This document shows, piece by piece, positions 1 through 64,000 of a stretch of 64,000 nucleotides of DNA. Position numbers and translations under genes: made by a program. Below the pieces are notes generated by a model. That model was given only the letters and a program-made list of their open reading frames with translations. It was not told the DNA's origin and did no database searches. The stretch covers positions 503,501-567,500 of the forward strand of contig NZ_VFIY01000005.1 of assembly GCF_006385175.1 (NCBI RefSeq). The letters are read 5' to 3'. Source of the stretch: Emcibacter nanhaiensis (GTDB lineage Bacteria > Pseudomonadota > Alphaproteobacteria > Sphingomonadales > Emcibacteraceae). Position 1 is the first letter of the stretch. The number at the start of each line of letters is the position of its first letter.

Positions 1-1
1 C

Positions 2-1291
2 TGCAATGACGCCACCGTGAAGGGCGGCACCTATTTTCCACTGACCGTGAAAAAGCACCTGCGCGCCCAGGAAATCGCCGAACAGAACAATTTGCCGTGT
101 ATCTATCTGGTGGACAGCGGCGGCGCCAACCTGCCGAACCAGGACGAGGTGTTCCCTGACAAACTGCATTTCGGCCGTATTTTCTATAACCAGGCCAATA
201 TGTCGGCCAGGGGCATTCCGCAGATTGCGGTGGTCATGGGCTCCTGTACTGCCGGCGGCGCTTATGTGCCGGCCATGAGTGACGAGAGCATCATCGTCAA
301 GGAACAGGGCACCATCTTCCTCGCCGGTCCGCCGCTGGTCAAGGCGGCCACCGGGGAAGAGGTCTCCGCCGAAGACCTCGGCGGCGGCGATGTGCATACC
401 CGCATTTCCGGCGTGGCCGACCATCTGGCCCAGGACGACAATGACGCGCTGGAGATTGCCCGGCGCACCGTGTCCCACCTGAACCGGGTCAAACCGCAGC
501 AGCTGGAGCTGCGCGACATCCGCGACCCGGCCTATGATCCGAAAGAGATTTACGGCGTGGTGCCGGCGGACCCGAAAGTCCCCTATGACGTGCGCGAAGT
601 GATCGCCCGTATCGTCGACGGCAGTGACTTTGATGAATTCAAGAAACGCTATGGCACCACCCTGGTGTGCGGCTTCGCCCATATTTACGGTATGCCGGTC
701 GGCATCGTTGCCAACAACGGCGTCTTGTTCTCCGAATCCGCGCTCAAGGGCGCCCATTTTGTCGAGCTGTGCAGCCAGCGCGGCATTCCGCTGGTGTTCC
801 TGCAGAATATCACCGGCTTTATGGTCGGCCGCAAATATGAATCCGGCGGTATCGCCAAGGACGGCGCCAAGATGGTGACCGCGGTGTCCTGCGCCCAGGT
901 GCCGAAATTCACCGTGATCATCGGTGGCTCCTTCGGGGCCGGCAACTACGGCATGTGCGGCCGGGCCTATAATCCGCGCTTCCTGTGGATGTGGCCCAAT
1001 GCCCGCATTTCCGTGATGGGCGGCGAACAGGCGGCCGGCGTGCTGGCGACCGTCAAGCGCGACGGCATGGAACGGGCCGGCCAGAGCTGGTCGGCCGAAG
1101 AGGAGGAAGAATTCCGCAAACCGATCATGGAGCAGTATGAAAAGCAGGGGCATCCCTATTATGCCTCCGCCCGGCTGTGGGATGACGGGGTGATTGATCC
1201 CGCCGACACCCGCCGGGTCCTGGGCCTGGGCCTCAGCGCCAGCCTCAACGCCCCGATCGAGAAAACAGACTTTGGCATATTCAGGATGTAA
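2..1291 (+). CDS. liuB: Methylcrotonyl-CoA carboxylase carboxyltransferase (beta) subunit, 5'-partial
   Basis: The frame is open to the left edge, so the start lies outside the window; about 429 residues of a protein normally near 535 are present. It would transfer CO2 from carboxybiotin on LiuD to 3-methylcrotonyl-CoA in leucine catabolism. The visible part begins in the conserved [11 protein letters not shown] segment and runs through the carboxyltransferase fold, with glycine-rich crotonase-like stretches such as [16 protein letters not shown] and [16 protein letters not shown] and the family ending in which the protein closes with FGIFRM. A GTG near base 17 is an internal valine codon, not a start. 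liuC follows after 3 bp. Propionyl-CoA carboxylase beta is the alternative, but the neighbours fix the assignment. Confidence 0.95.
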
Positions 1292-1294
1292 GCC

Positions 1295-2089
1295 ATGAGC
1301 GAACAGATTTTACAGATAGAAAAGCAGGCAAACGGTCTGGCCCGGGTAACATTGAACCGCCCGGAAGTCCGCAATGCCTTTAATGAAGACATGATTCGCC
1401 AGCTGACCGAGGCGTTCAAGGAATTGGCGCAGGACGACAGCATCAAGGCGGTGATTATTTCCGGTAACGGCAAGGGCTTTTCCGCCGGCGCTGATCTCGA
1501 CTGGATGAAACGGGCCGCCGATTTCAGCCACGACCAGAACAAGGCCGATGCGGAAGCGCTGGCCTATATGCTGAAGCATCTCTATGAAATGCCCAAGCTG
1601 ACCATCGGTTATGTGCACGGTGCGGCCATGGGCGGCGGTCTGGGGCTGGTGTCCTGCTGCGATCTGGTGATCGCCCACAAGGATACCCGTTTTTCCCTGT
1701 CGGAAGTGAAGCTGGGACTGATCCCGGCCACCATCTCCCCCTATGTGATCGCAGCCATCGGCCCGCGCCACGCCAAGCGCTTTTTCCAGACCGGCGAAGC
1801 CTTCTTCGGCGAAAAAGCCAAAGAGATCGGCCTGGTGCATGAACTGGGGGACACGGAAGAGCAGATGACGGAAATCCTGGAAAAGATCCTGGTCGATGTG
1901 AACCTGTCAGCGCCGCGGGCGATGGCGGCCTCCAAGCAGCTGGTGCTGGATTATGCCTTCCGGCCGCTGGAGACGGAAATCATCGAAGACAGCGCCGAGC
2001 GCATTGCCTCAACCCGGGCCGGTGATGAAGCCAAGGAGGGCATCCGCGCCTTCTTTGAAAAACGCAAACCGGGCTGGACGGAAGGATAA
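1295..2089 (+). CDS. liuC: Methylglutaconyl-CoA hydratase (enoyl-CoA hydratase family)
   Basis: A crotonase-fold enzyme of 264 residues that would hydrate 3-methylglutaconyl-CoA to HMG-CoA. The oxyanion-hole regions are visible as SAGADLDWM (about residues 66-74) and GAAMGGGLGLVSCCD (about 108-122), and the glutamate of SLSEVKLGLIP lies where crotonases carry a catalytic acid. The ATG at 1295 follows the liuB stop by 3 bp and liuD starts 3 bp after its own stop, so the genes are probably translationally coupled. Sequence alone would only support enoyl-CoA hydratase; the position between liuB and liuD gives the substrate. Confidence 0.9.
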   Translation: MSEQILQIEKQANGLARVTLNRPEVRNAFNEDMIRQLTEAFKELAQDDSIKAVIISGNGKGFSAGADLDWMKRAADFSHDQNKADAEALAYMLKHLYEMPKLTIGYVHGAAMGGGLGLVSCCDLVIAHKDTRFSLSEVKLGLIPATISPYVIAAIGPRHAKRFFQTGEAFFGEKAKEIGLVHELGDTEEQMTEILEKILVDVNLSAPRAMAASKQLVLDYAFRPLETEIIEDSAERIASTRAGDEAKEGIRAFFEKRKPGWTEG

Positions 2090-2092
2090 GAT

Positions 2093-4081
2093 ATGTTTGA
2101 CAAGATTCTTATTGCCAACCGGGGGGAAATTGCCTGTCGGATTATCGAAACCGCCCGCAAGAATGCGGTGCGCACCGTTGCCGTCTATTCCGATGCCGAT
2201 GAAAATGCCCGTCATGTGCGCCTTGCCGACGAAGCAGTGCATATCGGTGCCCCGGAAGCAGCCAACAGTTACCTCAAGGGTGACCTGCTGATCGAAGTGG
2301 CGAAAAAGACCGGTGCCCAGGCTATTCACCCGGGCTACGGCTTCCTGTCGGAAAATGCCGAATTCGCCGAGGCCTGTGCCGCGGCCGGGATCATCTTTAT
2401 TGGCCCGTCTGCCGACAGCATCCGCGCCATGGGCCTGAAAGACAAGGCCAAGGAACTGATGCAGGACGCCGGCGTGCCGGTGGTGCCGGGATACCAGGGC
2501 GAGGGCCAGGATCCGGCGTTCCTGAAAAGCGAAGCCGACGAAATCGGCTATCCGGTCCTGATCAAGGCGGTTGCCGGTGGTGGCGGCAAGGGCATGCGGC
2601 TGGTGGAAAAGGCTGACGACTTCCTGTCCTCGCTGGAAAGCTGCCAGCGCGAAGCCCAGGCCTCCTTCGGTAACGCCCATGTCCTGATCGAGAAATACCT
2701 GACCCGTCCGCGTCATATCGAGGTGCAGGTCTTCGCCGACAGTCACGGCAATGCCGTGCATCTGTTCGAGCGCGACTGTTCCCTGCAGCGCCGGCACCAG
2801 AAAGTGGTCGAGGAAGCCCCGGCTCCGGACATGCCGGAAGAAGTGCGCGCTGCCATGGGCGATGCGGCGGTCAAGGCGGCCAAGGCGATCAATTATTGCG
2901 GTGCCGGAACGATTGAATTCATCGTCGATTCCGGAAAGGGGCTCAACAAAGAAAGCTTCTATTTCATGGAGATGAACACCCGCCTGCAGGTGGAGCATCC
3001 GGTCACCGAACTGATTACCGGTCAGGATCTGGTGGAATGGCAGCTCCGGGTTGCCTCCGGCGAACCTCTGCCGCTTGCCCAGGAAGAGCTTGTGCTGAAC
3101 GGTCACGCTTTCGAGGTGCGGCTCTATGCCGAGGACCCGGCCAACAACTTCCTGCCCCAGACCGGCAAGCTCAATCATTTCCAGACTCCGGTGGTGGACC
3201 AGCATTTCCGTCTTGATACCGGGATCGAGGAAGGCGACGAGGTGTCCATCTATTACGACCCGATGATCGCCAAGCTGATCGTCTGGGACCGTGCCCGCAC
3301 CGGAGCATTGCGGCAGATGGCCCGCGCCCTGCGCAAGACCTCGGTGGCCGGGGTGAAAACCAACCTGGAATTCCTGGCGGCCATCTTTGATCATCAGGCC
3401 TTCAAGGACGGTGATGTGGACACCCATTTCATCGAACACCATGCTGACGCGCTGCTGCCCAGCGGTAAGCAGGCGGGCATCGAGACCCTGGCCTGTGCCG
3501 CGGTGCGCATCCTGGATCGCTCCGGCGCAGGATCCGATCCCTTCGGCTGGAACGATGGCTGGCGCATGAATATGTCGCTGAAATCGCCGCTCGTGTTTCT
3601 GGAAGGGGAGGTGCGTCATGAACTGGTCGCAGAATATCTGCCGGACGGCTTCCGCCTGACCCAGGAAGATGTCAGCGTCACCGTCTCCCACGTCCATGAC
3701 GAGGCGGGCCGGGTGTTCCTGATGATGAACGGCGACCGGGAAGTCCATGCCACGGTGGCGGAAAGCGGCAATGACCTGACGGTCTTCTGTGACGGCAAGG
3801 TTCATTACCTGCATCATTTCGTGCCTGGCGCCGAGGATGCCGAGGAAGCCGGCGGCAGCGGTGTCATCGTTACCCCTATGCCTGGCAAGGTCAGCCGCCT
3901 GATGGTGGCCGAGGGCGATGCGGTGGAGGCCGGCCAGCCGCTGCTGGTGCTGGAAGCCATGAAGATGGAACATACCCTGAAAGCGCCGGTGGACGGCACG
4001 GTGGAAAAGATTTCCGCCGGCGAAGGCGACCAGGTCTCCGACGGCCAGGTGCTGGTGAAAATTACGGAGCCGGAACAATGA
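2093..4081 (+). CDS. liuD: Methylcrotonyl-CoA carboxylase biotin-carrying (alpha) subunit
   Basis: The 662-residue ATP-dependent biotin carboxylase and biotin carrier half of the enzyme whose carboxyltransferase is LiuB. The N-terminal biotin-carboxylase domain ([14 protein letters not shown]) is followed by an ATP-grasp region with the glycine loop GGGGKGMR near residue 165 and the [15 protein letters not shown] active-site segment near 294-308. A linker domain leads to the C-terminal biotinyl domain, where EAMKMEH places the biotinylated lysine at K624. It overlaps liuE by 4 bp (ATGA). Propionyl-CoA or geranyl-CoA carboxylase alpha subunits share this architecture; the operon supports methylcrotonyl-CoA. 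Confidence 0.95.
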
Positions 4082-4974
4082 CCGATCGTGTCAGGCTTTA
4101 TGAGGTCGGCCCCCGGGACGGCCTGCAGAATGAAAAGCAGGTGGTGCCGACCGAGGTCAAGGTGCGGCTCATTGAACTGCTGGCGGACGCGGGTCTCAAA
4201 TATATTGAGGCGACCAGCTTCGTCTCCCCCAAATGGGTGCCGCAGATGGGCGACAATGCTGAGGTGATGGCGGCGCTGCCGAAACGGGAGGGCGTCACCT
4301 ATCCGGTCCTCACCCCCAACATGAAGGGGCTGGAAGCGGCGCTGGATGCCGGGGCCACGGAGGTGGCCATTTTCGGTGCGGCGTCGGAAAGCTTCAGCCA
4401 GAAGAATATCAACTGCAGCATCGCGGAAAGCCTTGATCGTTTCGAGCCCGTAGCAAAAGCGGCGCGGGAAAAAGGCGTGGCCGTCCGCGGCTATGTCTCC
4501 TGCATCGTTGGGTGCCCCTACGAGGGCGACATTGCCCCGTCGGCAGTGGCCGATATAACCGAGAAACTTCTGGCAATGGGATGTTATGAAGTCTCGCTCG
4601 GCGACACCATTGGTGTCGGCACCCCGAAAAGCACGGCGGACATGCTTGAGGCGGTTTTGGACCGTGTTGCGGTCGATAAGATTGCCCTGCACTGCCACGA
4701 TACCTACGGACAAGCCCTGGCCAATATTTTGACCGGGCTGGAGCGTGGCGTGCGGGTGATAGACAGTTCCGTGGCCGGCCTCGGCGGCTGTCCCTATGCC
4801 AAGGGGGCGTCCGGCAATGTGGCGACGGAAGATGTCCTTTTCATGCTCAACGGCATGGGATTTGAAACCGGCGTTGACCTGGAGAAACTTGTCAAAGCTG
4901 CCTGGTATATTGCGGACGAACTGGGCAGGCCTCCGTCATCAAAGGTTGCGATAGCTTTGGGGAGACCTGATTAG
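4078..4974 (+). CDS. liuE: Hydroxymethylglutaryl-CoA lyase
   Basis: A 298-residue TIM-barrel lyase that splits HMG-CoA into acetoacetate and acetyl-CoA, the last step of leucine breakdown. The start shows the family sequence [12 protein letters not shown] with its metal- and substrate-binding Arg-Asp pair, [13 protein letters not shown] carries the metal-binding histidines, and [20 protein letters not shown] holds the cysteine-containing flexible loop typical of HMG-CoA lyases. The start overlaps the liuD stop. The stop is 27 bp before liuA. Confidence 0.95.
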
Positions 4975-5001
4975 CATTTAAAATAACGAAAGGATTCTGG
5001 G

Positions 5002-6168
5002 ATGAATTCATATCCTTCTTTAAACTTCAATCTTGGTGAAGATGTCGACATGCTGCGCGATACGGTAAGGTCCTTTGCGGACAAGGAACTTGCCCCCCGC
5101 GCCGCGGAGATCGACGAGACCAACGAATTCCCCACGGATATGTGGGAAAAAATGGGGGAGCTGGGCCTGCTCGGCGTCACGGTTCCCGAAGAATACGGCG
5201 GCGTCGACATGGGCTATCTGGCCCATACGGTGATCATGGAGGAAATCTCCCGCGCCTCTGCCAGCGTGGGCCTCAGTTACGGCGCCCATTCCAACCTGTG
5301 TATCAACCAGATCAAACGTAACGGCAGCGAGGAACAGAAGCATAAATATCTGCCCAAGCTGATCAGCGGCGAACATGTGGGCGCCCTGGCCATGAGCGAG
5401 CCGGGCGCCGGCTCCGACGTGGTGAGCATGAAACTGCGGGCCGACAAAAAAGACGGCTACTATGTGCTCAACGGCAACAAGATGTGGATCACCAACGGCC
5501 CCGATGCGGACACCCTGGTGGTCTATGCCAAGACCGATATGTCAGCGGGGCCCAAAGGCATCACCGCTTTCCTGATCGAGAAAGGCATGAAGGGATTTTC
5601 CACAGCCCAGAAACTGGACAAGCTGGGCATGCGCGGTTCCAACACCTGCGAACTGGTGTTCGAGGATTGTGAAGTGCCGGAGGAAAATATCCTCGGCCAG
5701 GAAAATGGCGGTGTGCGGGTCCTGATGTCCGGCCTGGACTATGAGCGCGTCGTGCTCAGCGGCGGGCCGATTGGCATCATGCAGGCCTGTCTCGATGTGG
5801 TCATTCCCTATGTGCACGACCGCAAGCAGTTTGACAGGCCGATCGGCGAATTCCAGCTCATGCAGGGCAAGCTTGCCGACATGTATACGGAACTGAATGC
5901 CTCTCGCGCCTATGTCTATGCAGTGGCGTCGGCCTGTGACCGGGGGGAAACCACCCGCAAGGACGCGGCCGGCTGCATTCTCTATTCCGCGGAGAAAGCG
6001 ACCCAGATGGCGCTGCAGGCCATTCAGGCTCTTGGCGGCAACGGTTATATCAATGAATTTCCGACCGGACGGCTGCTCCGGGACGCCAAGCTTTACGAGA
6101 TCGGCGCGGGAACCAGCGAGATTCGCCGTATGCTGATCGGTCGGGAGCTTTTTGCCGAAACTCTTTAA
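5002..6168 (+). CDS. liuA: Isovaleryl-CoA dehydrogenase
   Basis: A 388-residue acyl-CoA dehydrogenase that oxidises isovaleryl-CoA to 3-methylcrotonyl-CoA with FAD and passes electrons to ETF. The FAD and substrate segments [15 protein letters not shown] and [17 protein letters not shown] are present. The glutamate of [13 protein letters not shown]248, sits where isovaleryl-CoA dehydrogenases place their catalytic base, unlike short- and medium-chain enzymes which use a C-terminal residue. The C terminus has the usual [16 protein letters not shown]. The gene is last in the cluster here, whereas liuA is often first in other bacteria. A strong terminator lies 28 bp after its stop. Confidence 0.95.
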
Positions 6169-6196
6169 AGTTAAATTCCATCTATAGTTGTTTTAT

Positions 6197-6230
6197 ATAA
6201 GCCCCTTATGAAATATAAGGGGCTTATTTT
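6197..6230 (+). terminator. Rho-independent terminator of the liu operon
   Basis: A perfect 13-bp stem (6197-6209 with 6215-6227) closes a 5-nt loop, GAAAT, and is followed by a T run. It lies 28 bp after the liuA stop and ends the liuBCDEA transcript. Confidence 0.93.
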
Positions 6231-6371
6231 ATGAGATAAAGACTAGTCGGTTGAGGATGAAATTATTTTTATCAGCAACAAAACTTTCTTGTCTGTAGCA
6301 CAGGGCTTGGCGTAGAATGTAGGGAGAAAATAGCGTTTGAGATGAAGAAATTTATTGCGAACCGCTTTTAA

Positions 6372-6386
6372 TTAAGTAAAATTTAA
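6372..6386. promoter_or_regulatory. Possible CtrA-type site (TTAA-N7-TTAA)
   Basis: Two TTAA half-sites are separated by exactly 7 nt, about 185 bp upstream of the ArsR-type start. The base after the second half is A rather than C, and in such AT-rich sequence a chance match is likely, so the call is weak. Confidence 0.25.
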
Positions 6387-6486
6387 AAAAAATTCAGCGA
6401 ATAGTCTAAAATAGTTATTTCTTTAGCTATTAAATAAAAATGAATATATAAAATAGTGTTTCACGTTTAAAGGGAATTAGGATATA

Positions 6487-6519
6487 TTAATCAATAAATG
6501 TGTATACACCACTGATTAA
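6487..6519. promoter_or_regulatory. Nested inverted repeat, candidate ArsR operator
   Basis: An outer repeat TTAATCA/TGATTAA (6487-6493 and 6513-6519) surrounds a perfect 10-bp palindrome GTGTATACAC (6500-6509). It ends 50 bp before the ATG of the ArsR-type gene, where an autoregulatory operator would be expected. Function is inferred from position and symmetry only. Confidence 0.45.
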
Positions 6520-6569
6520 ACTACAAAGAAACAATAGGCAGGAACCAAAGAGTAATTAGGTAAGGGATC

Positions 6570-6914
6570 ATGGATAAAAAAGTAGATATAATCGATGTTG
6601 ATAAATTGCAGAGCAAGGCGTTTCAGGCTGCAGATTTTCTGAAAACTCTGGCAAATTCAAACCGGCTGGTCATTCTCAGCCGTCTCCTTGATGAAGAAAT
6701 GTGTGTCGGGGATCTGGAAAAGAACCTGGATATTTCCCAGTCTGCTCTGTCCCAGCACCTGAGCCGCATGCGTGCTGAAGGCCTGGTGACAACCCGGCGT
6801 GAAAGCCAGCAGATTTTCTACCGTATCAAGGACGAGCGCGTTCAGCACATGCTGCGCGTCACCTACGAGCTGTTCTGCCTTGAAAATGCTGACCAGGTGG
6901 CTGTCGCCGTCTGA
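6570..6914 (+). CDS. ArsR/SmtB-family winged-helix regulator, YgaV/BigR-like
   Basis: A 114-residue dimeric winged-helix repressor. The helix-turn-helix is clear at ISQSALSQHLSRMRAEGL (about residues 55-72) and the wing at TRRESQQIFYRIKDERV. Two cysteines are present: C45 in EEMCVGDL, in the recognition-helix region where SmtB/ArsR proteins carry metal ligands, and C103 near the C terminus in YELFC, where YgaV- and BigR-type sulfide/redox sensors carry a reactive cysteine. The mixture leaves the inducer open. No metal transporter or sulfide gene is adjacent. The gene stands alone between the liu terminator and its own terminator, so it may mainly regulate itself and distant targets. The start follows AGGTAAGGG. 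Confidence 0.85.
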   Translation: MDKKVDIIDVDKLQSKAFQAADFLKTLANSNRLVILSRLLDEEMCVGDLEKNLDISQSALSQHLSRMRAEGLVTTRRESQQIFYRIKDERVQHMLRVTYELFCLENADQVAVAV

Positions 6915-6939
6915 GCTTTATTGTATTTCTTTAGTACCG

Positions 6940-6976
6940 TACCGGTAATGGTTGAGGGGCCGTTGCCGGTATTTTT
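6940..6976 (+). terminator. Rho-independent terminator after the ArsR-type gene
   Basis: A 12-bp stem with two G-U pairs (6940-6951 with 6960-6971) is followed by five T residues. It separates the regulator from the convergent gene ending at 6995. Confidence 0.85.
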
Positions 6977-6994
6977 ATGTCTTCTGCAGCGCGC

Positions 6995-8044
6995 TTAGTC
7001 CTCCCGGCGAAGGTCTTTGACATTGCCATCCTGCGACAACAGGATGGCGATCGGTCGTGTGCTGTCAAATTTGGAAAAGACAATCATCAGGATCACCGTG
7101 AACGGCACACTGAGGAACATGCCGGTAATACCCCAGATACTGCCCCACAGCGCCAGGGACAGCATCACCACCAGTGGGCTGAGGTTGAGGGAATTGCCCA
7201 TCAGCTTCGGCTCCAGCACATTGCCGATTGTGAACTGGATGGTGGACAGGGTCAGAATGACAATGAAAAACGGGGTCAGGGTGTCAAACTGGATCAAGCT
7301 CAGGAGCGTCGGGAAAATTACCGCCAGCAGCGAGCCGACCGTCGGGATAAAGTTGAGCAGGAAAATGATGAAGGCCCAGAATTCGGCGAAATCCACCCCG
7401 ACCAGGGTGAGCACGATATAGCAGGCGAACCCGGTCAGGACGCTGGTGAACGTCTTGATGGCCACGTATTTTTCAACGTCTTCCTGCACATGGAACAGGA
7501 TGTCCCGCACCGTTTCATCATACGAAGTGTTGCGCAGCAGGGCCTCCAGTTTGCGGGAGAAAAATTTCTGTTCCAGGATCAGAAACAAAAGATAGATCAG
7601 GATCAGGCTGGCATTGCCGGCCAGCGTGACCATGGTGGCGGCAATATTGGTGATAAACGGTGCCAGGCTGATCTGACCGAGGAACTGCTTCAGGTTCATC
7701 TGCTCATCGGCCCCCAGCAGGCCGGACAGCCGGGCCGTCAGTTTGGCGAAATTCTCCTGGTAGCCTGGTGCGGCGGCCCGCACGTCGGCAATATTGGAAT
7801 TGATCATGTCATAGAGCAGCGCCAGGGCCAGCAGCATGCTGAGAAGCGACAGGGTAAAGCTGAGCCAGCCGGGCATGCTTTTGCCGCTCACTTTGATTTT
7901 CCGGAAGTAGTCAGACAGGGTATGGATCAGGTACCAGATCACGACCGCGATAACGAACGGGACCAGAAGGTCACGGCCAAGCACCATAATCATCACAATC
8001 AGGCATATAAGTCCAAGCCCGCCGGCGTAGGATAATATGCGCAT
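6995..8044 (-). CDS. AI-2E/PerM family membrane protein
   Basis: A 349-residue polytopic inner-membrane protein of the AI-2E transporter (PerM/YhhT/TqsA-like) superfamily. Two hydrophobic segments open the protein, a longer hydrophilic region spans about residues 75-200, and hydrophobic helices follow, including a segment around INFIPTVGSLLAVIFPTLLSL of the sort conserved at the family's C-terminal half and a closing FLSVPFTVILMIVF. The start at 8044 is preferred to one 12 codons upstream because GAGGGGAGA lies at the right distance. Members export diverse small molecules or act as antiporters; the substrate here is unknown. It is monocistronic and convergent with the ArsR-type gene. Confidence 0.82.
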   Translation of the reverse strand: MRILSYAGGLGLICLIVMIMVLGRDLLVPFVIAVVIWYLIHTLSDYFRKIKVSGKSMPGWLSFTLSLLSMLLALALLYDMINSNIADVRAAAPGYQENFAKLTARLSGLLGADEQMNLKQFLGQISLAPFITNIAATMVTLAGNASLILIYLLFLILEQKFFSRKLEALLRNTSYDETVRDILFHVQEDVEKYVAIKTFTSVLTGFACYIVLTLVGVDFAEFWAFIIFLLNFIPTVGSLLAVIFPTLLSLIQFDTLTPFFIVILTLSTIQFTIGNVLEPKLMGNSLNLSPLVVMLSLALWGSIWGITGMFLSVPFTVILMIVFSKFDSTRPIAILLSQDGNVKDLRRED

Positions 8045-8240
8045 AACTCTGTCTCCCCTCAAAGAATTCCTGTGCCGCACTGCTGCGGTGTCCGGTCAGC
8101 GGAATTGTTGAACCAAGCGCCGCCAAGGTCAAGATTTTATTATTTTTCCCTCGATGTTCTTGTTTTGTTCCTATTTATACCTATAATAGTCTTATTAAAA
8201 ATGATTCTCTTATAAGATGTATAGATCGACCGGAGGTAAT

Positions 8241-8879
8241 ATGGACTTTCAACTATATGGCTGTACTGCGCCAGCGGGCGCGGTGTTGGAGTATAAATCC
8301 GCGGGCGATGATCCCGCGCCGTCATTCCGCCGCGCCCGGCAAACCCGGCGCCGCAAACGGGCGGAAAAACTGATGCAGAAGGCGCTGGAGCCGAAGGGGC
8401 CGCGGATCAGGATCATTCCGGCGGAACCGGGCAGTGTCGGACCGACACCGGAAACGGCCGGGAAACTCGCGCAGGATCCGCTCAAGAGTTATGAAACCCG
8501 GGGTATCCTGTCCTCCCGGCAGGTCTGGGCCGCCCACGCGATCCGGCGGGCCTACCGCCTGATTACAGAAGGGATTGGTCCGCGGGTGACCAGTTTTGCC
8601 GACGTGATGGTGCAGAACAGCCGCCGAACCAACCTGCGCGAAAGCGACTGGGAGGTTGACCTGAAGGAGCGCTATGCCGACTGGGTGGATCGCATGACGG
8701 CAGAGAAGCTGATGGTCGGTCCGGTGTTCGACATGGTGGTGGAAGAAACCTCGCTGGCCGCCATTGACCGGAAATGGCGCCGGCGCAAGGGCTGGGCCAA
8801 GACCCATCTTCAACAATCCCTCGATCTTTATATCAAGGTCGCTCACGGGAGCCAGCCGCAAGGAGATGCCGAACTATGA
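8241..8879 (+). CDS. Hypothetical protein with DUF6456-like C-terminal region
   Basis: A 212-residue soluble basic protein of unknown function. The N-terminal 110 residues are Arg/Pro-rich and probably disordered, with the cluster RRARQTRRRKRAEK. From about residue 113 a helical domain begins (ILSSRQVWAAHAIRRAYR, then GPRVTSFADV) and ends with RRKGWAKTHLQQSLDLYI; the spacing of these blocks resembles DUF6456-type domains of alphaproteobacteria, which I recognise only by pattern. The ATG at 8241 is chosen over one 8 codons upstream because GGAGG sits 4 nt before it. The stop overlaps the next start by 4 bp, tying it to the peptidase and holin genes. Confidence 0.6.
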   Translation: MDFQLYGCTAPAGAVLEYKSAGDDPAPSFRRARQTRRRKRAEKLMQKALEPKGPRIRIIPAEPGSVGPTPETAGKLAQDPLKSYETRGILSSRQVWAAHAIRRAYRLITEGIGPRVTSFADVMVQNSRRTNLRESDWEVDLKERYADWVDRMTAEKLMVGPVFDMVVEETSLAAIDRKWRRRKGWAKTHLQQSLDLYIKVAHGSQPQGDAEL

Positions 8880-9349
8880 AGTTATCGGAACATTTCAGTC
8901 TTGAGGAGCTGTGTCACAGCCAGACCGCCGCGCGGCACAATATCGACAACCACCCCGATCCTGTGGCAACCGAGCGCCTTACCTATCTGGCGCATCATCT
9001 GCTCGAACCATTGCGCGAGAGGATCGGCCATCCGTTCAGTCCCACCAGCGGCTACCGCTGCCCGGCGCTTAACCGGCTGCTCGGCTCGTCCGGACGCTCC
9101 CAGCATTTGTGCGGCGAGGCGGTGGACCTGAAAATTCCCGGCATCGGCCTCCATGACCTGGCCGGACTGATCCGGCGGGAGCTGGCTTTCGATCAGTTGA
9201 TCCTCGAATATCACCGGCCGGCGGAGCCGGAGAGCGGCTGGCTGCATTGTTCACTGGCTGATCCCGCCCGGGGGCGCGCCAATCGGGGCCAGGCGCTGGT
9301 TTTTGACGGCAAGAGCTACAGGGAGATGGACGATGTCCTTTCTGGGTGA
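8876..9349 (+). CDS. M15-family peptidase (DD-carboxypeptidase/endolysin type)
   Basis: A 157-residue zinc peptidase of the M15_3 type that would cleave D-Ala bonds or peptide cross-links in peptidoglycan. The start LSEHFSLEELCHSQTA and the block TSGYRCPALNRLLG are family features. The metal ligands are visible: H77 and D84 in SQHLCGEAVD and H124 in GWLHCSL. No signal peptide is seen, so export would need the adjacent holin or another route, as with phage endolysins. The ATG overlaps the preceding stop (ATGA) and the gene overlaps the holin start by 17 bp, so the three genes form one unit. Confidence 0.88.
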   Translation: MKLSEHFSLEELCHSQTAARHNIDNHPDPVATERLTYLAHHLLEPLRERIGHPFSPTSGYRCPALNRLLGSSGRSQHLCGEAVDLKIPGIGLHDLAGLIRRELAFDQLILEYHRPAEPESGWLHCSLADPARGRANRGQALVFDGKSYREMDDVLSG

Positions 9350-9743
9350 TCTGTTCGGCGGTCCGGCGGTGGATGCGGTTTCTGCCGTGGGCAATGTTTT
9401 TGACAAGCTGTTCACCAGCGACGAGGAAAAGGCCCGTGCCGAGGCGGTGATGGCGAAAATCCGCCAGCAGCCGCAGATCCTGCAGGCGGAAATCAACCGC
9501 ATCGAGGCGGCGCATCGTTCGGTGTTTGTCGCCGGCTGGCGGCCGTTTATCGGCTGGGTCTGCGGGATCGGGTTTTTGTGGGCCTTTCTGCTCCATCCCC
9601 TGTTCCAGTGGGGTGTGGCGCTCGCCGGACTTGACGTCACGCCGCCTAAGATCGCTACCGACAATATGATGGAACTGGTGCTGGCGCTGCTCGGCCTTGG
9701 CGCGCTCCGCAGTGCGGAAAAGATGACCGGGCGCAGCAAATGA
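9333..9743 (+). CDS. Three-TM holin, gene-transfer-agent type
   Basis: A 136-residue small membrane protein resembling the holin family described as three-TM holins for gene transfer agent release. The N-terminal third is amphipathic (MSFLGDLFGGPAVDAVSAVG), a charged helix follows (EEKARAEAVMAKIRQQ), then RSVFVAGWRPFIGWVCGIG leads into a strongly hydrophobic region and a last hydrophobic stretch MMELVLALLGLGAL before a basic tail. The ATG at 9333 lies inside the end of the peptidase gene with GGGAG upstream. The pairing with a murein hydrolase suggests a lysis function; no capsid, portal or terminase gene occurs in the window. Confidence 0.8.
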   Translation: MSFLGDLFGGPAVDAVSAVGNVFDKLFTSDEEKARAEAVMAKIRQQPQILQAEINRIEAAHRSVFVAGWRPFIGWVCGIGFLWAFLLHPLFQWGVALAGLDVTPPKIATDNMMELVLALLGLGALRSAEKMTGRSK

Positions 9744-9840
9744 CCCCAAATGACCAAAGGATAAATTAGCGCCTCCTAACCCCTTGCTTTTGTCCCGGTG
9801 ATCGGGGACACTGAAGGTCAATAAACATTCAAGGGGAAAA

Positions 9841-10536
9841 ATGATGAAAAAAGTTGTGATTGGACTGATTGTCATCCTGCTGGTGATCCTGGGAGGCGTT
9901 TTCTATATTGGCTCTCAGGCCGGAAGCATTATCCAGAAAGGCGTTGTGAAATATGGCCCCGAAGTTACCCAAACGCCAATCGCCCTGGAAGGCGTGGATG
10001 TTTCCTTCCTGGCGGGCACGGCCGGGCTCAGCGGCCTTGTGGTCGGCAACCCGCCGGGCTTCAAGTCAGATCACGCCTTCAAGGTCGGCTCGGTCAATGT
10101 CGCCATGGACGTGATGTCGGTCACCTCCGACATTATTCATATTAAGGAAGTACGCATTGACGGCGCCGACCTGATTTACGAGCTTGGCAGCAAGGGCAAC
10201 AATATCTCCAAGCTGCAGAAGAACGTGCAGGACTATATGGCCAAGTTCGGCAGCAGCGACGAAAGCGCCAAAAGCTTCGTGATTGACGATATCTACATCA
10301 CCGGGACCAAGGTGCAGCTGGCCACTGACCTGCTGGGCGGCAAGGGCACCGGCCTGACCCTGCCCGACATTCATCTTGAAGATATCGGCAAGGAAGGGGA
10401 CGGCGCCAGCGGGGCCGAAGTGATGAACAAGGTGCTGGGCGCGGTGAACAGCGGTCTTGGCAAGATTATCACCAAGGATGTGATCAAGGACAAGCTTGAG
10501 GACGTGGGTAGCAAGCTCAAGGGTTTGATTAAATAG
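9841..10536 (+). CDS. AsmA-like membrane-anchored protein
   Basis: A 231-residue protein with one N-terminal transmembrane anchor (VVIGLIVILLVILGGVFYIG) and a periplasmic domain. The body resembles short AsmA/DUF748-type proteins: FLAGTAGLSGLVVGNPPGF near residues 58-76 and alternating beta strands with INIKEVRIDG-like turns. Long AsmA-like proteins are implicated in lipid transport between membranes, but this protein is far shorter and its role is unknown. The start could be 9841 or the next codon; AGGGGA precedes both. Confidence 0.6.
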   Translation: MMKKVVIGLIVILLVILGGVFYIGSQAGSIIQKGVVKYGPEVTQTPIALEGVDVSFLAGTAGLSGLVVGNPPGFKSDHAFKVGSVNVAMDVMSVTSDIIHIKEVRIDGADLIYELGSKGNNISKLQKNVQDYMAKFGSSDESAKSFVIDDIYITGTKVQLATDLLGGKGTGLTLPDIHLEDIGKEGDGASGAEVMNKVLGAVNSGLGKIITKDVIKDKLEDVGSKLKGLIK

Positions 10537-10598
10537 GGGCCTGATCAACAAATAAGGCCCGATCCAGCCATTACCAAGGTAAGGCAGGAAGTGTAGCG

Positions 10599-10638
10599 AG
10601 GGCGGCGCGGATCCAGCGTGGATTCCGGGCCGCCCTTT
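10599..10638 (+). terminator. GC-rich terminator-like hairpin
   Basis: An 8-bp GC stem (10599-10606 with 10629-10636) encloses a second 7-bp stem (609-615 with 619-626) and is followed by only three T residues. It ends the AsmA-like transcript or attenuates reading into lemA. Confidence 0.6.
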
Positions 10639-10704
10639 CCACTTGCATGGGCGCCGAATATGGCCAACAATGATGCTTATTGTCTGATTTGAATGGGGAC
10701 TATC

Positions 10705-11271
10705 ATGATTATTTTTGGCGCTATTGTTCTTGTTATCCTGCTCATTCTCTATTGGCTTTATGCCTCGCTGATCACAAAGCGCAACCGGGCGCTGGAGGCG
10801 CTGTCCGGGATTGATGTGCAGCTCAAGAAACGCCATGACCTGCTGCCCAATATCCTGACCATTGCCAAGAAATTCATGGAGCATGAAAAAGACGTCCTGA
10901 CCCGGGTCACCGAAATGCGCAACCTGGCCGGCAGGTCCTATGACCCGTCCAACCCGGACGAGGTCGGCAAGCATCTCGAGGCGGAAAAGGGCTTCCAGTC
11001 CGCCATGATGCAGCTGTTCGCGGTGGCGGAAAACTACCCCGACCTGAAATCCCAGCATAATATGATCGAGGCCCAGCAGGCCTATGAGGAAGTGGAGGGG
11101 CATATTTCCGCGGCGCGCCGCTTTTACAACAGCAGTGTCACCGACCTGAATAATGCGGTGCAGATTTTCCCGTCCAGCGCCGTGGCCGGCATGATCGGCA
11201 TCCGGGCCATGCCCTATTTCGAAATGGACGAGGCCGAAAAGAAGCCGGTCGATGCGGCGGAGTTTCTCTAG
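10705..11271 (+). CDS. lemA: LemA family protein
   Basis: A 188-residue LemA protein: one N-terminal membrane helix followed by a long coiled alpha-helical domain. The family sequences LITKRNRALEALSGIDVQLKKRHDLLPN and ARRFYNSSVTDLNNAVQIFPSS (both given in part here) identify it. LemA proteins are inner-membrane proteins of uncertain function. The ATG at 10705 is used because GGGGAC lies just upstream; an ATG four codons earlier is possible. The next gene, a DUF3137 protein, starts 9 bp after the stop, a common pairing in proteobacteria that suggests a joint membrane complex. Confidence 0.88.
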   Translation: MIIFGAIVLVILLILYWLYASLITKRNRALEALSGIDVQLKKRHDLLPNILTIAKKFMEHEKDVLTRVTEMRNLAGRSYDPSNPDEVGKHLEAEKGFQSAMMQLFAVAENYPDLKSQHNMIEAQQAYEEVEGHISAARRFYNSSVTDLNNAVQIFPSSAVAGMIGIRAMPYFEMDEAEKKPVDAAEFL

Positions 11272-11280
11272 GGTATAGCC

Positions 11281-12225
11281 ATGCAGGCAGACAGTCTCCT
11301 TGAGGGGTTTGAATCATATTTCGAGACGGAACTCCTGCCCGAACTGCAGGAGATCGAAGCCGGCCGCCCCCGGGCCATGAAAATCTTCATGGCGGCGGTT
11401 GTGGCGGCCGTGTTGGTCTTTTGCGCCGCCGCTTATTTTATCCTGTCCCGCCGCATGGCGGACCCCCAGGTGATGATCTTTGTCGGCGTGGGCTGCGTGG
11501 GGATCGGCGCTCTGGGCCTCAGGCCCCTGTCTAATCTGCAGAAGCAGGCCAAGAACCGCATCATGACCGCCCTGTGTGGGCATCTCGGGCTTCACTACCA
11601 GATGAAGCCAGCCCATCAGCCGGTCAGTACTTTCAAAAACCTGCGCCTGGTCCCCGGTCATAACAAACGGAAAATCGAGGACCGGGTCTACGGTCAGGTC
11701 AAGGGCGCTGACTTTAATATGTTCGAGGCCAAGCTGATCCAGGAAAGCCGGGACAGCAAAGGCCGCAAAAGCAGCCGCACCGTCTTCCGCGGCCTGTTGT
11801 CCCATTTCGATTTCCACAAGCAGTTTTCCGGCACCACCATCATTCGCAAGGACAGGACCGCGATCGGCAATTTCTTTGACGGCGCTTTCGCCAGCGGCGA
11901 GCGGGTCAAGCTGGAAGACCCGGAGTTCGAGCGCCTGTTCGAGGTCTATGCCACCGACCAGGTCGAGGCCCGCTATCTGCTTACCCCCACCTTTATGGAG
12001 CGCATCAAGCAACTGGCGGCGCTGGTCGGTACGGAAAACCTGCAGCTGGCCTTTGACCGCGGCAACCTGTATCTGTCCATCCGCAAGCCGGGGGATAGCT
12101 TTGAAGGCGGCTCCATGTTTTCCAGTTTTGCCGATCCGGGCCGGGTTTATTCAAGCGCCCGGGAACTGGCCCTGATCTATGACATTGCCGAGGTGCTCCG
12201 GCTCGAACTTGCCACCCGGGTCTAG
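11281..12225 (+). CDS. DUF3137 membrane protein
   Basis: A 314-residue protein with a short cytoplasmic N terminus, two adjacent hydrophobic helices (about residues 35-58 and 64-80) and a large soluble C-terminal domain. The order of blocks, including a central VYGQVKGADFNMFEAKL and the C-terminal LLTPTFMERIKQLAAL with YLSIRKPGDSFE, matches DUF3137 proteins. It follows lemA directly and has no known activity. A role with LemA at the inner membrane is inferred from linkage. Confidence 0.82.
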   Translation: MQADSLLEGFESYFETELLPELQEIEAGRPRAMKIFMAAVVAAVLVFCAAAYFILSRRMADPQVMIFVGVGCVGIGALGLRPLSNLQKQAKNRIMTALCGHLGLHYQMKPAHQPVSTFKNLRLVPGHNKRKIEDRVYGQVKGADFNMFEAKLIQESRDSKGRKSSRTVFRGLLSHFDFHKQFSGTTIIRKDRTAIGNFFDGAFASGERVKLEDPEFERLFEVYATDQVEARYLLTPTFMERIKQLAALVGTENLQLAFDRGNLYLSIRKPGDSFEGGSMFSSFADPGRVYSSARELALIYDIAEVLRLELATRV

Positions 12226-12296
12226 GCTTTTAGCGGTTGCGTCATTTGCCTGTCTTGGCTACCTTTCAGGGATAAATAAATTCCTGGGGGGTACGC

Positions 12297-14249
12297 ATGC
12301 GCTTTATTATCCTTATTTTATCTGTCCTTACTTTTGTTTCTCCGGCTGTTGCGGAAGAGCCGCAGACGTCCGTTTCGGCGGAGGTGTTCGGGCAGCTTCC
12401 AAGGATAGATGGCGTACAACTCTCTCCTGACGGCACGCGCATGGCTATGTTGCAAAGCTACAAAGGGGCGATGACCCTGACTACAACCGGCTTGAGGCAG
12501 GGGGAAGTTGGGACTTTTTACACAATACCCTTCAAGGAAGGGCGGTATAACTGGTTCCGCTGGCTAACCAATGATCGTCTGGCGGCCAGTATCAGATTTC
12601 CCGAGGAACGACTTTATTCCAATACTACTGAAGGACGCTTGCTGGCGTTTGAGTGGGATGCAAGCGAACAGATCAATCTTGTAAAACGGCAGCGGATCAA
12701 GGGGTACTGGGCGGCAACAAGCCGAACCTGGATATCCCAGTTTCAGGATAAGGTTGTAAGCTTTTTACCCGACGACCCGGATCATATTTTGCTGGCTCTC
12801 GATGATTTCGACAATATCAATCGGCCTGATGTCTACAAGGTGAATATCCATGATGCCGACCGGTCCCGCATTATCCGCTCGCGCACAAATATCCGGGACT
12901 GGCGGGCGGACCAGAAGGGTGTTGTCCGGCTGGGCATCGGGTTCAATGAGAAAGGCAAAGAGCGTATCATGTATCGCAAGAGCGAGGACGACGGCTGGAA
13001 AACCATTGCCCGTTATGATCTGATTGAAGACGATATTCCCTTTACCTTTGAGGAATTCAGTTCCGATCCTGATATCATCTATGTTTCCAAGCTGGATGAG
13101 AATGGTCGCAACGCCTACTACAAATATGACCTGGAGAAAGAAGAATTTATCGACCAGGTAGCCGGCAGTGTTGAAGGGGATGTGGACTCGGTTGATATCG
13201 ACGAAGACGGAAACCTGCGTAGCTACTATTATTCCGGGGTCAAGCCGGTGACTGTCTATACGGACCAGAAGCGTAAAAGCCTGGCTGCTTTTTTCGAAAA
13301 GAAATTTCCCGGTCAGAGCAGCCGTATTGTCAGCAGCAGCAAGGACAAACGCAAATATATTGTGTTGGTAAGCTCGCCTCGGAACCCCGGCGATTACTAT
13401 CTTCTGGATCTGGACAAGAAAGCCATGAACTGGTTTGCCGAAAAATACCCGGGTCTTGATCGCAGCAAGCTGGCCCCGATGGAGCCTGTTACTTACACGG
13501 CCCGCGACGAGCTGGAAATACCGGGCTACCTCTCCCTGCCGGTTGGCAAAGAGCCGAAAAACCTGCCTACGATCATCATGCCTCACGGCGGACCTAACGC
13601 CCGGGACCACTGGGAGTTTGATTACTGGGTTCAAATGCTGACCACCCGCGGTTATGCGGTGCTGCAAATGAATTATCGCGGATCAACGGGTTTCGGCGCG
13701 GGATTTGAATCTCTTGGTGACTAGGAGTGGGGCGGCAAGATGCTGGACGATATCAACGACGGCACCCGCTGGATGATTGAACAGGGTTATGCCGACCCGG
13801 ATAAGGTCTGCATTATGGGCGGTAGTTACGGCGGTTATGCGGCCCTCCAGGCGCCGGTCAAGGAACAAGGCTTGTATAAATGTTCGGTGGCTTTTGCGCC
13901 GGTGACAGATGTCGGCGCCCTGTTATGGCATGCGAGAAAATTTATCGGGGACAAGATGTATCGTCACTATATCCGCAACGATGAACTCTCCTATGACGAT
14001 ATGTCCCCGAGCGAGAATATGGACAAGATTGATTTTCCCGTGTTGCTGGTCCATGGCACCGAAGATAGACGGGTTGAATTCGACCAGGGTCAGGATTTTG
14101 CCAAAAAAATGAAGCGTGAGAAAAAGGACATCACCTTCCTCAAGTTCGAGGAGGGCGATCATTTCCTGAGCCGGCAGGAACATCGCGTGGCGTTCCTGAA
14201 GGCGGTGGAAAAATTCCTTGCCAAACACCTGGGCGGGGAGGTGCACTGA
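12297..14249 (+). pseudogene. S9 family serine peptidase interrupted by an in-frame amber codon
   Basis: The reading frame encodes 650 positions with a TAG at codon 476 (13722-13724) and no other lesion. A signal peptide (FIILILSVLTFVSPAVA) is followed by a beta-propeller-like region with a start PRIDGVQLSPDGTRMA, then an alpha/beta-hydrolase domain from about residue 400 (IIMPHGGPNARDHWEFD). The catalytic serine, S510 in GGSYGGYAA, the aspartate in GTEDRRVEF and the histidine in EEGDHFLS all lie beyond the stop, so the truncated product would be inactive. Frame, codon use and conserved residues are intact on both sides, which suggests a recent mutation, a base-call error or readthrough. A downstream ATG at 13740 could start a 169-residue fragment. 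The 5' start follows a strong TGGGGGG. Confidence 0.8.
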
Positions 14250-14270
14250 CCTCCCCCGATCGGCCGTGTC

Positions 14271-14678
14271 CTAGAGGTTCATCAGCAACAGCCTGATCCA
14301 CATGGCCAGCACCACAGCCATGCCGGAGGCAAAGGTAATGAGCCGGTGATAGACATTGTTGTAGGTGGTATGGATCAGCGCCTGCAGTAACCGCAGGCAC
14401 AGGAACGCCCAGGCCATATAGATGAACAGATTGTCTTCCTGCCCCCTGACCAGGATCGCCAGGCACACCGCATAAAACAGCACCGGCACTTCGTAAAGGT
14501 TGGACCAGTGCCGGGTCGGCTTTTTCACATAGTCCGGCGGCGTGTCGCCGTCGAGGGTCTTGTAATAATGCGGCGCCACATCGCCGAGCCGCACCGACCG
14601 GAACCGCCCGATCACCAGGAACGGTGAATAGAGAATGGTGAAGATGGCCATCAGGGCCATGGGATACAGGACAGACAT
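14271..14678 (-). CDS. MAPEG family membrane protein
   Basis: A 135-residue protein with four hydrophobic segments. The central RHWSNLYEVPVLFYAVC and the following VYHRLITFA are MAPEG hallmarks. Eukaryotic members are glutathione transferases or eicosanoid enzymes; bacterial members of this short type are mostly uncharacterised. GGGGAAAG precedes the start. It is convergent with the S9 gene and transcribed alone. Confidence 0.82.
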   Translation of the reverse strand: MSVLYPMALMAIFTILYSPFLVIGRFRSVRLGDVAPHYYKTLDGDTPPDYVKKPTRHWSNLYEVPVLFYAVCLAILVRGQEDNLFIYMAWAFLCLRLLQALIHTTYNNVYHRLITFASGMAVVLAMWIRLLLMNL

Positions 14679-14819
14679 CGCTCTTTCCCCTTTTTATTGT
14701 TTCGCGCTCTAAGGCGGTTCAGGGTATCAGACTTTTACCGCTTGTGTTATGCATTTATAACGCTGTGGCCATGCAGTATTGGATAAGAGGGAAAGGCTGG
14801 GACAATGCGGGAGATCTAT

Positions 14820-15923
14820 ATGAATTTATTCAGGATTCTGGTCTTGATCGGCCTGGCGGTGCCGGCCCGGGCGGAAACCGGGGAGCCGGTGTTCGATGCG
14901 GCACAGGCGGGACGGTTTGCCGATCTGGCGCTCAAATGCATTCACCGGGAATATCCCAACAAGATTTCCCATATGATGCAGAGTGACGGCCATGTGGCGC
15001 CGCCCCGGGACCTGCATCCGGTCTTTTACGGCTGTTTCGACTGGCATTCGGCGGTGCATGGCCACTGGATGCTGGTCAGGCTCCTGCATGTCGGGCCGGA
15101 CGGCGACTATAAACACAATATCCTGCCGGCTTTGGCGCAGAGTTTCACCCCGGACAGGGTAGCGGGGGAAGTGGCCTATTTCCGCGCCCGCATGGGCAGT
15201 TCCTTCGAGCGGCCCTATGGCCTGGCCTGGTTCCTGCAGCTGATGACGGAGCTCAGGCAGTGGCAGGATCCGATCGGGCAGCAATGGGCCCGCACGCTCG
15301 AACCCCTGGAGGCGGTGGTGGTGGAGAATATCAAGATCTGGCTGCCCAAGCTGGTTTATCCGGTGCGCATCGGCACCCACAACCAGACGGCCTTTGCCTG
15401 GGGGCTGATGCTGGACTGGGCCCGGCAGGCCGGGGATCAGGACCTGGAACAGCTGATTGTCGCCCGGGTGCGGGAATTCCACGAAAAGGATCAGAAATGC
15501 CCGCTGGCCTATGAGCCCTCCGGCGAGGATTTCATGTCGCCCTGCCTGATGGAGGCCGACCTGATGCGCCGGGTCCTGCCGCCGAAGAAATTCAGCAGGT
15601 GGTTCAGGAAATTCATGCCGCAGGTGCCGAAAGACGGCAGCTGGGACTGGCTGCCGCCGGGGATCGTCGGCGATATTGCCGACGGCAAACTGGCCCATCT
15701 GGACGGCCTCAACCTGTCCCGGGCCTGGAACCTGGAAAATATTGCCGCGGCGCTGTCGAAACGGGACCGGCGCCGGCCGTCGCTGCTGAATGCGGCCCGG
15801 GTGCACCGGAGTGTCGGGCTGCAGGCGGTCACCGGGGAGCATTATGCCGGCGGTCACTGGCTCGCCAGTTTTGCCACGTACCTGATGACGCACCGAGGTC
15901 TGGACGCCCCCCTCGGACAGTGA
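14820..15923 (+). CDS. DUF2891 family secreted protein
   Basis: A 367-residue protein with an N-terminal signal peptide (LFRILVLIGLAVPARA) and an all-alpha domain. The conserved segments FYGCFDWHSAVHGHW, RIGTHNQTAFAWGL and EPSGEDFMSPCLMEADLM mark the DUF2891 family. Repeated helical hairpins with conserved aromatic and acidic residues are reminiscent of glycan-processing (alpha/alpha) barrels, but no activity is established. ATG 14820 has GGGAG 6 nt upstream; an ATG five codons earlier is the alternative. It stands alone. Confidence 0.75.
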   Translation: MNLFRILVLIGLAVPARAETGEPVFDAAQAGRFADLALKCIHREYPNKISHMMQSDGHVAPPRDLHPVFYGCFDWHSAVHGHWMLVRLLHVGPDGDYKHNILPALAQSFTPDRVAGEVAYFRARMGSSFERPYGLAWFLQLMTELRQWQDPIGQQWARTLEPLEAVVVENIKIWLPKLVYPVRIGTHNQTAFAWGLMLDWARQAGDQDLEQLIVARVREFHEKDQKCPLAYEPSGEDFMSPCLMEADLMRRVLPPKKFSRWFRKFMPQVPKDGSWDWLPPGIVGDIADGKLAHLDGLNLSRAWNLENIAAALSKRDRRRPSLLNAARVHRSVGLQAVTGEHYAGGHWLASFATYLMTHRGLDAPLGQ

Positions 15924-16038
15924 TAAAATTCACAAAATTGTAACAAAAACTACATACTTATGTCATTTACCTGCCGGGTGCTTGAGCCTACAATGGCCTG
16001 CAGAATTAGAACTATTTCCACAATGGCGGAGGTTACGC

Positions 16039-16533
16039 ATGGCGCATTCTTTATCTGATGTGAACGGGATTGGCCCGGCCACACAAAAACTGCTCGAGGC
16101 GCATGGCATCAAAACGGTGGCGGCACTGAGTAAGGCGACACCGGAGAAGCTGGCTGAAATCCAGGGGTTTTCCGTACTCAGGGCGTCCCGGGTAATTGAG
16201 GCGGCGATCCTGCTGACCTCCTCTCCGGCGACCGGTACGGCCGCGGCCCGTAAGCCTGCGGCGAAAAAGCCGGCCGCCCCGAAACCGGCTGCCCCGAAAC
16301 CGGCGGCCAAGCCGGCGGCGAAAAAAGCAGCGCCTGTAAAAGAGGAAAAAGCGGAAAAACCGGCCAAGAAAAAGGACAAGAAAAAGGCTGAGAAAAAGAA
16401 AGCCGATAAAAAGGCGGACAAGAAGAAATCCGACAAGAAAAAGTCCGATAAGAAGAAGGCGGACAAGAAGAAAACCGACAAGAAAAAGTCTGACAAAAAG
16501 AAGTCTGCAAAAAAATCGAAGAAAAATAAATAA
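16039..16533 (+). CDS. Helix-hairpin-helix protein with histone-H1-like Lys/Ala/Pro tail
   Basis: A 164-residue protein in two parts. Residues 1-60 form a helix-hairpin-helix domain (LSDVNGIGPATQKLLEAHG, then TPEKLAEIQGFSVLRAS), a fold that binds DNA backbones without sequence preference. Residues about 70-105 are Ala/Pro/Lys repeats of the KPAAPKPAA kind, and from about 108 to the end the protein is almost purely lysine with repeated KKxDKKK units. This tail resembles bacterial H1-like proteins such as AlgP and would bind DNA, RNA or polyphosphate. GGAGG lies 6 nt before the ATG. No partner overlaps it; a Nudix gene follows after 118 bp. Confidence 0.8.
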   Translation: MAHSLSDVNGIGPATQKLLEAHGIKTVAALSKATPEKLAEIQGFSVLRASRVIEAAILLTSSPATGTAAARKPAAKKPAAPKPAAPKPAAKPAAKKAAPVKEEKAEKPAKKKDKKKAEKKKADKKADKKKSDKKKSDKKKADKKKTDKKKSDKKKSAKKSKKNK

Positions 16534-16587
16534 AACCTTAACCGCAGAGTGCTATGGTTAATTTCCAAGGGGGAAACTGGACAATAC

Positions 16588-16626
16588 CATATCTGGTAGC
16601 TAAAATAAGAAAACATACCAGATATG
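16588..16626. repeat. 11-bp perfect inverted repeat upstream of the Nudix gene
   Basis: CATATCTGGTA (16588-16598) and its exact complement (16616-16626) flank a 17-nt AT-rich spacer and end 25 bp before the Nudix start. There is no T run after it, so it is more likely an operator or a 5'-leader hairpin than a terminator. Confidence 0.6.
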
Positions 16627-16651
16627 AACGGTTAGAGACTTTGGAATTAAT

Positions 16652-17080
16652 ATGGGCGCGAAGCCGACAACAAAGGATGTTTTCAGGAAAGCCGACGGTC
16701 TTCCGATTTCGGTAAAGGCCGTCATTACCCTTGAAGACAAGGTGCTGTTGCTGCAGGAACCCGACAAGGAGTGGGAACTGCCTGGTGGCAAGCTGGATGA
16801 AGGCGAGGGCCTCGAGGACACCCTGCACCGGGAAGTCTATGAAGAGACCGGCCTTAAAATCAAGTCCGCCAACCTTGTTGATCTTTGTGTCCGCCCCCGC
16901 GATCGTGGCCGTTCGGATATTTGTGTGGCCACTTACTACTGCAAGGTCAAATTTTCTTCCCTCAAAGATGTCACGATTTCTGAAGAGCATATCTGTGCCG
17001 GACTGTTCAAAAAGCGTCAGCTGGACCGGCTCTATATGCTTGATATTTATCGTGAAGTTGCCGGAAAAATTCTTTCCTGA
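16652..17080 (+). CDS. Nudix hydrolase
   Basis: A 142-residue Nudix protein. The box GX5EX7REUXEEXGU is complete: GKLDEGEGLEDTLH followed by REVYEETGL, about residues 49-71. Nudix enzymes cleave nucleoside diphosphates linked to another moiety, and some act on diadenosine polyphosphates or polyphosphate; the substrate here is unknown. The gene lies 32 bp upstream of a CYTH phosphatase on the same strand, so the two may be cotranscribed. An inverted repeat sits in its leader. Confidence 0.88.
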   Translation: MGAKPTTKDVFRKADGLPISVKAVITLEDKVLLLQEPDKEWELPGGKLDEGEGLEDTLHREVYEETGLKIKSANLVDLCVRPRDRGRSDICVATYYCKVKFSSLKDVTISEEHICAGLFKKRQLDRLYMLDIYREVAGKILS

Positions 17081-17112
17081 CCTGAAGACCATTTTCATTT
17101 AGAGTATTGTTT

Positions 17113-17622
17113 ATGCCTGAGAACGCTTCGAACATTGAAATCGAACGAAAGTTCCTTGTTTCCCGTCGTCCCGATGGCGAACTGGTCAAACGCCAGTCCA
17201 TCCGTCAGGGCTATATCGCCCGCGAGGCCGGCAATACGGTCCGCATCCGCCAGAAGAATGACAAATATATTCTCAGCATCAAGGCCAGCAAGGGCGCCAA
17301 CGAGCGCTACGAGCTGGAGTATGCGGTGAGTGAGGCCGATGCGACCCTGCTGTTCAAACTGTGCACTGGTCCGCTGATCGAGAAAACCCGGGAGGTCTAT
17401 AGCTTCAGGGGGCATTTGTGGGAAGTGGATATTTTTCACGGCGCCAACGACGGCCTGATCATTGCCGAAGTGGAGCTGGACAGTGCCGACGAACAGTTCG
17501 AAAAGCCGTCCTGGCTTGCCCGCGAGGTGAGCCATGACGCCCGTTTTTTCAATGCCTATCTGTTCAGCCATCCCTTTGTCGGCTGGGGGCTCAGCTACCA
17601 GGAACTGCTCGACGGCAAATAG
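17113..17622 (+). CDS. CYTH-domain phosphatase/cyclase-like protein
   Basis: A 169-residue single-domain CYTH protein. The diagnostic ExExK motif is intact in IEIERKFLV near the N terminus, and further tunnel residues follow in NTVRIRQKNDKYILSIK, ERYELEYAV and IIAEVELDS. CYTH enzymes bind triphosphates with divalent metal and are often inorganic triphosphatases rather than cyclases. The ATG at 17113 is preferred to a TTG two codons earlier. The stop is 3 bp from the end of the convergent parA-like gene. Its intact catalytic motif contrasts with the degenerate CYTH region of the CHAD protein nearby. Confidence 0.85.
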   Translation: MPENASNIEIERKFLVSRRPDGELVKRQSIRQGYIAREAGNTVRIRQKNDKYILSIKASKGANERYELEYAVSEADATLLFKLCTGPLIEKTREVYSFRGHLWEVDIFHGANDGLIIAEVELDSADEQFEKPSWLAREVSHDARFFNAYLFSHPFVGWGLSYQELLDGK

Positions 17623-17625
17623 CCC

Positions 17626-18369
17626 TTACAGCAGCTGCAGGCGGAACTTCAGGTCTTCCCACAGGGAATTATACATCTGGGCCGGCGGGCTGGCCGGGGC
17701 GAAGGCATGGACCGGCGCCCGCTTGATACCCATCTGCTCGACGATGCTTGAATAGGGAATATAGCTGTTGAGGAATTCCGGATATTCCTCGCTGGCATGG
17801 TCGATAATGTCCCGGTGCAGTTTCTTGCGCCGGTCGACCATGGAAAAGAACGGCCAGACCCGGGAATTGTCATAGCCTTTTTCTTCCCGGAAGCTCATCA
17901 GTTGCTCATAGGTGCGTAAGGACAGGCTGGTGGGGATGATCGGCACCAGCAGGCCGTCCACCACGGAAAAAATATGTTCCGACAGGGCGGAAATGCTGGG
18001 CGGGCAGTCCAGCACCAGCAGGTCATAGTCGTCGGTCACCGGCTTGAGGATCTTGAACAGGGTGGTCAGTTTCTTTTCCACCAGTTCGATATCCAGCAGG
18101 CGATAGGAAAAATCGGCCGGCAGGATGTCCAGGTTGTCATAGTCGGTCCCCTTGATCAGCTGCTCCAGGTCGTGTTTCTTTTTCACCAGGCCCTTGGTGC
18201 CGCCCTTGACCTTCGGTTTGACCCGGAAGTAATAGGTGGACGACCCCTGCGGGTCCAGGTCCCAGAACAGCACCTTGAAGCCTTCCCGGGCGGCAAGATA
18301 GGCAATATTGACGGCAGTGGCGGTCTTGCCTACACCGCCTTTGATGTTAAAGACACCAAGTGTTTTCAT
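17626..18369 (-). CDS. ParA/MinD-type ATPase without a ParB partner
   Basis: A 247-residue deviant Walker ATPase. KGGVGKT gives the signature lysine K10 and P-loop lysine K15, DLDPQGSS is the A' motif and LVLDCPPS the Walker B region. Such ATPases bind DNA nonspecifically in the ATP form and position plasmids, chromosomes or protein assemblies on the nucleoid. No ParB, centromere-like repeat or McdB-like adaptor is nearby. The start overlaps the stop of the CYTH/CHAD gene by 4 bp, so the two proteins are made together, and CHAD proteins are known from polyphosphate granules. A cargo-positioning role is therefore inferred. Confidence 0.88.
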   Translation of the reverse strand: MKTLGVFNIKGGVGKTATAVNIAYLAAREGFKVLFWDLDPQGSSTYYFRVKPKVKGGTKGLVKKKHDLEQLIKGTDYDNLDILPADFSYRLLDIELVEKKLTTLFKILKPVTDDYDLLVLDCPPSISALSEHIFSVVDGLLVPIIPTSLSLRTYEQLMSFREEKGYDNSRVWPFFSMVDRRKKLHRDIIDHASEEYPEFLNSYIPYSSIVEQMGIKRAPVHAFAPASPPAQMYNSLWEDLKFRLQLL

Positions 18370-19940
18370 GACGGGCTTTTTCCTTTGGCGGATTTCTTTT
18401 TCCGGGGGCCGAAAAGCTGGCGGAATTTCTGTTCCGCTTCCGGTGAATCGAATGAGGTGAACCGGTCGGCGAATTCCCGGCGGGCCGCCATCTGTCCCTC
18501 AATCAGGTGGGAGGCCAGGATGCCCATGGCCATGAAGGTCTGGGCGTTGCCCATGTTCTTTTGCTGCATTTCTTCGGAAAAACCGGTGATGCTTTGGGCC
18601 TGGACCTCGTAATCCTGGAAATCGCCCAGGTTTTCCTGCAGGAGTTTCAGGCCGGCAATGAGGTTTTTCACCTCCCCGGGCGGATAAAGGCTCTGGAAGA
18701 ATTCCATCAGGTAGCGCAGTTTCTTGCCGGTTTTGCGCAGTTCATGCAGGTCCTCGGCCGGGCTCTCGTCGGTGATGGCCTTGCCTTCCTGGACAATGCG
18801 CTGGAAGGTCTTCCAGATGCGCCGGCTGGCCAGCTCCCGGATCGCCAGGTCGGCGTTCGGGGCAGCACCCTTGTCGTCATCCTCAAGAAAGGCGCGGTAG
18901 TCATCCAGCAGCTTTTTGTATTTGGCGGTGCCGAGCGTGCGGGCCAGCGTCTTTTGCTCTGCGGCCTGTTTCTGGACCAGGAATTTTTTCAGGTCCTCAA
19001 GGGAGCCGCGATATTCCTCCGGCAGCAGGCCGCGGTAATTTTCAAATTTCAGCAGATAGACGTCCAGGTCGCGGGTCGGGCCGGTAATCTGGCCGAGCCA
19101 GGCAAACTGTTCCTTCCAGCGGTTGGTTTCCGCCTCTCCGAACACGCCCTTGATCTGGCTGAGGGCAGAACGGGTGCGGCGCACGGCGACCCGGTAGTCA
19201 TGCAGGAATTCGGAATCCAGATCGGCGATAGTGCCGGCCTCATTTTCCTGCATGGTGGCAAACAGGGTCTTCAGGATTGCTGTCGTGGCTTTGGCCGCCG
19301 GGGCGCTGCTGTCCAGTTTGATATTCAGTTTCGAGCTGTAGGTGCCCGGCGTGACGCCGAAGCGCTGCAGGGTTTCGTGAAGATAGGGATGTTTGCGGCG
19401 CCCGAAGCCGATCTGCTGCAGCCTGCGGGCGATTTTTCCCGCTTCCTTTTCATAGCCTTTGACCGGCAGGAGTTGCAGCGACCATTCGCTGACTGTATCG
19501 GCGGCGCCGTTCGGGCAGGTGATCTGGTTTTGATCGAGATAGAGCGTGGCGGTCTTTTTCTCTTCACTGTCCAGGGCATAATATTCCAGCCGCTGGGTTG
19601 TTAGCTTCAGGACCGGCAGCAAGCGGCGCATGGCAAGGATCTTCGCCAGGCGCTTCTGGATCGGGCTGGCCGGAAAATCCCAGGCAAAGGCGGGGGCTTC
19701 CCTGTGCAGGGTGATACTGCCCTGCAGGCCGTCATCCGTCAGGTGCCGCCACAGATAGCGGTTTTCCTGACCGTGCTGTTCCCGGATCATGTAACCCTGG
19801 GCGTTGAACAGACGCCAGTCGAACGTATCCAGGAAATCCTGATGCAACGGCAGTTCCCGGATCAGGGACAATCCGTTTATCTTTTCCAGCTTGTTGCGGA
19901 TGGCGGCCAGGTCAAAATTTTCCGGTCCGTAAAAATACAT
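18366..19940 (-). CDS. CHAD-domain protein with degenerate CYTH-like N terminus
   Basis: A 524-residue protein. The N-terminal 200 residues look like a CYTH barrel (SITLHREAP, TTQRLEYYAL) but lack the ExExK motif, so they are unlikely to be catalytic. The C-terminal CHAD domain, about residues 215-510, is clear from its conserved histidine/arginine helices: LHDYRVAVRRTRSAL at 246-260 and DLHELRKTGKKLRYLMEFF at 397-415. CHAD is a helical, basic, polyphosphate-binding domain found on polyphosphate granules. The C terminus is lysine-rich (RKKKSAKGK). A good promoter lies 44 bp upstream of the ATG, and parA follows with a 4-bp overlap. Confidence 0.88.
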   Translation of the reverse strand: MYFYGPENFDLAAIRNKLEKINGLSLIRELPLHQDFLDTFDWRLFNAQGYMIREQHGQENRYLWRHLTDDGLQGSITLHREAPAFAWDFPASPIQKRLAKILAMRRLLPVLKLTTQRLEYYALDSEEKKTATLYLDQNQITCPNGAADTVSEWSLQLLPVKGYEKEAGKIARRLQQIGFGRRKHPYLHETLQRFGVTPGTYSSKLNIKLDSSAPAAKATTAILKTLFATMQENEAGTIADLDSEFLHDYRVAVRRTRSALSQIKGVFGEAETNRWKEQFAWLGQITGPTRDLDVYLLKFENYRGLLPEEYRGSLEDLKKFLVQKQAAEQKTLARTLGTAKYKKLLDDYRAFLEDDDKGAAPNADLAIRELASRRIWKTFQRIVQEGKAITDESPAEDLHELRKTGKKLRYLMEFFQSLYPPGEVKNLIAGLKLLQENLGDFQDYEVQAQSITGFSEEMQQKNMGNAQTFMAMGILASHLIEGQMAARREFADRFTSFDSPEAEQKFRQLFGPRKKKSAKGKSPS

Positions 19941-19983
19941 GACACCCCTTGATTGCTCTGCGGTACAGTTCTTGTCTGCCGAA

Positions 19984-20012
19984 ACTATAAGAAGGCGGGG
20001 TCATATCGCCAA
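19984..20012 (-). promoter_or_regulatory. Sigma-70-type promoter of the CHAD-parA operon
   Basis: On the minus strand TTGGCG and TATAGT are 17 nt apart, and the -10 ends 44 nt upstream of the CHAD start codon. It matches the housekeeping consensus at 9 of 12 positions. Confidence 0.6.
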
Positions 20013-20069
20013 TCATAAAATTGTTACAAGTTTATGACAAAAATGGCGGATTCCAAAGGTTTTTTGAAT

Positions 20070-20567
20070 TTACCTGGCCACCAGCACCTGATAGGCGGCG
20101 GTAACCTGCTGGAATTTGATGGCGGCCTGCTTGTCCCCGCGATTGGTGTCCGGGTGATAGCGTTTGGCGAGAGAGCGGTAGGCGGATTTGATTTCCGCCT
20201 GGGTGGCGTCGTCATCCAGTTCCAGCACCTCGAAAGCATCTGCCCGGCGCTGGTCGGCGCCATAGCTTTCCGGCCCGGTGTTATAGGCGCCGCTGGTCTT
20301 GTAGCCGGCGCTGGCGCGGGCTTCTTCCTGGGCGCGGCGGAAGGCGTCCGCTTTGTTGCGGCCGGCGAAATAGTTCCAGTTCTGGTTATATTCAGCCACA
20401 TGCCGCTGGCAGAAATGCCATTTTTCCGGGGAATCCGGCGCCTTGGGCGCGGGGAAATCGCCGGGTTCGTCGCAGCCGTCATAGTCGCAGAGCCTGACTG
20501 ATACAGGCTCGCGTTCCACATGATATCCGTCCCATCGGGGAAAACCCCAGCTTTTCGATCTTGGCAT
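20070..20567 (-). CDS. J-domain (DnaJ-like) protein
   Basis: A 165-residue protein with a C-terminal J domain (about residues 108-165) containing the essential HPD motif in AKRYHPDTNRGD, so it should stimulate an Hsp70. The N-terminal half has a CDYDGC pair followed by HFCQRH, a possible zinc-binding arrangement, and an aromatic NQNWNYFAG segment seen in other alphaproteobacterial members. Placing the J domain at the C terminus sets it apart from DnaJ itself. It is divergent from chvI. Confidence 0.85.
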   Translation of the reverse strand: MPRSKSWGFPRWDGYHVEREPVSVRLCDYDGCDEPGDFPAPKAPDSPEKWHFCQRHVAEYNQNWNYFAGRNKADAFRRAQEEARASAGYKTSGAYNTGPESYGADQRRADAFEVLELDDDATQAEIKSAYRSLAKRYHPDTNRGDKQAAIKFQQVTAAYQVLVAR

Positions 20568-20753
20568 GCTTTTCAGGCTCTTTCACGACAACTCATGACT
20601 AGCAGGAAATTGTACCGCCAATCAATGAAGATTTTCTTTCCATATAGGGTCACCGGGCCGGCTTTTTTAGACCCTGTCGGAAATTCTTAATCTTGCCACG
20701 GTTTCGTGCTACTGTCAGTCGGAATAGGTTGCAACATAAGGAAAAAAAGCTAA

Positions 20754-21458
20754 ATGGCGACAACGATTACGCTTGTGGATGACGATCAGAATATTTTGAC
20801 ATCCGTTAGTATGGCTCTGGAGGCAGAAGGATTTGACGTTAAAACCTACACGGACGGCGCCTCCGCACTTGAGGGACTGAATAAAAACAGCACCGATATG
20901 GCGGTTCTCGACATCAAGATGCCGCGCATGGACGGCATGGAACTGCTCCGTCGCCTCCGCGAAAAGCATAATTTTCCGGTTATTTTCCTGACCTCAAAGG
21001 ACGATGAGATTGATGAGATGCTCGGCCTCAAAATGGGGGCCGATGACTATATCAAGAAACCCTTTTCCCAGCGGCTGCTGATCGAACGCATCAAAACCGT
21101 TCTGCGCCGGGTGGACGCCGTCAGGAAAAGCGCCACGGCGGATGAGGATGAGGATGGGGTGATCGTTCGCGGCCGGCTGCGCCTGGACCCCGTGCGCCAC
21201 CAGTGCGAATGGGACGGCAAGGATGTGAAGCTGACGGTGACCGAGTTCCTGATCCTGCAGGCGCTGGCCCACCGTCCGGGCCATGTGAAAAGTCGCGACC
21301 AGTTGATGGATGTGGCCTATCATGACGACGTCTATGTGGACGACCGTACCATTGACAGCCATATTAAGCGGCTGCGCAAGAAATTCCGGGCTGTGGATGA
21401 GGAATTCGACGGCATTGAAACCCTCTATGGGGTCGGCTACCGCTACAGTGAAAGTTGA
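20754..21458 (+). CDS. chvI: Response regulator ChvI
   Basis: A 234-residue OmpR-type regulator. The receiver domain has the acidic pair DDD at residues 9-11, phosphoacceptor D53 in [11 protein letters not shown], and a lysine in KKPFSQ. The C-terminal winged helix ends in [11 protein letters not shown]. It is followed after 31 bp by chvG, and the further order hprK-rapZ-EIIA-HPr is the alphaproteobacterial chvI locus. ChvI controls envelope, exopolysaccharide and acid-stress genes in rhizobia and is essential or important in several lineages. Confidence 0.92.
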
Positions 21459-21489
21459 TGGGGGTAGACAATTGCGCTAAAAACAGCGG

Positions 21490-23139
21490 ATGAGCCCGGA
21501 CACAAAGCCATCGCCCATCAGGACCCGCCCCAAGCGCGGGATTTCGCCGCTGACCATCCGGATCCTGTTGGTGAATCTGATTGCCCTGATTTTTCTGGGC
21601 GGCGGCATCCTTTATGTGGACGACCTGCAGCAGACCCTGATTGAATCCCGGATCGACTCCCTGCGCAAGGATGCCGAAATCCTGGCCGGCGCCCTCGGCG
21701 AGGCGGCGACGGGGGGACCCGACACCACCGAAATCGAGCTTATTCCCGCCCAGCAGATTATCACCCGCCTTGTGGACGTGACCCAGAACCGGACCCGTTT
21801 CTTTGACGTGTCGGGGGCCAAGCTGATTGACAGCCGGGACCTGGCTGTTGAACAGTCCATTGTGGTCAACCCGCTGCCGCCGGAGGGCGGGCTGGACAGT
21901 TTCTGGGATAACCTGAGCTGGAAAATTTCCAGCATCCTCGATCGTCTTAACAAACGCTACGCCCTGGGGGAATACCGGGAAAAAGCCCATGAGGTGGCGG
22001 AACATTATCCCGAGGTGCTGGAAGCCCTGGCCGGGGAGAACAGCTATCGCATCCGGGTGCTGACTGAGCGGTTCGACATTATTACCGTAGCCGTGCCGGT
22101 ACAGAGGTTCCGGCGGGTGCTGGGGGCGCTGATGGTGTCGGCGGATGACCGTGATATCCGCGAGGCGGTGCAGGATGCCCGCATGACCATCCTGAAGCTG
22201 TTTTTTGCCGCCCTGCTTCTGACGCTGACCCTGTCGACCTTTTTCGCCCGCACCATCGTCCGGCCGATCCTGCGCCTGGCCTATGCCGCCGACCGGATCC
22301 GCATGGCCACCAATCCCGACTATCAGATTCCCGATTATTCCCGCCGCAATGACGAGATCGGTGACCTGAGCCGCTCGCTCCGGGAAATGACCGATACCCT
22401 GGCCCGGCAGATCGATGCGGTGGCGTCATTCGCCGCCGATGTGGCGCACGAGCTGAAGAATCCACTGACGTCGGTGCGCAGCGCCATCGAAACACTGTCC
22501 TTTGCCAAAAAAGAAGAGGACAAGCAGAAGCTGCTGGCCATCATCCAGCAGGATGTGCAGCGGCTTGACCGGTTGATTTCCGATATTTCCGATGCCTCCC
22601 GGCTTGATGCCGAACTGGCGCGCAGCAGTATGGAACTGATCAACATGACAGCGATGGTGGAAACCCTGCTGGATATCTATGACACCACCCAGAAGGACAA
22701 GCTGCCGGACCTGGTGCTTGAGGTGGATGGCAGCCGCCGGCTGCGCAAATCGAAGGAAAACAAGCCGCACTATGTCATGGGGCTGGAGGGGCAACTGGGC
22801 CAGGTTGTGCGCAACCTGCTGGACAACGCCATTTCCTTTTCCCGGTCCGAGGGTCATGTCTGGGTCCGGCTGCGGGAGCATAAGAATATGGTCGAACTGG
22901 TCGTGGAAGACGAGGGCGTGGGCATCCCCGAGGACAAGCTGGACAGTATCTTTGAGCGCTTCTATTCCGAACGCCCCAAAGGGGAAGCCTTTGGCAAACA
23001 TTCCGGCCTTGGCCTGAGCATCTGCAAGCAGATTGTGGAATCCCACGGCGGCACCATCACCGCGGAAAACCGCGAAGAAGGCGGCGGCGCCCGCTTTATC
23101 GTCCGCCTGCCGCGGGCAGAAGGGGGCAGGAAGCAATGA
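21490..23139 (+). CDS. chvG: Sensor histidine kinase ChvG (ExoS)
   Basis: A 549-residue membrane kinase. A first TM helix lies at about residues 20-42, a periplasmic stimulus-sensing domain follows to about 232, and a second TM helix precedes a HAMP region. The phosphoacceptor is H320 in DVAHELKNPLTS. The ATPase domain shows the N box VVRNLLDNAISFS, G1 DEGVGI and G2 GLGLSICKQIVESHGG. It would phosphorylate ChvI. It overlaps hprK by 4 bp, coupling the kinase to the incomplete PTS genes. Confidence 0.93.
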   Translation: MSPDTKPSPIRTRPKRGISPLTIRILLVNLIALIFLGGGILYVDDLQQTLIESRIDSLRKDAEILAGALGEAATGGPDTTEIELIPAQQIITRLVDVTQNRTRFFDVSGAKLIDSRDLAVEQSIVVNPLPPEGGLDSFWDNLSWKISSILDRLNKRYALGEYREKAHEVAEHYPEVLEALAGENSYRIRVLTERFDIITVAVPVQRFRRVLGALMVSADDRDIREAVQDARMTILKLFFAALLLTLTLSTFFARTIVRPILRLAYAADRIRMATNPDYQIPDYSRRNDEIGDLSRSLREMTDTLARQIDAVASFAADVAHELKNPLTSVRSAIETLSFAKKEEDKQKLLAIIQQDVQRLDRLISDISDASRLDAELARSSMELINMTAMVETLLDIYDTTQKDKLPDLVLEVDGSRRLRKSKENKPHYVMGLEGQLGQVVRNLLDNAISFSRSEGHVWVRLREHKNMVELVVEDEGVGIPEDKLDSIFERFYSERPKGEAFGKHSGLGLSICKQIVESHGGTITAENREEGGGARFIVRLPRAEGGRKQ

Positions 23140-23564
23140 CTCTGTTCCACGCCACCGTTGTCTCGCTGGAGGGACGGGGGATCATGATCAGCGGCCCGTC
23201 CGGATCCGGCAAATCCGACCTGGCCCTGCGCCTGATCGAGGAGGCAGGCGCCCGGCTGGTTGGGGACGATTATGTCACCCTGACGGTTGAAGGGGGCCGG
23301 TTATGGGCCCGGCCGGCGGACAATATCTCCGGCCTGATCGAGGTACGCGGGGTCGGTCTGGTCAAGATGGACTTCCTGCCGTCCGCTGCCCTGGATCTGG
23401 TGTTTATCCTGCCTCAGCCGGCGTCAGGCGTACAGCCCGAGCGTTTGCCTGAAGAGCAATATTTTGAGCATGAGGGAATTCGGGTGCGCCAGCTTGATTT
23501 CCTGCCGTTTGAAGTGTCGGCGGTGGCGAAAATCAAGGCGGCGCTCCGCCACGTGTTGTCCTGA
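23136..23564 (+). CDS. hprK: Short HPr kinase/phosphorylase
   Basis: A 142-residue protein corresponding only to the catalytic C-terminal half of the Gram-positive enzyme, which is the usual alphaproteobacterial form. The P-loop GPSGSGKSD is at about residues 20-28, followed by RLVGDDYVTL. It should phosphorylate or dephosphorylate the regulatory serine of HPr, and that serine is conserved in the HPr encoded 1.5 kb downstream. The start overlaps chvG (ATGA). Confidence 0.9.
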   Translation: MTLFHATVVSLEGRGIMISGPSGSGKSDLALRLIEEAGARLVGDDYVTLTVEGGRLWARPADNISGLIEVRGVGLVKMDFLPSAALDLVFILPQPASGVQPERLPEEQYFEHEGIRVRQLDFLPFEVSAVAKIKAALRHVLS

Positions 23565-23575
23565 ATTCTGATTCA

Positions 23576-23602
23576 TTGTCACAGGAAATAGGTTTGTATA
23601 AT
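23576..23602 (+). promoter_or_regulatory. Possible promoter of rapZ
   Basis: A perfect TATAAT is preceded by TTGTCA with a short 15-nt spacer, about 97 nt upstream of the rapZ start. The spacer is below optimum, so strength is uncertain. Confidence 0.4.
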
Positions 23603-23698
23603 CAGGCCTGCTATGAGAAGATTGCCCGGATTAAGTGATTCCAGAGCGATAGGCGTCTCGCGACGACGGTCCGCCAGAAAGATGCACAGGGGACAAAG

Positions 23699-24610
23699 GT
23701 GACAGAAAACAGTGATGCGGCCGACCGCAACACGGGCAAGCTTACTCTTTTGCTGATTACAGGCATGTCAGGGGCCGGAAAATCCACTGCTCTCAAGGCG
23801 CTGGAAGACATCGGCTACGAAGCGCTGGATAATCTCCCGCTCAGCCTGCTGCCCAATCTTATTGAACTGGCCAAGGGCGAAGACCCGGACCATATCAATC
23901 CGGCTTTCGCCATCGGCATTGATGCCCGGACCCGCAATTTCAGGCCGGACAAGATTATTTCGCGACTGCAGGAGTTGAAGGACCGGGACGATCTGGATGT
24001 GAAAGTCCTCTATTTTGACAGCAACAATACGGTATTGGCCAAACGGTTTACGGAAACCCGCCGCCGTCATCCGCTGGCTATTGACCGGCCGGTTTCTGAC
24101 GGCATCGTCCGGGAGCGGCAAATGCTTGAAGTGATCCGGGCCGAAGCGGACTATTTTTTCGATACCTCCGATTTGGGGATTCATGAGCTCAAGCGCATGC
24201 TGAGCCAGCGGTTTGAACGCCGGGCCGGCGGTGATCTCAATATTTCCATCAGTTCCTTCGGTTATCCCAAGGGCCTGCCCCGGGATGCGGATCTGGTGTT
24301 TGACGTGCGGTTCCTGAAAAATCCCCATTATGAAGACAGTCTGCGGCCGCTGACCGGCGAGGCGGAGGAAGTGGGCGACTTTATAAAAGGCGACCCGGTC
24401 TTCGAAAGTTTTTGGGATAAAATCGGTTCTCTGATATTGTCTTTGCTGCCTGAATACAAGAAGGAGGGAAAATCCTATCTGACCATCGCATTCGGGTGTA
24501 CTGGCGGCCGGCACAGGTCGGTTTTTGTTGCCCGGGAGCTGGCTGAGCTATTGCGCGAGCACGGTTACTGGGTGAATGTGCATCACCGGGAACTGTTATC
24601 CGGTGAGTGA
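23699..24610 (+). CDS. rapZ: RNase adapter protein RapZ
   Basis: A 303-residue P-loop protein. The Walker A is GMSGAGKST near residue 21, the conserved YEALDNLPLSLLP and FDTSDLGIHELKRML blocks follow, and the C-terminal domain has the FGCTGGRHRSVFVA signature. In enteric bacteria RapZ directs RNase E to a small RNA that controls glucosamine-6-phosphate synthase; in alphaproteobacteria the role is less clear but the gene sits with PTS genes. The start is GTG, preceded by GGGGACAAA. EIIA follows after 24 bp. Confidence 0.93.
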   Translation: MTENSDAADRNTGKLTLLLITGMSGAGKSTALKALEDIGYEALDNLPLSLLPNLIELAKGEDPDHINPAFAIGIDARTRNFRPDKIISRLQELKDRDDLDVKVLYFDSNNTVLAKRFTETRRRHPLAIDRPVSDGIVRERQMLEVIRAEADYFFDTSDLGIHELKRMLSQRFERRAGGDLNISISSFGYPKGLPRDADLVFDVRFLKNPHYEDSLRPLTGEAEEVGDFIKGDPVFESFWDKIGSLILSLLPEYKKEGKSYLTIAFGCTGGRHRSVFVARELAELLREHGYWVNVHHRELLSGE

Positions 24611-24634
24611 AATTCAAAAAGACGGAATTGATAT

Positions 24635-25042
24635 ATGATTGGTATGGTGGTTGTAACGCATGGGCGGCTGGCGGAAGAGTTCGTATCTGCCATGGAGCAT
24701 GTGGTTGGCCCGCAAAAGGCAGTGCGTTCTATCTGTATTGGCCCTGATGACGATATGGAGCAGCGCCGACAGGATATCCTCAATGCAGTCAAGGAAGTGG
24801 ACGAAGGCGACGGTGTTATCCTGTTGACCGATATGTTTGGCGGCACCCCTTCCAACCTGGCCATTTCCATCATGGACAACGCCAATGTGGAAGTGATCGC
24901 CGGTATCAACCTGCCCATGCTGATCAAACTGGCCAGCGTGCGTGTGGCCTGCTCGATGGAGGAAGCCATCACCGCCGCCCAGGAATCCGGGCGTAAATAT
25001 ATCAATGTGGCCTCCCATGTCCTGTCCGGAGAGGTTTCATGA
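24635..25042 (+). CDS. PTS mannose-type EIIA component
   Basis: A 135-residue EIIA-Man fold protein. The phosphorylated histidine is H9 in VVVTHGRLAEE, and LLTDMFGGTPSNLA is the dimer/active-site loop. There is no EIIB, EIIC or EIID gene here, so it belongs to an incomplete regulatory PTS that ends phosphoryl transfer on EIIA. It overlaps the HPr gene by 4 bp. Confidence 0.9.
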   Translation: MIGMVVVTHGRLAEEFVSAMEHVVGPQKAVRSICIGPDDDMEQRRQDILNAVKEVDEGDGVILLTDMFGGTPSNLAISIMDNANVEVIAGINLPMLIKLASVRVACSMEEAITAAQESGRKYINVASHVLSGEVS

Positions 25043-25335
25043 CGGCAGAACAGGGGGCGCCCGGTCACCCCTGTGAAACAGTCCTGACCATTCTCAATCG
25101 CCGGGGACTTCATGCCCGCGCTTCCGCAAAATTCGTTTCCGTGGCAGAAAAGTTCGATTCCGCCATCAAGGTGTCCAAGGACGGCACCTCCGTTTCCGGT
25201 ACCTCGATCATGGGATTGATGATGCTGGCCGCGGCGCCCGGCGACCAGATCATGATCCGTTGCGAGGGGGCCCAGGCGGACGAGGCGCTTGCGGCGCTGC
25301 AGGCTCTGGTCGAGGATAAATTCGGCGAAGATTAG
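25039..25335 (+). CDS. ptsH: Phosphocarrier protein HPr
   Basis: A 98-residue HPr. H25 in RRGLHARAS accepts phosphate from enzyme I and S56 in SGTSIMGLMML occupies the position targeted by HprK, so both regulatory sites are kept. Enzyme I is not in the window. The start overlaps the EIIA stop. No terminator is obvious before ahcY. Confidence 0.92.
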   Translation: MTAEQGAPGHPCETVLTILNRRGLHARASAKFVSVAEKFDSAIKVSKDGTSVSGTSIMGLMMLAAAPGDQIMIRCEGAQADEALAALQALVEDKFGED

Positions 25336-25394
25336 GCTTTCCTTAAATATTTTCGGAAAAATATAGAGATATAAAGATTTCTTTATTTTGTTTC

Positions 25395-25423
25395 TTGTGG
25401 CGGGTCCCGGGACTTGCTATAAG
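25395..25423 (+). promoter_or_regulatory. Probable ahcY promoter
   Basis: TTGTGG and TATAAG are 17 nt apart, 37 nt upstream of the ahcY ATG. The -10 is close to consensus and the -35 is weak. The short leader leaves no room for a SAH riboswitch after this start. Confidence 0.5.
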
Positions 25424-25459
25424 CCCATGTGTGATGGACTGAAAAGGAAAGAACAGCCA

Positions 25460-26755
25460 ATGACCGAATTTACAGATTACAAGGTTGCGGATATTTCGCT
25501 TGCCGACTGGGGCCGCCGCGAGATAGCCATTGCCGAGACCGAAATGCCCGGCCTGATGGCGTTGCGCGAAGAATATGGCGAGAGCAAACCCCTGACAGGG
25601 GCCCGGATCGCCGGCTGCCTGCATATGACGATCCAGACTGCGGTGCTGATCGAAACCCTGATCGAGCTCGGCGCGGAGATCCGCTGGTCGTCCTGTAATA
25701 TCTTTTCCACCCAGGACCACGCGGCTTCTGCCATTGCGGCGAAGAATATTCCGGTGTTTGCCTGGAAAGGCGAAACCGAAGAGGAATTCCTGTGGTGCAT
25801 CCGCGAGACCATCATCGGGCCCGACGGCTGGCGTCCCAACATGATCCTGGATGACGGCGGCGACCTGACCGCCATGATGTATGAGGATTTCCCCGAGCTG
25901 CTGGACGATGTGCGCGGCATTTCCGAGGAAACCACCACCGGCGTGCTGCGCCTGTACCAGATGGAAAAGGAAGGTCGCCTGACCGTTCCCGCCATCAATG
26001 TGAACGACAGTGTCACCAAGTCCAAGTTCGACAATCTCTACGGCTGCCGGGAAAGCCTGGTCGACGGCATCAAACGGGCCACCGACGTGATGATGGCCGG
26101 CAAGATCGCCGTTGTCTGCGGTTATGGTGATGTGGGCAAGGGCTCTGCCGCCAGCCTGCGCAACCAGGGCGCCCGGGTGCTGGTCACCGAAATCGATCCC
26201 ATCTGTGCGTTGCAGGCCTCCATGGAAGGCTATGAAGTCACCACCATGGAAGACGCCGCGCCGCGCGGGGATATTTTCGTCACCTGCACCGGCAATGTGG
26301 ATGTAATCACCCTCGATCACATGCGCGAGATGAAGGACCGGGCCATTGTCTGTAATATCGGCCACTTCGATTCCGAGATCCAGATCGCCTCTCTGGAGAA
26401 CTACAAGTGGGAAGAAGTGAAGCCACAGGTGGATGAAGTGGTTTTCCCGGACGGCAAGCGACTGATCGTGCTGGCCAAAGGCCGCCTGGTGAACCTGGGC
26501 TGCGCCACCGGCCACCCCAGTTTTGTGATGAGCGCCTCCTTCACCAATCAGGTGATGGCCCAGATCGAGCTGTGGAACAATTCCGAAAATTACGGCAACA
26601 AGGTCTATGTCCTACCCAAGCACCTGGATGAGAAGGTTGCTTCCCTGCACCTGGAGCGCCTCGGGGTAAAACTGACCGAGCTGAGCCAGAAGCAGGCCGA
26701 TTATATCGACGTGCCGGTCAGCGGTCCCTTCAAACCGGATCATTACCGCTACTGA
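25460..26755 (+). CDS. ahcY: Adenosylhomocysteinase
   Basis: A 431-residue NAD-dependent enzyme that hydrolyses S-adenosylhomocysteine to adenosine and homocysteine, relieving product inhibition of methyltransferases. The NAD fold is visible in [16 protein letters not shown] near residues 214-229, and the substrate regions [14 protein letters not shown] and ending KPDHYRY are canonical. The ATG at 25460 is chosen over an upstream in-frame methionine because the family begins at [16 protein letters not shown] strong terminator follows. Confidence 0.97.
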
Positions 26756-26778
26756 TCCGGCCCGGGAGCAGATTTTTC

Positions 26779-26820
26779 AAGCCTGTTGGTGGTTGTTAAC
26801 CATTAACAGGCTTTCTTTTT
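26779..26820 (+). terminator. Rho-independent terminator of ahcY
   Basis: A 16-bp stem with two G-U pairs (26779-26794 with 26798-26813) closes a 3-nt loop and is followed by TCTTTTT. Confidence 0.93.
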
Positions 26821-26870
26821 GGCCGCCGAACCGCTAACGTATCTGCGAAGCTTCGGTTGTGGGTAGAAGA

Positions 26871-29369
26871 ATGAAGAGACAAACAGGGATGAAGATTTTC
26901 CGGTCCGCCGGCCTGTTTCTGACAATATTTCTGACAACAAATGAAATGGCCTTTGCGGCTGACGCAGGTGCCTGGCAGGGCAACGGCTATTTTCTTGCGG
27001 CCTTCATTCCTTTTTGCCTGCTCGCTTTCGTTATGCTCGGCTGGCTGGTATTTTCCCGCCGCAAACTGGCGAAAAACCTGCGCCAGCGGGAAAAGGACTA
27101 TGATGATCTGGCCCGGCTTTTGTCGTCCCGCCAGGAAGTTTACATCCGCATTGGCGCTCGCGGGCACCTCAGTACCAGCCCCGGTTTTGCAGAATGGATT
27201 GGTCTCAAGGACAATATCCTGTCGCTCGACGGGCTCAAGGAGGCCGTTGCCCGCACTTCCCTGCCGGAATTCATGCGGCTGCGGGAATATGGCGAACAGC
27301 TGGTGGAACAGGGCAAATCCTTTTTCCTGATCCTGACCCTGAAAGACGGCGAGCGGCGGATTGTGGTCCATGGTGAACTGCTCGACAAGGCGGCCGGTCC
27401 TGACGGCGGCAGCATCCTCTGGTTCCGGGACCTGTCCGAAGAAGAAAATATTATCTTTCACCAGCAGAAGGAATTTACCAGGCTCAATCAGCAGCTGCAA
27501 TTCTATCAGATTGTTGCCGACCGGGTGACCCTGCCTTTCTGGATCCGCAACGAGGACCTGGACCTGATCTGGGTGAACCAGGCCTATGTGGATGCTGTGG
27601 AAGGGGAAAGCCGCGAACAGGTTCTGGAAGACGGCCTGGAACTGGTCACCAGCACCCTGGGGCAAAGCGCCAGGGATATGGCGGTAATGGTGGAAAAGGC
27701 CGGTGAGGCCCAGCGCAACAAGCATTTCATTGTCATTCGCGGCGAACGCCGGGCCATGGACATTCACAATATCCCGCTCTATGGCGATGACGGCAGCCGG
27801 GCGTTCCTGGGCTATGCCATGGACATCACCGAGCTGGAGGAAGCCCGTGGTGAACTGATCCACCATACCGAATCCCATTCGGAAACCCTGAACAAGCTGT
27901 CGACGGCGGTGGCGATCTTCGGTCTCGACAGGCGCCTGGAATATTACAACAGCGCCTTTGTGCGCCTGTGGAAAATCCCCGAGGAGAAACTCTTCACCCA
28001 TCCTCATCATGCCGAGGTGCTGGAGATCATGCGCGAGGCCCGGCGGCTGCCGGAACAGGCCAACTTCCCGGTCTGGAAACAGAAGCAGCTGTCGACCTAT
28101 ACGGAACTGATGGAGCCGTTGGAAGAAATGTGGCACCTGCCGGATGAAACCACCCTGCGTGTGGTGACCCAGCCGCACCCCCAGGGCGGCCTGTTGATCT
28201 TCTATGAGGATGTGACCGATTACCTGGCGCTGGAGCGGTCCTACAACACCCTGTTTGCGGTTCAGCAGGAAACCCTCAACAATCTGCATGAGGCCGTTGC
28301 CGTGTTCGGGGTGGACGGCTGCCTGCAGCTCAACAACCCGGGCTTTGCCAAAATGTGGGGCCTGGACGAGGACTATCTCAAGGAGTCCCCGCATATCATT
28401 GATGTACTGGAGCAGGGCGCCGGCAACTTTACCAATCTTGAGCAGCTTGAAAGCCTCCGCGATTTGATTGTTGGCGGGGAGGGCAGTCGCGAGAGCGGGG
28501 CCGGCAGGATCAATTTCAGCAATGACACGGTTATCGACTATATGACGGTGTCGCTGCCGGACGGCGGGGTGCTGGTGACCTTCCTGGATGTCACCGACAG
28601 CTTCCGCATCGAAAACGCCCTGCGCGAACGCAACCTGGCGCTGGAGGCCACCGACAAGGTCAAGACCGAGTTCCTGGCCCACATGTCCTACGAGCTCCGC
28701 AACCCGCTCAACAGCATCATCGGCTTTTCCGAACTGCTGGAGAAGGAATATCAGGGGCCGCTCAATGACGACCAGCACCAGTATATGCGCAATATCCTCT
28801 CGGCATCGGATCATCTGCTGGGCCTGATCAACGATATCCTGGATCTGGCGGTGATCGAGGCCGGCGGCATGACGCTTGAAGTCTCCTCCTTCAGCCTGCA
28901 GGAAATGCTGCGCGAAGTGGTGGACGAAGTGGAGGATACGGTCCGGGCCAAGGGATTGGAAGTGGAGTTCGACTGTCCCGACGATATCGGCATGATCCGC
29001 GGGGACGGCAAGCGGCTGCATCACACCATATACAACCTGGTCAGCAATGCGGTGAAATTCACGCCGTCACCGGGCTTTGTCACAGTCGGTGCGCGGGCGG
29101 AGGATGGTTCCTATCGCATCTATGTCAAGGACACGGGGGTCGGGATTCCCTATGAGGAAACCGAGAAAATCTTTGAGAAATTCTATACCGGCAGCAATGT
29201 CCGCAACACCCAGGGCGCCGGGCTGGGCCTGTCCCTGGCCAAGAGTTTCGTGGAAATGCACGGCGGCACGCTGGATGTGGAAAGCCGCCTGAATATGGGC
29301 ACGACCGTGACCTGCCTGTTGCCCAAGTCGCTGCCCGACGAAATGAATATTAAAATGGTCGGGGAATGA
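26871..29369 (+). CDS. divL: DivL-type PAS sensor kinase with tyrosine at the phosphoacceptor site
   Basis: An 832-residue protein. A signal-like segment and TM helix lie in residues 1-60, then several PAS-like domains to about 590 (for instance LPFWIRNEDLDLIWVNQAY and LNNLHEAVAVFGVDG), then DHp and ATPase domains. The DHp box reads FLAHMSYELRNPL, with Y607 (codon TAC) where histidine kinases have histidine, the defining feature of Caulobacter DivL. The N box (YNLVSNAVKF), G1 (DTGVGIP) and G2 (GAGLGLSLAKSFVEMHGG) are intact. DivL acts with DivK and CckA to control CtrA. The position before tsaE is the usual one. The ATG at 26871 is the best start; a GTG 4 codons upstream is possible. Confidence 0.9.
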   Translation: MKRQTGMKIFRSAGLFLTIFLTTNEMAFAADAGAWQGNGYFLAAFIPFCLLAFVMLGWLVFSRRKLAKNLRQREKDYDDLARLLSSRQEVYIRIGARGHLSTSPGFAEWIGLKDNILSLDGLKEAVARTSLPEFMRLREYGEQLVEQGKSFFLILTLKDGERRIVVHGELLDKAAGPDGGSILWFRDLSEEENIIFHQQKEFTRLNQQLQFYQIVADRVTLPFWIRNEDLDLIWVNQAYVDAVEGESREQVLEDGLELVTSTLGQSARDMAVMVEKAGEAQRNKHFIVIRGERRAMDIHNIPLYGDDGSRAFLGYAMDITELEEARGELIHHTESHSETLNKLSTAVAIFGLDRRLEYYNSAFVRLWKIPEEKLFTHPHHAEVLEIMREARRLPEQANFPVWKQKQLSTYTELMEPLEEMWHLPDETTLRVVTQPHPQGGLLIFYEDVTDYLALERSYNTLFAVQQETLNNLHEAVAVFGVDGCLQLNNPGFAKMWGLDEDYLKESPHIIDVLEQGAGNFTNLEQLESLRDLIVGGEGSRESGAGRINFSNDTVIDYMTVSLPDGGVLVTFLDVTDSFRIENALRERNLALEATDKVKTEFLAHMSYELRNPLNSIIGFSELLEKEYQGPLNDDQHQYMRNILSASDHLLGLINDILDLAVIEAGGMTLEVSSFSLQEMLREVVDEVEDTVRAKGLEVEFDCPDDIGMIRGDGKRLHHTIYNLVSNAVKFTPSPGFVTVGARAEDGSYRIYVKDTGVGIPYEETEKIFEKFYTGSNVRNTQGAGLGLSLAKSFVEMHGGTLDVESRLNMGTTVTCLLPKSLPDEMNIKMVGE

Positions 29370-29407
29370 GGCTTGCCATTCTGCCGCCAAGACGACAATA
29401 ATCTTTC

Positions 29408-29899
29408 ATGACAAAATCACTTATCTACCAGACCAGGCTCAGGGACCTGGCGGCGACGAAACGGCTGGCGGAAAGCCTTGCCCCCTGCCTGCGGACCGGG
29501 GATATCATTGCGTTCGACGGGGACCTCGGCGCCGGCAAGACCGAACTCTGCCGGGCGATCATCCATGCCCTGGGCTATGCCGAGGATGTGCCGAGCCCGA
29601 CCTTTAATCTGGTCCAGGTCTATGAGCCACCGGTTGACGACCAGGAAACGGTCGCGGTCTGGCATTTCGATTTCTACCGCCTGGAGGAGCCGGCAGAAGC
29701 CTTGGAGCTCGGTATTGACGATGCCTTCGACCAGGCGGTCAGCCTGATCGAATGGCCGTCAAGGATCGGCCGCTATCTTCCGGAAGACCATCTTGTGGTC
29801 CGGCTGGAAATTGCCGGCGAAGGCGAGGAACGGCTGCTAACGGTTGAGGGCGGGCGAAGCTGGCAGCGCCGTCTTGCGGGAGTATTTGCCGATGACTAA
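29408..29899 (+). CDS. tsaE: tRNA threonylcarbamoyladenosine biosynthesis ATPase TsaE
   Basis: A 163-residue P-loop ATPase needed with TsaB and TsaD for t6A37 modification of ANN-decoding tRNAs. Walker A is GDLGAGKTELCRA near residue 38, followed by SPTFNLVQVYE and WHFDFYRLEEPAEALELG, both family signatures. The last 8 bp overlap the start of the amgK-murU fusion, so the genes are translationally coupled. Confidence 0.95.
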   Translation: MTKSLIYQTRLRDLAATKRLAESLAPCLRTGDIIAFDGDLGAGKTELCRAIIHALGYAEDVPSPTFNLVQVYEPPVDDQETVAVWHFDFYRLEEPAEALELGIDDAFDQAVSLIEWPSRIGRYLPEDHLVVRLEIAGEGEERLLTVEGGRSWQRRLAGVFADD

Positions 29900-31667
29900 C
29901 CGTCAGCAGTTGAAAGCGGAATTCATCCGCCAGCAGGGCTGGGACGGTGCAGACATTCGCCAGGTGGCCGGTGATGCCTCCTTCCGCAGCTATGATCGGC
30001 TGCAGAAGGGGGCGGCGACCGCTATTCTGATGGACGCGCCGCCCGCGTTCGAGGATGTGCGGCCGTTTGTCGCCATCGACCGTTATCTGTTTGATCTTGG
30101 CCTGTCGGCGCCGCAGATCCTGGCGGCTGACCTGGACAATGGGTTCCTGTTGCTGGAAGACCTGGGCGACAATCTTTACGCCCGGGTGATCGAGAAAGAT
30201 CTGGCCCGGGAAGAAAGCCTCTATGAAAAGGCGGTCTCCCTGCTGGCTTTTCTCCAGGATCGGCCGGTGCCCGATCAATTGATGATCAGCCGGGACGAGC
30301 TTTACCGGGTGCCGGCCTATGACATGAAAGTGCTGCTGGACGAAGTGGCGCTGTTTGTCGACTGGTACCTGCCGCTGATCACTGGACGACGGCTGGCGGA
30401 GGCGGAGCGCGGGGAATATATCAATCTCTGGCGGTTGGCGCTGGAGGAAATCTCCTCGACCCGGGACTGCATCGTGCTCAGGGATTATCATGCGGAAAAC
30501 CTGCTGTTCCTGCCGGACAGGGGTGGAGACCGGCAGGTGGGACTGCTGGATTTCCAGGATGCGCTGATGGGACATCGGGCCTATGACCTGGTTTCCCTGC
30601 TGCAGGATGCCCGCCGCGATGTGAGCCCGGAACTGGAAGGGAAAATGATCCGTCATTATCTGGAAATGACCGGGCTGGACATGGACAGTTTCCTCAGGGG
30701 CTATGCCCTGCTCGGCGCCCAGCGCAATGCCAAGATCATTGGTATTTTCGCCCGCTTGTGTCAGCGGGACGGCAAGGACAAATATCTGTCGCTCATTCCC
30801 CGGGTCTGGGACCTGCTGCAGCGGGGTCTTGACCATCCGGCGCTTGACGGTCTTAAGGGCTGGTTTGACAAAATGGTGCCGGGTGAGGCGCGCATGGAGG
30901 TGCCGGTTGCCAAGCCGCAGGCGTCGGCACGGGCGATGATCCTGGCGGCGGGACTGGGCACCCGGATGCGGCCGCTGACGGAAAAGACACCAAAGCCGCT
31001 GCTGAAAGTGGCGGGCAAAACTATGCTGGACCGGATTCTGGACGGCTTGGCTGCGGCCGGCATCAGGACCGCAGTGGTCAATATGCACCATCTGGCCGAC
31101 CAGGTTGAAGCTGCCGTCAAGGCGCGCCCCGATCACCGGCCCAAGGTGATCCTGTCCGACGAGCGGGACCGCTTGATGGATAGCGGCGGCGGCGTCATGA
31201 AGGCCCTGCCTTACTTCGGCAACCGCAGTTTCTATGTCCTGAACAGCGATCTGGTCTGGCAGGAAAGCGAGGCGCCGGGCCGGGAATCCATGCTGCATCG
31301 ACTGGCAACGAACTGGCGGCCGGAGGACATGGATATCCTGATGCTGCTGATGCCGACGGACCGGGCACATGGCTATGACGGAGCGGGGGATTATCACCGG
31401 GACGGGGAAGGACGGCTGACACCGCGCCGGCTGTCACCGGATCCGGAAGCCCCGGCTGCCTATATGTACGCCGGGGTGCTGACCATGAAGCCGGTCCTGT
31501 TTGAGGGTTTGGCGAATGAACCCTTTTCCCTGCGCGAAATATTTGACAAGGCTTCTGAGACCGGGCGGCTGTTCGGCATTATCCATGACGGCGAGTGGTA
31601 TCATGTGGGTACGCCGGAGGCGCTGGAGGACTGCAACAAGGCGCTCGGCAAGCCGGAGGTAGGCTGA
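29892..31667 (+). CDS. Fused AmgK-MurU: amino-sugar kinase and MurNAc-1-phosphate uridylyltransferase
   Basis: A single 591-residue frame holding two enzymes that are separate genes in Pseudomonas and Caulobacter. Residues 1 to about 330 are an aminoglycoside-phosphotransferase-like kinase with catalytic loop LRDYHAENLLF and metal-binding LLDFQDALMGHRAYD, matching AmgK. From about residue 346 a nucleotidyltransferase begins with AMILAAGLGTRMRPLTEKTP, followed by LNSDLVW, matching MurU. Together they would turn recycled MurNAc (or GlcNAc) into UDP-MurNAc, bypassing the fosfomycin-sensitive MurA step. No stop or frameshift separates the halves. Start overlaps tsaE by 8 bp and stop overlaps addB by 1 bp. 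Confidence 0.85.
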   Translation: MTNRQQLKAEFIRQQGWDGADIRQVAGDASFRSYDRLQKGAATAILMDAPPAFEDVRPFVAIDRYLFDLGLSAPQILAADLDNGFLLLEDLGDNLYARVIEKDLAREESLYEKAVSLLAFLQDRPVPDQLMISRDELYRVPAYDMKVLLDEVALFVDWYLPLITGRRLAEAERGEYINLWRLALEEISSTRDCIVLRDYHAENLLFLPDRGGDRQVGLLDFQDALMGHRAYDLVSLLQDARRDVSPELEGKMIRHYLEMTGLDMDSFLRGYALLGAQRNAKIIGIFARLCQRDGKDKYLSLIPRVWDLLQRGLDHPALDGLKGWFDKMVPGEARMEVPVAKPQASARAMILAAGLGTRMRPLTEKTPKPLLKVAGKTMLDRILDGLAAAGIRTAVVNMHHLADQVEAAVKARPDHRPKVILSDERDRLMDSGGGVMKALPYFGNRSFYVLNSDLVWQESEAPGRESMLHRLATNWRPEDMDILMLLMPTDRAHGYDGAGDYHRDGEGRLTPRRLSPDPEAPAAYMYAGVLTMKPVLFEGLANEPFSLREIFDKASETGRLFGIIHDGEWYHVGTPEALEDCNKALGKPEVG

Positions 31668-34600
31668 TGCCGCGACGGCTGGGGAAAAATCCGGAGCTCT
31701 ATACAATTCCCGCGCGCCTGTCCTTTGCGGAAACCCTGGCCCGGGGCATCCTTGATCGCTATGGCAGCGATCCCCTGACTCTGAGCGACGTAATGGTGCT
31801 GTTGCCCAACCGGCGGGCGGTGCGCTCGCTGCGGGAGGCGTTTTTGCGCCTGACCGGGGACAAGGCGTTGCTGCTGCCCCGGATGCAGCCCATCGGCGAT
31901 GTGGACGAGGACGAGTTGCTGATGGCGTCCGGGGCCCTGCCCGTGGGGCTGGACGATGTTGACCTGCCGCCGGCCATTTCCGGCTATCAGCGGCAGCTGA
32001 TCCTGATGAAGATTATCCACAGTTGGTACAAGGAACGAGGGGAAGAAGAGAATGCCCCCGAAGTGGCCCAGTGCGCGATCCTGGCCGGGGCGCTGGGGCA
32101 ATTCCTCGACCAGGTGCAGACCGAGCGCCTGTCCTTTGATGCGCTGAAGGAACTGGTGCCCGAGGATTATGCGGTGCACTGGCAGAAGACTCTCGATTTT
32201 TTGCAGATTCTAACTCCTTTGTGGCCAACGGTGTTGGAGGCGACCGGCTATATGGACGCGGCCGAGCGGCGTAACCGGCTGCTCACGGGACTGCGCGACC
32301 AGTGGCTCAACACTCCGCCGAGCTACCCCATCATTGCCGCCGGCTCCACCGGCTCGATCCCGGCGACGGCCGACCTGCTGGAGCTGATTGCCCGGCTGCC
32401 ACAGGGCTGTGTGGTGCTGCCCGGGGTGCACCTGGACATGGACGGTGACAGCTGGGAGGTGCTCGGTCCCACTCACAGCCAGTACAGCATGAAAATGCTG
32501 CTCAACAAGATCGGCGTCGACCGGGCGGAAATCACGCTATGGCGCGGGGCCCCGGCGGCCGACCCCGGCCTGGCACGGGAACGCCTGCTTGGCGAAGTAA
32601 TGCGCCCGGCGGAAACCACCGACCGCTGGCGGGATCTCGAGATCGATATCGACGAGGCCATGGCCGGCCTGACCCGGCTGGACCTGCCGGGCTCGCGGGA
32701 AGAGGCCGGCGTCATTGCTCTGATCCTGCGCGAGGTGCTGGAAACCCCGGAGCGCACCGCGGCGCTGGTGACGCCGGACCGGCAGCTGGCCCGGCGGGTG
32801 GCCAATGAAATGCAGCGCTGGGGCATCCTGATTGACGATTCCGCCGGCACGCCTTTGTTCAACACCGCTCCCGGGCTCTATCTCAGGCTGGTGGCCTGGA
32901 TGGTGGCGGAGGAGTTCGCCCCGGTGCCCCTGCTGGCGGCGCTCAAACATCCGCTGATGTCAGGGGGGATGGACAGGGGACAGTTCCGCAGAATGGTGCG
33001 GCGGCTGGAGAAGGAAATTTTCCGCGGTCCGCGTCCGGTCGGTGGTCTGGACGGCATTGACCGGGCCATCGGCCAAAGACTGACCGAAGGGGCTTCTGCG
33101 AAGCTGCAGGAACTGCGCGACTGGTGGCGGGGGATGGCGACCCTGATCCAGCCCTTTGCCGACCTGTTTGCGCAGAAATCAGTGACTTTTGACGAAATCC
33201 TGGTCGCCCATATTGCCTGCGCCGAACGGCTGGCGGCAGACGAGAGCCGCAGCGGCGCGGAAAATCTGTGGAAGGGGGAGGCGGGGGAAGCCGCCGCCCA
33301 ATTGATGGAGGACCTGCAGCTGGCGGCACAACAGATGGAAGATTTGTCTCCGGAACAATATCCCGCCCTGTTCGAGGTGTTCCTCGGCGATGTCACCGTG
33401 CGGCCCAAATACGGCCAGCACCCGCGCCTCAACATCTGGGGGCCGCTGGAAGCGCGGCTGCAGCATGCGGATGTGATGATCCTCGCCGGCCTCAACGAGG
33501 GCAGCTGGCCGCCGGAAGCCGCTGTCGATCCCTGGATGAGCCGCCCCATGCGCAAGGACTTTGGCCTGCCGTCGCTGGAACAGAAAATCGGCCTCAGCGC
33601 CCATGATTTCGTTCAGGCCTGTGCCGCGCCGCGGGTGATCCTGACCCGGGCGGAGAAAGTGGACGGCACACCGACGGTAAAATCCCGCTGGCTCGCCCGC
33701 CTTGACGCCATCGTGCCCAACGAGGTTTTCAGGAGCGGCGATGCCGACAAATGGCTCAGCTGGTTTTATGAACTGGATCGGCCGGCCGAGACTATCGAGA
33801 TTGACCCGCCGCGGCCGGTGCCGCCGCTGGAGGTCCGGCCCCGCAAACTGTCGGTCACAGCGATCCAGACCTGGATGCGCGATCCCTACAGCCTCTACGC
33901 CCAGCGGATTTTGGGGCTGGAGCCGTTGGACGAGCTCGACGCGGACCCCAACGCCATCGACAAGGGGGTGGTGATCCATCAGGCGCTGGAAGATTTTATG
34001 AAGGAATATCCGGGCAGGCTGCCGGCCGATCCGCTGGCGGAACTGGAGGAACTGGGGCGCAGGGCATTCGGCCCGATCCTCGACCGGCCCATTGTCTATG
34101 CCTTCTGGTGGCCCCGGTTCCTGCAGGTGGCGCGCTGGTTCGTGGACCAGGAAAGGGAGCGCCGGACCGGGGGCTACCGGACCGTCCTGACGGAGAAAAA
34201 GGGCGAGATGACCTTCAGCCTGCCGGGCGGCGACTTTACCCTGCGGGCCAAGGCCGACCGGATTGACGCCCGTCCTGACGGTTCCCTAAGCATCATCGAT
34301 TATAAAACCGGGCAGGCAGCTTCGGCGCGCCAGCTCCATGCCGGTTATGCGCCGCAGCTACCCTTGGAAGGGCTGATGGTGCAGAACGGGGCCTTCGAGG
34401 GGCTCAGCGGTACCGTCACCGACCTCAGCTACTGGCAGCTCAAGGGCGGTGAGGACGAACCGGCCAAGGTCACCTCCTTCAATGAACAGGGCAGCCGGAA
34501 CAGCAAACAGGATGTCGGCGAGCTGATCGAAAAATCCCGTGACGGCCTGCTGAAGCTGGTCAGTTATTTCGACCTTGAGGACAGCGCCTATCTCAGCAAT

Positions 34601-34702
34601 CCCAATCCGGCCCAGCTGGGCTACGGTGAATATGATCATCTGGCCCGTACCAAAGAGTGGCAGGGCCGGGTCAAGGACGACAACGGAGAGGACGCGCCAT
34701 GA
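31667..34702 (+). CDS. addB: Double-strand break repair protein AddB
   Basis: A 1011-residue protein of the alphaproteobacterial AddB type. The N-terminal helicase-like region is degenerate (MVLLPNRRAVRSLREAF), the middle holds LAGLNEGSWPPEAAVDPWMSRPMR, and a RecB-type nuclease domain lies at the C terminus with SIIDYKTGQ near residue 885. No cysteine occurs in the last third, so the Fe-S cluster of Firmicute AddB is absent. With AddA it resects DNA ends for RecA loading. Stop and addA start overlap (ATGA). Confidence 0.93.
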   Translation: MPRRLGKNPELYTIPARLSFAETLARGILDRYGSDPLTLSDVMVLLPNRRAVRSLREAFLRLTGDKALLLPRMQPIGDVDEDELLMASGALPVGLDDVDLPPAISGYQRQLILMKIIHSWYKERGEEENAPEVAQCAILAGALGQFLDQVQTERLSFDALKELVPEDYAVHWQKTLDFLQILTPLWPTVLEATGYMDAAERRNRLLTGLRDQWLNTPPSYPIIAAGSTGSIPATADLLELIARLPQGCVVLPGVHLDMDGDSWEVLGPTHSQYSMKMLLNKIGVDRAEITLWRGAPAADPGLARERLLGEVMRPAETTDRWRDLEIDIDEAMAGLTRLDLPGSREEAGVIALILREVLETPERTAALVTPDRQLARRVANEMQRWGILIDDSAGTPLFNTAPGLYLRLVAWMVAEEFAPVPLLAALKHPLMSGGMDRGQFRRMVRRLEKEIFRGPRPVGGLDGIDRAIGQRLTEGASAKLQELRDWWRGMATLIQPFADLFAQKSVTFDEILVAHIACAERLAADESRSGAENLWKGEAGEAAAQLMEDLQLAAQQMEDLSPEQYPALFEVFLGDVTVRPKYGQHPRLNIWGPLEARLQHADVMILAGLNEGSWPPEAAVDPWMSRPMRKDFGLPSLEQKIGLSAHDFVQACAAPRVILTRAEKVDGTPTVKSRWLARLDAIVPNEVFRSGDADKWLSWFYELDRPAETIEIDPPRPVPPLEVRPRKLSVTAIQTWMRDPYSLYAQRILGLEPLDELDADPNAIDKGVVIHQALEDFMKEYPGRLPADPLAELEELGRRAFGPILDRPIVYAFWWPRFLQVARWFVDQERERRTGGYRTVLTEKKGEMTFSLPGGDFTLRAKADRIDARPDGSLSIIDYKTGQAASARQLHAGYAPQLPLEGLMVQNGAFEGLSGTVTDLSYWQLKGGEDEPAKVTSFNEQGSRNSKQDVGELIEKSRDGLLKLVSYFDLEDSAYLSNPNPAQLGYGEYDHLARTKEWQGRVKDDNGEDAP

Positions 34703-37700
34703 GCCAGACTCCCGAACAGAGGCGTGCTTCCGATCCCGCCGCCTCGGTCTGGGTCGGCGCTTCGGCCGGCACCGGCAAGACCTTCGTGCTCACCAACCGG
34801 GTGCTGCGCCTGCTGCTGGACGGGGAGCAGGCGTCGCCGGAGCGGCTGTTGTGCCTGACCTTCACCAAGGCGGCGGCGGCCGAGATGGCCAACCGCATCA
34901 ATGACCGGCTCGCGGTCTGGGCGGTGTGCAGCGAAGAGCAACTGGAACGGGAACTGGTTGGCCTGCTGGACCATAACCCGTCCGAAGACATCCGCCAGCG
35001 GGCCCGTAAATTGTTTGCCGAGGTGCTGGAAGTGCCGGGCGGGCTCAAGATTCAGACCATCCATAGCTTCTGCCAGTCTCTACTCGGCCGTTTCCCGATC
35101 GAGGCCAGCCTCGCCCCGCATTTCCAGGTGATGGACGAGCTGACCGCCGGGGAACATCTGCAGCATGCCCGGGATATCATTTTCAGCGAAGCCCGGTCCG
35201 AGGGCAATACTGCCCTGGCCGAGGCCCTGTCGCATATTTCCGCCCGGGTGGCGGAACAGACCTTTGCCGAACTGATTCAGGAACTGATCAGCGAACGGGG
35301 GCAGCTGGACCGGCTGATGGACCGGTTCGGGACTGTGGCCGAAGTTGTCTTCAAGCTGCGCAATTTCCTCGGGCTGCGGCCGACGGAAACGGCGGACGAC
35401 GTGATGCAGGCGGCCTGTGCTGAAGAGAATTTTGACGGCGCGGGGTTGCGTATGGTTCTGCCGCATCTGCTGGCGGGCGGCAAGTCCGACAAGGACAAGG
35501 CGGAGGTAATGGCTCCATGGCTGTCTACGCCGGACGCGCGGGGTGCCCTGTTTGCCGACTATAGCGGTGCGTTCCTGACCAAGAAAGGAGAGCCCCTGGC
35601 GAGGCCTGCGACCAAAAAGGTGCTGGAGGCCTGTCCTCAGACGCAGGACATCCTGCAGCAGGAAGCCGAACGCCTGATCCGCATCAATGAACGTCTGGCT
35701 CTGGTGGCTATGCTGGACAATACCAAAGCCCTGCTGGCCATCGGCGAGGCCTTTGGCAGCGCTTACGGGGAAAGCAAGAAGCGTCATGCCGTGCTCGACT
35801 ATGACGACCTGATCCTGACCGTGACGACTCTGCTCGGCAAACCGGATGTGGCCGACTGGATCCTGTTCAAACTGGATGGCGGCATCGACCATATCCTGAT
35901 TGACGAGGCCCAGGATACCAACCCGGAACAATGGCAGGTGATCCGTACCCTGGCTGGTGAGTTTTTTGCCGGGGAAGGCTCGCGCGACGTGACCCGCACC
36001 ATCTTTGCCGTGGGTGATGTCAAACAATCTATCTACAGCTTCCAGCGCGCCGATCCGCGCCAGTTTGTCGCCACCCGCAAACATTTCGAGACCCGGGCCG
36101 GGGCGGTGGAACTGGATTTCCACGATGTGTCGCTCGACCTGTCGTTCCGTTCCACGTCGGCGGTGCTGAATGTGGTGGACCGGGTGTTCGAGGCACCGGA
36201 ACATCGCCTGGCCCTGTCCTTCAGTCACGAGGAAATCATTCACCAGCCGCATCGCAGCGGCGAGGCGGGACTGGTGGAGCTGTGGCCGGTGGAAAGCATG
36301 CCGGAAGAGCCCATTGAAGAGGAATGGTCGCCGCCGAAAATCCAGAAACCGTCCCGCAGTCCGGAAATGCGCCTCGCCCGGCGCATCGCCGACACCATCC
36401 ACGGCTGGCTCGGGCGGGGGGAGAAACTCCATTCTGCCGACCGGGCCATTACGCCAGGGGATATCCTGATTTTGGTGCGCCGCCGTGGCAAGTTCGACGA
36501 CTATCTGATCCGGGCCCTGAAAACCCGCGGCATTCCGGTGGCCGGCCAGGACAAGATGGTGCTGACCGACCAGTTGGCGGTGCAGGACCTGATGGCAACC
36601 GGCAGGTTCGTGCTGTTGCCTGACGATGACCTGACCCTGGCGGTGGTGCTGAAAAGCCCGCTGGTGGGTTTCTCGGAGCAGGATCTGTTCGATCTGGCCC
36701 ATGGTCGGAAAAAAGGCGAAAGCCTGTGGGCCAGCCTGCTGAAACGACGCGGTGACAACGAATGCTTTGCCGCGGCGACGGACTATCTGACCAGTCTGAC
36801 AAATTTTGCCGATTATGCCCCGCCGTTTGAATTTTTCAGTTATCTGCTGGGCCCGCTCGGCGGACGGGAAAAGATTCTCGCCCGGCTTGGCGAAGAAGCC
36901 AGTGACCCGATGGATGAATTCCTGTCCCTTGCCATGGCGTACGAGCAGAACAATGTCTCCTCGCTGCAGGGTTTCCTCGGCTGGGTCGGGCGCAGCAAGA
37001 TGGAAATCAAGCGCGACATGGAGCAGGGCCAGGACCAGGTCAGGATCATGACCGTACATGGCGCCAAGGGCCTGCAGGCGCCGATTGTGTTCCTGCCCGA
37101 CACCTGCCAGGTGCCGAGCCGGGACAAAAAGATCCTCTGGGCCGAACAGGACGGCGTGCCGCTGATGTTATGGCCCGGTAGCAGTGCCAATGCCCTGGGG
37201 CCGGCAAAGGAAGTGCAGGAGGAAAACCGGCGGGTTCGGGACGAGGAATATCTGCGCCTGCTGTATGTCGCCCTGACCCGGGCCGAGGATCGGCTCTATG
37301 TGGCAGGCTGGGAAGGCAAACAGGGCCGCAAGGACGGCAGCTGGTACAGCTTGGTCGAGCAGGCGTTGAGGGGCATGGACGGAATCGAGGAACTGCAGGG
37401 CTGGAACGACCAGCCGCTGCTCCGCTTCGCCAATCCGCAGGAAAAGGAAATCAAGCGCAGGGAAATTGACGTCACGACATCGATAGTCCTGCCGCCGCTG
37501 CCTGCCTGGGCGCGGGCAGTTCCAGAGGCCGAACCGGTGCCGCCGCGCCCGCTGACCCCGTCGCGTCCGGTCGAGGAAGAACCGGCGGTCTTGAGCCCGC
37601 TGACCATGCGCGAGCGCCAGGCGCGCGAAGAACAGCGCTTCCATCGCGGCCGCCTGATCCACCGCTTGCTGGAAATCCTGCCCGGGCTGGAGCCCGGAAC

Positions 37701-38127
37701 CCGGGAGAACGCTGCAGGGAAATACCTCAGTCAGCCGGCGCACGGCCTATCCGGGACTGACCAAGCGCAGATTGCCAGGGAAGTGACCACGCTGCTCGAG
37801 GATGCGCGTTTCGCCGCCCTGTTCGGGCCCGAGAGCCGGGCTGAAGTGCCTGTTGTCGGACTGGTGGGCACGACGCCGGTGTCCGGCCAGGTCGACCGGC
37901 TGGTGAAGACCGACGGCGAAATCCTGATCGTGGATTACAAGACCAATCGTCCGCCGCCATCGTCCGCGGACAAGGTGCCGGCCCTGTATCTGCGGCAGAT
38001 GGCGGCCTATCGCCATATCCTGCGCGATATCTACCCGGGCTATATGATCCGCACGGCGCTGTTGTGGACCGATGTGGCAAAACTGATGGAATTGCCCGAC
38101 GACCTGCTGGATCAGGTGAATTTTTGA
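34699..38127 (+). CDS. addA: Double-strand break repair helicase-nuclease AddA
   Basis: A 1142-residue UvrD/RecB-type helicase with C-terminal nuclease. Walker A is ASAGTGKTFVLTNRV near residue 22, motif II is ILIDEAQDTNPEQW, motif III AVGDVKQSIYSFQRADP, motif V VRIMTVHGAKGLQAPIVF and motif VI YVALTRAEDRLYVAG. The nuclease shows ILIVDYKTNRPPP near residue 1077 and AYRHIL. It forms the end-processing complex with AddB and overlaps it by 4 bp. trxA follows after 88 bp under its own promoter. Confidence 0.95.
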   Translation: MSQTPEQRRASDPAASVWVGASAGTGKTFVLTNRVLRLLLDGEQASPERLLCLTFTKAAAAEMANRINDRLAVWAVCSEEQLERELVGLLDHNPSEDIRQRARKLFAEVLEVPGGLKIQTIHSFCQSLLGRFPIEASLAPHFQVMDELTAGEHLQHARDIIFSEARSEGNTALAEALSHISARVAEQTFAELIQELISERGQLDRLMDRFGTVAEVVFKLRNFLGLRPTETADDVMQAACAEENFDGAGLRMVLPHLLAGGKSDKDKAEVMAPWLSTPDARGALFADYSGAFLTKKGEPLARPATKKVLEACPQTQDILQQEAERLIRINERLALVAMLDNTKALLAIGEAFGSAYGESKKRHAVLDYDDLILTVTTLLGKPDVADWILFKLDGGIDHILIDEAQDTNPEQWQVIRTLAGEFFAGEGSRDVTRTIFAVGDVKQSIYSFQRADPRQFVATRKHFETRAGAVELDFHDVSLDLSFRSTSAVLNVVDRVFEAPEHRLALSFSHEEIIHQPHRSGEAGLVELWPVESMPEEPIEEEWSPPKIQKPSRSPEMRLARRIADTIHGWLGRGEKLHSADRAITPGDILILVRRRGKFDDYLIRALKTRGIPVAGQDKMVLTDQLAVQDLMATGRFVLLPDDDLTLAVVLKSPLVGFSEQDLFDLAHGRKKGESLWASLLKRRGDNECFAAATDYLTSLTNFADYAPPFEFFSYLLGPLGGREKILARLGEEASDPMDEFLSLAMAYEQNNVSSLQGFLGWVGRSKMEIKRDMEQGQDQVRIMTVHGAKGLQAPIVFLPDTCQVPSRDKKILWAEQDGVPLMLWPGSSANALGPAKEVQEENRRVRDEEYLRLLYVALTRAEDRLYVAGWEGKQGRKDGSWYSLVEQALRGMDGIEELQGWNDQPLLRFANPQEKEIKRREIDVTTSIVLPPLPAWARAVPEAEPVPPRPLTPSRPVEEEPAVLSPLTMRERQAREEQRFHRGRLIHRLLEILPGLEPGTRENAAGKYLSQPAHGLSGTDQAQIAREVTTLLEDARFAALFGPESRAEVPVVGLVGTTPVSGQVDRLVKTDGEILIVDYKTNRPPPSSADKVPALYLRQMAAYRHILRDIYPGYMIRTALLWTDVAKLMELPDDLLDQVNF

Positions 38128-38146
38128 TTAGCTTTTCCTGAATGTC

Positions 38147-38175
38147 TTGACGTTGTCCCGTCCTGTTCCTACATT
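38147..38175 (+). promoter_or_regulatory. trxA promoter
   Basis: TTGACG and TACATT with a 17-nt spacer, 40 nt upstream of the trxA ATG. The -35 matches the consensus at five of six positions. Confidence 0.6.
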
Positions 38176-38215
38176 TGGGCAAGAGGATAATTTTTCATAA
38201 ACCAAGGAAAGACAG

Positions 38216-38536
38216 ATGAGTACAATCGCTGTGACCGATGCGGGCTTCGAAAGCGAAGTTCTGCAGTCAGATAAACCCATTCTCGTGGACTTCTGGGCGG
38301 AATGGTGCGGCCCCTGTAAACAGATTGGCCCCGTTCTGGAAGATGTTTCCAACGAAATGGCCGACAAGGTGACCATTGCCAAGGTTAACATCGATGAAAA
38401 CCCCGAGGCACCGACCCGTTACGGTGTCCGCAGTATTCCCACCATGCTTCTGTTCAAGGGCGGTGAAGTGGCAGCCATGAAGATCGGCGCCACCTCCAAA
38501 ACCGACCTGACGGCATGGCTGAATGAGAATCTTTGA
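38216..38536 (+). CDS. trxA: Thioredoxin
   Basis: A 106-residue thioredoxin with the active site WCGPCK, cysteines C31 and C34, and the cis-proline loop in RSIPTMLLFKGGE. It reduces disulfides in cytoplasmic proteins such as ribonucleotide reductase. AAGGAAAG precedes the ATG. The position next to addA and folC is the usual one in alphaproteobacteria. Confidence 0.97.
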   Translation: MSTIAVTDAGFESEVLQSDKPILVDFWAEWCGPCKQIGPVLEDVSNEMADKVTIAKVNIDENPEAPTRYGVRSIPTMLLFKGGEVAAMKIGATSKTDLTAWLNENL

Positions 38537-38570
38537 GCATTTTCCCCCCAAGATGCTTGAAGACAGAGGG

Positions 38571-38600
38571 GCGCCGACCACCCGGTCGGCGCTCTTCTAT
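38571..38600 (+). terminator. Hairpin terminator between trxA and folC
   Basis: A 9-bp GC stem (38571-38579 with 38584-38592) is followed on the plus strand by TCTTCTATTT. It ends trxA and lies between two convergent genes. Confidence 0.7.
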
Positions 38601-38607
38601 TTAGGGG

Positions 38608-39909
38608 TCAGTTTTCGGTGAGCGCCAGCACCTTGCCGGCCAGATAAAGGGAGCCACAGATCAGCACCCGCACCGGCACCGTCTGTTCCCGGCCGATTAA
38701 GTCCAGACTTTCTTCAAATCCCGGCATCGCCACAGCCTCAATGCCCGCATCCCGGGCCATCTCGGCAATGGCCTCGGCGCTGTGACTTTCTTCTCCCGGC
38801 ACATGGATGCCATAGAGCGTCGTCGTGAGTGGCGCCAGGGGCGCGAGGAACCCGCCCGTGTCCTTGTTGGCCATCATGCCGCAGACCAGAAACAGCGGCA
38901 GGTCCTTCCGGTCCCGGAGCAGGTCGGCGATAATTTCACCGGCCGCCGGGTTATGCCCGCCGTCAAGCCACAACTCACTGCCGGCCGGCAGGGTTTTGGC
39001 CAGGGTGCTTTTTGAAAGGTCCTGCATCCGGGCCGGCCATTCCGCCGTTTGCAGTCCGGTGCGGATATGTTGTTCAGTGATCTCGAAGGTCCGCTGGTGA
39101 CGCAGGCAGGCAATGGCCAGGGCCGCATTTTCCCGCTGGTGCAGGCCGGGCAGGACCGGTTGCGGCAGAATCATCTCGCCGTAAAAATCCTCATACAGGA
39201 AACAGTCCTCGGTCGGGGTGCATTTCCAGGTATATCCGGCTGCCACCGGGATGGCCTGGCGTTCCTTGGCGACCTCCAGAATGGCGTCCAGGATAACCGG
39301 CGGCTGCGGCGCCACGATCAGCGGCACGCCCTTTTTGGCGATGCCGGCCTTCTCCCGGCCGATCCCGGCCAGGTCCGACCCCAGGAACTGTTCATGGTCC
39401 AGCGACACCGGGGTGATGACGGTGCTCAGCGGCTGATCAATCACATTGGTGGCGTCAAAACGGCCGCCCAGTCCCACCTCCAGCAGCACTACATCGGCGG
39501 GCACATCGGCAAAGGCCTTGAACGCCAGCGCTGTGGTCATTTCGAAATAGGTGATGGGTTGTTCGCCGTTGGCCTGTTCACAAATGTCGAGCAGTTCCAG
39601 CAGGTAGTCCTCGGAGATCAGTTTTCCGGCAAGGCGGATCCGTTCGGCAAATTTTACCAGATGGGGCGAGGTATAGACATGGACCCGAAGCCCTGCCGCC
39701 TCCAGGATGGCGCGCAGGAAGGCGGTGGTTGATCCCTTGCCGTTGGTGCCGGCCACATGGATGACCGGCGGCAGTTTCTGCTCGGGATGGTCCAGGGCGG
39801 CCAGAAGCCGTTCGACCCGGTCCAGGGACAGGTCAATCTTTTTGGGATGCAGCCGGTAAAGGCGGTCCAGAACCTGATCGCTGAGGCGACTGTCGTCAGG
39901 CTGATTCAT
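38608..39909 (-). CDS. folC: Bifunctional folylpolyglutamate/dihydrofolate synthase
   Basis: A 433-residue Mur-ligase-like ATP enzyme that makes dihydrofolate from dihydropteroate and adds glutamates to folates. The P loop is [17 protein letters not shown] near residue 46, the omega/substrate loop [14 protein letters not shown] follows, and the C-terminal domain has [15 protein letters not shown]. It overlaps the end of accD by 14 bp, the standard accD-folC arrangement, and is the last gene of the long minus-strand cluster. Confidence 0.94.
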
Positions 39910-40780
39910 GGGTGAGTGCCAGGGTTCCCGGTTGTTTCATCAGCAGGCTGAGGAGCTGGACCAGCTTGAGGCGCATTTCCTTGCGGTGGACGATCATGTC
40001 CAGCATGCCGTGCTCGAGCAGATATTCGGAGCGCTGGAACCCTTCGGGCAGCTCTTCGCGGATGGTGTCCTTGATCACCCGGGGACCGGCAAAACAGATC
40101 AGCGCGTTGGGTTCGGCAATGTGCACATCGCCCAGCATGGCATAGGAGGCGGTTACCCCGCCGGTGGTCGGATCGGTCAGCACCACGATATAGGGCAGGC
40201 CCGCATCCTTGACCATTTCCACGGCCACGGTGGTGCGCGGCATCTGCATCAGCGACAGGATGCCTTCCTGCATGCGCGCCCCGCCGGCGGCGGTGAACAG
40301 GACCAGCGGCGCCTTTTTGTCAACGGCGGTCTGGGCTGCCTTGATGATGCCTTCGCCCACGGCCATGCCCATGGAGCCGCCCATGAACAGGAAGTTCTGC
40401 ACAGCGACGACCGCACTGACATTGCCCATCTTGCCGAAAGCGACGGCAATGGCGTCCTTGAATTCGGACGCTGAGCGGGCCGCCTTGATGCGGTCGGTGT
40501 ATTTTTTCTGGTCCCTGAACTTGAGGGGGTCTTCCTTGGGGGTGGGCAGGTCAATCAGAACATAATCGCCCTCGTCAAACAGGCTTTTGAAGCGTTCGGT
40601 GGGGCCGATCCGGTCATGATGGTCGCAATGAGGGCAAACACAGAGATTGGCCTCGAAATCTTTCATATAAAGAAGCTGTCCGCAGTTTTTACATTTGTGC
40701 CAAAGATTGTCAGGCGTTTCCTTTTTCTGTTGAAGGACCGCCCGGATCTTGGGACGTACATAATTGGTCAGCCAGTTCAT
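39896..40780 (-). CDS. accD: Acetyl-CoA carboxylase carboxyltransferase beta subunit
   Basis: A 294-residue subunit. The four-cysteine zinc ribbon is present near the N terminus in KCKNCGQLL and VCPHCDHH, followed by the carboxyltransferase core with [19 protein letters not shown] and [18 protein letters not shown]. It works with AccA to make malonyl-CoA for fatty-acid synthesis. It lies 27 bp after trpA and overlaps folC. Confidence 0.96.
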
Positions 40781-40807
40781 ATATTCACCTATTCCAACTG
40801 TTGTGCG

Positions 40808-41629
40808 TTACCGGCGGGCTTTTTCTATGCCCGTAGCCAATTCCTGCACGAAAGTGAGGACTTTAGCTTTTGTGTCAGAATTTGCAACATTTTCGTCATT
40901 TTCTATGATCGAAACAATGGCCGAACCGACGACCACGGCATCGGCAAATTCCGCAAAAGCGGCCACATTTTCCGCCGTCTTGATGCCGAAACCAACCGCC
41001 AGCGGCAGGTCCGTCTGGGTGCGGAAATTTTCAATCGCCGCCCTGACCGGCACCAGGTCCGGCTCACGGGTGCCGGTAATCCCGGCAATGGAGACATAAT
41101 AGAGGAAGCCCGAGGCGTTGGCGGTAATTTTCGCCAGCCGCGCGTCATTGGTGGTCGGCGTGGCCAGGTGGATCATGCCCATGCCCGCGTCCAGGGACGG
41201 GATCGCCAGTTCACGGTCTTCTTCCGGTGGCAGGTCGACCACAATCAGGCCGTCCACCCCGGCCTCCAGCGCGTCCTTCAGGAACCGGTCGACGCCATAG
41301 ATATAGATCGGATTATAGTAACCCATCAGGATCAGCGGCGTGTCGCTATTGTCCTTGCGGAATTCGCGCACCATTTTGAGGCATTTCTTCAGGGTCATGC
41401 CGCCGTTCAACGCCCTGAGGCTCGCCGCCTGGATCGCCGGACCGTCGGCCATGGGGTCGGAAAAGGGCATGCCCAGTTCGATGATGTCGGCGCCGGCGTC
41501 CGGCAATCCCTTGAGGATTGAGAGCGACGTGCCATAGTCGGGATCGCCGCCGGTGATGAAAGTGACCAGGGCGGCCCGTCCTTCCGCCTTGAGGGCGGTA
41601 AATTTCTGTTCGATACGCTCTACACCCAT
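40808..41629 (-). CDS. trpA: Tryptophan synthase alpha subunit
   Basis: A 273-residue TIM barrel that cleaves indole-3-glycerol phosphate to indole. The catalytic glutamate is in ADIIELGMPFSDPMADG, the aspartate in LIVVDLPPEED, and the phosphate-binding loop in GFGIKTAENV. It starts 1 bp after the trpB stop. Confidence 0.96.
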   Translation of the reverse strand: MGVERIEQKFTALKAEGRAALVTFITGGDPDYGTSLSILKGLPDAGADIIELGMPFSDPMADGPAIQAASLRALNGGMTLKKCLKMVREFRKDNSDTPLILMGYYNPIYIYGVDRFLKDALEAGVDGLIVVDLPPEEDRELAIPSLDAGMGMIHLATPTTNDARLAKITANASGFLYYVSIAGITGTREPDLVPVRAAIENFRTQTDLPLAVGFGIKTAENVAAFAEFADAVVVGSAIVSIIENDENVANSDTKAKVLTFVQELATGIEKARR

Positions 41630-41630
41630 C

Positions 41631-42851
41631 TCAGATCTCCGCTCCCAGGGCCTCGGCCACAGTAAAGATGTCCTTGTCGCCGCGCCCGGACAGGTTCATG
41701 ACCATGATATGGTCCTTCGGCAGTTCCGGGGCTTTCTTGAGAACGAAGGCAATGGCATGGGCGCTTTCCAGCGCCGGGATGATGCCTTCATATTCGGTGC
41801 AGACCTGGAAGGCCTCCAGCGCCTCCTTGTCCGTCACCGGCACATAGGTAACCCGGCCGACGTCATGCAGGAAACTATGTTCCGGGCCGATGCCGGGATA
41901 GTCGAGGCCGGCGGAGATGGAATGGGCTTCGGTAATCTGGCCGTCGTCGTCCATCAGCAGGTAGGTGCGGTTGCCGTGCAGCACGCCGGGCCTGCCGCCG
42001 GTCAGTGAGGCGGCATGCTTGTCTGTATTGACGCCGAGGCCGGCTGCTTCTACACCGTACATTTCGCATTCGTCATCCAGGAACGGATGGAACAGGCCGA
42101 TGGCGTTGGAGCCGCCGCCGACACAGGCCACCAGGCTGTCCGGCAGCCGGCCTTCCTTGGCCATGATCTGTTCGCGGGTTTCATTGCCGATCACAGACTG
42201 GAAGTCACGCACCAGTTCCGGATAGGGGTGCGGCCCGGCCGCGGTGCCGATAATATAGAAAGTATCTTCCACATTGGCGACCCAGTCACGCATGGCGTCA
42301 TTCATGGCGTCCTTGAGGCTGGCGGAGCCTGAGGTGCAGGGCACCACTTCCGCGCCCAGCAGCTTCATGCGGAATACATTGGGTTTCTGCCGCTCGATGT
42401 CCTTGGAGCCCATGTAGACCACACATTTCATACCAAAGCGGGCGCAAACGGTGGCGGTGGCGACCCCATGCTGGCCGGCGCCGGTTTCGGCGATGATGCG
42501 GGTTTTACCCATGCGTTTGGCGAGCAGGATCTGGCCGATGCAGTTGTTGATCTTGTGGGCGCCGGTATGATTGAGCTCTTCCCGCTTGAAATAGATCTTG
42601 GCGCCGCCCAGATGTTCGGTCAGGCGTTCGGCATAATAAAGCGGGCTCGGGCGGCCGACGAATTCGGTCAGCAGTTCGTGAAATTCCTTCTGGAATTCCG
42701 GGTCGTCCTTGGCCTCGTTATAGGCCTTTTCCAGGTCCAGGATCAGCGGCATCAGGGTTTCGGCGACAAAGCGGCCGCCGTAGATGCCGAAGTGGCCTTC
42801 GCTGTCCGGTCCCGCCCGGTAGGTATTTGGCTTTTGGGTCTCGCTGCCCAT
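41631..42851 (-). CDS. trpB: Tryptophan synthase beta subunit
   Basis: A 406-residue PLP enzyme that joins indole and serine. The PLP lysine is in [14 protein letters not shown] near residue 100, the catalytic glutamate in [14 protein letters not shown], and the phosphate-binding GGGSNAIG loop is intact. trpF ends 3 bp upstream. Confidence 0.97.
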
Positions 42852-42854
42852 GAT

Positions 42855-43505
42855 TCAGTCCTTATTCTCTGTGGCTTTGATAAAGGCCTTGATCTTCTCT
42901 ATATCTTTTTCGCCGGGCCGGATTTCAACCCCGCTGGAGACATCAACCATTTCCGCGCCGCTGGTGGCGATGGCGTCGGTAACATTGTCGGCCTCCAGCC
43001 CGCCGGACAACATCCATGGTACGGACCAGTCCGCCTTCCGGATCAGTTCCCAGTCAAAGATCAGGCCATTGCCGCCCGGCAGAGCATTTTCAAGGTTTTT
43101 AGGCGCTTTTGCGTCAAACAGCAACATGTCCGTGACGCTTTCATAGGATTTTGCCCGCTCGATATCCTCTGTACCAGCCACGGCGATCGCTTTCATCACC
43201 GGCCGCCCGAATTTTTGTTTGATGTCCTGTACCCGCGCGGGGCTTTCCGAACCATGCAGCTGCAGGATATCCAGGTCGGCCTCGCGCAAGACGTCTTCCA
43301 ACAGGCTGTCCTCGGGATCGACAAAAACCCCGACCTTTTTCACTCCTGCCGGGACCAGCTGGGCCAGCTCCCCGGCTTGTACCGCACTGATATTGCGGGG
43401 CGAGGGTGGAAAAAATACAAAGCCCACATAGGCGGCGCCATGATCGATGGCGGCCTTGACGCTTTCGGGCGTGCTCAGCCCGCATATTTTAACCGCGACT
43501 GCCAA
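42855..43505 (-). CDS. trpF: Phosphoribosylanthranilate isomerase
   Basis: A 216-residue TIM barrel of tryptophan synthesis. The catalytic cysteine is in VKICGLSTPESV, the aspartate in LLFDAKAP, and the ending MVDVSSGVEIRPGEKD is characteristic. trpB follows after 3 bp and pyrF precedes it by 2 bp. trpE, trpG, trpD and trpC are not in the window, as is usual for the split trp genes of alphaproteobacteria. Confidence 0.95.
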   Translation of the reverse strand: MAVAVKICGLSTPESVKAAIDHGAAYVGFVFFPPSPRNISAVQAGELAQLVPAGVKKVGVFVDPEDSLLEDVLREADLDILQLHGSESPARVQDIKQKFGRPVMKAIAVAGTEDIERAKSYESVTDMLLFDAKAPKNLENALPGGNGLIFDWELIRKADWSVPWMLSGGLEADNVTDAIATSGAEMVDVSSGVEIRPGEKDIEKIKAFIKATENKD

Positions 43506-43507
43506 GA

Positions 43508-44227
43508 TCAGGCTCCGAGCTCTTTGGCGATGGTCTGGGCGGCAACGGCGGGGTCCTCGGCCTGGGTGATGGGGCGGCCGATGACGAGATAGTCGGCGCC
43601 CTTGTCGATCGCCTGCCTTGGGGTCATGACCCGTTTCTGGTCGCCGGTGGCGCTGCCGGCCGGCCGGATGCCCGGCACCACCAGCTTGAAGTCCCGGCCG
43701 CAGGCTTCCTTGATCAGCTCGATTTCCAGCGGTGAACAGACCACGCCATCGAGGCCGCTGTCTTTGGCCAGACGGGCCAGTTTGACCACCTGGTCGGCCA
43801 GCTTGTTCTGGTAGCCAACGGCTTCGAGGTCGCTTTCATCGAGACTGGTCAGGATGGTGACGCCGACGATGATCGGGCGTGGACAACCAACGGCCTCGGC
43901 CGCTTCCGTTGCCGCCTTGGCCGCCGCTGCCATCATGGCCGGGCCGCCGGCGGTATGGATGGTCAGGATCGATGGAGCCAGCGGCATCAGGGCGTGGATC
44001 GCCTTGGCAACCGTGTTGGGAATGTCATGCAGTTTCAGGTCCAGGAAGATCGGCATGCCGGTCCCGGCCACCTGGCGGAATCCGGCCGGGCCGTTTGCCC
44101 CGAAAAATTCCAGGCCCAGCTTGACGCCGCCGACATGCGGGGCGAGGGTGCGGGCGAGGTCACAGGCTTGTGCCGTATCTGTGGTGTCCAGGGCGCAAAG
44201 AATGCGCCGGTGGGCGTCTGTACTCAT
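43508..44227 (-). CDS. pyrF: Orotidine 5'-phosphate decarboxylase
   Basis: A 239-residue TIM barrel catalysing the last step of UMP synthesis. The Asp-x-Lys-x-x-x-Asp catalytic network is in FLDLKLHDIPNTV, and the phosphate loop VVPGIRPAG and PITQAEDP are typical. The ATG at 44227 is chosen over an upstream TTG. It is tightly linked to trpF. Confidence 0.95.
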   Translation of the reverse strand: MSTDAHRRILCALDTTDTAQACDLARTLAPHVGGVKLGLEFFGANGPAGFRQVAGTGMPIFLDLKLHDIPNTVAKAIHALMPLAPSILTIHTAGGPAMMAAAAKAATEAAEAVGCPRPIIVGVTILTSLDESDLEAVGYQNKLADQVVKLARLAKDSGLDGVVCSPLEIELIKEACGRDFKLVVPGIRPAGSATGDQKRVMTPRQAIDKGADYLVIGRPITQAEDPAVAAQTIAKELGA

Positions 44228-44280
44228 GCTGACAATCCGGTTTTGCTTCACCCCTGACAAGGGCCGAAAGGCGGTCAGGG

Positions 44281-44604
44281 CTATTTCTGCTGTTTGATTT
44301 CGGGGTTTTTTGTCTCACGAACCGGCCGGTTTGACAAGGATTTTAACTCACTTTCCAGGTCCCGGACCTGTCTTTCCAGTTGCCTGCGGCTGCGGCGGTG
44401 TTTGAAGGAACTGGAAATGGCGACGATCCAGCCGGCGCCGAGGCCGATAAAAATGCCCAAAAACACCAGAAGGTATTCAGGAATGCCCTGGATGGTCCAC
44501 GGCAGCGGATGGAGGCTGAGGTCCACCGTTTCCTGGTTGGAGACAGCAATGATGATGCAAAAGATAGTGAATACGGCAAAGGCCGCATAAATGAAATAAC
44601 GCAT
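44281..44604 (-). CDS. LapA-domain inner-membrane protein
   Basis: A 107-residue protein with two TM helices and a cytoplasmic coiled-coil tail (RRSRRQLERQVRDLESELKS). The AVSNQETVDLSLHPLP linker and LVFLGIFIGLGAGW second helix identify the LapA domain family, which in E. coli regulates LPS synthesis through FtsH and LapB. The start could be the ATG at 44604 or a GTG four codons upstream. It lies between ihfB and pyrF, its usual place. Confidence 0.85.
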   Translation of the reverse strand: MRYFIYAAFAVFTIFCIIIAVSNQETVDLSLHPLPWTIQGIPEYLLVFLGIFIGLGAGWIVAISSSFKHRRSRRQLERQVRDLESELKSLSNRPVRETKNPEIKQQK

Positions 44605-44669
44605 AAACCTGTTCACAAATAACAGCCGCCGGACGATCCGGCGGACTGGTCTGATTGATTAATCTGCGC

Positions 44670-44948
44670 TTAGTCGTTCAGCTTTTCCCTGAGGTCTTTG
44701 CCGGTCTTGAAGTAAGGCACATATTTTTCGGGGACATGAACGGTTTCGCCGGTACGCGGGTTGCGGCCGGTGCGTTCCGGACGATGCTTCACTGAAAAAG
44801 CGCCAAAGCCTCTGAGCTCCACCCGATTGCCTTCAGCCAGAGCCGTGGTAATTTCCTCAAATATTGTATTAACAATGCGCTCAACGTCACGCTGATAAAG
44901 GTGCGGGTTGGCTTCCACCAGTCTGTTTATGAGCTCCGACTTTATCAT
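44670..44948 (-). CDS. ihfB: Integration host factor beta subunit
   Basis: A 93-residue HU/IHF-fold DNA-bending protein. The flexible arm has [13 protein letters not shown] and the body starts [18 protein letters not shown] as in IHF beta. It should pair with IhfA. The ATG at 44948 has GGGAAA upstream and is preferred to a frame 11 codons longer. It sits between sppA and lapA. Confidence 0.93.
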
Positions 44949-44981
44949 CGACTTTTCCCTATTGTTTGTAGTATCCCACAT

Positions 44982-45890
44982 TTAGTAACTGTCAGGTTGC
45001 CAGACAGAAATCAGCCCGTCAAGGCTAAGTGCTTCATTAAAAGGCATTTTTCCCATAATAGAGTTAAAAAACTCTTCAAGTAGGAGCTCTTTCCTGCTTT
45101 TATCCACATCAATCACAGGCAATTCATCGGAAATGTCATGTTCGGCGGACAGCCAGGCGACGGCTTCCACCTGTCCGCCGAGAGAATCGACGAGTCCATT
45201 GGAAAGCGCCTGCCGGCCGGTATAGACTCGCCCGTCCGACAATCTGCGGACTTGTTCCAGGTCCATCTGGCGCCGGTCTGAGACAAGCCCGATGAACCAG
45301 TCATAGCTGTCGTCAATCATGGACTGGAAGACGGCGCGGGCTTCTTCCGGGATGGGATGGACGCCATCGGGGCTGCCTTTGAGCTTGCCGCTTTTGATCT
45401 GCTCGCTGCCGATGCCGATCTTGTCCATCAGGTCGCCGAAATGGCTATATTGCATGATGACGCCGATGGAACCGGTGATGGTGGTTTCCCGCGCGAAGAT
45501 CCGGTCGCCGGCCAGCGCGGTAATATAGCCGCCGGACGCCGCCAGCGATCCCATGGTGATGACCACCGGCTTCTTCTCGGCCACGGCGCGGATGGCGTGA
45601 TAAAGCTGTTCGCTGGCGGTGCTGCCGCCGCCCGGGCTGTTGATGTGAACGATCAGGGCCTTGGCGTGTTCGTCATCGGCGATGGCGCGGATGTTTTCAT
45701 CCCGGGCGGTATTTTCCATGATGACGCCGGAAACGGTGATTCTGGCTACATAGGGGGTGGGGACCGGACCGGCCGGGCTGACCATCATCAGCAGGACCAG
45801 AATGCCCAGGATAACGGCGGCAATGCGCCAGAAGGTCACTTTTTTCCGGAGCCGCCGGCGATCGATGACCATTTCAAAATTATCACTCAT
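44982..45890 (-). CDS. sppA: Signal peptide peptidase SppA, 36K type
   Basis: A 302-residue single-domain membrane serine protease. One TM helix lies at about residues 22-42. The catalytic serine is in MGSLAASGGYITAL and the general-base lysine in IKSGKLKGSPDG. It degrades cleaved signal peptides in the membrane. It follows rpsA with a strong terminator between them, so it has its own promoter in the 186-bp gap. Confidence 0.93.
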   Translation of the reverse strand: MSDNFEMVIDRRRLRKKVTFWRIAAVILGILVLLMMVSPAGPVPTPYVARITVSGVIMENTARDENIRAIADDEHAKALIVHINSPGGGSTASEQLYHAIRAVAEKKPVVITMGSLAASGGYITALAGDRIFARETTITGSIGVIMQYSHFGDLMDKIGIGSEQIKSGKLKGSPDGVHPIPEEARAVFQSMIDDSYDWFIGLVSDRRQMDLEQVRRLSDGRVYTGRQALSNGLVDSLGGQVEAVAWLSAEHDISDELPVIDVDKSRKELLLEEFFNSIMGKMPFNEALSLDGLISVWQPDSY

Positions 45891-46019
45891 GGAATATCCC
45901 CGGTTTCGGACGCTCTCGCCCGGTTGAACATGTTGCCCGATATTAGTTTTTTTTATTCCCGGCTGTCCAGCGCTTGTTTGCCAGTGCTTGATTGATGGTA
46001 TGGTGTTCGGGGGCCGGAA

Positions 46020-46052
46020 AAAGAAAAACCCGCTCGGCGAGGAGCGGGTTTT
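46020..46052 (-). terminator. rpsA terminator
   Basis: Reading the minus strand, a 9-bp stem AACCCGCTC/GAGCGGGTT (46042-46050 with 46027-46035) with a 6-nt loop is followed by TTTCTTTTT. It lies 27 bp after the rpsA stop. Confidence 0.93.
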
Positions 46053-46076
46053 CCGGATGCTTTATGGGTGAAAGAC

Positions 46077-47783
46077 TTACTTGTCGTCTTCCTTGCCTTC
46101 GGCCAGGGCAGCGCCCAGGATATCGCCGAGGCTGGCGCCGCTGTCGGAGGAACCGTACTGGGCCACAGCTTCTTTCTCTTCGGAGATTTCAAGCTGCTTG
46201 ATGCTCAGGCCGATTTTGCGGCTTTTCTTGTCCATGTTGGTCACCAGGGCGTCAACTTTGTCGCCGACGGAGAAGCGTTCCGGACGCTGCTCGGAACGGT
46301 CACGGCTGAGGTCGCTGCGGCGGATGAAGGCTTCCATGGCCTGGTCGTCTTCACCGACAGTGACTTCAAGACCGTTGTCGGTAACAGCGGTAACCGTACA
46401 GGTGACGGTGCTGCCTTTTCTCAGGCTGCTTGAGGCCATCGGATCGCCGCCCAGCTGTTTGATGCCGAGGGAGATGCGTTCCTTGTCTACGTCAATGTCG
46501 AGGACAACGGCTTTGACCACGTCGCCTTTTTTGTATTCGGCAATGGCTTCTTCGCCGGATTTGTTCCAGTCCAGGTCGGACATGTGAACCATGCCGTCCA
46601 CGTCGCCTTCCAGGCCAACGAACAGACCGAATTCGGTGATGTTCTTGATTTCACCTTCGATTTCGGTGCCGACCGGATGAGTAGCGGCAAAGGTTGTCCA
46701 CGGGTTGTCCATGCACTGTTTCAGGCCCAGGCTGATCCGGCGTTTTTCCGGTTCAATCTCGAGTACCATGACTTCAACTTCCTGGCTGGTGGAAACGATT
46801 TTGCCCGGATGGACGTTTTTCTTCACCCAGCTCATTTCGGAAACATGGACCAGGCCTTCGATGCCGTCTTCCAGCTCAACAAAGGCACCATAGTCGGTGA
46901 TGTTGGTGATCCGGCCGGTCAGTTTGGAGCCAACCGGATATTTGGCTTCGATGTTGGACCACGGATCTTCCTGCAGCTGTTTCATGCCCAGGGAGATACG
47001 CTGTGTTTCCGGGTTCAGGCGGATGATCTGAACTTTGATGGTGTCACCGATGTTCAGAACTTCGGACGGATGGTTGATGCGTTTCCAGCTGATGTCGGTG
47101 ACATGCAGCAGGCCGTCAATGCCGCCGAGATCAACGAAGGCACCATAGTCGGTGATGTTTTTGACAACGCCTTCAACGACCGCACCTTCGCTCAGGCCTT
47201 CGATCAGTTCCGCACGCTGTTCGGCGCGGGTTTCTTCCAGGATGGCCCGGCGGGAGACAACGATGTTGCCGCGCTTGCGGTCCATTTTCAGGATCTGGAA
47301 CGGCTGTTCGATGTTCATCAGCGGGGTCACGTCACGGATCGGGCGGATGTCGACCTGGCTGCCCGGCAGGAAGGCCACGGCGCCGTTGAGGTCAACGGTG
47401 AAGCCGCCTTTAACGCGACCGAAGATGACGCCCTTGACGCGTTCTTCATTTTCGTAGGATTTTTCCAGCTGTACCCAGGCCTCTTCGCGGCGGGCTTTTT
47501 CACGGCTCAGCTGTGCTTCGCCCCGGGCGTTCTCAACACGATCAACAAAAACCTCGACGGTGTCGCCGACGTTCAGTTCGGGAGTCTGTCCGGGCAGGGC
47601 AAATTCTTTAAGGGGGATGCGACCTTCAGCTTTGAGGCCGATGTCAACAATGGCTGCTTCTTTATCAAGGCCGATGATGGTGCCGGTAACGACTTTGCCA
47701 TCAAAACGTTCGGCTTCACCAAGAGTTTCGTCAAGAAGCGCGGCGAAATCCTCAGTGGTTGGTACTGACAGTTCAGTGCTCAT
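46077..47783 (-). CDS. rpsA: 30S ribosomal protein S1
   Basis: A 568-residue protein of repeated S1 RNA-binding domains; repeats are visible as [40 protein letters not shown] and [20 protein letters not shown]. It binds mRNA leaders on the ribosome. The ATG at 47783 has GAAGGAC upstream. The position after cmk is conserved across proteobacteria. Confidence 0.97.
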
Positions 47784-47935
47784 AAAGTGTCCTTCTTTCA
47801 AATTTTGTCTTTTTCCGGCCTGCCGGTTGTCTCCGACGGTCTTGGAAATCGTTCATTACAAATACACCCCGGTTTCCGATCCCTTGATTCTGACCCTTCA
47901 ACCGGTGTGTGATTCTGTTGCAAAAATGGCGGAAA

Positions 47936-48568
47936 TCAGCCGTTTATCAGTGACAACGCCTTTTGGAACACGGCTTCTATATCCGAATTTGTCGTATCAA
48001 GCAAGTGCGCATCTTCTGCGGGTTTCAGGGGCGCTGCACTGCGGTTCATGTCGCGTTCGTCCCGTTCCCTGAGCTCGGCAAGTATTATCTCATATTCGTC
48101 AGGCGCGCCGTCCTCGCCGAAAATCTCCAGAAACCTACGTTTTGCGCGGGTTTCCACGTCGGCAGTGATGAAGATCTTATGGTCTGCCTCCGGGCAGATC
48201 ACCGTGCCGATATCGCGGCCGTCGAGTACGGCGCCCGCTTTGCCGCCCGGCGGATGGGCGGCGAAATCCCGTTGATAATCCAGCAGAATCTGGCGGACGG
48301 CGGGAATGGCCGCCACTTTCGAGGCCGCGGCCCCGGTCGATTCGGTGCGCAGTTCCGGGTCGGTCAGGTCGACCTCTGCCACCTTTCCGGCTGCGGCGAC
48401 GGCGTCGGCCTCATTGTCCGTCCGGCCGCCGGCGCGCAGGACCGAAAGGCCGACCGCGCGGTAAAGGGCGCCGGTATCGAGATGGGCATAGTCAAAATGA
48501 GCGGCCAGCTTGCGGGCCAGGGTGCCTTTGCCGGAGGCGGCGGGGCCGTCGATGGCGATAACCGTCAT
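47936..48568 (-). CDS. cmk: Cytidylate kinase
   Basis: A 210-residue P-loop kinase making CDP and dCDP. Walker A is AIDGPAASGKGTLA near residue 5, and GRDIGTVICPEADHKIFITA is the CMP-binding block. Its start overlaps the aroA stop by 1 bp. Confidence 0.96.
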   Translation of the reverse strand: MTVIAIDGPAASGKGTLARKLAAHFDYAHLDTGALYRAVGLSVLRAGGRTDNEADAVAAAGKVAEVDLTDPELRTESTGAAASKVAAIPAVRQILLDYQRDFAAHPPGGKAGAVLDGRDIGTVICPEADHKIFITADVETRAKRRFLEIFGEDGAPDEYEIILAELRERDERDMNRSAAPLKPAEDAHLLDTTNSDIEAVFQKALSLING

Positions 48569-49902
48569 TATTTATTTTCTCCGGCAGGGTGGATATTTGC
48601 GCCCAGTCCGTTCATCAGCTCCCGGAAGATGGGGAAGCTGGTTTCAATCACCGAGCCGTCATCCACGGTGACCGGCTGTTCGCTTTGCAGGCCGAGGGTC
48701 AGGAAGGACATGGCAATACGGTGATCCAGGTGAGTTTCTATGACGGCGCCGCCTGCCGGCTTTTCGCGGCTGCCGGTGATGGCCATGCCGTCGTCAAATT
48801 CCTCCACGTCGATGCCGCAGGCGCGCAGGCCCTTGACCATGATGGCGATACGGTCGCTTTCCTTGACCCGAAGCTCCTCGGCGCCGCGCATCATTGTGGT
48901 GCCGTCGGCAAAGGCGGCGGCAATGCAGAGAATGGGATATTCATCAATCATGGACGGGGCGCGGTCTTGCGGCACCGTGATCGCTTTCAGCCTGCTGTGG
49001 CGGACCCTGAGGTCGGCCACCGGTTCACCGCAGTCTTCGCGCTCATTCACGAACTCGATATCCGCCCCCATTTCCTTCAGGGTAATGAACAGGCCGGTGC
49101 GGTCCGGGTTCAGTCCCACGTTACGAATGGTGATATCGGAACCGGGCGTGATCAGGGCGGCAACCACCGGGAAAGCGGCCGAAGACGGGTCGCCGGGAAC
49201 GGTCAGATTGCGGGCCGTCAGTTCCGGCTGTCCGGTCACGGTGATGACCCGGCCACTGTCCTTGGGTGTTGTTGTGGTGTCGACACCGAAAAAGCTGAAC
49301 ATGCGCTCGGTATGGTCCCGGGTCGGCTTTTTCTCAAAAATGGTGGTGGTGCCCGGCGTATTCAGGGCGGCCAGCATGATGGCGGATTTGACCTGGGCTG
49401 AGGCCACCGGCACGTCGTAGCTGATCGGCACCGGCATGCCGGTGCCCCTGACCGTGAGCGGCAGGGTGCCGTTTTCAGAGCCATGGAATTCGGCACCGAA
49501 CGATTCCAGCGGATCGGTGACCCGTTTCATGGGGCGTGACGACAGGGAAGCATCGCCAATGAAGGTGGTGCTGAACGGATAGGTGGAGATCAGGCCCATC
49601 AGCAGTCGCGCCCCGGTGCCTGAGTTGCCCATGTCGAGGGCGCCTTCCGGTTCGTGCAGGGCGCCGACGCCGACGCCGTGGATATGCCAGGTGCCGTCTT
49701 CGTCCTTGCGGATATCTGCGCCCAGCGCCCGCATGGCGGCGGCGGTGTTGAGGACATCTTCTCCTTCCAGCAGGCCGGCAACCAGGGTTTCGCCAATGGC
49801 CAGGCTGCCCATGATCAGGGCGCGGTGGGAAATGGACTTGTCACCGGGAACATTGACTGTTCCTTTAAGATTGTCGGTGGCGGAGGAGAGAAGCTGATTC
49901 AT
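48568..49902 (-). CDS. aroA: 3-phosphoshikimate 1-carboxyvinyltransferase (EPSP synthase)
   Basis: A 444-residue two-lobed enzyme of aromatic amino-acid synthesis. The N-terminal loop [17 protein letters not shown] and the [11 protein letters not shown]-like block (here [14 protein letters not shown]) are diagnostic, and [15 protein letters not shown] with DHRIAMSFL complete the active site. The sequence around [10 protein letters not shown] carries alanine at the residue position that separates class I and class II enzymes, so this may be the glyphosate-tolerant class II type; that is an inference. It opens the aroA-cmk-rpsA cluster. Confidence 0.96.
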
Positions 49903-50110
49903 ATCGTAACGGCTTTGTACTTTTGGGATTGTGACATTTGCCGCCCAGATAGCATATTTGGGACGGTTTCTGCCACATATTATCGCGATTTATCTAAGAA
50001 AAATGCAAAGCCGCCGTTTTTCGGGACGATTAGTCTTTGACAGACAATAAATATCATGGCAAAGGAAGGCTTTTCTGAAACAGTCATGTTACAGGTTATG
50101 GAGAAGAATA

Positions 50111-50461
50111 TTGGCTAAACCTGAATGGGGTACCAAACGTCAGTGCCCGAAGTGCGGCACCCGCTTTTACGATCTGGGAAATGATGACCCGATCATGTGC
50201 ATCAGCTGTGATCACAAGTTCAAGCCGGAAATCATTCTGAAAAGCAAACAGCATGCCATGGAAATCATTCCGAGCGCATCTTCCAAAAAAGATGAAGAGG
50301 ATGATGATGTGCTGCTGGATGATGATGATCTGCTTGAAGACGATGACGATGTGGATGTGGATCTTGACGAAGACGACAATACCACGATCCTGTCCGATGA
50401 GGATGACACCAATGTCTCCGACGTGGTTGATGCCCCGGTCAAGAAGGGCGACGACGACTAA
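50111..50461 (+). CDS. TIGR02300 family protein: zinc ribbon with acidic tail
   Basis: A 116-residue protein. The N terminus MAKPEWGTKRQCPKCGTRF followed by MCISCDHKF gives two CxxC pairs, a likely zinc ribbon. From about residue 58 the chain is almost entirely Asp/Glu, ending in VKKGDDD. The family is typical of alphaproteobacteria and has no known function. The start is TTG, supported by GGAGAAG 5 nt upstream and by the conserved family N terminus; no ATG would keep the ribbon intact. It is divergent from aroA. Confidence 0.85.
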   Translation: MAKPEWGTKRQCPKCGTRFYDLGNDDPIMCISCDHKFKPEIILKSKQHAMEIIPSASSKKDEEDDDVLLDDDDLLEDDDDVDVDLDEDDNTTILSDEDDTNVSDVVDAPVKKGDDD

Positions 50462-50484
50462 GTGAATTTTTTTGATATTTGTTC

Positions 50485-50513
50485 TTGATTATCTGCATCA
50501 GGATGAATATTTA
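50485..50513 (+). promoter_or_regulatory. Candidate promoter of tRNA-Ala
   Basis: TTGATT and TATTTA with a 17-nt spacer end 35 nt before the mature tRNA. It overlaps the region just after the TIGR02300 stop. Confidence 0.45.
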
Positions 50514-50548
50514 TTGCCTGCCTGTGATTCAGGAGCTGTTTTGGATAC

Positions 50549-50624
<76 letters not shown>

Positions 50625-50637
50625 AAACACCGAAAAC

Positions 50638-50671
50638 AAAAAGCCCGTCAACCTGGTTGACGGGCTTTTTG
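50638..50671 (+). terminator. Terminator after tRNA-Ala
   Basis: A perfect 15-bp stem (50638-50652 with 50656-50670) with a 3-nt loop ends in five T residues. Confidence 0.93.
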
Positions 50672-50719
50672 TTTGTCTTCCTTTCCGTTCCCTGTTCCCT
50701 GTTCGAAATTCTGCTGTAT

Positions 50720-50749
50720 TTGCAAAGGATTGCATAAATGTGCTATATT
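50720..50749 (+). promoter_or_regulatory. Candidate promoter of the TonB-dependent receptor
   Basis: TTGCAA and TATATT are 18 nt apart. Transcription from here would give a leader of about 185 nt before the ATG at 50941, AT-rich and without a clear terminator hairpin. Confidence 0.45.
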
Positions 50750-50940
50750 TGCGGCAGAAGTTCTCCGTGTTCACGATGGTGCGAAAAATTATTATTGTAT
50801 TTCAATGGAATAAAGTTTAAATTGTACCTGTTCTTATTTGCAAAAGAACGCAGTTATATAAAAATAAAAATGATTGAATGTGCTTCGGATTGAGGTGTTT
50901 CGAAGCCATGACTTTCTTATAACTTCATGGGAGGCTTTCA

Positions 50941-53400
50941 ATGAAAAGCAAATCAATCCTACTTTTAGGGACGAGTCTGTTCGCGGTCGCGGCGTCGCCG
51001 GTGCTTGCGGAAACAACTCTGGAAGAAATTGTAGTGACGGCGCAGAAGCGTGAGGAGTCGTTACAGGAAGTGCCGATTGCCCTGCAGGCTTTTACCGGTG
51101 ACCAGCTCCAGAAAATGGGGGTCAAGCGCGCCCGGGATGTGGTCAAACTGGCGCCGAACCTGAATATCTCCGGCCAGAACCCCGCCAACCAGCAGATCAA
51201 CATCCGCGGTGTCGGCACCAACTCCTTCTTCGGCAGCGCCTCCGGTTCCGTAGGCATTTATATGGACGAGGTGACCATCAGTTCACCCTATATGACCTCA
51301 CTCGGGCTCTATGATATGGAGCGGGTCGAGGTCCTGCGCGGACCGCAGAACTCCCTGTTCGGCCGTAACACCACCGGCGGGGCGGTGAACTATATCTCCA
51401 AAATGCCGGAAGTCGGCGGTGAAGTGGAAGGCTATCTTGACCTGGGTTATGGTCGCTTCAACGAAGTCGAAATCGAAGGCGCGGTCTCCATCCCGCTGGG
51501 TGATACCCTGGCAGTGCGTATTGCCGGCAAGTCCTATGACCGCGACGGCATCTGGCACGATGTGTTTGCCGATGACATGTTTGGCGAAAAGGATCGCAAA
51601 TCCCTGCGCGGCACCCTGTTGTGGGAGCCGACCGATGCGACCAGGATCACAGCCAATATTCACTGGGCCAAGGAAGATAGTGAGTTTGATGGTTACCGCT
51701 ATGTGGGCACCCGCGCCACGGCGGCCAATGGGGCGGCCGTTGATGGCGCCTTTGTCGGGCCGGCTCCGCTGGCCGGGAGCCAGATTGACTACGAAAATGG
51801 CATGTATGATACGGTAAACGCTCAGGGGATCGACTCTTCCTTCCCCAACTGGAACGACACCGCCCGGACCGGCGCCAACTATCACAAGGTGGATACCACC
51901 GGGGCCTACCTGAAAATCCAGCATGATTTCGAATCCATGACCCTGACCTCCATCACCGCTTACGATGAAAGCACGACCAAATTCACCGTGGATGCCAGCG
52001 GCGCCGGCAACACCAATGGCCAGGCCAACCTGATCATTGACCAGGACCAGGACTTTGAACAGTTCAGCCAGGAAATCAGGCTGGCGTCCCCGTCCGACCG
52101 GGAGTTCCGCTGGATTGTCGGCATGTTCTACTTCAATGAAGATGCCGTGCTGAGCCAGAATATCCGTTTCGGCGACGCTACCGTGTTGTCCTTGCCGTTT
52201 GATGCCGGAGATCCGGACATTGCCATCGGCCCGCCGATTTTGGCCGGTGGCTCTTTCGGCCTCTGGGCTCTGTCCCAGCATCTGGCCTTCGGTATTCCTG
52301 AAGCCGGCTATGCCAATTCCCTGGCCTTCAGTATTGCCACCATCGAGAACGAGGTCTGGTCGCCCTATCTGCGCACGGAATATGACTTCACCGATGACCT
52401 GACCCTGACGGTCGGTGTCCGTTATACCAGCGACAAGAAAAAAATGCCGTCTTACTACGTCGGCATTCTGGATACGTCCGGCCATGCTCTGGATACTTTC
52501 TGGAGCAATGACTATGTCCGTGCCGAAGCCGCCGCCCAGGCGCCGGGTGACTGTACTGAAGACGGACGTCGCTGTGCCGAGGATACCGTCGGTGACGATA
52601 TCGACACAGAAGAATGGGGCGGCAGGATCGGCCTTGACTATCACGTCAATGAAGATGTCCTGGTATACGGCAGCTACTCTCGCGGTTTCCGGTCCGGCTC
52701 CTACGATATTGAATTCCTGCATGGTATTCATACCGGCTTCATCCGCCAGGACCTGACCACGGAAACGCTGGATGCCTTCGAAGTGGGTTTCAAGTCTGAC
52801 CTGATGGACAACGCCATGCAGTTCAACATGGCGGCCTACTATTATATCTGGAAAAACCAGCAGACCTTCTATGTGGATCCTGCCACCGGTCCGGAGTTCG
52901 TCAATGTACCCAAATCCGAACTTTATGGCCTGGAGGCCGAACTGAAATGGGTGCCGGCGGATACCTGGTATGTCTCCGCTGGAGCAGGTTTCCAGCAAAC
53001 CAAAATTCTTGAAGCCAGCCCGACGCCTGTGGATGAACAGGGACACGAACTTCCCTATGCCGCCAGCACCTCGTTTAATATGCTGTTGTCCAAGGATTTC
53101 TACATTGGCGACAATATCCTGAATATCCAGGGGACCTGGGCCTATCGCAGCTCACCAAAGGCAACCCTCAATACGGCGGACCTGATTGATGAACTGGGCG
53201 CCATGTCTGAACTGGGTGTTCGCGCCAGTTACAGCTTCGGGGACGAGCAGCAGTATTCCATCACGGCCTACGGGGAAAACCTGACCGAGGATAAATACTG
53301 TACCTACAAGTTTGACCTGGGCGTTATCAACGGGACTGCCTATTGCGTGCCCAATGAAGGCGTTGCCATTTACGGCGTTCGCGGCAAGGTCAACTTCTAA
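50941..53400 (+). CDS. TonB-dependent outer-membrane receptor
   Basis: An 819-residue receptor. Residues 1-23 are a signal peptide (ILLLGTSLFAVAASPVLA), followed by the TonB box EEIVVTAQKR. The plug domain has QINIRGVGTNSF, VGIYMDEV and ERVEVLRGPQNSLFGRNTTGGAVNY; the rest is a 22-strand barrel ending in VRGKVNF with the expected terminal aromatic residue. Two cysteine pairs in predicted extracellular loops (CTEDGRRC; CTYKF with TAYC) may be disulfides. The receptor is of the broad type common in marine alphaproteobacteria; no substrate gene is adjacent, so the ligand is unknown. A shine-dalgarno GGGAGG precedes the ATG. Confidence 0.93.
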   Translation: MKSKSILLLGTSLFAVAASPVLAETTLEEIVVTAQKREESLQEVPIALQAFTGDQLQKMGVKRARDVVKLAPNLNISGQNPANQQINIRGVGTNSFFGSASGSVGIYMDEVTISSPYMTSLGLYDMERVEVLRGPQNSLFGRNTTGGAVNYISKMPEVGGEVEGYLDLGYGRFNEVEIEGAVSIPLGDTLAVRIAGKSYDRDGIWHDVFADDMFGEKDRKSLRGTLLWEPTDATRITANIHWAKEDSEFDGYRYVGTRATAANGAAVDGAFVGPAPLAGSQIDYENGMYDTVNAQGIDSSFPNWNDTARTGANYHKVDTTGAYLKIQHDFESMTLTSITAYDESTTKFTVDASGAGNTNGQANLIIDQDQDFEQFSQEIRLASPSDREFRWIVGMFYFNEDAVLSQNIRFGDATVLSLPFDAGDPDIAIGPPILAGGSFGLWALSQHLAFGIPEAGYANSLAFSIATIENEVWSPYLRTEYDFTDDLTLTVGVRYTSDKKKMPSYYVGILDTSGHALDTFWSNDYVRAEAAAQAPGDCTEDGRRCAEDTVGDDIDTEEWGGRIGLDYHVNEDVLVYGSYSRGFRSGSYDIEFLHGIHTGFIRQDLTTETLDAFEVGFKSDLMDNAMQFNMAAYYYIWKNQQTFYVDPATGPEFVNVPKSELYGLEAELKWVPADTWYVSAGAGFQQTKILEASPTPVDEQGHELPYAASTSFNMLLSKDFYIGDNILNIQGTWAYRSSPKATLNTADLIDELGAMSELGVRASYSFGDEQQYSITAYGENLTEDKYCTYKFDLGVINGTAYCVPNEGVAIYGVRGKVNF

Positions 53401-53432
53401 AAATAATCTCCCTTATACAGGCAGATATCAGG

Positions 53433-53467
53433 GAAGAGCCCGCTGGTTGGCGGGCTCTTCTTTATTT
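53433..53467 (+). terminator. Terminator of the TonB-dependent receptor gene
   Basis: An 11-bp stem (53433-53443 with 53450-53460) with a 6-nt loop is followed by TTTATTT. Confidence 0.92.
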
Positions 53468-53484
53468 CCTGCGCTCTGGACGTC

Positions 53485-54795
53485 TTAGAGGATGAATTTA
53501 GTCAGGTCGGACCGTTCAGTCAGGTCGCCGATATGTTCGGTGACATAGGACTCGTCGACCACCACTTCCGTACCCGGTTTGTCGGTGGCTTCGAAACTAA
53601 TGTCGTCCAGGATCCGCTCCAGCACCGTATGCAGCCTGCGGGCGCCGATATTTTCCACGGTTTCATTGACCTCGGCGGAAAGCTTGGCAATGGCGTCGAT
53701 GCCGTCGTCGGTAAAGGTCAGGGTGACCTCTTCGGTGCCGAGCAGCGCCTTATACTGCTTGATCAGGCTGTAATCCGGTTCCACCAGGATATGACGGAAA
53801 TCTGCCTCGGTCAGGGCATTGAGTTCGACCCGGATCGGCAGCCGGCCCTGCAGTTCCGGCAGCAGGTCGGACGGCTTGGAGACGCTGAAAGCGCCGGAGG
53901 CGATAAACAGGATATGGTCGGTCTTGACCGAGCCATATTTGGTGGCGACGGTACAGCCTTCAATCAGCGGCAGCAGGTCGCGTTGCACGCCTTCGCGGCT
54001 GACTTCGCCGCCGCGCCGTTCGTTGCCGCCGGCGATTTTATCGATCTCGTCAATAAAGACGATGCCGCTCTGTTCCACTTTGTCCAGGGCTTCCCTGACG
54101 ATGGCTTCCTCATCCAGCAGCTTGTCGCCTTCGTCGGACAGCAGGATCTCGCCGGCGTCCTTGACGGTCATCTTCTTCTTCACGGTGCGGCCGCCGAACG
54201 CCTTGCCCATCAGGTCGTTGAGGTTCAGCATGCCCATGCTGGCGCCCGGCATGCCGGGGATGTCGATGGTCGGCATCTGGCTCGAGGCCGTGTCGGAAAC
54301 TTCCACCTCGATTTCCTTGTCGTCCAGCTGGCCCTCGCGCAGCATCTTGCGGAATTTCTGCCGGGTTTCGGCGCTGGCGGTTTCCCCGACCAGCGCGTCG
54401 AGGATGCGTTCCTCAGTGCTCAGTTCCGCCTTGGCAGTGACTTTCTTGCGGTTTTCTTCCCGCACCATGCCAATGGCCAGTTCCACCAGGTCGCGGACGA
54501 TCTGTTCCACATCCCGGCCGACATAGCCGACTTCGGTAAATTTGGTGGCTTCCACCTTGACGAACGGGGCATTGGCCAGCTTGGCCAGCCGGCGGGAAAT
54601 TTCCGTCTTGCCGACCCCGGTCGGGCCGATCATCAGGATGTTCTTGGGCAGCACTTCTTCGCGCATGTCTTCATCCAGCTGCTGGCGGCGCCAGCGATTG
54701 CGCAGGGCAATGGCGACGGCCCGCTTGGCGTCCTTCTGGCCGATGATATAGCGATTAAGTTCTGAGACGATTTCACGGGGGGAAAAGGATGACAT
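53485..54795 (-). CDS. hslU: HslU ATPase, unfoldase of the HslVU protease
   Basis: A 436-residue AAA+ protein. The start has [17 protein letters not shown], Walker A is GPTGVGKTE near residue 58, Walker B is [13 protein letters not shown], and the GYVGRDVE pore loop is intact. The C terminus LTKFIL inserts into HslV. It overlaps hslV by 1 bp. Confidence 0.97.
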
Positions 54796-55346
54796 TATTT
54801 GGCTTCCAGTACTTCGACGGTCAGGTTGTTATTGGTATAGACACAGATTTCAGCGGCGATGCCCATGGCCTTGCGGGCGATTTCTTCCGCACCCAGGTCC
54901 TGGTCAATCAGGGCGCGGGCGGCGGAAAGCGCATAATTGCCGCCGGAGCCGATGGCGAGAATCCCGTCCGGGGTCTCCAGCACGTCGCCGTTGCCGGTCA
55001 GGACCAGGCTCACTTCCGCATCGACCACAATCATCATGGCCTCGAGCCGGCGCAGGTAGCGGTCCGTGCGCCAGTCCTTGGCCATCTCGACGCAGGCGCG
55101 GGTCAGTTGGCCGCTAAAGCGCTCCAGCTTTTCTTCCAGGCGTTCAAACAGGGCAAAGGCATCGGCGGTGGAGCCGGCAAACCCGGCGATGACACTGCCG
55201 TCGCCGAGGGGGCGTACTTTGCGGGCGTTGCCCTTGATCACCGTATCCCCGAGGGAGACCTGGCCGTCACCGGCAATGACCACTTTGTTGCCTTTGCGGA
55301 TGCTGAGGATGGTCGTGCCGTGCCAGCTTTGCATTTGTTCGCTCAT
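54795..55346 (-). CDS. hslV: HslV protease subunit
   Basis: A 183-residue Ntn hydrolase. The first threonine of [14 protein letters not shown] becomes the catalytic N terminus after processing. [22 protein letters not shown] (given in part: [10 protein letters not shown]) and [14 protein letters not shown] are family blocks. hslU follows directly. A second in-frame ATG four codons in is also possible. Confidence 0.96.
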
Positions 55347-55382
55347 TTTATCATCCTGTTTTTATTCGACTTTATGACACCA

Positions 55383-55412
55383 CATTTGGGCAATCCCGCT
55401 TGCAGGATCAAG
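55383..55412 (-). promoter_or_regulatory. Weak candidate heat-shock promoter of hslVU
   Basis: On the minus strand CTTGATC is followed after 16 nt by CCAAATG, about 37 nt upstream of hslV. The -35 half fits an RpoH-type element but the -10 is poor. Confidence 0.25.
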
Positions 55413-55590
55413 GGTGCAGGTGAAAATATACGGCAAATCGCTATCCGGCAGCGACAAAATTTGCCTGCGGACTGGCGCTTTTCCGCGGCGGCTGCTATAT
55501 GTGACGCGATTTTTTCTGTGACTGCCGCGGATTAATGTATTATAGCCACCAGAAAGGTCCGTGAAAAGGCAGAGTGTTAAGGAGAACCCC

Positions 55591-56196
55591 ATGCGTAAAG
55601 CCAGTATGGAGCGTAAAACAAAAGAGACCGAGATCGCCGTTTCGGTCAACCTGGACGGGACAGGCGTCTATGACGTGGAAACCGGGATCGGTTTCCTGGA
55701 TCATATGATGGAGCAACTGTCCCGGCACAGCCTTGTTGATATCACCATACGGGCCAAGGGCGACCTGCATATCGATTATCACCACACGACCGAGGATGTG
55801 GGGATTATCCTGGGGCAATGTATCGGCAAGGCGCTGGGCGACCTGAAAGGGATCACCCGGTACGGCAGTGCCATTATCCCCATGGATGAAACCTGTACCC
55901 GCTGCTCGCTGGACGTCTCCGGCCGGCCGTTCCTGGTGTGGAAGGTGAAATTCAGCCGCGACAAGCTTGGTGAAATGGATACGGAACTGTTCCTGGAATG
56001 GTTCCGGGCCTTTGCCTTTGGCGCCGGTATTACCCTGCATGTGGAAAATATGTATGGGGAAAATAACCACCATATCATTGAATCCAGCTACAAGGCGCTG
56101 GCCCGGGCCCTGCGCCAGGCTATTGAAATTGATCCGCGCAAGTCAGATGCCATACCCTCCACCAAGGGGGTTCTCGGTGACAAGGTGGACCTGTAA
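55591..56196 (+). CDS. hisB: Imidazoleglycerol-phosphate dehydratase
   Basis: A 201-residue monofunctional HisB. The metal-binding motifs [10 protein letters not shown] and [12 protein letters not shown] are present, and the ending GVLGDKVDL is near canonical. The ATG at 55591 has AAGGAG 6 nt upstream. It opens a his operon that runs to hinT. Confidence 0.96.
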
Positions 56197-56223
56197 GCCT
56201 GTTTCAGACAGACGAGTACAGAC

Positions 56224-56685
56224 ATGAGCTATAAAACCTATACAGCCTATGTGCGTCCGGTTACCGAAGTCGCCGACAACGGCATTGATGTGGTGGTCGT
56301 GCCCGATGAATTTTCATTTGGCGCCATGATTTTCGGTCCGGTCTGGGCCCTGTTCCATCAGATGTGGATTGTGGCCGGCATTCTGGCGATCCTTTATCTT
56401 TTCCTGCTGTTCCTGGCTGATTTCCAGGGCGCGGGCCTCCTGTTTCTGGGCATGATCCTGGTCAGTGGCTTTGAAGCCATGACCTGGAAGGGCTGGTCGC
56501 TGGAAAAGAAAGGCTATATCGCAACGGGTATCGTCGGGGGAGATGACGAGTTTACAGCCCTGCGGCGCTTTTACCAGCTTCTGGCGGCCGGGGACCTCTC
56601 CCTGCCGCGTTTTGGGGCGGAAGCGAAGGGGCAGGCGCCCCATGCGCCGGTAGCAATAAAGAGCGCGGGAAGTCCTGAAAAATGA
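56224..56685 (+). CDS. DUF2628 membrane protein of the his operon
   Basis: A 153-residue protein with three hydrophobic segments between residues 35 and 90 and a soluble tail. [19 protein letters not shown] is the DUF2628 hallmark. The family sits between hisB and hisH in many alphaproteobacteria but has no known role. Its stop overlaps hisH by 4 bp. Confidence 0.85.
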
Positions 56686-57335
56686 AGACAGTTATTATCG
56701 ATTACGGTTCCGGCAATCTCAGATCGGCGGAGAAAGCGACCGAACGTGTAGCCGCCGAACTGGGCCTCGATGCGGAAATCCTGGTCAGTTCCCGGGCTGA
56801 AGATGTCCTGGCCGCGGACCGGGTGATTTTGCCCGGGGTCGGGGCGTTCGGTGATTGCATGGGGGGCCTGACCTCGCTCGAAGGCATGCGCGAGGCCCTG
56901 GAAGAGGTCGTTGTCGGCAAGGGCCGTCCGTTCCTCGGCATCTGTGTCGGCATGCAGCTGATGGCAACCGAAGGGCATGAGCATGGTAATCACCGGGGAC
57001 TTGACTGGCTGAAGGGGACGGTTGAACCGATCCGGGTGCCGCAGGACAGCGGGCTGAAAATTCCGCACATGGGCTGGAACGAGCTTTATTTCTCGGACCG
57101 GGCGGCAAGCCATCCGGTGCTCGCCGGCCTGCATAACCGGGATCATGCCTATTTTGTCCATAGCTATTATTTCCGCCCGGAGGATCCGGAGACGGTGCTG
57201 GCGTCGGTTGATTACGGCGGACCGGTGACGGCCATTGTCGGACGTGATAATATCATTGGAACGCAATTCCATCCGGAAAAGAGCCAGGCGGTGGGACTTC
57301 GCCTGCTGGGGAATTTCCTTGGGTGGACCCCGTAA
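56682..57335 (+). CDS. hisH: Imidazole glycerol phosphate synthase glutaminase subunit
   Basis: A 217-residue class I amidotransferase supplying ammonia to HisF. The catalytic cysteine is C88 in [10 protein letters not shown] and the histidine and glutamate are in [10 protein letters not shown]. The start overlaps the DUF2628 stop. Confidence 0.96.
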
Positions 57336-57355
57336 CGGGTCTGTTGGAGGTCTGA

Positions 57356-57901
57356 ATGGTCAGCGACAAGCAGGACAATCCCTCGCCACGTCTTGAAGTG
57401 GAAGTGGCCGGCATGCTGGAAAATGTGGCCCTTGAGCAGCTGTGTGTCGTCACCCGGGAAGCCATCGATGACGGCATCGGTTTCGGCTGGCTCAACCAGC
57501 CGCCGCAGAAAACCCTGGAAAATTACTGGCGAGGGGTCATGTTGATGCCGGACCGCACGCTGTTCATCGCCCGTATGGATGGCCAGGTCTGCGGCGCCTG
57601 CCAGCTTGTCAGGCCGCCGACCAGCAATGAAGCCGGGGCTTTCGCCGCGGAAATAGTGAACTTCTTCCTGGCGCCGTGGGCGCGGGGCTTTGACCTGGCC
57701 AAGAAAATGCTGAAAGAGGTCGAGGAATATGCCCATGAGCAGGGCTTCCGCAGCCTCAACAGCAACATGCGGGCGGACCAGCAGGCGGCCATTGCCGTCT
57801 GCGAATGGCTGGGCATGAAAAAATGGGGCATCAAGGAGCGGTACGCCATGATCGACGGAAAATTTGTGCCCGGTTATTATTATACGAAGGATATTGATTA
57901 G
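57356..57901 (+). CDS. GNAT-family acetyltransferase inserted between hisH and hisA
   Basis: A 181-residue acetyltransferase-like protein. The acetyl-CoA fold is suggested by EIVNFFLAPWARGFDLAKKML and RADQQAAIAVCEWLGM. The substrate is unknown. It lies 20 bp after hisH and its stop touches the hisA ATG, so it is part of the operon. In most alphaproteobacteria hisH and hisA are adjacent, so this is a lineage-specific insertion or a relict arrangement. Confidence 0.8.
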   Translation: MVSDKQDNPSPRLEVEVAGMLENVALEQLCVVTREAIDDGIGFGWLNQPPQKTLENYWRGVMLMPDRTLFIARMDGQVCGACQLVRPPTSNEAGAFAAEIVNFFLAPWARGFDLAKKMLKEVEEYAHEQGFRSLNSNMRADQQAAIAVCEWLGMKKWGIKERYAMIDGKFVPGYYYTKDID

Positions 57902-58642
57902 ATGATTTTATTTCCAGCCATTGACCTGAAAGACGGCAACTGCGTCCGGCTTTACAAGGGGGAAATGGACCAGGCCACGGTATTTAACGACAATCCCGCC
58001 GACCAGGCGCGCAAGTTCCAGGACGCGGGCTGCGAGTGGCTTCATCTGGTGGACCTGAACGGGGCCTTTGCCGGCAAGCCGGTTAACGGCGAGGCTGTGG
58101 AGGCTATTCTCGGGGCTGTGGATATTCCCGTGCAATTGGGCGGCGGCATCCGCGATATGGCCACCATCCAATACTGGCTGGACAAGGGTATTCGCCGGGT
58201 CATTCTGGGCACTATCGCGTTGCGTAATCCGGAACTTGTCATCGAAGCCTCCAGGGAATTTCCCGGCCATGTCGTGGTCGGCATTGATGCCCGTGGCGGC
58301 CATGTAGCGGTGGAAGGCTGGGCGGAAACCTCGGAAATGACCGCAGTTGACCTGGGGAAAAAATTCGAGGACGCCGGGGTGGCCGCCATTGTCTATACCG
58401 ACATCGACCGGGACGGCACCATGCAGGGCCTGAACGTCGAGGGCACCATCGCCCTGTGCAACGCGCTGACTATTCCGGTGATTGCCTCCGGCGGCGTCGC
58501 CAGCATGGAGGACCTGCGCGCGCTCAAGAACGCAGCGGACCGGGCCACCGGCACCATCGAAGGGGCCATCTCCGGCCGAGCGCTCTATGACGGCAGGCTG
58601 GACCCGGTCGAGGCCATGGCGTTCCTGAAAGGAGAGGCCTGA
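57902..58642 (+). CDS. hisA: ProFAR isomerase
   Basis: A 246-residue TIM barrel. The catalytic aspartates are in [14 protein letters not shown] and [13 protein letters not shown], and LGGGIRD and [11 protein letters not shown] bind the two phosphates. hisF overlaps by 1 bp. Confidence 0.96.
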
Positions 58643-59400
58643 TGCTGAAGGCGCGCGTTATTCCTTGCCTGGATGTCAAGGACGGCCGTGTGGTCAAGGG
58701 GGTAAATTTTGTCGGCCTGCGTGATGCGGGCGACCCGGTGGAACAGGCGCAGATCTATGATCAGGCGGGGGCGGACGAGCTGTGTTTCCTGGACATTACC
58801 GCGTCCAGCGATAACCGCGGCATCATTCTGGATGTGGTGCGCAAGACGGCGGAGCAATGTTTCATGCCGCTGACGGTGGGCGGCGGTGTCAGGACCGAGG
58901 AAGATGTCCGCAACCTGCTGCTGGCCGGGGCCGACAAGGTCTCTGTCATGACCGCAGCGGTGAAGCGCCCGGAACTGGTCCGCGAACTGGCGGAAAAATT
59001 CGGCAGCCAGTGCATCGTCGTCGCGATCGACGCCAAACAGGTCGGTCCGGACAAATATGAAGTCTTCACCCACGGCGGGCGCGAGCCGACCGGCATTGAT
59101 GCGGTGGAATATGCGAAAAAGGTGGCTGACTATGGCGCCGGTGAAATCCTGCTCACCAGTATGGACCGGGACGGCACCAGGCAGGGCTTCAATATCGATC
59201 TGACCCGGGCCATTGCCGATGCCGTGACGATTCCGGTGATCGCCTCCGGTGGGGTCGGCAATCTGGACCATCTGGTGGAAGGCATTCGCGACGGTCATGC
59301 GACGGCGGTGCTGGCCGCTTCCATTTTCCATTTTGGCGAATATACTATCGAGGAAGCCAAGAAATATATGGAGAAGGCCGGTATTCCGGTGCGACTCTAG
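58642..59400 (+). CDS. hisF: Imidazole glycerol phosphate synthase cyclase subunit
   Basis: A 252-residue TIM barrel. [17 protein letters not shown] and [14 protein letters not shown] carry the catalytic aspartates, and [11 protein letters not shown] binds phosphate. It pairs with HisH. Confidence 0.97.
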
Positions 59401-59410
59401 GGGACGCAAA

Positions 59411-59731
59411 ATGAAAAATACCGATGTTCTGGAACGGCTGGCCGTTTTGATGAAGGAACGCAAGGCCTCCGCGCCGGAAAACAGCTATGTGGCCTCGCTC
59501 TATCGCAAGGGGCGCAACAAGATCGCCCAGAAGGTGGGTGAGGAGGCCGTGGAAACGGCGATTGCCGCGGTCGACGGCAGCCATGACGAGGTGATCGCGG
59601 AATCCGCCGACCTGATTTTTCACCTGATGGTGCTGTGGGCGGACATGGATATCCGGCCGGAAGAGGTATATGCCGAACTGGCGCGCCGGGAGGGTATTTC
59701 CGGCATCGAGGAAAAGAACTCACGGGGCTGA
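59411..59731 (+). CDS. hisE: Phosphoribosyl-ATP pyrophosphatase
   Basis: A 106-residue MazG-like helical enzyme of histidine synthesis. SYVASLYRKGRNKIAQKVGE and AVETAIAA with ESADLIFHLMVLWAD are the metal-binding helices. The ATG at 59411 is 10 bp after hisF. Confidence 0.95.
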   Translation: MKNTDVLERLAVLMKERKASAPENSYVASLYRKGRNKIAQKVGEEAVETAIAAVDGSHDEVIAESADLIFHLMVLWADMDIRPEEVYAELARREGISGIEEKNSRG

Positions 59732-59754
59732 ACTCCCGGGAAAGGAAATGTGAA

Positions 59755-60114
59755 ATGGCTTATGATCCGGAAAATGTCTTTGCAAAAATCCTGCGCGGGG
59801 AACTGCCCTGCAACAAGGTCTATGAGGATGACTACAGCTTGGCTTTTCACGATATCAATCCCCAGGCGCCGGTCCATGTTCTGGTCATCCCCAAGGGCGA
59901 CTATGTCAGCATGGATGATTTCACCGCCGAGGCGCCGGCCGAACTGGTGACCGGGTTTTTCCAGGCTGTGGGAAAAGTGGCGCGCCAGCTGGAACTGGTC
60001 GAACCGGGATACCGGATCCTTGCCAATATCGGCACCCACGGCCACCAGGAAGTGCCGCACCTGCATATCCATATCTTTGGCGGCCGGCCGCTTGGCCCGA
60101 TGCTGGCCAGATAG
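59755..60114 (+). CDS. hinT: HIT family nucleotide-binding protein
   Basis: A 119-residue histidine-triad hydrolase of purine phosphoramidates. The triad is in PHLHIHIFGGRP, and PQAPVHVLVIPK is the second family block. It ends the his operon, as in many relatives, and is followed by a strong terminator. Confidence 0.95.
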   Translation: MAYDPENVFAKILRGELPCNKVYEDDYSLAFHDINPQAPVHVLVIPKGDYVSMDDFTAEAPAELVTGFFQAVGKVARQLELVEPGYRILANIGTHGHQEVPHLHIHIFGGRPLGPMLAR

Positions 60115-60135
60115 GTTCAATAGCTGCCCGAAACG

Positions 60136-60167
60136 AAAAAAGCAGCTCCCGCAAGAGCTGCTTTTTT
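60136..60167. terminator. Bidirectional terminator between hinT and the secreted-protein gene
   Basis: A 13-bp stem (60136-60148 with 60155-60167), with A and T runs on both sides, serves both convergent genes. Confidence 0.92.
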
Positions 60168-60194
60168 GATACTTAAACCCTGAGTGGCCAGGTT

Positions 60195-60527
60195 TTAGCT
60201 TTCAGTCTGCTCGTTGAATTCGCGGATGGCGGCATTCAGTTTTTTGGCAGCTTTCACTTCAACAGCGTGGGCATAGGCCAGTTTGTTTTCAATGGCGCTT
60301 TTGTGGGCATAGCTGCTGATGGAGTCCAGCAGGCATTTTTTGTAGGCTTCGTTGGCCGGCTGATATTCGTTGCGGAATTTCTCGACCATGGAAATCAGTT
60401 CTTCAGCGCCGGAAATATAAGCGTCCGGGATTTCCGGGGCGGTCGGCTTAACACAGTTAGCTGCCAGAGCAGGAGTGGCAAACAGAGTAGCAAGGCAAAT
60501 GCCGGTCAGTACGATATTCTTTTTCAT
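60195..60527 (-). CDS. Small secreted two-cysteine protein, paralog A
   Basis: A 110-residue protein with a signal peptide (IVLTGICLATLFATPALA). The mature part starts NCVKPTAPEIPD and contains a second cysteine in YKKCLLDS, then a helix-rich region ending LNAAIREFNEQ. The pattern C-x-P, IPD, E-x2QP, C, and LNxAIRxF is shared with the protein at 61373, so the two are paralogs. No function is known. The predicted disulfide and helices suggest a small periplasmic protein. Confidence 0.75.
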   Translation of the reverse strand: MKKNIVLTGICLATLFATPALAANCVKPTAPEIPDAYISGAEELISMVEKFRNEYQPANEAYKKCLLDSISSYAHKSAIENKLAYAHAVEVKAAKKLNAAIREFNEQTES

Positions 60528-60856
60528 AATAAGGCTCCTTTAAACCAAAAATTAACTGCAAAGAGCTCCCTAATTTCTTGTTCTTGTTGCGATGCAATAA
60601 AAATATGCAAAATAGCTATGCGTGAGAAGCTGTCAATTCTGCAAACCAGCCATGTGCAAAACTAATAGCTGATTAACAACTGGTTAACGGCGGCAGGCCG
60701 CGGTTTCCAGTCTATATCAACGCAATCTTATGTAACATCATGATTTTATTTGCAATTTTTGCTTGTATGGAGAGTGTTTTTATCTAAAATTCCAATTGCA
60801 TGTACACGCAAGTAATTCGATGGGGCCCGCGAGGGATGTTATTGGGGTAGGTACAG
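60528..60856. other. Intergenic 329-bp divergent control region
   Basis: The stretch separates the minus-strand secreted protein from the plus-strand PAS gene. It is AT-rich and holds one perfect CtrA-type site at 60673-60688 but no credible gene. Confidence 0.6.
60673..60688. promoter_or_regulatory. CtrA-type binding site
   Basis: TTAA-N7-TTAAC matches the CtrA full-site consensus exactly. It lies 146 bp upstream of the secreted-protein start and 169 bp upstream of the PAS gene start, so either gene could be controlled. CtrA control fits a genome encoding DivL. Confidence 0.5.
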
Positions 60857-61351
60857 TTGAGTAATAGAATATTTAATAGTGATGTGAAGTTGGATGATAT
60901 TCCGGTAGAATCCCTGCAGACGCTATTCACATACTGGAATGAAATTCGCGGCAGCCGGGCCATGCCGGCCAGGGTTGATATAGAACCCGCGCGACTTGCC
61001 TCCATCCTGCCCATGCTTGTCCTGATTGATGTGGAAAGTGACCCGATGCGTTTCAAGATACGCCTGATGGGCTCAGAGAATGTCAAGGTCGCAGGAGAAG
61101 ACATGACCGGGCGGTATATTGAGACCCTGAACAGTTACGACAGGCTATATGAGAACCTGACCTGGCTGGTGGATAACCGGTTGCCTTATCTTGCCTGCGG
61201 CACGGTGGACTGGAGAGCAAAAAATTATATGAGCTACCACACCCTGGGATTGCCTCTGTCGGACAATGACCGGGACGTGAATATGATTTTGTTCGGTTTC
61301 TATTATTTCTTTAACAACGCTGCAGGAAACGGCGGCCCGCAACAGATCTGA
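60857..61351 (+). CDS. PAS_5-domain protein
   Basis: A 164-residue single-domain protein. YWNEIRGSRAMPARVDIEP, MRFKIRLMGSENV and the LSDNDRDVNMILFGFYYF end match the PAS_5 family of alphaproteobacteria. No output domain is attached. The start is TTG with GGGGTAGG upstream; the next in-frame ATG would cut into the conserved domain. It lies between the two secreted paralogs and on the opposite strand. Confidence 0.8.
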   Translation: MSNRIFNSDVKLDDIPVESLQTLFTYWNEIRGSRAMPARVDIEPARLASILPMLVLIDVESDPMRFKIRLMGSENVKVAGEDMTGRYIETLNSYDRLYENLTWLVDNRLPYLACGTVDWRAKNYMSYHTLGLPLSDNDRDVNMILFGFYYFFNNAAGNGGPQQI

Positions 61352-61372
61352 ACTGGCCTGGTGGTCCAGTCC

Positions 61373-61813
61373 CTATTGTCCGGAGGTGTCCCCATCGTCC
61401 TCGCCGGCGGACGTTTCAGTGGAATCCGACGTATGGGCTGCCTTTTCCTGGGGAGACGTATCCCCGGCTGTTTCGCGGGATTTGAAATCACGGATGGCCT
61501 GGTTCAGGGCGTTGGCCAGGCGGCTTTCAATGTCAAAGGCCGCATCATGTCGACTGGTCCATTCTTCCTTCTGCTCATCGGTGGCGAAATCTCCGACAGC
61601 AATCCGTTCGTTCTTGATGCAGTTCTGGAATTTTCGGACATCGGGCTGGAACTCCGTCTTGAAGGCATGGATGACTTCCAGCAAATGCTCCTTGCTCACG
61701 GTTTTTCCATCGGGAATGATTGGGCGTTTGGGAAAATGACATTCTGCATGTCCTGCCTGGGCAACGCCGGCGGCCAGCAGCAGGGGCAGAAGAACTGATT
61801 TGACGGTAGACAT
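61373..61813 (-). CDS. Small secreted two-cysteine protein, paralog B
   Basis: A 146-residue protein with a signal peptide (VKSVLLPLLLAAGVAQAGHA). The mature part repeats the layout of paralog A: ECHFPKRPIIPDG, FKTEFQPDVRKFQNC and ALNQAIRDFK. A polar Ser/Thr/Asp-rich tail of about 35 residues is added. The start overlaps the adenosine kinase stop by 1 bp, so it is cotranscribed with that gene. Confidence 0.75.
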   Translation of the reverse strand: MSTVKSVLLPLLLAAGVAQAGHAECHFPKRPIIPDGKTVSKEHLLEVIHAFKTEFQPDVRKFQNCIKNERIAVGDFATDEQKEEWTSRHDAAFDIESRLANALNQAIRDFKSRETAGDTSPQEKAAHTSDSTETSAGEDDGDTSGQ

Positions 61814-62820
61814 TACATATCCTCTTCACTTGTGCCCATATTCTGGGACAGAAATGCCTTCAGGTCAATATCCGGCCGGGCCCCCATGTGGGTGATGACC
61901 TCGCTGGCGATCAGGTTGCCGATGCTGCCGCAGGTGGCCAGGTCTTCACCGGTCACGTAACCGTGCAGGAAACCGGCGGCAAAAAGGTCGCCGGCGCCGG
62001 TGGTGTCGACCAGGTTGCTGACCTGGCGCCCGCTGACTTCGATGCTCTCGCCATTGGCGGCAATAACACATCCTTTGGCGCCGCGCGTAACGGCGGCAAT
62101 TTCGCAATGTTCCCGGGCCGCGGCCAGGGCTGTTGCCAGGTCGCGCGTATCGAACAGCATCAGCAGTTCTTCCTCATTGGCAAACAGGATGTCGATATCG
62201 TCCCGGGTCAGGGACAGAAACTCTTCCCGGTGGCGGTCAACACAGAAGGGATCGGACAGGCTGAGCGATGTTTTCCGGCCCGCCTCATGGGCCAGGGCGA
62301 TGGCTTTGCGAAAGGCGTTCTTCGCGTCTTCCGGATCCCACAGGTAGCCTTCCAGGTAGGTGATCGATGCGCCCTTGATGGTCTCGTCATCAATGTCCGC
62401 TTCCGTCAGATTAACGCAGGCGCCGAGATAGGTGCACATGGTCCGTTCCGCATCCGGGGTGACCAGCACCTGGCACAGGGCGGTTGCCGGTCCGTCCTCA
62501 GCATGGGCGGCCGGAAAGTCGGTGCCGAGCGCCGTAATGTCATGGCGGAAAATCCGTCCCAGCTGGTCGTCCCGCACCTTGCCGATGAAGGCGGTTCTGT
62601 GGCCGAGCGAGGCCAGGCCGGCGACGGTGTTTGCCGCAGAGCCGCCGGAACATTCTATGGCCTGTCCCAGGGTTGCATATAATTTTGCAGCATCCGCTTC
62701 ATCGAACAGCTGCATGCTGCCTTTGGCCAGTTTGTGTTCGGCCAGGAAATCGTCTTCCACATGGGTGAGAATGTCCACGATGGCATTGCCGATGCCGACC
62801 ACTTCATATTTTTTTGTCAT
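61813..62820 (-). CDS. Adenosine kinase, PfkB family
   Basis: A 335-residue ribokinase-fold enzyme. The N-terminal GIGNAIVDIL, the GGSAANTVAGLASLG block and the C-terminal anion hole DTTGAGDLFAAGFLHG are present. It would phosphorylate adenosine, for example adenosine released by AhcY. The ATG at 62820 has AGGAG upstream; a TTG two codons earlier is rejected. Other PfkB sugar kinases are possible but the spacing is that of adenosine kinases. Confidence 0.88.
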   Translation of the reverse strand: MTKKYEVVGIGNAIVDILTHVEDDFLAEHKLAKGSMQLFDEADAAKLYATLGQAIECSGGSAANTVAGLASLGHRTAFIGKVRDDQLGRIFRHDITALGTDFPAAHAEDGPATALCQVLVTPDAERTMCTYLGACVNLTEADIDDETIKGASITYLEGYLWDPEDAKNAFRKAIALAHEAGRKTSLSLSDPFCVDRHREEFLSLTRDDIDILFANEEELLMLFDTRDLATALAAAREHCEIAAVTRGAKGCVIAANGESIEVSGRQVSNLVDTTGAGDLFAAGFLHGYVTGEDLATCGSIGNLIASEVITHMGARPDIDLKAFLSQNMGTSEEDM

Positions 62821-62970
62821 ATCCAACTCCTGCAGGTGCGCCGAGTATAGTTATCCGGGGGCGCTGTGCAAGGTCATTGTTTGGCGGCGGTTTGGGAAAT
62901 GGGTCTTGCCTTTTCCGCAAAAATCTCCATATTTTGAAAGAGGGTATTAGGGGCAAGGAAGGAAGAACAA

Positions 62971-63723
62971 GTGAACCATCTGTTGACCTCGGTCGAACGG
63001 ACCCTTGCACAAATTTTCGACAGCGCGTTCCTGCGCGTCTTCATTCTCGGCATGATTACGACTTTTGTGGCGCTGGCGGCCGCCTTTTTTCTGGCCGAGG
63101 CGCTCAAGGATCAGATACCCTATCTGGATTTCGACTGGGAGTGGGTTCAGTCGATCATGGACTGGCTGTTCGGCTTTGTCCTGATCTGGCTGGCAGTTTT
63201 GTTTTTCGTTCCCATTTCGACCATTTTCGTTTCCATTTTCCTGGACGATGTGGTCGATGCGGTGGAGGATAAATATTACACCACGCACAAGGCCGGCAAA
63301 AGGCTGGGGCTGTGGCATCTCAGCTATCTGGCGGTGCGCCTGTCGCTGTATATCGTTCTTTTGAATATCCTTGCAGTTCCGTTTTACATTATCTTCTTCT
63401 GGACCGGAGTCGGTCCGGTCGTCATCTTTTACCTGCTGAACGGTTATCTCCTGGGCTGGGGCTATTACGAAATGGTGGCGGTGCGCCATCTCGGCATCAG
63501 GGAATCCGGCGAACACCGCAAATCCATTCGCGGATATGTCTTGTTTGCCGGCCTGGTCATTACCGTCCTGTTCACGATTCCCATCGTCAATCTCACCGCA
63601 CCGATCCTGGCGGCGGCCATCATGTGCCACGTTTTCCATCTGACCATCCGGGACCGCCAGGCGGAAGGCCATGCCTTTGCCCGGGAATATGGTCATAGCG
63701 GCCAGGGTACGGACGACCTATGA
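62971..63723 (+). CDS. EI24/CysZ-family membrane protein
   Basis: A 250-residue protein with about five or six hydrophobic segments. AEDKYYTTHKAGKRLGLWH-like and NGYLLGWGYYEMVAVRHLG are EI24-domain features. CysZ members import sulfate, but other EI24 proteins have unclear roles. The GTG start has GGAAGGAAG upstream. It overlaps a lipoprotein gene by 4 bp. Confidence 0.82.
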   Translation: MNHLLTSVERTLAQIFDSAFLRVFILGMITTFVALAAAFFLAEALKDQIPYLDFDWEWVQSIMDWLFGFVLIWLAVLFFVPISTIFVSIFLDDVVDAVEDKYYTTHKAGKRLGLWHLSYLAVRLSLYIVLLNILAVPFYIIFFWTGVGPVVIFYLLNGYLLGWGYYEMVAVRHLGIRESGEHRKSIRGYVLFAGLVITVLFTIPIVNLTAPILAAAIMCHVFHLTIRDRQAEGHAFAREYGHSGQGTDDL

Positions 63724-64000
63724 GGAAAATTGTCCTTCTGCTCAGCGTGCTACTGGTTGCCGGTTGTGGCGGGGCCGGCGATGAGCCGCCGGTCTCGGAG
63801 GTGCCGCCGGAGGAGCCGGCGCCGGAAGCCGCGGTTCAGGTGGCCGTGCCGGAACCCGAACCGGAACCGGAACCGCTGTTCCGGATCGAGAATATTGTCG
63901 GCCTGTCCCCCCATACGGTCGAAGATATCCTGGGGGCGCCGGAAGTGGTGCGCCACGAGAAGGACGCCCGGGTCTGGATGTACAAGAACAGCAACTGCGT
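63720..64000 (+). CDS. Putative lipoprotein, 3'-partial
   Basis: The first 93 codons are visible. The lipobox is LLVAGC with cysteine at residue 16, followed by a Pro/Glu-rich linker with repeated PEPEPEP and then a folded part beginning IVGLSPHTVEDILGAPEV, which resembles the start of a small SmpA/OmlA-like domain. The frame continues past the right edge. It overlaps the EI24 stop. Confidence 0.75.
   Translation, partial: MRKIVLLLSVLLVAGCGGAGDEPPVSEVPPEEPAPEAAVQVAVPEPEPEPEPLFRIENIVGLSPHTVEDILGAPEVVRHEKDARVWMYKNSNC

Follow-up and report, generated by a model that had tools for sequence, protein, structure and literature searches.

What, if anything, do five neighbouring genes from families tied to polyphosphate (polyP) do together? 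The question is raised by positions 16039–19940 of a 64,000-nucleotide stretch of Emcibacter nanhaiensis DNA (contig NZ_VFIY01000005.1; the window), which a first-pass annotation had interpreted as a polyP-granule organiser, a reading that our analysis partly supported. The five genes named there, encoding a helix-hairpin-helix protein with a lysine-rich tail (HHH-lysine), a Nudix hydrolase, a stand-alone CYTH protein, a ParA-type ATPase and a CYTH/CHAD protein, are all present as reading frames, and Pfam or structure searches back their families (Table 1). They form two convergent groups, three genes on the plus strand and two on the minus strand, and not a single operon. Across positions 12000–24000, Rfam at gathering scores gave no matches; a promoter and terminator scan returned nothing beyond consensus hits, and the CYTH and CHAD proteins had no match in NCBIfam.

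Table 1. Features of the locus, in window coordinates.
Feature	Position	Strand	Basis or remarks
HHH-lysine protein	16039..16533	+	164 aa; PF14520 (HHH_5) E 2.4e-11; candidate DNA/polyP tether
Nudix hydrolase, MutT-like, accessory	16652..17080	+	PF00293 E 2.3e-14; nearest solved chains are MutT/Nudix hydrolases
Stand-alone CYTH/TTM protein	17107..17622 (TTG 17107; ATG 17113)	+	PF01928 E 2.1e-13; EIERK intact
ParA-type ATPase, CHAD-linked group	17626..18369	-	AAA_31 E 2.8e-32; Soj/ParA and McdA fold; KGGVGKT, DLDPQ region conserved
Basic low-confidence loop of ParA, residues 49-68	18166..18225	-	pLDDT and net charge
ATGA overlap of CHAD stop codon and ParA start codon	18366..18369	-	Sequence reading
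Pseudo-CYTH and CHAD protein, candidate granule adaptor	18366..19940	-	524 aa; PF05235 213 bits, E 9e-63; model pLDDT 88.9
N-terminal TTM/CYTH fold without ExExK, ~residues 1-195 of CHAD protein	19356..19940	-	Foldseek
CHAD domain, residues 221-450	18591..19280	-	Pfam and alignment to CtCHAD pore residues (PMC6537752)
C-terminal helix typical of ParA-linked CHADs, residues 464-512, candidate ParA contact	18405..18551	-	Tail profile

A conserved CHAD–ParA core

The core of the locus is CHAD followed by ParA, and our survey with its controls confirms that the linkage goes beyond chance. Among 60 relatives, seven carry a ParA match scoring 240 bits or more, and in all seven the gene lies directly 3′ of CHAD. 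The same placement holds for all three ParA matches of at least 350 bits among those listed from 289 Alphaproteobacteria; a sister ParA group at 224–233 bits (G036, G042, G048) does not adjoin CHAD, and the remaining listed matches score 149 bits or less. In 369 Gammaproteobacteria, ParA relatives at or above 300 bits are directly 3′ of CHAD at 41 of 46 loci, and one of the five not adjoining CHAD lies 8 bases from ppk1; of the 11 loci scoring 200–300 bits, a single one is CHAD-adjacent. The ATGA-type 4-base overlap between the two genes recurs in no fewer than 21 of 47 further loci. CHAD-linked loci of this ParA also occur in Planctomycetota and Thermodesulfobacteriota MAGs (the one contig search used a single query sequence and returned four loci), and on three Paracoccus plasmids CHAD, ParA, CYTH and Nudix run in one direction, in one case adjoining pst-phoU-phoB. 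CHAD without this ParA is nevertheless the rule: 103 of the 289 alphaproteobacterial genomes have CHAD, and the dedicated ParA is found in three, among the matches listed. A genome of the same family, G002, keeps CHAD, CYTH and Nudix and lacks ParA.

The other three genes recur near CHAD–ParA in other bacteria, varying in presence, order and orientation, and were absent from the surroundings of all 24 control ParA loci (classed as chromosomal type by scores alone) and of all 40 CHAD loci without this ParA. The profiles nudA, nudB and hhhB used here contain several of their own hits; for Nudix and HHH, earlier profiles and PDB matches supply independent evidence. The expectation of a conserved neighbourhood was borne out for CHAD–ParA, with CYTH, Nudix and HHH-lysine each turning up beside it elsewhere; a fixed five-gene operon was rejected, as only CHAD–ParA forms a core and the accessories vary.

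Features of the CHAD and ParA proteins

The first ~195 residues of the CHAD protein adopt a CYTH/TTM fold by Foldseek, which matched YgiF (5a60) and other TTM proteins. The annotated CYTH/CHAD label holds for the CHAD domain and for this fold; since the N-terminus has neither an ExExK motif nor a Pfam CYTH match, pseudo-CYTH describes it better, and by sequence the domain looks dead. An active YgiF-type enzyme was rejected because ExExK is absent. Counted by distance from the CHAD domain, the motif is kept in 0 of 43 ParA-linked CHADs with a TTM-sized N-terminus versus 33 of 39 other CHADs, and in G576 and G459 it is lost from the ParA-linked copy and kept in the genome's other copy. Pairing with a ParA does not always go with such loss. 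In 3 of 40 control alphaproteobacterial CHAD loci (L157, L180, L191), a different, short ParA/MinD-type ATPase, hitting the ParA profile weakly and below the 60-bit line used for the controls, lies directly 3′ of CHAD in what is a second, separate pairing, and two of these three CHADs have ExExK at the expected place.

Two marks of a phosin, the CHAD domain (PF05235, 213 bits) and the polyP-pore residues, are present. The CtCHAD pore residues H253, R256, R260, R296, R418 and Y419 (PMC6537752) correspond to H247, R250, R254, R290, R409 and Y410 here, so that six of six are conserved; at six further surface positions outside the pore, tested by mutation in the same paper, a basic residue is kept at three. 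A profile of the C-terminal tail, with its distinct helix, exceeds 5 bits in 33 of the 44 other linked CHADs and in 3/3 from Paracoccus, versus 0/40 alphaproteobacterial CHADs without this ParA; the remaining 11 of the 44 fall below that threshold. Linked CHADs from both classes cluster apart from the 40 other CHADs and are largely one group, so the helix and the motif loss do not represent many independent events. Together, the motif loss and the conserved helix lead us to read the protein as a putative adaptor. Against a ParA-partner role, the first 20 residues of linked CHADs have no net charge, while known ParA partners, in the excerpted text of PMC12204374, rely on basic residues close to the N-terminus. 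We also considered and dropped the idea that ParA is contacted through a basic C-terminus, since the mean charge of the last 12 residues differs little, being 1.98 in linked and 1.43 in other CHADs.

The ParA carries KGGVGKT and a DxDPQ motif, which we take to be, respectively, the deviant Walker A with its signature lysine and a further mark of ParA/MinD ATPases. Its Walker motifs are intact, with K10–T16, D37, D39 and Q41 invariant in 10 sequences. A fold search placed Soj and ParA at the top, with McdA and BcsQ structures among the matches; the best sequence matches are likewise Soj/ParA. The protein scores with ParA partition families, and BcsQ models match it below their cut-offs. Its basic loop is predicted with pLDDT below 50 at residues 53–61 and 64–66 and has a net charge of +2 to +10 in 10 sequences, measured over a slightly longer stretch than that in Table 1.

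Accessory genes and the link to polyphosphate

The HHH-lysine protein combines a 62-residue N-terminal helix-hairpin-helix domain, assigned by Pfam, with a 102-residue tail holding 45 lysines, in which five KPAA repeats precede DKKK-type repeats. Its relatives adjoin ParA in three gammaproteobacterial genomes and one Kordiimonas, and most ParA–CHAD loci are without an adjacent copy. Genome-wide, HHH-lysine genes occur in 8 of 56 gammaproteobacteria with this ParA versus 8 of 313 without it (p = 8e-4, uncorrected for genome kinship). Three of the eight genomes scoring with both genes had served to train the A5 profile behind these counts; leaving those out gives 5/53 versus 8/313 (p = 0.027, kinship again uncorrected).

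The intact ExExK annotated for the stand-alone CYTH is there, as EIERK, and the motif is kept in 14 of 14 such proteins checked, of which 13 lie beside ParA and one is from G002. The nearest solved structure is NE1496 (E = 1.8e-19), presumably a tripolyphosphatase; given this kinship and the shared motif of the NeuTTM type, the window protein is probably a short-chain (tri)polyphosphatase. The Nudix is not nearest kin of the DDP1/DIPP group: DDP1 is absent among its nearest solved chains, which are MutT-like. A DDP1-like Nudix occupies the equivalent place in one Paracoccus and one gammaproteobacterial neighbour searched.

A link of the locus to polyP is supported by the conserved CHAD pore residues, by the presence, close to some CHAD–ParA loci, of ppk1, ppx, pst or phosphate-transporter genes, and by the DDP1-like genes found near others. 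The window Nudix adds no specific polyP evidence. The E. nanhaiensis genome carries ppk1, unlinked to the locus.

A candidate granule-positioning module and its alternatives

We consider the locus to be, with reasonable probability, a ParA/MinD-type module that positions or partitions polyP granules. The CHAD domain would grip polyP, and the protein, its N-terminal polyphosphatase domain having lost the catalytic motif and its C-terminus bearing a distinct conserved helix, would serve as adaptor. The co-translated ParA would dimerise on ATP, bind the nucleoid and be released where CHAD-coated granules stimulate it, pulling granules apart so that daughter cells share them. Around the granules, the stand-alone CYTH and the Nudix may trim triphosphate or short polyP; in those lineages that have it, the HHH-lysine protein may add a DNA or polyP tether. 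We counted against such a module the unlinked ppk1 of the genome itself, the commonness of ParA-free CHAD, G002, the 5 of 46 gammaproteobacterial loci and the sub-300-bit loci without adjoining CHAD, and the unlinked sister group.

The ParA could instead be a regulatory ATPase whose ATP state acts as a switch for the assembly of CHAD or for the synthesis and breakdown of polyP, in the way that BcsQ serves cellulose synthesis. The BcsQ structures and sub-cut-off model matches point that way, as do ppk1, ppx or DDP1-like genes near some loci; we nevertheless consider it unlikely, because Soj/ParA are the best matches in both fold and sequence and because the motif loss is easier to reconcile with an adaptor than with a regulated enzyme. 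That HHH-lysine and CHAD–ParA fasten polyP to the chromosome in order to compact or silence it, with the spacing of granules as a side effect, is suggested by the AlgP-like tail (PMC9239181, excerpted text) and by the excess of HHH-lysine genes in gammaproteobacteria with this ParA. We judge it decidedly improbable: most ParA–CHAD loci lack the gene at their side, eight gammaproteobacterial genomes have it without ParA, and the co-occurrence figures ignore kinship.

A loose neighbourhood of phosphate-hydrolysing genes with no joint action would explain the shifting presence and orientation of the accessories, the MutT-like Nudix and a near-constant part limited to CHAD–ParA. The recurrence of the accessories in differing orders beside the same ParA, and their absence from control loci, make it very unlikely. 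Ordinary DNA partition, the ParA serving a plasmid or chromosome with CHAD as bystander, accords with the partition-family scores, with the Paracoccus plasmids and with a Marinobacter plasmid on which a 39%-identical ParA lies ~6.6 kb from CHAD, not adjacent to it. Yet ParA adjoins CHAD on megabase contigs in G597, G671, G382 and G590, and the further ParA matches in the same genomes form a separate, lower-scoring set among the matches listed. No ParB lies next to the window ParA, whose neighbours are CHAD and CYTH, and ParB does not appear in the 25 most frequent of 109 families at 84 neighbours downstream of ParA, some picked as matches (downstream genes were chosen by a crude reading-frame score, and the scan is confined to that side of the CHAD–ParA pair). 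With the CHAD linkage and no ParB in the most frequent families of the scanned neighbours, a plain DNA-partition ParA was rejected as extremely improbable.

Returning to granule positioning, a close parallel is McdA–McdB of carboxysomes, which likewise pairs a ParA-family ATPase with a cargo-binding adaptor; here the adaptor would be CHAD, not McdB, and the cargo polyP. PMC10241942, which deals with a number of ParA/MinD systems and what they carry, has no occurrence of "Polyphosphate" or "CHAD" in its main text, and among the open-licence PMC matches listed, no paper links ParA to polyP granules in its title or the start of its abstract. A 2025 review (PMC13052382, excerpted text) leaves open whether localisation of polyP or PHB granules needs energy and describes the Caulobacter polyP-positioning proteins as still to be identified. 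With its ParA gene paired to that of a polyP-binding protein, the locus offers a named candidate for that task. More tentatively, and a little short of even in our estimate, ATP-driven polyP-granule positioning may be a new ParA cargo class, in which CHAD lost its motif, gained a ParA-contact helix and became an adaptor; in some lineages HHH-lysine would tether the nucleoid separately, the CHAD–ParA pair would spread between phyla as a unit, and the short ParA family would have recruited CHAD independently. If true, the change from enzyme to adaptor would show how a ParA system can acquire a new cargo.

Several described proteins share parts of this arrangement. The window CHAD protein resembles CtCHAD in fold and pore residues and YgiF in its TTM and CHAD layout (PMC6537752), and differs from both in lacking the TTM motif and in its link to ParA. 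AlgP of Pseudomonas aeruginosa, without which polyP granules are not evenly spaced, has by description a similar lysine-rich, H1-like tail with KPAA repeats, and the excerpted text of PMC9239181 describes no ParA partner for it; the window protein differs in its helix-hairpin-helix N-terminus and in having only five KPAA. PhaH, a Caulobacter HHH phasin cited in the excerpted text of PMC13052382, is by description also an HHH protein that organises storage granules, although it serves PHB granules. In Acidithiobacillus, a folD-ppk1-parA-CHAD cluster is reported as highly conserved (PMC10892726); parA beside CHAD has therefore been noted before, there with ppk1 and, in the excerpted text, with parA described only by plasmid partition and without a granule-positioning interpretation. 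We liken that cluster to the window locus by neighbourhood, not by ParA-group membership.

The CHAD-ParA unit and its distribution

The five neighbouring genes described in the first-pass annotation are all present, as confirmed by their reading frames and Pfam matches. Those for the helix-hairpin-helix protein with a lysine-rich tail (HHH-lysine), a MutT-like Nudix hydrolase and CYTH lie on the + strand, whereas CHAD and ParA are on the - strand and point towards CYTH; the stop codons of CYTH (17622) and ParA (17626) are three bases apart. CHAD and ParA have an ATGA in common. The host genome has a single CHAD match, one ppk1, located away from this locus, and two further ParA-family matches, both weaker than the window ParA, whose closest named relative belongs to a Kordiimonas sp. 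MAG. Elsewhere in the window, an S9-type peptidase is apparently carried in two frames (table), the Pfam match starting at the end of the first; the split may be a frameshift, a pseudogene or a sequence error.

CHAD-ParA is a real unit. Among 60 relatives, CHAD occurs in 10 and ParA at 240 bits or more in 7, and in all 7 ParA follows CHAD immediately, in the same orientation; genomes G002, G036 and G053 have CHAD without such a ParA. A 289-genome sample of the alphaproteobacterial class holds CHAD in 103 genomes and ParA at 350 bits or more in three (G000, G184 and G268), adjoining CHAD each time; in this sample a sister ParA group scores 224-233 bits and is not adjacent to CHAD, and the remaining ParA matches, among those listed, reach at most 149 bits. 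In 369 Gammaproteobacteria we found 57 ParA loci in 56 genomes at E 1e-55 or better. CHAD is adjacent in 41 of the 46 scoring at least 300 bits and in 1 of the 11 below; the exceptions at or above 300 bits are in G427, G620, G396, G589 and G508, the last with ppk1 8 bases upstream of ParA. At every one of the 47 loci matched by the CHAD profile (39 gamma, 8 alpha), CHAD is upstream of ParA on the same strand, with a four-base overlap in at least 21. Named carriers include Kordiimonas, Chromatiaceae and Planctomycetota MAGs; a Thermodesulfobacteriota MAG also carries ParA with a CHAD that is cut by the contig end.

Seven of the 12 plasmid matches listed were inspected. Three Paracoccus plasmids carry CHAD-ParA, a Marinobacter plasmid has CHAD about 6.6 kb from ParA, and a Sphingomonas plasmid has no CHAD within the stretch viewed around ParA; the Halomonas and Pontibacter matches are at the record start, so that the upstream side falls outside the record. 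Sister-group ParA loci without an adjoining CHAD are L147-L150 and L216. The ParA of Sphingomonas parapaucimobilis, 37% identical to that of the window, overlaps an aat gene, and three CHAD-less ParA relatives (L123, L126 and L130) adjoin, in opposite orientation, an acyl-CoA synthetase-type gene (Pfam AMP-binding confirmed in L123 only).

Two sets of control loci were compared. Around 24 other members of the ParA family, over at most 1.5 kb on either side, there was no CHAD, CYTH, Nudix or HHH. The second set, 40 higher-scoring CHAD loci of the alphaproteobacterial class sample that are not linked to this ParA, had no window-type ParA, CYTH, Nudix or HHH over at most 2.5 kb on either side. 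The stretches covered here were narrower than at the test loci, but the counted accessories start within 1.3 kb of ParA. A further 17 CHAD loci, 16 from genomes with a ParA relative and one from a genome with the sister group (L209, G036), had neither ParA nor HHH adjoining, a single CYTH match, itself part of the CHAD protein (L208), and one weak Nudix match.

Changes in the linked CHAD proteins

As judged from sequence, CHAD is altered upon joining this ParA. The catalytic ExExK motif of TTM/CYTH polyphosphatases is at its expected place in 0 of 43 linked CHADs versus 33 of 39 others, counting only proteins with a TTM-sized N-terminus (0 of 7 versus 33 of 39 within Alphaproteobacteria). G576 and G459 each have a linked copy without ExExK and a second copy with EIELK. 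The TTM fold is retained: structure comparison aligns the N-terminus of the window CHAD model with YgiF and further TTM proteins, and the remainder with CtCHAD. A profile of a C-terminal helix (R..F...F..F, then F..LF), built from eight alpha proteins, exceeded 5 bits for 33 of 44 other linked CHADs and all three from Paracoccus, and for none of 40 other alpha CHADs. It did so too in the CHAD of G002, which has no ParA, and in 1 of 11 proteins of a separate locus set (G396, with ParA elsewhere in the genome). CtCHAD, whose polyphosphate complex has been solved (6QVA), also aligns along this C-terminal tail.

A quickly built tree places the 40 other alpha CHADs on one side of a branch with support 90. 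Linked alpha CHADs are interspersed with linked gammas and a Planctomycetota protein, which suggests that CHAD-ParA was inherited or transferred as a pair. Short CHADs beside ParA (L117, L122 and L129) stand apart; these proteins are CHAD-only, and at L117 and L122 the opposite flank of ParA has a SixA-like histidine phosphatase gene (one-by-one Pfam for L117 only). In Paracoccus, the start of CHAD is overlapped by a protein of 62-67 aa whose N-terminus is basic (table). It had no Pfam match in the two of three scanned, and may act as the partner of ParA or as a regulator.

Coordinates of additional reading frames
Feature	Locus	Position	Strand
S9-type peptidase, first frame	window	12297-13724	+
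S9-type peptidase, second frame	window	13740-14249	+
62-67 aa protein	L210	6299-6487	
62-67 aa protein	L212	6288-6476	
62-67 aa protein	L215	6273-6476	

Polyphosphate link and a possible mechanism

All six CtCHAD pore residues mutated, according to the accessible text of PMC6537752, are conserved in the window CHAD, and a basic residue is kept at three of six further surface positions mutated there. Neighbouring phosphate and polyphosphate genes are supportive of a polyphosphate link without being general: ppk1, whole or partial, is in the fetched stretch of 8 of 57 gamma loci, with ppx at L116; a phosphate transporter and a PhoU-like gene are in L085; and pst-phoU-phoB is at the CHAD-ParA locus of P. 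marcusii.

The window ParA retains its ATPase motifs and has a basic loop around residues 53-66, modelled with low confidence. By analogy with the McdAB model as outlined in PMC12204374 (a preprint) and PMC10241942, ATP-bound ParA would sit on DNA and, we infer, CHAD-coated granules would trigger its release. In the accessible portion of PMC10892726, a parA adjoining CHAD and ppk1 in Acidithiobacillus is interpreted solely as plasmid partition. Among the papers listed from open-licence PMC, a set without most subscription papers and all of bioRxiv, none proposes in its title or abstract opening a link of ParA to polyphosphate granules or CHAD. The energy source for polyphosphate positioning and most of its proteins are left open in the available parts of the AlgP study (PMC9239181) and a 2025 review (PMC13052382).

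Accessory genes and a second ParA pairing

ParA has a CYTH gene beside it in the window, in each of the eight further alphaproteobacterial ParA-CHAD loci taken (L139-L145 and L151) and on the three Paracoccus plasmids, where both genes share a strand. Two of 57 gamma loci (L116 and L118) have one as well. EIERK is retained in all 14 CYTH proteins checked (13 beside ParA and one in G002, with the truncated L142 excluded). Nudix genes occur in the window, at L151, L140 and L144, on the three Paracoccus plasmids and at the gamma ParA loci L121, L124 and L125. Yeast DDP1 is the best solved-structure match for one Paracoccus and one gamma Nudix (E 8.5e-11 and 1.4e-9); Ddp1-type Nudix hydrolases are counted among polyphosphatases in the sections available of PMC6537752. 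The Pfam NUDIX model detects the Paracoccus protein and misses those of L125 and L121. G002, a genome of the same family, keeps CHAD, CYTH and Nudix at L146, with a CYTH-CHAD gap of about 80 bases, and lacks ParA and HHH-lysine, making it a natural comparison strain.

The HHH-lysine gene is at the ParA locus in the window and L151, and lies 168-176 bases 3' of ParA in L087, L091 and L092; the tails vary in wording (DKKKS, GKGKGK) and are alike in character. Among the 60 relatives, just G000 and G003 possess the gene. Seven further genomes, a Planctomycetota MAG among them, have it unlinked to their relative of this ParA, with a Ppx/GppA gene 3' of it in G671. It occurs in 8 of 56 gamma genomes with ParA versus 8 of 313 without (Fisher p 8e-4), or 5 of 53 versus 8 of 313 (p 0.027) minus three profile-training genomes, kinship being ignored in both tests. 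A family of HHH proteins whose poly-lysine tails differ greatly (L217-L236) was seen in Planctomycetota and Thermodesulfobacteriota MAGs and in 16 of 369 Gammaproteobacteria; half of these 16 genes belong to genomes that lack this ParA. The L231 match runs into a contig end, with its tail outside. The last 71 residues of the L144 CHAD protein (G043) are lysine/alanine-rich, resembling a fused HHH-lysine tail.

By chance, the 40 control CHAD loci revealed a second pairing. In three of them (L157, L180 and L191), a different ParA/MinD-type ATPase of about 200 aa, with KGGCGKTT, immediately follows CHAD in the same orientation, nine bases away in L157. These short ParAs share 45-54% identity with each other and align to the window ParA over 43-61 residues only; two of the three adjoining CHADs retain ExExK.
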